Below, piece by piece: positions 1 to 22,264 of a stretch of 22,264 nt of DNA (position 1 is the stretch's first letter; each line of letters opens with the position of its first letter). Made by a program: the position numbers and the translations under genes. Below the pieces are notes generated by a model that ran no database searches, was not told where the DNA came from, and was given only the letters and a program-made list of their open reading frames with translations. Origin of the DNA: Neolecta irregularis DAH-3 (Eukaryota > Ascomycota > Neolectomycetes > Neolectales > Neolectaceae); contig LXFE01000511.1 of NCBI GenBank assembly GCA_001929475.1, positions 1 through 22,264 on the forward strand, given 5' to 3'.

Positions 1-1026
1 TCCGATCTAGGGGGCGGGAGGGCGGCAGGGGGGGCCGCACCTATGAGGCGGCGGATGCCGGGGGAGTAGGCGGGCAGGGCGGGGAAGGCGTAGGCGGCGT
101 TGAGGACGGCGAGGGGGCCGTGGGCCTCGAAGGGGGTTGTGTAGTAGCACAGCTTGTAGAGCAGGACGCCGAGGGCCCAGATGTCTTTGGGGGGTCAGCG
201 GGGGCCGCGGGCGGGGAGGGCGGCGGCACCGGACTTTTCGCCGATGGGCAGGCGGCGGTAGACGTCTGTCATTTCGGGGGAGCGGTACTGCAGCGTGGTG
301 TGCTGCTGGATGTCGCGCTCGAGGGCGGCGCAGGCGGCGCGCGAGGCGGGCGCGGGCGTGGGCGGCGCGCAGGAGCCAAAGTCGCACAGCTTGTAGCAGG
401 CGGGCGGCTGGAGCAGCACGTTCTCGATCTGCGGCGGGTGAGCGCGCGCGGCAGATCGGAGGCGCAACCTTGAGATCGCGGTGCACGAGCGGCGGCGCCA
501 GGTAGTGCATGCAGGCGACGGCGCGCACGACGTCGCTGAAGATGGCGAGGATCTCGCGCTCCGAGAGCCGCGCGTGCAGGCGCGCGTTCATCAGGTCGAT
601 CAGCGCGCCGCCGACGCAGTGCTCCATCAGCACAAACACCTCGTAGCCGCCGCCCCGGAGGTGCGCCGCGTGCGAGTCGATGTACGCGACGACGTGGCGG
701 TGGCCGCGCAGCAGTTTCCGCGCCCGTCAGCACCCGCCGCCCAGCCCCGGGTCAGGTACCATGGTCTGCACCTCGGTGCGCACCGTCGCCAGCGCCTGCT
801 TGTCCGGCGCCGCGACCCGCTTCAGCACCGCCGCCCCGCCGCCGCCGTCCAGCGACACGAGGTAGACGTGCGACGACCCGCCTGCCCGTCAGCCGCCGCC
901 GCCCGGCCAGCACTCACCCTCAGACAGGAACTGGTCGATGCACACGCGGTGCGAGCCGACCGTGATCAGCGTGCCTGGCGGGAACGTGCCCGGCGGAGCA
1001 GGCGGGCGGGCGGCAGCGACATCCAT
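1..1026 (-). CDS. Ark1/Prk1/AAK1-type (NAK family) Ser/Thr kinase, 5' part, runs off the left edge
   Basis: About 277 residues are visible. Exons: 918-1026, 760-881, 469-720 (or 717), 230-428, 41-184 and 1-6, separated by introns of 34-45 nt. Seen motifs: glycine loop [12 protein letters not shown], the VAIK-type lysine in VLKRV, catalytic loop HRDLKIENVLL, Mg-binding DFG in KLCDFGSC, and activation segment [14 protein letters not shown], which is typical of this family. The [20 protein letters not shown] block also fits. The family phosphorylates endocytic adaptors and controls cortical actin and clathrin uptake. The start ATG at 1026 is chosen because MDVAAARPP leads directly into the N-lobe ([16 protein letters not shown]). 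Codons are extremely GC-rich compared with the genes to the right, yet intron grammar is the same (CTGAC close to the acceptor). The second intron has no AG acceptor (see findings). The family is certain from the motifs; the orthologue is not. Confidence 0.9.
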
Positions 1027-1041
1027 GGAGGTTGCTGGTGT

Positions 1042-1119
1042 AGACTCAGACTCAGACCAGACTCAGACCAGACTCAGACCAGACTCAGACCAGACTCCAC
1101 ACCAGACTCCACACCAGAC
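1042..1119. repeat. 11/12-bp tandem repeat (CAGACT-rich minisatellite)
   Basis: Four tandem copies of agactcagacc (1048-1091) follow a partial unit at 1042-1047. Two copies of the 12-bp variant agactccacacc (1092-1115) and a final agac come next. The array sits directly upstream of the kinase start codon (1026, minus strand) and downstream of the LMBR1-family stop codon (1138), so it occupies nearly the whole spacer. A short ATTAATAATAAT tract follows at 1123-1134. Confidence 0.9.
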
Positions 1120-1137
1120 GACTATTAATAATAATCT

Positions 1138-3103
1138 CTATGCCCCTGTTGCCCACCCTGCGTCGTCGCTCGCTGTCCGCCGCCGCACCCGGAAAAACTC
1201 CAGCCCGCTCTCCACAGAATTCCAGAGCCGCTCCGCAGACTCAGACAGCCGCTGGCCCACAGTCGCGTCCCCCGCCCCCGCGCTGCTCTCCTCCACTTCT
1301 TCCCGCGCCAAACACCGCCCTGCGAGCATCCCGCTCTCGTCCCACCCCCCTGTCAGTGCTGCCGCGTTACTCATCGTCGCCCAGCCACATACCGCGCTCT
1401 ATCAACGCCCTCCCCTCAAAAGCCCCCTCCGCCGCATCCTCCTCGTCAACCCACTGGCTCAACCCAAACATCGTTTTCGCTCGGTCATAAAGATTCAACA
1501 ACGTCGCTAGCACGGGAACCAATATCGCAAGCGGGAACCAGCTATTCAACCCAGCCCCCAGAGCCGTCAGGTTGACGCTAGATCCAAAAAACTTCTCAAA
1601 CACACTGCTAGACCCCGGCGCAAGAAGCGTGTTGTAATTATAGCTTAGAGGGAACCTGCCCCATCAGCCCCATCCACAAACAAGTCTTCACGTCAACCGG
1701 CACAGGTACGATGCAAAGAAAATCAGTGATGGGGGGTCCGTGTGGTGATTCGGAACTAGTGCAAACAGGTTGAACACTTGCAGCCTGAGCAGTGTCGTAT
1801 AAGTGCACACGGCCATATACGTCAGGATTGCAACCGAGATCAGCTATTTTGTTCAGCAGAGGATCTCGACAAAAGTACCTCCACAAGCGCCCATTTTGGG
1901 CCCGCCCCACGAACAACGATCCCCACAATGCTGATCAAAGGGTGCTTGGCATTGATAAAGATTTCAGAAAAGACAATAATGGCAGATAACATCCCTAGAA
2001 GCACTGCGGTGACGCGTTTGGCTAAAGGAACCACATTAACGTAAAAGTGATATGCAGCACGAGGCGAAAATAGCCCACTTCTCGCAGTGTTAAATCGTAT
2101 CACCAATTCGCCCTTGGATGATGTTCCCGCGTCCATCACATCCTGAATAAATGTAGCTACACGGATCAACGACCCCCATTCACTGCCCGTCAAATTCATT
2201 TCCATATAAAATACATACCTAGTGTACCGTTCCTTCTTCCGAGCAGCAGACCTGACCCTCCTTGTTAAACTCGCAAGATATTCATCATCCACTCGGTCGA
2301 GCGGTATCGGGCTTCGATTGGACCCCCGATGCTCTTGTGCCGATGGACACATTGCAATCAATTCCTTCACCCAGGCTTTGTGTTCACCAAACACTTTATG
2401 TTCCAAAGCAGAAACCTCTGCCCCGACTTCAGCTAGTGTCTCTGAGGCTTCTTCCTTGGCATCCCAGACTATAACAGCACGACGTTCTAGGTCCCGTAAC
2501 TGATACTGCCGCGAAGCGGAATACCACAGCCTTCGTGGGATATTGACGAGACCGTGGCCCATCAGCATGATTACAATGACCAGACCCCATGAATTGGCTA
2601 GTGCAATGATCGTTGATTTGATTGCAGCTCTACCACTTTAAAATAGATCGAGCAACAGCATACGCCGATGAAACCTTGGTAGATGCCAGTATGTAGACAA
2701 GAACCGAACTCGAAATCACAAGGCCAATGATCTGGTTACGAAGATTGGTGAGGAGCGCGCTCTTGAGACGTTTCCAGGGAGCCCGATGACCACTGTCGAC
2801 ATAATTCTGCATGTTTGGAAACACAAACCAAGTGAAAACAGCACAAGTCCACCAGGTCGTTCGCCAAACGACGACAAGCACATTCTCGGGAATGAAAAAA
2901 AGGGGCCGTTGGTTCTTGGTGCTAGAAGTTGATGCGAGATCGAATGGAAAAAGTAACACCACGGAGAACGGAATAAACCATCCTATAAACACAGCTGCAG
3001 GGACATACGCCGGTAAACTGCGCGGCCGAGAGTAGAATGAAAGCAGACCTGCCACAAGACAGCCCACCAATGCAAAGGCAAATACAGTCGGCAGCCAGAC
3101 CAT
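1138..3103 (-). CDS. LMBR1-family nine-helix membrane protein (LMBRD2-like)
   Basis: Reconstructed exons are 2664-3103, 2219-2629, 1879-2182, 1692-1843, 1393-1655 and 1138-1349. They join in phase to 593 residues, with introns of 34-43 nt. Five N-terminal helices include the family landmark LLFPFDLAS near residue 50. A cytosolic helical segment (DLERRAVIVWDAKEEASETL) follows, then further helices containing YMAVCTYTTLLRLQVFNL and PPSLIFFASYLCRLTFPLSY. The last helix lies in LNSWFPLAILVPVLATLLNL. The C-terminal tail is charged and Ser-rich. LMBRD2 proteins are poorly understood plasma-membrane or endosomal proteins; in animals one is tied to beta2-adrenergic receptor signalling. The start is the first ATG before helix 1. 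The gene diverges from QCR8 over a 217-nt spacer. The last exon rises in GC content towards the GC-rich left end. Confidence 0.88.
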
Positions 3104-3320
3104 CGAGTTGCGGGGATCAACTTGCCGGTGTCGTAATCTCCGATAAGCCCCAGAACATGATTCATCATACCATAAAATAATACATAGAATGTGACTACTT
3201 TGATAGTATAAAAGCTTTCAAGCACTTGTGCTTCATAAAAATGTGACGGTGGATGTGGGATTGGTCTCACTTGTTCTCGGATTGACATCAAACTCTTTCA
3301 TAAACATCAAATATACACTT
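3104..3320. promoter_or_regulatory. Divergent promoter spacer, LMBR1-family gene / QCR8
   Basis: A 217-nt spacer lies between two divergent start codons and must hold both promoters. An open frame crosses it on the minus strand from 3291 but has no recognisable similarity and is not needed by the gene model. I see no clear TATA box. Confidence 0.5.
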
Positions 3321-3768
3321 ATGGGCGGTGCCGAAGTACCTTCATGGAGTATGTTCTTCTCTCTTGCACAAGTCATCTAACCAACAGTGGTCTTGTAATC
3401 TTCCTTGTCTGTTCTAATTCGTCCAGGGCTGGTGGGGCAGTTTTAAAGGCCGTAAACAGAGTTTGTACTAGTTTCACTGCCCTCACTGACTGCTTCAGGG
3501 GGAATTACTACCTACACTTTGTCTCCCTTTGCTGCTCGTCCGTTTGCAGGAGCTCTTCACGCCGCCATTTTCAATACCGCCCGGCGAACCAGAGGACAGC
3601 TCTTCTACGTTGCACCGCCATTTATCGCAGGCTATTTTGTCTGGGACTGGGCCAAGAAAAGGTTGAATTTAATTAATCCCTCGGATTCTCATCTTTAGAA
3701 ATGCGTACTTGAATTCCAAAGCTGGACATCAAGAGGCACAAGCACAAGAAGAAGCTTTACGAGGTTAG
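3321..3768 (+). CDS. QCR8: Cytochrome bc1 complex subunit 8 (Qcr8)
   Basis: Small subunit of respiratory complex III in the inner mitochondrial membrane. The preferred model joins 3321-3348, a 2-nt exon 3388-3389, 3427-3460, 3499-3661 and 3699-3768 to give 98 residues; the family is about 94-110. Seen: the N-terminal MGWWGSFKGRKQRGITTY block and SPFAARPFAGALHAAIFNT. A single membrane segment in FYVAPPFIAGYFVWDWAKKR and the C-terminal NAYLNSKAGHQE typical of fungal Qcr8 follow. The two introns around the 2-nt exon are 39 and 37 nt, the standard size here, and the TG they leave restores the family MGWWG motif. The alternative is one 91-nt intron (3336-3426) that loses residues. The last intron (3662-3698) is certain because reading through it would replace the conserved C-terminus. 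Confidence 0.9.
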
Positions 3769-3923
3769 AATATATGCACATCTTCTTTTTGCCTGTGCGT
3801 CTTGCAATGCGAGCCCGAGTCGAGTATCTATGCTATTCTATACCTAAAAGTAGGCACAATTGTATCTAGTAAGCTTTTAACGCATCCATATGCTCTTTCA
3901 TGTATCCCACTTTGTTTTCGTCC

Positions 3924-5956
3924 ATGGCTTATATCGGCGTGACCAATCTCCGCCGTAGCAAGGTTATCAATGAACATCGACATTCGAGCAGCCCAAGCGG
4001 ATGTCCTTCCAAACCCTACTCGTTTACCAAGAGTAGATATGAAATCTGATCCTTTGTCAGAGCGCAGCTGTGACTATGTTTCTGCGAAACCATTAAAGGT
4101 AAAATTACTGATTCGCGGATTAACAACTCCGAGATCCAGCCTGTGCAGATACATACACATGGCCAATCATTTTTGGGAAGTCTGAAAATGACTCCAAATC
4201 ATCTCATATTTCAATCGACTGCACGCGATCTGTGGTATCCATATCCGATCGTGAATACTGTGGAAAGGCGGATACCGTCGGCAGATGGCTCTCAGAGTGC
4301 TCTCAGATTTCGGAATAGAGATTTTAGCTCTATAACGCTTTTCTTTTCGTCAAGGTCCGATTGTGATTATGTATTTGAGCATATCATGGGTCACACTTGT
4401 ATCAGTATGTTCCTGAAGATTATAGGTTAATATCAAGCATCCGTTCTCTGTTTATATGCATTTTCTTACAAGCCTGGCCTCTTGGAGTCCTCGCTTAATT
4501 CGTGGTCCCTGTATGACCCTCGGAAAGAGTTTATACGTCTCGGTGTGAATACGAGAACAAAAGAATGGAGATTTACAAATGTGAATATGAATTTCGAGGT
4601 ATCCCCAGATCATATCAACGGCCTCACGCCTAGAGATGCCCAACCTATCCAGAGCTACTTGTTGTTCCTTCCAAGATCAGTGACAATACTCTGAATTATG
4701 GTTACAAATATCGATCAAAGGGTCGAATTCCTGCACTGACATATATACACACATTGAACAATGTATCAAATCTTCTAGTCGTCAGATTACTGAATCACAG
4801 TGTACAATAACTCGATCGTCTCAACCCTTGGTGGGGATAAAGCAGAACAGATCAATTCAAGACGAGAAGCTGCTGGAAGCTATCTTTGCTACAACACATC
4901 CAGATGGCGTATATGGTTCGCAAGCTAACAACCTCATTATCGATGCTAGGCCAACCAAGAATGCCTTCGCCAATGTAGCTATCGGAGCCGGCACAGAGGA
5001 TATGAATAATTACAAGAACGCACATAAAGCATACCTTGGCATTGACAATATTCATGTTATGAGAGATTCACTCGCAAAAGTTGTCGAAGGTTCAACCAAT
5101 ATCTTGTCATATATGCTAATTTAATAGCCATCAAGGATTCTGATCTCGTTCCCCTCCCTCCAAACCGTGAATTGCTAGCCAAATCTGGTTGGTTGAAGCA
5201 TATTTCAGCAATCATTGATGGCTCTCTTCTTATCACCAGGACGATTCACATCCAACATTCTTCAGTCCTAGTACATTGTTCTGATGGTTGGTCCGTCTTC
5301 TGTACCGATGATATGCAAGCTGACATGCTAGGGATCGTACTAGTCAGTTATCGGCTATTTCACAACTATGTCTCGATCCGTATTATCGGACCGTGGAAGG
5401 ATTTATGATCCTCGTGGAAAAGGATTGGATGTCTTTTGGTCATCGATTTGCAGATAGATGTGATCATCTTACATCAGAAAAGGCCTTCTACACTACCGAT
5501 GGTGGAAATTCAACTCTTGCCTCGATGATAATCAAACCGTTTTTTGGGACCAAAGAAAGCTCACCCGTGTTTCACCAATTCCTAGATTGTACCGAGCAAA
5601 TTCGCCAACAGTTTCCAAATCGATTCGAATTCAATGGGCGGTTTCTGAAGCGTATTTTATATCACTTGTATTCTTGCCAATACGGCAATTTTATATCAAA
5701 CAGCGAGAAACAGCGATGCGAACATCGCGTTAGAGAAAACACAAGGTCTTTGTGGGATTATTTCCTGACTAGAAGATCTGATTTTGTTAACGAGTGTTAT
5801 AATCCTGCTTTAGATCTTCCCGGGGATACAGTTCTTTTGCCTGACCCAAAACATGTGCAGTGGTGGTCAGATGTATTCGGAAGAACAGACGAAGAAATGA
5901 ATTCTGGCCTTTCAAAAGGTGAAATCCTAGGGGTCGGTGTTGACTTTATTAAATAG
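3924..5956 (+). CDS. YMR1: Myotubularin-family phosphoinositide 3-phosphatase (Ymr1-like)
   Basis: It removes the 3-phosphate of PI3P or PI(3,5)P2 on endosomal and vacuolar membranes. Firm exons are 4140-4404, 4438-4598, 4634-4762, 4801-5089, 5128-5290 and 5332-5956, with introns of 33-41 nt. Seen: N-terminal GRAM/PH segment (LGSLKMTPNHLIFQS, then DLWYPYPIVNTVERR), NSWSLYDPRKEF, and YRSKGRIPALTYIH. The active site is VLVHCSDGWDRTSQLSA, the Cx5R signature, and is split by the intron 5291-5331. Then come GFMILVEKDWMSFGHRF, SPVFHQFLDC and FPNRFEFN. The 5' end is uncertain. MAYIGVTNLRRSK at 3924 resembles other myotubularin N-termini and is the chosen start. It may join exon 4140 directly (intron 3963-4139) or through small exons 3998-4035 and 4071-4098. 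A start at 3970 spliced at 4098 is also possible. No C-terminal coiled coil or FYVE domain is present. Confidence 0.92.
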
Positions 5957-6354
5957 CAATTATGAAAACCGGTATATCTACTGATTGGTGCGTTCTCCTA
6001 GAATCCTTTAAAACTCCTTCATAATTAACCAAAACATATTTATGATCGGATATTCTATATGAAATTGTCAAAGGGCCCTGGCGGCTCATCCGAGTTGCCG
6101 TGATTCACGATTTTGATGGATACTGGGATAGGGATGAAAACAAGCCACATTATCTGTAAGATATATCATCAAATATGGTGTAAGGTTTGATTCGTATCAA
6201 TCTACAAGGTTTTGGGTACCGAGGATATTGACCTGAACCGCATCTATCCCATTTGTACCAGGTCCTCATCACACATATTATATATCTGACTCGTGGGGCA
6301 GCTCAGTCGTTGACTAGAACGAAGAGGGCATGGTAGAGCCATACTTGTTGTTCG
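5957..6354. other. Intergenic, between two converging 3' ends
   Basis: About 400 nt separate the myotubularin stop from the provisional stop of the minus-strand gene. It is moderately AT-rich. Possible cleavage signals such as aattatgaaaa occur near 5957. A weakly tRNA-like patch lies near 6295-6375 but does not fold properly. I see no gene in it. Confidence 0.5.
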
Positions 6355-7356
6355 TTAGACCATGGGTTCTAATGTTATCAAATATTTTCTCGGTTTCGAC
6401 GGGAAATTTCCAAAGTCTCGGGACAAGCTTCTGCCAGAGTAAATGTGGTTAATAATTATGCAACCTATGAAAATGTCTTGCGACGAGAGTATGCTACATC
6501 ATGTATGGCATACCCTATGAAACCTTCTTGAACCTTCAAGAAACCAAAAGAATAAACTTCACACCTGACTGCCTTGAAGAAGAACGAATGTTCATCTCCA
6601 CAGTTAAAAACATACACACGTTCTGTTTCGCTTTCCAACAGGATCCACATAGCCCTCTCCAATCAAAACCCAAAGCCCAAGAATGAGAACGGTACGGACA
6701 AATTTTGTCTTTGTGATTTCTGCATCCTGTGAAGAAATACTTGCTAGGACATCTTGAAAGTCGGAGGAAAAGATAATAGCATTCTTTGTAATGCGAGCAA
6801 GGGGTTTGGCCTCAAGACTGAACGGTACCGGGGTTGAGAGCATGACAAATCTCCATTCAAAGCTCCCAGCTTCATCTGAAGATTTTCTGCGCTTGTATCT
6901 GGTCCAGCGACAAATGAACTGGAAATGATTTCGTACGGATGTGAATTCATAGTTCTTCCTGTTCTTGTCGCTGAGATTCGAGATAACAGAGAACATCATA
7001 TCTTCTACCGAAATATGCTCCTTTCCATTCTTCACTCTGAACGCTGCGAGCTTCTGCTCACTGTTCGAATCTACAACCAAGGCGATAGTTTTCCGATGAC
7101 GACATGCAAAGTGACTAGGTAGTTCTAGGTTTAATGCAGGGGATGCGTGGTTCGGTGTTGGTGAACTGAGGAGTTGGAGTTGCAATAGCAATAAGGGTGA
7201 CTTTCCGTAGAACAAAAACGTTCGAGTAGGAGGATAAGCGATAAGATACGTCATTCGCTTCCGCGAAATCGACGTTGAGCCCACCAACGGAGAGGGAGAT
7301 ATCGAGTTACGATCAGGAGAAGCCGATGACTCTGGATTTGAACCACCCTCAGACAT
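6355..7356 (-). CDS. Unrecognised protein, probably multi-exon, 3' structure provisional
   Basis: I do not recognise the family. The main exon (6616-7356) is open for 247 codons. It starts at ATG in a good context (tcaaaATGtc) with a Ser/Pro-rich N-terminus. A hydrophilic body follows (VVDSNSEQKLAAFRVKNGKE; VEDMMFSVISNLSDKNRKNY), then ARITKNAIIFSSDFQDVLAS and a hydrophobic segment FVRTVLILGLWVLIGEGYV near residues 215-235. A GTATGT donor at 6615 and acceptor at 6573 (43 nt) lead to VRCEVYSFGFLKVQEGFIG. Two further short introns (6477-6513 and 6431-6464) then permit an in-phase end at 6355 giving about 295 residues, but this needs a 12-nt exon. It could instead stop at 6594, directly after the main exon, or use another frame (an open frame reaches 6314). 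It is divergent from ARPC5. Confidence 0.45.
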
Positions 7357-8255
7357 TTTGACCAGGGAGACGCTGTGAGATGTGTCTTAGCTGATGATGA
7401 CGATTGCGTGTGAAAACCAGTCCAAGGCTATGGCACAGCAGAATTGTATTTTTAGTAGGGCAGGGGGATGGAGGCCAATGATATATGCGCGACAGACGGT
7501 TGACCGGAACAAGGTCCGGTTGTGATTGGCTAGTGGTGTGGGGAAGGTAGCGGCTATACCTAATCACCGAGTTATCTCCACGGTGCCGGGTAAATACTTT
7601 GCGCGACGCAAGGTGTTGTCGGACGATACGGAATTAAAAACCAGAGATTCCACCCCTTCAGCGGCATATGGAAAACGTCATATGAAGGTAGGTTTTCGAG
7701 TCGATGTCGATACTATCTAGATCGGCGATAGCTGTGGGCACACACCGTTACCCCACCATCGCAACTCCCACCAGCTTGCCACCGCCACCGCCTAATCATC
7801 GGACGGAGCAGAGAGCAGCAAGGGCCGCAGCTCATCCCAGTCGGGCCAGTCACAAGCATCGCCACCCAGCAAAGCAGTAGAAAAGGCCGGCAGGCAGATG
7901 ACGGCAGCAGCCCGTGTGGCGAATCTGTATATAAGTAGCTCCTAGCCGGACTAGCTGGTCGCTAGGCTTTCATCTGATATTCAATTTACTCTTACTCATA
8001 GTATCTACGTCGGCATATCCAATCCAAGTCCACATCGGCACCCAACCCCAGGTCGTGTGCTGACAATTGCTCGTTTCTTCGGTGATTAGACCGTCATGTA
8101 GAAGAAGCTATCCATCTTCCTATTGTCAAATAAACCACTATACAAGAGCTTTAATACTTTCAAGTATGTTTTCATGAGTCGATGAGAAAGGGTGATGTTT
8201 GGGGTGTCGGTTCGTACGCCGCCGAGCTTAATCCTGCTTTACTCCTGATCTCACC
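7357..8255. promoter_or_regulatory. Divergent intergenic region with ARPC5 promoter and leader
   Basis: About 900 nt lie between divergent genes. A TATA box (TATATAAG, 7928-7935) faces ARPC5. Just downstream is a dyad, CCTAGC-cg-GAC / GTC-GCTAGG, at about 7941-7966. The presumed leader of roughly 290 nt contains a start-stop element, ATG TAG, at 8096-8101. It also has a GTATGT at 8164 that could be a leader intron donor, though no convincing acceptor was found. The segment 7740-7900 is C/A-rich with no gene. Confidence 0.55.
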
Positions 8256-8829
8256 ATGTCCGACGGTAGCTTCCGTAAAATTGATATTGATGCTTTTGGT
8301 GACGACCATGTAACCGAGGAAGAATTATATCCGCCAGATCTACCCTCATCAGATGATGTTTACGCGGATGTACAAGGCAGGACCGAACAGGTTCGAAGCC
8401 TATTGAGAAGGTCTGCACTCGCAATCTCTCATGGCTAACTCAAAGGGGCGATGTTCATTCTGCTCTCCCTTTGGTTCTCGCAAACCCTCCTTATGGTGTT
8501 AGAAATGAGAGCGCCAAGGTCTTTTAAGTGACTTCTTCTTTTGCTGATGTCAGTAGGAGATTCATTCCCATACGGTTATGGAGGTTCTAAGTTCAATCAA
8601 AGCATCAGAGATCACTATCTTGCTGAAACAACTTTCACCAGATGACAATGACGTTCTTATGAAGTATTTATACAAGGGGATGGCCAGTCCGGAGACATAC
8701 AACATGGCTGTTTTGTTGAATTGGCATGAAAAGGTACAATTTACTCTTAGCATGCATAACTAATGAAAGCTCGTTGAAGTAGCAGGTAATGGTGCAATTG
8801 TCCGCGCGATTAGTGGATATACAGTTTAA
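8256..8829 (+). CDS. ARC15: Arp2/3 complex 16-kDa subunit (ARPC5/Arc15)
   Basis: Structural subunit of the Arp2/3 complex, which nucleates branched actin at endocytic sites. Exons 8256-8410, 8446-8518, 8557-8733 and 8770-8829 join to 154 residues; the family is about 150. Introns are 35, 38 and 36 nt. Seen: N-terminal SFRKIDIDAFGDDHVTEEEL, the linker LPSSDDVYADVQGRTEQVRS, ALPLVLANPPYG, and the helical core MEVLSSIKASEITILLKQLS followed by DNDVLMKYLYKGMASPE. It ends with VLLNWHEKLVEVAGNGAIVR plus a short tail (AISGYTV). The second intron ends CAGTAG: the upstream CAG would leave an in-frame TAG, so the second AG must be used. The stop is only 26 nt from the stop of the opposing BAG gene. Confidence 0.96.
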
Positions 8830-8855
8830 CTCGTGCTATGCATGAATGACATATT

Positions 8856-9539
8856 TTATTCCTCGGCGCTGCATGTCGTCCTGAACTGTTCATCTACTTT
8901 ATCTAAAAGACTTTGCGTCCACTTGACTGCATTTCTCCGCTTCTGACGTGCTTCGGATGCATCCTCCAGGTCCTGCGGTATATCTATAGCATCTAGGTCG
9001 AGCAGTCTTTGTAAGAGTAACTCTCCTAGACGGGCATGAATTTCCTTGTTCTTAACGGGATCTCTTGTTCAACACCAAGAAAAAGAAACTAGAGGTACCG
9101 GTAGGGGTGGATTTAAGGTAGCCGTCAACTTGCGGGCATAGTTCAATATTTGTGCGATCTATTGATGCTTGGATGATATCAAGGAATGACTTTTTCAAGT
9201 ACTGAGGAGGCTGAGCCTGGTATTATCAGCTATGAATGTCTGGGGGTGTGTCCTTGCATTATCTCGAAAGTCCTCCATAACTAGAACTTGAGCCCCGCTT
9301 CTGATGCCATACTCTGCAAGGGGTTTGTCGTCGTTTGCTAATTCGACACCGGCAAAGTAGTACCGCAGTTTCGGTGTTCCTATGCGACGAGAACAGTGCG
9401 ACTTGAGTTCCTCCAAAGTCGCGCGTTTGGCTGAGATGGCATTTTTTTCAAAGGTTACAGGGAACTTTTCCGTTCCGTACCAGATAGTCAAGGAGTCGGT
9501 CGACGTCTTGGACGACACGACAGAGCGAAACCAGTCCAT
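8856..9539 (-). CDS. Ubiquitin-like plus BAG-domain Hsp70 co-chaperone (Bag1/Bag102-like)
   Basis: Exons 9258-9539, 9099-9216 and 8856-9061 join to 201 residues. Residues about 15-80 form a ubiquitin-like fold (SLTIWYGTEKFPVTF; PKLRYYFAGVELANDDKPL, then EYGIRSGAQVLVME). Residues about 105-198 form a BAG domain: LLLQRLLDLDAIDIPQDLE and ARQKRRNAVKWTQSLLDKVD. BAG domains bind the Hsp70 ATPase lobe and promote nucleotide exchange. The first intron (9217-9257) begins GC (AAT|GCAAGG) and ends CAG; the open frame otherwise stops before the BAG domain. The start at MDWFRSVV is preferred over an upstream ATG at 9617 that would add 26 residues lacking family character. No membrane anchor is present, unlike some fungal BAG proteins. 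Confidence 0.92.
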
Positions 9540-9743
9540 TGCTGGCTGACACGAGCGTGTAGGGAGAGGTTCGACTATGAATAGACTGCGGGTTGAGCGC
9601 TCTGGGGATAAATACATGGTTTAGTGCGCGCGTATCCTGTATGCATTATGTATGCGTTGTATATGCGTTTTGCAGTTGCTCGCACCGGCCGGTCTGCATT
9701 CAGGCTGGGCCTATGCGACTCGCCTCGTCCAGCAGCCGCAGTC
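9540..9743. promoter_or_regulatory. Divergent promoter spacer, BAG gene / CaaX gene
   Basis: A 204-nt spacer. It contains a run of related hexamers (tatgca, tatgcg, tatatgcg) between about 9635 and 9670 that could be binding sites or simple sequence. No TATA box of standard form is seen. Confidence 0.45.
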
Positions 9744-11143
9744 ATGGCCACCGCGTCTCGCCGATTACACCACGCTGACTCGGCCCTCTTCCGCCAATTC
9801 CCAGACGGCTTCGAAATCATACTGGGCCGCAATGTATGTCTGCCTCTAGCTCCTGCCCATTGATTTACCCAGGGCCACGATGCTGTCTACGGCCTTACTC
9901 CCGGAATTCCTCCCGCCTTCCGCAAACGCGATCTCATCCCCCAAACCCCTGCCAAAGCCGCATTTCCCAACAACATCAACAGCAGCAGCAGCAACATTGA
10001 TATCAAAAATAGCAACATCGACATCATCAGCAACAACAGCAACATTGATAGTGATATAAACGGTATCCAGGTCCCCGACTATCCTCTTGCAACTCCTTCC
10101 ATCATCCTTCCACAGATAGCGGGCTTCTCACCCAGCCTAGTCTATGGACACTCCCCTTCTCCAGCTGGCACTGGTCTCGACTCCGCAATTGACAGTCCCA
10201 ACTCTTCACTTCCTGAGCAATCCTATTCTTATACGTCAATTGCCTCCAACTACAGCCTCCAGGCTGCTTCCAATGGCTCACCCCAAAAAATCCGAAGTGT
10301 ATCCTCCAGCTCTCGCATACCTGTCTCTCGAGCATCCCCCATTCCCATTCCCGTAAAAATGCTGAACCGAACAATACCCTTGCATTTGACAGAGAAAGAT
10401 AGCGTTGTCAATGACATGCAACCGACCACAAGTCATGACAGACAATCGTCTACTAGCAGGCGACGGTCAGAGCCCGATCTGCATGTACAAGAGACCATTC
10501 CGATGATGAGAACAGTTGTCAGTCAAAGTCAGACCCGAGGTCGCCCGCGGCCACCGTCACCATCCACAGCCTGTAAGCTATCTCGTCGCATATCAAAGTC
10601 TATACCTTCGTTTTCACCTCGCAGGCCAAAAACTCCCACCGGCCCTCCACCTTGGCTTATTCCACAGCACTCACCACAATCACACCTCCCTCCCAACCAG
10701 CAGATTGTACCTACCGTTGCCCGCAGGCTCGAGGCGACGCGGATTGCTCAAATGTCGGAGGATGATCCAACCTTGGTACGGATCTGGGATCGATGCATGA
10801 ATCCTATGGTTGTGCAGCACTGTATTCCTCAACCGCAGTCAAAGCCTTCCACTCGGCCTCTGTCGAAAGAGACACAAAATCAAATCCTCGAAAAGCTGGT
10901 CTCTAGAGAACAAGTCTCTGCAACATCTATTGCTGTGCATATTCTCTAATCCCTACAGTGCTGATGTTACAGAATGAATTTCTTCCAACCTTTTCTGGAT
11001 CAGCGTCTGCGATGCCACCACAAAACACCATTGATGAAACAGGAACAGTCATGTTGAATCATAAGAGAAAGACGTTTATCAGTCCCACAGATGATATGGG
11101 AGTCAGAGGAACGCCGAGCCCTTGCTGTTGTGTGATCTCATAG
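9744..11143 (+). CDS. Ser/Pro-rich low-complexity protein with C-terminal CaaX box
   Basis: Exons 9744-9833, 9873-10934 and 10973-11143 join in phase 0 to 440 residues, with introns of 39 and 38 nt. The N-terminus (MATASRRLHHADSALFRQFP, then DGFEIILGRNGHDAVYGLTP) looks like a short ordered motif. The middle is disordered: an Asn/Ser/Ile/Asp stretch with repeated SNID units (about residues 53-80), a Ser/Pro-rich region, and a basic Pro-rich segment with SEPDLHV, RGRPRPPSPS and PSFSPRRPKTPTGPPP. A conserved-looking part follows (RRLEATRIAQMSEDDPTLV). The C-terminus is GTPSPCCCVIS: CVIS is a CaaX signal (X=Ser predicts farnesylation) with two adjacent cysteines available for palmitoylation. This predicts a membrane-tethered scaffold or adaptor; I do not recognise the family. 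The last intron is supported by the CaaX box appearing only after splicing. Confidence 0.75.
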
Positions 11144-11314
11144 GTCAATGGAAGGTGTTTCTCACAAAATATAACGCGGGGGCGACGCTGGACATATGGT
11201 TTGCACCGAACTGCATTCATACATGTGCTGTAGGACTATCTTGATTTGTTCACATGGAATATCTACATTTGCTTCATTGACTTTCTTCAAGGCGTTGAGG
11301 GCACTGGTTTTATG
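11144..11314. other. Short spacer between converging 3' ends
   Basis: 171 nt separate the stop codons of the CaaX gene and translin. No further gene is seen; both polyadenylation regions must lie here. Confidence 0.5.
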
Positions 11315-12264
11315 TTAGGCATGTTGGTTTTCGTCTAATTCTTCTACCTTTCGTTTGCTAGTATACTGTAAGGAAGGTTTTTCTAGCATACTTACCTTTG
11401 GTTTTTAATCAATCCACGGATAGTGAGATCATATACTACTAGAGCTTCTCAGGGCGATAGCTCTAGGGCACATACCTTCTTCAACCTTCTTTACATCATA
11501 TTTAATTGAATCAAACCGCCGACGAAGCGAATCATTCTTCAAGTTGAGTAAGGAGAACGCAGAATGCAGTTCTTTTACAAAGGTACTGATTTTGAGGGGC
11601 TTTTTGAAATCTTGCATGGTCACCGAGTTAACTGCGAGGCGGGACTGACTGTCAGCAGTGGACGAGACGAGGCGATGCCAATTCGTTGATCAGTGAAATG
11701 ATAGCGTGAAGATAATCCTCGACGCTTAAATGAAATTTGTCATCCTCGACGACGTCTGAAGGGACTAACTTGGAAAGGATCAAGGGATAGACATGGAGCG
11801 GCATACCTCCGAGTTCGCGACTCACTTGGTCCAAAGTTGCCAGTGCTTCATTCTCAAGATAAAACATCAGGATGACTGCGAAGGAAGCCTGTTGAATAGC
11901 GCGATTCCATGTGTCATAGTATCGATAATAAGGATAGCTTGCGGCAATATTTTCAAGTTCTTTAATCCTAGATTTCTGCTCGCAGAAAAGAGGATGGCTA
12001 AGGACACTCAATTCGGGAACTGAGATCAGCGGCTTCATTTATAATTTCGTGCAGTTAGGTGTGGAGTGAGCCTGTGCCAGAACTGAAAGGATAGAACGAG
12101 TGTCGCGATCCAGAGCCGTAACAGCCTTACGAAGATCCTAATAAAAGTGAGCTGCTTAACCCCTATAGGCTTACCTCACGGGCTTGCAAATCCAAGTCGA
12201 TATCCTGCTGGACCTTTTGAAAGATCTGGGGGTCGATGATAGGAGCAGAAGATATACTGGTCAT
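11315..12264 (-). CDS. TSN: Translin
   Basis: Translin forms an octameric RNA/ssDNA-binding complex and, with Trax, the C3PO endoribonuclease. Exons 12175-12264, 12053-12137, 11807-12019, 11679-11764, 11476-11644, 11396-11438 and 11315-11357 join to 242 residues (human is 228). Seen: DIDLDLQAREDLRKAVTALD, YYRYYDTWNRAIQQASFAVI, FHLSVEDYLHAIISLINELS and RLAVNSVTMQDFKKPLKIST. FSLLNLKNDSLRRRFDSIKY and DVKKVEEVVYDLTIRGLI complete the family core. Two of six introns appear to be GC-AG: 12020-12052 (T|GCACGA), whose length is a multiple of three and which removes an in-frame TAA, and 11645-11678 (G|GCATCG). Both are needed to keep the conserved frame. The short Lys/Glu tail after DLTIRGLI is typical. 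A Trax gene is not in the window. Confidence 0.93.
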
Positions 12265-12857
12265 GTCTGTAAAAGAAAATGGTAACGGGACTAGCACAAA
12301 CCATCAAATTCACCCTCCCAAGCTAGAAAAATACACCCAGAAATACCCGCCTAGCTTTAATTCTAATGCACAATGATACCTCCAACAAGAAGGCAGTTTC
12401 AACCCTCATGTAAAATATCTATCATGATGAATGTATTTGCCGAGATTTTTGTCCATTGCATCGATCCCCTCTTTCCACAACCTCAAGGGCCAGGCTTAAC
12501 TCACACTTGAATGGAAGAACAAAGGAATTGCGTGCACCGGGCTGTCAACGTTCCGATAATAATAAAGGAAAAAAATTCATTTCATAATTCTAAAATCGAC
12601 TTGTTGACAGCCGATTTCCCAAGAATTTTGGGATCTTTCAATTCTCCTCAAAGTACAATATCGAAAGAGGTATATGTCACAATCGCAGTCGTTTGCTTGA
12701 GAGGAATTGCCCATAAGGACATGGTTATCGCAATGTAAATATCATTCAACTAGTATGTACCTTGCACAGGAGATGTCACCAAAGAGTACGATCGTTCGTT
12801 TACATGAAAGAGAAGCTGAACGAACACTGACGAAAATATGTAGACTAAAGAAAAGTG
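12265..12857. other. Spacer: translin promoter and 3' region of the EF-1alpha paralog
   Basis: 593 nt of AT-rich sequence. A plus-strand open frame of 75 codons at 12511-12738 has no recognisable motif, and its composition is like the surrounding AT-rich DNA, so it is not called as a gene. No RNA gene was seen. Confidence 0.5.
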
Positions 12858-14471
12858 TTACTTTTTGCCTGATGCTTTTTGAGCAGATTTGGTAACCTTC
12901 CCAGCAACTTTATCTGCTTTGACAACCGACTTGACGACACCGACAGCAACAGTCTGTGTGGGTTAACGAGCGGCAAACATGCAAGGATATATACTTGTCT
13001 CATATCCCGGACAGCAAATCGACCAAGAGGAGGATAGTCCGTGAACGCTTCACAACACATCGGCTTGGAGGGAACAAGCTTGGCAATGCATGCCTCTGTA
13101 GTCTTGACAGACAGAGGCTTTATTTCGAGTATTTTTCCACTTCGTCGATCGATCTTCTCAATGAGCTCGGCGAATTTGCAAGCAATGTGGCAGGTATGGC
13201 AGTCGAGAACTGGCGCATACCCGACACTAATTTGACCTGGGTGATTGAGAATAATGACTTGGGCATTGAAAGATTCAACTGACTTGGGTGGATCGATCTT
13301 GGCCTCTCCGCAAACATATCCACGTCGAAGATCCTGTACTGCAACGTTCTTAATGTTAAATCCAACGTTGTCGCCTGGTACGGCTTTAGCAAGTTGCTCA
13401 TGGTGCATTTCTACTGATTTGACTTCAGTGGTGATGCCAGATGGTGCAAAAGTGACAATCATACCGGCGCTGATACAACCACTTAAAAAATCAATCAAGT
13501 CTGACAGAGAAAAGTTACGATTCGACTCTGCCGACGGGAACAGTTCCAATACCACCAATCTTGTACACGTCTTGAAGAGGCAATCGAAGAGGTTTTTCGA
13601 CAGCTCGAATGGGTACTTCAAAAGCATCGATGGCATCGATAAGAGTCATGCCGGTGATTGTATTACCACTCGAGGTTTCCTTTTTCCAGCCAGTGTACCA
13701 AGGCATGTTTTTTGAAGGCTGTACCATGTTGTCACCCTGCCATCCCGAAATAGGGACAAAACAGACTTTTTTAATTGGATATCCGACTGACTGGATCAGT
13801 GACAAGAAAAGATAATTGTTGTACCCTTCTTGACGAAGTGGCCGGTTTCTTTCACGATTTCTTCGAAACGAGCTTCAGAATAATTGACACTATCCATCTT
13901 GTTGACAGCAACAATGAGTTGTTTAACCCCAAGAGTGTAAGCAAGAAGAATATGCTCTTTGGTTTGTCCATTTTCAGCAAGACCGGCTTCGAAGCCGCCA
14001 ACAGATGCATCAACTATGAGGATAGCCGCATCGGCTTGCGATGTTCCTGTGGTATGTCAGACAGAAGGACTTATTTCCTGATACCAGTAATCATGTTCTT
14101 GATGAAATCTCGATGACCTGGAGCATCGATGACAGTTACAACGCACTTTGGGGTTTCGAATTTCCACAGAGCAATATCGATAGTGATACCACGTTCTCGT
14201 TCCGCCTTGAGTTTGTCAAGAACCCAGGCATACCTGGTTGGTAAGAACACTTGATATAAGGCAAAATATACTTGAAAGAACCCTTTCCAAGATCATTAGC
14301 TTCCTTCTCAAATTTCTCAATGACTCGCTTGTCGACACCACCACATTGCTGTCTTTTAGAGTACCGAAAACTGTGGGGACACACATAGATTAAATTCCCA
14401 GTTGATGTCGATTTCCCTGAATCGACATGACCGATTACTACAATGTTGATGTGAATTTTTTCTTTACCCAT
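12858..14471 (-). CDS. Diverged but intact EF-1alpha paralog
   Basis: Exons 14385-14471, 14272-14348, 14085-14233, 13825-14046, 13519-13786, 12995-13481 and 12858-12953 join to 461 residues, normal for eEF1A. GTPase motifs are intact: GHVDSGKS (G1), DAPGH (G3), NKMD (G4). Domains 2 and 3 are complete ([50 protein letters not shown]). All six introns occupy the same positions as in the copy at 20307. Divergent sites include [13 protein letters not shown] where the other copy has [33 protein letters not shown] and a rewritten segment [20 protein letters not shown] are also changed. Changes are scattered rather than disruptive, so it looks translated, not a pseudogene. It may be a condition-specific elongation factor or have another role. 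Confidence 0.9.
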
Positions 14472-14525
14472 GGCAGAAAGTCGATATCTAGGACAGTATA
14501 AGCAAGAGCGGAACGCTATGTTTTG

Positions 14526-14575
14526 CGGTGTTGCAGACAAGAGAAAAGAATGAGCAGTCACAAGAGGATTTATAG
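14526..14575 (-). promoter_or_regulatory. Promoter and leader of the EF-1alpha paralog
   Basis: On the minus strand a TATA box CTATAAAT (14568-14575) is followed by a CT-rich stretch and then CTTGTCTGCAACACCG (14526-14541). The leader of the other EF-1alpha gene has CTTGTCTTGCAACACCG at 20186-20202, about 30 nt downstream of its own TATA box, so the two promoters are homologous. Confidence 0.7.
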
Positions 14576-14709
14576 TGCATTGCCATAGCCGGACACGACA
14601 AAACAGGGACGTACTAGCACTAGACTCAACAGAAACAGGTTCCAGGGTGCTCTGCCCTTTCAAACAGTGCCTATCAACTCCTTGCAGCACCAGAAGCCCA
14701 TCACATACA

Positions 14710-17590
14710 TCAACCCAGTAGAGTCTTTGGAAATCCGGCAAAATCAATCTGTTCACTGACATCACCAATGGCATCTTTAAAGTACGTGATTTTCAGGCGT
14801 AACCGTATGTTTGCCTGCTATATCAGCTAAAAGTCGACAATCGGAATCGGTTACCCCCAGACCAGCCGTAATTCGCATCACTTGATTGGCCTCCTCTCCC
14901 CCTTTTAAAGTCGGAGCTGATATAGGTTGTAATTGAAGTTTTTGAGTTTTCGGAACCGCGGCTTGGAGACTGATCTTATCGATCGACGCAATGGGATCCT
15001 CATTCCGAAACCGAGCAGTGATGTCGACCACTCCGGGTGAATAAGAGTCACCTCGAACCGGTTGCAGGGTAATCTTGAACCCATTCTTGTGATACACAGT
15101 AAATTCCTCTACCCAATTAAATTCATTCCGAGACTGATATTACGGTAATTTGAACTGGAAGGGATTGCCCGTGATTGATCGGGTGAAAATGAAGCTCTAG
15201 GTGATCCATTACCATTACCGAAGAGCGCCATGATATCACCACTCTTGCTAGACTTTGAAGCATTATGTTGTCCAGAGTCTCCGAAAATATCGGACAGTAA
15301 ATCCGCATTCGCATGGCTATCGGCCGGTTTCGAATATGTAACATCGTTTATACCCATAAGATCAAGCAAAAGCTATCGAAATTAGACAATCAAGGAGGGG
15401 GATGTGCATACATCTTGACCGGCATTACTTTTTCTCAATTGTCCTCTAGTTTTCTTCGCCTGTGTACGGATTGCCGGACCAAGGACGCGACTGTCTTCAT
15501 GGATTTCCGGAGGAGGCATGCGCTCTAAAACACCGGTCCGTATACTATCGTGATCGAAAAGTTTACCGTATTCGACAGATCTTTGTTGGATTTCTATGTC
15601 AATACTGGTAGCGTAACGAGAAACGATTTCCCTAATTCGATTGATCAAAGACTTAGTGGTTATACGAGCAGTGAATTTCATCAAAGCTGTAATTGCGTAC
15701 TCCGAAACCGCCTGCGTTGCATAGTTTCCTGAAAGTATGGTCTCGAGGAGATCCACGACCTCGGATGGCTGCACCTCCGAGTTCAGCCGCAGTAGAAAAT
15801 GATTAGTTGAACATACTTGATTAGCAGGCTCTCCTTCGTCAAATTGTCCTTCCTGTAACAAGAAATCCCCAAATTCGCCGATGATCCAAGTTGCCGCAAG
15901 TGTTAGCCCTTCCTGAGTAACATCCTCTTTAACAGCAGAGAAAAGCTTGTGAACAGCATAACTTTGGAGTTCTGGAGCAGTTCCAATAAGTCGCAGAAAG
16001 CTTGACAAAATCTGTTCTTTGACATAATTACCGGCCTGGCAGATCAAGTCACTATGAACCTGAGGGGATTACCAATTTGAGAACCCGCAGTACAGTATCC
16101 ACGTGCCACCGTTTGTTCGGTGCAAATCGGTCAGCAGCAATGCAAATTTGTGTTGTCATAGTAGGTTTGAACTCATTGTTGGCAACTTCAAGGAAAGCTA
16201 GCAACTCTCGTATTAAAACCCGAACATTACTCTCGTTGATCAGAGCGAAAGATAAATCCAAAGCCCTTCGACGAATTGAGATATCGGGATCACGTAAACA
16301 TTCCAAAATTGTGTTCCGATGACGTTGGACGGCCGTTGGTTCAATTGTTATTACTTTGCTGAGAGTGTTGAGCGCAACATATCTAATGATAAGAGTAAAT
16401 TTGACAGTTGAGGATATGCCTAATATTGTTGTCACGATTGGCGAGGAATTTTCCTAGAATATTCACACCAAGAACGCGCAGACCGCTATCTGCTTCAATA
16501 TCCAGTATTGTTAAAACAGTCTCATATAGAATAGAATTTCCAACATTTTTAGAAGCGTCAGTATTAGAAGCGACCTGAAGTAAGAGGTCAGTTCGTGAAT
16601 TGATGCACCTGAGCCAATATGTCATTCATTTGCTCACTGACATCGGGATCTCCAGCACCCAGTACTCGTAGAAATCCCAAAATTTTCACTTGTAGGAATG
16701 GGTCTGAAATGCCTGTAACATCGTGCTCGGGTGAATAACCAGAGCTCGAGAGCTGCTTTAGCAGTTTGACTAGAGTCATTGTTTGCTACAACATCAGAGA
16801 GAAGTATATCATCAATGTAAAACACACATCCTTGTACTGATCAATGACTTCAGAGTCGTTCAAACATATGTCAGTCGCTAGTGTGATTCCACAAGCCAAA
16901 ACCCCATGATCCCGATCTGATAAGAGCTGCTTCGACTTTACAAGGAAGATGTCTTGCAAATCGGGCACTTTCCGTATGATCCGCATTGCACATAAAGCCG
17001 CCTTTACATATCAATATCCTTAAGCCAGAAGATTCGTTGGCTCTACCTTCCTGCGAATGTACGCGCTTGAGGACAACAGCCGAACTACTTCCTGACATAA
17101 ATCACGAGCCATTTCAGCAGACGAAATATTCGCCAAAGTGCATAATGCCAGTCCTACTACGTACATGTTCGCATGATTGAGATCGCTAGTGGTTGAGCAC
17201 GATTACGAGAACAAAGACCCAGTTACTTCTTTAAAGAATTGGTGACTAGAGTGAGAACTTCCTGGTTTTCATCGAGAAGCAACATAGTTCCGAGATAACC
17301 CAATCGTTTATCCGCGAATCTGGGACTAGCGAGTAGCTTGAGACATTCTATCTGGCCAAAGTGCGTACGCTCTCCTAGGGTAAAGAGATATAATAGTTTG
17401 GCGACGTTGTTGCGACGGTAGCTGGAATCGGACGACTCCTCGCGCAGTGATGCGCGAATTGCAGCAGACTCCTTTTGGACGACAGCACGTTCATCGGCAG
17501 CAGTCTACGCCGCAATCAGCGCTTTTGGTGGGGCAGAAGCAGCACCTTCGCAGCACGGACTTGTTTAATAAAAGCCTTGAGCGAACTCAT
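14710..17590 (-). CDS. APL4: AP-1 complex gamma-adaptin, large subunit
   Basis: Clathrin adaptor subunit acting at the trans-Golgi and endosomes. Twelve exons join in phase to 815 residues (family about 820-860). Introns: 17505-17545, 17186-17226, 17002-17046, 16786-16827, 16575-16608, 16383-16419, 16036-16072, 15775-15816, 15373-15411, 15109-15143 and 14815-14854. Seen: N-terminal [20 protein letters not shown], helical-repeat trunk ([60 protein letters not shown]), then a hinge with a clathrin-box-like LLLDLMG and Ser/Gly-rich linker. The C-terminal gamma-ear is [20 protein letters not shown] to [17 protein letters not shown]. The sixth intron is GC-AG (AG|GCATAT), needed to read [12 protein letters not shown]. 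The last intron extends the ear past an apparent stop at 14777. It lies upstream of the EF-1alpha paralog on the same strand and is divergent from the acyltransferase. Confidence 0.95.
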
Positions 17591-18091
17591 GAGATAGATG
17601 CTGTCTCTGGGAAATTGTGGAGGTTTGGGAAAGTCCCGTGCAAAACCCGGTATCCTGCCATCTCTGCCTCCCGCAGAGCAATTGATTCATCAATTGATCT
17701 GTGGATTTCAGTAGGCAACGGGTTCTCATCCGTTCCATAACCCTCTTCAACGCCTCTCCCTTGATATCATCCTTGTTCATCTTCCTATCGTTCCAATTTG
17801 TAAAATTTAACGTGCCTTTCTATTTATTATTGTTGGTTAAATCTACTTGCAATAAACAAAGTCAATTGAATATCCATATCCAATCTGCGGTTGACAAAGT
17901 TATTGAGGTTACAAATCGAGTCCCTTGTATGAAACCCTGCGTCACAAGTATATGTTCTCCATACAATTCATTAACTTAATCAAGCCATGATCGCTAATAT
18001 TTGTTTCATCCAGATTTCGCGTCATTTCACCATTTAAGGGTTGAGGTTACCCTCTCTGTCAGCTGATAAATCCGAGGTATCGCCGCCCCGC
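17591..18091. promoter_or_regulatory. Divergent promoter region, AP-1 gamma / sterol acyltransferase
   Basis: 501 nt between divergent start codons. Its right half is AT-rich (17790-17990). Its left half carries minus-strand open frames next to the gamma-adaptin start, one ending in TGA that overlaps the gamma ATG (see findings). No clear TATA box or RNA gene was seen. Confidence 0.5.
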
Positions 18092-19808
18092 ATGGCTACC
18101 CAACACAAACCCAAAGTTCTTGCCAGTACAAGCAGAACGTCTAGCAATGATCGCCTATTCAAGGGCATAGATTTTGAGGCTCGGGACTCGCACTTTGACC
18201 GATGGCACAGCTCTACGAGGAATATACAGACTTACGAGGGGTTTTTTGTGCTGTTCTGGGTCGGTCTGACCATCATGATGTGTGTAACACTCAATGGGTC
18301 CCTCCTAATCTATCAGAATGACCACCGCAATGCACAACCTCAAAGAAACTGGCAAAATCTTTGGCGGATCCCTTTTCAGTCTCCTCTCGGATAAGCTTCT
18401 CGAGCTCGCGGTAGGCGACGGCATCATGGTCATCAGCGCTGGTTTCGTTGTTCTGGTGCAAAACATTGTCCAGAAGGGTTACATCTCATGGGACAAAACG
18501 GGTTACATACTACAACACTTTCTCCAACTTGTTTGGTTAGGGTGGTGGCTGTCATGGATATTCATGCACTCATGGGGGTGGACTCACAATGTAACATTCG
18601 TGCTTCATACGATTGTTCTTCTCATGAAGCTTCATTCCTACTCTTTGTATTTTCTTCAACTTTTGCAGAGCTAATAATTTAGCTACAATGGCCACTTATC
18701 GGCCGCAGAGTCGAGACTGAGGATGCTGTATGCGAAAGTCTCTGATGCCAAGGATGCTTCTAAGGAGGACCTTGAAGAAATTGAGATTTTGGATAGAGAG
18801 TTATCGTCACCGATTGGTGAACTCAGATATCCTGAAAATTTATCGATTGCTCGCTGGATAGATTATCTCATAGTGCCTTCCCTCGTTTATGCTCTCGATT
18901 GGCCTCGCACGGAACGGATACGTTGGTTCTATGTACTCGAAAAATCACTTGCAACGCTGGGCAGCATCTTTCTATTGTATATCGTTGCCGAACACTATAT
19001 GGTCCCTGTAATGCACACCGCCGCTCAAAGTCTCGTCCGTCAGGAGAACATTAGTGGCATCCTGATGACTGTTGCCGAAGGTATCACCTGGTTATTGTTT
19101 CCGTTTACTCTAGCAATATTATTGGTAAGTCTCGGTATTTCTAGTTTTTGGGCTAACATTGCAGGTCTTTTATATAGTATTCGAGGTGATGATTATATCA
19201 CGCGTATGCTTATCCTATAGTCAATATTGAACGTCTTTGCTGAAATCTCGAGGTTTGCTGATCGCCGTTTTTATGATGGTTCGCGTATTTTTAGTCTATC
19301 TTGCTAATTTGTAGATTGGTGGAATTCCCACACATGTAGTGCTTTCCTAGAATAGGAAACCTGACCAAATAGGGGCTGCTTTTGCTGTCAAGTGGAATAG
19401 GCCAGTACATTCGTTCTTACGGGTTCATGTGTACAATGCCTGTCAGCCGAAATTTTCACAATCGACAGCGACCTTTCTGACCTTTCTCATATCGTCAATT
19501 TTTCACGAGCTTGTACTGGGTAGTTGTTCCCCTGAATATTTCTAAGACATAGTTGTTATTTTCAGGAAGCTGAGATTTTACGGTTTCATCGCCCAGATGT
19601 TTCAGATACCATTAATACAGTTACAGCGCATCAAGTTGCTGCGTGATCATAAAGTATCCATCCCAGCTTTAGTATGTTCTAACTCTGAGACTACCGGGAA
19701 TGCAGTCTTCTGGATCGGTCTGATACTTGGATTGTCATCGGTATGACAGATATGCATTTATTCTCCAGCTAACAGTTTGAGATTTGTTCATTATATGTGC
19801 TTTTCTGA
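18092..19808 (+). CDS. Acyl-CoA:sterol O-acyltransferase (MBOAT family, Are1/Are2/ACAT-like)
   Basis: It esterifies sterols (ergosterol or intermediates) with fatty acyl-CoA in the ER for lipid-droplet storage. Ten exons: 18092-18279, 18317-18646, 18683-19124, 19165-19185, 19221-19278, 19315-19335, 19373-19519, 19553-19653, 19690-19740 and 19776-19808, giving about 463 residues. Seen: HSWGWTHNVTFVLHTIVLLM, KLHSYSFYNGHL, YPENLSIARWIDYLIVPSLV and WPRTERIRWFYVLEKSLATL. The MBOAT motif FYDDWWNS and the catalytic-His motif SSIFHELVLV are present, then KLRFYGFIAQMFQIPLIQLQ. All introns are 33-40 nt, with two exons of only 21 nt. The N-terminal region is shorter than in yeast Are proteins. The last exon (FEICSLYVLF then stop) is provisional; a further open stretch with IGPPFSFWVL at about 19879 could be an alternative end but would need an unusually long intron. 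Confidence 0.93.
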
Positions 19809-21916
<2,108 letters not shown>

Positions 21917-21962
21917 AGAATTTTGTGTATTGACCTGTCTATTGATCGATCTCTTGTTGTGA

Positions 21963-22010
21963 GTAGAGTGCGAACGTAGGATACCGACGTAGGAGACCGA
22001 CACACTCTAC
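21963..22010. repeat. Inverted repeat enclosing a 13-bp tandem duplication
   Basis: GTAGAGTG (21963-21970) is the exact reverse complement of CACTCTAC (22003-22010). Between them are two tandem 13-mers, cgtaggataccga (21975-21987) and cgtaggagaccga (21988-22000), differing at one base. The element lies between converging genes, and its right arm contains the stop codon of the minus-strand gene (22007-22009). Confidence 0.8.
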
Positions 22011-22264
22011 AGAATCCAGCTGGTGCCGCCCTGCATCTCGCGCTCCTCGCGCTCCCACTGCTCAGCCCGGATCAGCTGGGCCGCCGTGGCCCGGTCGTGT
22101 TGTTCGTCGTCCTCCGGCGCGGTGTCGTGGCCGATCTCGGCTGCGAGACTGGACCGGCGCCGGTGCCGCGCGCTCTTCGTGTCCCGCGTCGCCCACGCGT
22201 CGCCGCCTGCAAATATCGCCTCGACGACCTCGGCGGGCTCGAGCTCGCCGGCGGGCAGGTCCGA
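22007..22264 (-). CDS. C-terminal end of an unrecognised GC-rich gene
   Basis: An open minus-strand frame enters from the right edge and ends at 22007. It encodes about 85 residues that are acidic and charged: LPAGELEPAEVVEAIFAGGD, then basic KSARHRRRSS, then AEIGHDTAPEDDEQHDRATA. It finishes with the helical-looking AAQLIRAEQWEREEREMQGG and TSWIL. Codon third positions are almost all G or C, like the kinase at the left edge and unlike EF-1alpha next door. No domain is recognised. The uniform charge pattern, strong GC3 and open frame to the edge support real coding. Confidence 0.6.
   Translation of the reverse strand, partial: SDLPAGELEPAEVVEAIFAGGDAWATRDTKSARHRRRSSLAAEIGHDTAPEDDEQHDRATAAQLIRAEQWEREEREMQGGTSWIL

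Follow-up and report, generated by a model that had tools for sequence, protein, structure and literature searches.

A probable two-base exon between two very short introns near the start codon of QCR8 in the ascomycete Neolecta irregularis

How is the reading frame of QCR8 in Neolecta irregularis DAH-3, a member of the Taphrinomycotina, carried from a first exon ending TGG A into a downstream exon starting GGC TGG TGG, when a single intron between the two leaves the wrong frame? The gene occupies positions 3321-3768 (+) of contig LXFE01000511.1, the whole stretch of which (22,264 nucleotides) was analysed and is termed the window in the following. A previous sequence-only reading had placed the end of the first exon at 3348, a GTATGT donor at 3349 and the GGC TGG TGG at 3427, had noted that one intron from 3349 to 3426 breaks the frame and had proposed that two introns of 39 and 37 nt leave just TG between them and thereby restore the phase; coordinates and phases were all verified. 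We consider it probable, on the basis of the sequence, that two tandem ultra-short U2-type introns near the start codon flank a 2-nt exon, TG, which would complete a methionine codon (A plus TG) to give MGGAEVPSW-M-GWWG. QCR8 would accordingly be spliced from five exons (Table 1), which joined together encode a product of 98 aa.

Table 1. Elements of QCR8 and rival donors in the window, with the candidate two-base exon and its flanking introns as predicted
Feature	Positions	Strand	Remarks
Exon 1	3321..3348	+	ATG at 3321 to TGG A; encodes MGGAEVPSW and ends on base 1 of the following codon
Intron A, 39 nt	3349..3387	+	GTATGT...TCTAAC; ends CAACAG; AG 7 nt past the branch A
Branch-point-like TCTAAC, intron A	3376..3381	+	
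Putative two-base exon TG	3388..3389	+	placed by frame and homology; A3348+TG would be the ATG (Met) of WMGWWG
Intron B, 37 nt	3390..3426	+	GTCTTG...TCTAAT; ends CCAG; AG 9 nt past the branch A; weak donor
Branch-point-like TCTAAT, intron B	3413..3418	+	
Exon 3	3427..3460	+	starts GGC TGG TGG; GWWGSFKGRKQ plus one base
Intron C, 38 nt	3461..3498	+	GTTTGT donor
Exon 4	3499..3661	+	GITTYTLSPF...WAKKR, final codon split
Intron D, 37 nt	3662..3698	+	GTTGAA donor, weak, forced by homology
Exon 5 and stop codon	3699..3768	+	
Rival in-frame donor GTACCT	3336..3341	+	91-nt single intron, or 52-nt external intron after A has gone
Rival donor GTGGTC	3387..3392	+	shares its first base with the final G of intron A; used in the [A2,3] stwintron parse

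The product with the two-base exon matches the Pfam family UcrQ (PF02939) with an E-value of 7.4e-37 and 125.6 bits at a cut-off of 25.2, and the product with EGWWG at the junction scores about the same (125.8 bits), so that the Pfam match does not choose between the readings. QCR8 is the sole clear copy in the genome searched (8.96 Mb in 363 contigs, the window being contig C31), as of the three matches up to an E-value of 10, two correspond to exons of the gene itself and the remaining one is weak (E 0.026). Among database proteins of about 54-171 aa no identical Qcr8 was found (27 matches, the best at 70 per cent, none named Neolecta), nor among those of 167-530 aa, where none of 30 candidates reached an E-value of 0.001; both searches depend on shared exact words and do not prove absence. 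As no identical Neolecta Qcr8 was recovered among the database proteins, QCR8 may be absent from the deposited Neolecta annotation or misbuilt therein.

With respect to the surroundings of the gene, 1840-3217 (-) matches an LMBR1-like membrane protein, 5324-5956 (+) a myotubularin-like phosphatase and 15382-16068 (-) an adaptin N-terminal region, while tRNA and Rfam searches of the window gave no match. The window also carries two EF1a genes, at 12864-14471 (-) and 20307-21913 (+), one of them clearly diverged, which have all six intron positions in common, with introns of 36-43 nt. Both contig ends (1-1000 and 22051-22264) have about 73 per cent G+C, whereas the intervening 1-kb blocks have 41-56 per cent, and an ORF at 7-726 (-) is protein-kinase-like with a score slightly below the Pfam cut-off. 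The contig start reads TCCGATCT, which is similar to the tail of an Illumina adapter. Of 14 other contig starts checked, those of L004, L008 and L019 are likewise G+C-rich (55-60 per cent); chimeric ends or compositional islands are possible explanations.

Introns of the N. irregularis genome served as the reference for scoring splice signals. A total of 63 introns was obtained from spliced alignments of 12 genes, the two EF1a genes being aligned to protein P0036 and ten others (actin, actin-related, beta-tubulin, GAPDH, three HSP70s, PGK, ATP synthase beta and RAN) to protein sequences entered by hand. Four uncertainly aligned introns were removed; of the remaining 59, one GC-AG intron was excluded from the matrices, leaving 58 GT-AG introns. 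These measure 33-55 nt with a median of 38 nt, none reaching 60 nt, have A (48), G (6), T (3) or C (1) at donor position +3 and carry a branch-point-like site approximating YTRAY. The lengths of introns A and B are thus of the standard size that had been ascribed to them, and both halves of 3349-3426 possess a branch-point-like site of their own, 7 or 9 nt before the end. The total score of intron A, 20.7 bits, exceeds that of 28 of the 58 reference introns, and the total score of intron B, 17.0 bits, exceeds that of 7 of them. The donor of intron B, GTCTTG, scores 0.5 bits in the model built on 58 introns, where two reference donors lie lower, and -1.7 in the first model built on 34 introns, where it falls under all reference donors. 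Set against the 58 homology-anchored introns, A is a typical intron and B, save for its weak donor, an acceptable one, and the TG is flanked on either side by a complete intron with donor, branch-point-like site and acceptor. Weak donors occur in two of the four QCR8 introns, B and D, the GTTGAA of the latter scoring 1.1 with 3 of 58 reference donors below. Apparent GC-AG introns were seen elsewhere in the genome in actin (L022; GCATCT...GAAG, 38 nt, by eye) and PGK (L028; GCATGC...ATAG, 34 nt).

The path with the two-base exon has the top splice score among eight in-frame, non-nested paths of one or two introns, at 37.6 in the 58-intron model (next 30.0) and 36.5 in the 34-intron model (next 29.2; 91-nt single intron 11.9). 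In the 58-intron model, the single introns of 91 and 55 nt reach 12.6 and 11.0, respectively, and the out-of-frame one of 78 nt reaches 13.8. Parses in which one intron is nested in another are level with this path in the 58-intron model, at 37.2 for an [A2,3] stwintron and 37.9 for a donor at 3336 with intron A inside, and both lie above it in the 34-intron model (37.7 and 39.3, respectively). The signals consequently favour the loss of two short introns rather than any one junction.

Several further paths were discarded. A 7-nt exon between introns 3353-3387 and 3395-3426 (SWSIGLGWWG) reaches 30.0 on signals against 37.6, with a protein score of 129.7 against 132.3 bits, and introns 3328-3387 plus 3390-3426 (MGVGWWG) reach 22.0 against 36.5, with 127.4 bits for the protein. 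GC donors at 3325, 3330 and 3366, the latter two providing in-frame single-intron solutions, are poor, and an in-frame single intron of 55 nt from the donor GTCATC at 3372 scores below all 58 reference introns. A 78-nt intron combined with a start in another frame fails, since the stretch from the preceding in-frame stop to the junction contains no ATG.

How often chance produces such an arrangement was assessed in shuffled and in real sequence. When 3342-3409 was shuffled 10,000 times with its dinucleotides preserved, an intron of at least the quality of A arose 132 times, a two-intron path in frame and equal or superior in score to the observed one 47 times, and such a path with an aromatic residue or His plus [MLIV] before GWWG four times, which places the arrangement above chance expectation; the earlier shuffles with the 34-intron model (threshold 36.4) gave 21 introns, 32 paths and no path with the motif, each per 4,000. 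Real sequence from 17 loci provided 281 GT..AG pairs with good outer sites at a spacing of 70-95 nt; two of these could be divided as well as the QCR8 stretch and ten to within 4 bits of it, with an exon of 1-12 nt allowed between and the frame not required. A scan of 184 kb for back-to-back intron motifs revealed no excess, with 105 pairs in the real and 210 in the reversed sequence. Among the best 25 pairs listed, 19 in the real and 3 in the reversed sequence had at least one joined frame without a stop; this difference may reflect mere coding sequence, as some lie inside EF1a exons. At L017:3190-3273 (+), two good intron-like stretches lie 6 nt apart with an open joined frame, possibly another micro-exon. 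Detection of introns by codon usage and motif without homology, over 204 kb, was dropped as too weak.

While the splice signals do not pick the junction, the fit of the protein to its relatives does, and it picks the junction with the two-base exon. Seven sequences, six products and the bare tail, were scored on profiles of 23 fungal Qcr8 proteins (wide), of five proteins of the MGWWG type (narrow) and of 18 database sequences without Mycotypha. The product with the two-base exon comes first on the 23-sequence profile with 132.3 bits (7-nt exon 129.7, MGVGWWG 127.4, EGWWG 126.1, WSWWG 123.8), on the five-sequence profile with 118.2 bits (7-nt exon 112.8, EGWWG 110.8, WSWWG 108.3) and on the 18-sequence profile with 123.2 bits (7-nt exon 121.5, EGWWG 118.4, WSWWG 116.8). 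In the alignment, 19 of 27 relatives carry aromatic-[ILMV]-G-x-[WY]G, either in plain form or in a version differing by one residue, two of them with an extra residue and two with YG; of the remaining relatives, P0001 begins at the Met and seven of the 27 lack the motif or have it altered. Among 23 PDB sequences matched, all five fungal chains shown, two of them from yeast, carry Y-[ML]-G-W-W-G, while the alignments of the other 18 start no earlier than query residue 20 or 21 and are silent on the motif. Closest in form to the Neolecta MGGAEVPSWMGWWG are yeast PSGKTYMGWWG, PDB chain 8q1b GGAAGGKTYLGWWG, which we take to be S. pombe, and Mycotypha MGGPEGKAYMGWWG; GGA at residues 2-4 of the Neolecta protein is also present in chain 8q1b. 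Among the readings enumerated, the product with the two-base exon alone agrees with the fungal aromatic-[MLIV]-G-(x)-W-G and is the only in-frame one with W-M-G, in line with the earlier proposal that SWMGWWG contains the MGWWG motif of yeast Qcr8. A random insert of five codons fits as well in 25 of 3,000 cases on the wide and in 166 of 3,000 cases (about 5.5 per cent) on the narrow profile, which makes the protein argument good, not overwhelming.

The alternatives differ in where they place the junction and in how many introns are lost. Intron A could be internal to an external intron 3336-3426, a stwintron sensu lato, with VPSW becoming intronic and the protein reading MGGAE-GWWG. Apart from a splice score level with or above that of the two-base exon, this arrangement offers a donor, GTACCT, of 5.6 bits in place of the 0.5 bits of GTCTTG, and a comparable arrangement is described in Lipomyces suomiensis (PMC7138796); on the other hand, its protein scores 4.8-7.4 bits worse on the three profiles, it loses the aromatic-[MLIV] pair found in 19 of 27 relatives and in the five PDB chains shown, and its external intron, at 52 nt after removal of A, is longer than 57 of the 58 reference introns. 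We judge it unlikely, if the most probable of the rivals. The same donor could also serve one ordinary intron of 91 nt in phase 0 with the same protein, an alternative already named in the earlier reading. Such a splice keeps the frame in the fewest events, with a good donor (5.6) and a good acceptor (5.8), but its length lies far from a reference set in which no intron attains 60 nt, it shares the poorer protein fit of 4.8-7.4 bits and it leaves the complete intron A, matched in only 132 of the 10,000 shuffles, unexplained, making it very unlikely. Either use of the 3336 donor predicts the junction GGTGCCGAAGGCTGGTGGGG, and the nested one would be at odds with a coding mRNA containing GTACCTTCATGGATG.

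Removal of an internal intron 3387-3426 (GTGGTC...CCAG, 40 nt) ahead of an external one, whose acceptor would be composed of A3386 and G3427, would give WSWWG in frame and the junction CCTTCATGGAGCTGGTGGGG, at odds with an mRNA reading TTCATGGATGGGCTGG. The geometry agrees with the definition of an [A2,3] stwintron (PMC9024468), the downstream exon starts with the required G and the signals are close to or above those of the two-base exon. Yet WSWWG, devoid of Met and Gly, is the lowest of the seven sequences on all three profiles, 6.4-9.9 bits under the product with the two-base exon, and the weak GTGGTC would have to act ahead of the strong intron A; the probability of this reading is slight and ranks below that of the single long intron. 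A two-base assembly error near 3348 that masks an ordinary single 78-nt intron is the least probable of all: a single small indel would likewise restore the frame, but 78 nt would still lie outside the reference range, intron A is equipped with a branch-point-like site and an acceptor of its own, and the site of the supposed error is no homopolymer. Cumulatively, of the earlier proposal of a 2-nt micro-exon or stwintron, the micro-exon stands as the best reading by frame, intron size, branch-point-like sites and W-M-G, and TG is needed for the frame and for a conserved residue, the other in-frame readings yielding poorer proteins. The designation stwintron does not apply to it, as its two introns are complete and side by side and interrupt no splice element.

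For the two-base exon we infer that the spliceosome works by pairing the two ends of each intron and that intron A, because of its strong donor, is most likely spliced out first. It is plausible that A and B are removed sequentially, since both sites, 2 nt apart, are sterically unlikely to be recognised together. Splicing of A first would give an intermediate in which ...TCATGGATG is followed directly by GTCTTG..., predicted as TCATGGATGGTCTTGTAATC (B first, CTAACCAACAGTGGGCTGG), and would take along G3387, so that the rival GTGGTC donor is lost and TG kept. In this intermediate the acceptor at 3426 could be paired with GTCTTG (37 nt) or with GTACCT (52 nt), the choice of GTCTTG giving the conserved protein and a predicted mRNA junction CCTTCATGGATGGGCTGGTGGGG. 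A main mRNA joining CCTTCATGGA to GCTGGTGGGG, or GGTGCCGAA to GGCTGGTGGGG, would be at odds with the 2-nt exon. Retention of intron A leads to an in-frame stop (TAA, 3378-3380), as does intron B if kept once A has been removed (TAA, 3396-3398).

A rather improbable extension is that the order of splicing works as a ratchet, in which the loss of A at the first step abolishes the GTGGTC donor that overlaps it at G3387 and commits the transcript to the 2-nt exon, the order thus setting the N-terminus. Other orders or donors would lead to the in-frame N-termini WSWWG and EGWWG, and a retained intron to an early in-frame stop; if true, intron order would pick one of three Qcr8 N-termini and hence affect the level of complex III.

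If the two-base exon is real, a respiratory-chain gene of an early-branching, fruit-body-forming ascomycete relies on two bases between very short introns, which would put to the test the minimal gap from a 3' to the next 5' splice site and the sufficiency of intron definition alone. It could also account for the failure to find a Neolecta Qcr8 among the database proteins, and it argues for screening the out-of-phase junctions of compact fungal genomes for exons of less than 3 nt.

A search for wording on a 2-nt exon found no paper in the literature collection covered, and the main text of the Neolecta genome paper (PMC5309816) contains no words starting with 'intron', 'exon' or 'splic'. Within the same genome, RAN/GSP1 has a 12-nt exon, GTCTGAGAGATG, at C288:3990-4001 (-) between introns of 38 and 45 nt, which is forced by the highly conserved KFGGLRDGYYIQ encoded across it. 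Like TG in QCR8 it is a micro-exon between two short introns, and it demonstrates that tiny exons in this setting occur in N. irregularis, though 12 nt is far from 2; its donors, GTATGA before the exon and GTATTT behind it, belong to the common type, unlike GTCTTG.

A stwintron, as defined in the descriptions available, consists of an external intron and an internal one that disrupts a splice element of the former (PMC5639578; PMC7138796; PMC9024468), with the types [D1,2], [D2,3], [D5,6] and [A2,3] described (PMC5639578; PMC9024468). Two short U2 introns removed consecutively at one position would be common to stwintrons (PMC5639578; PMC9024468) and QCR8, but the favoured QCR8 introns are tandem and complete; only in the rival reading does G3387 belong both to the end of intron A and to the start of the alternative intron with the GTGGTC donor (AGT), in the [A2,3] geometry. 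The reticulon-like gene of Lipomyces, a stwintron sensu lato with nested U2 introns, neighbouring donors and the smallest intron out first, resembles the rival nested arrangement of QCR8 and not the favoured one, and its description, in the parts of the source drawn on here, includes no micro-exon (PMC7138796). Splice sites in Pezizomycotina are reported to pair by intron definition (PMC5639578), whereby the smallest possible intron is removed first (PMC7138796); missing exon definition need therefore not hinder a 2-nt exon.

The closest parallels to the two-base exon are other exons of less than 3 nt. Fusarium CYP621A P450 genes have a 1-nt exon, according to the abstract in 20 orthologues and with 18 SRA reads, which restores the frame inside a conserved motif, as proposed for QCR8, was recognised through an out-of-phase junction and an over-long intron and is mostly missed by gene models (PMC12940212). 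Exons of 2-5 nt in Arabidopsis, Drosophila and human are cited in the same source (PMC12940212). The plant genes APC11 and VPS55 each have a 1-nt exon between two introns, established by RNA-seq and sequencing of RT-PCR products and conserved over land plants, and overlooking such an exon alters the predicted protein (PMC8831610), as it would in QCR8. In contrast to the read-supported exon of CYP621A and the transcript-supported exons of the plant genes, the fungal QCR8 exon has 2 nt, is predicted from the sequence of one species and lies between introns shorter than those of CYP621A. As exons of 1 nt are already known in Fusarium and in plants, the QCR8 exon would not be a new class and would join a known one, in which TG, as predicted, seems to rank among the smallest exons inferred in any fungus.
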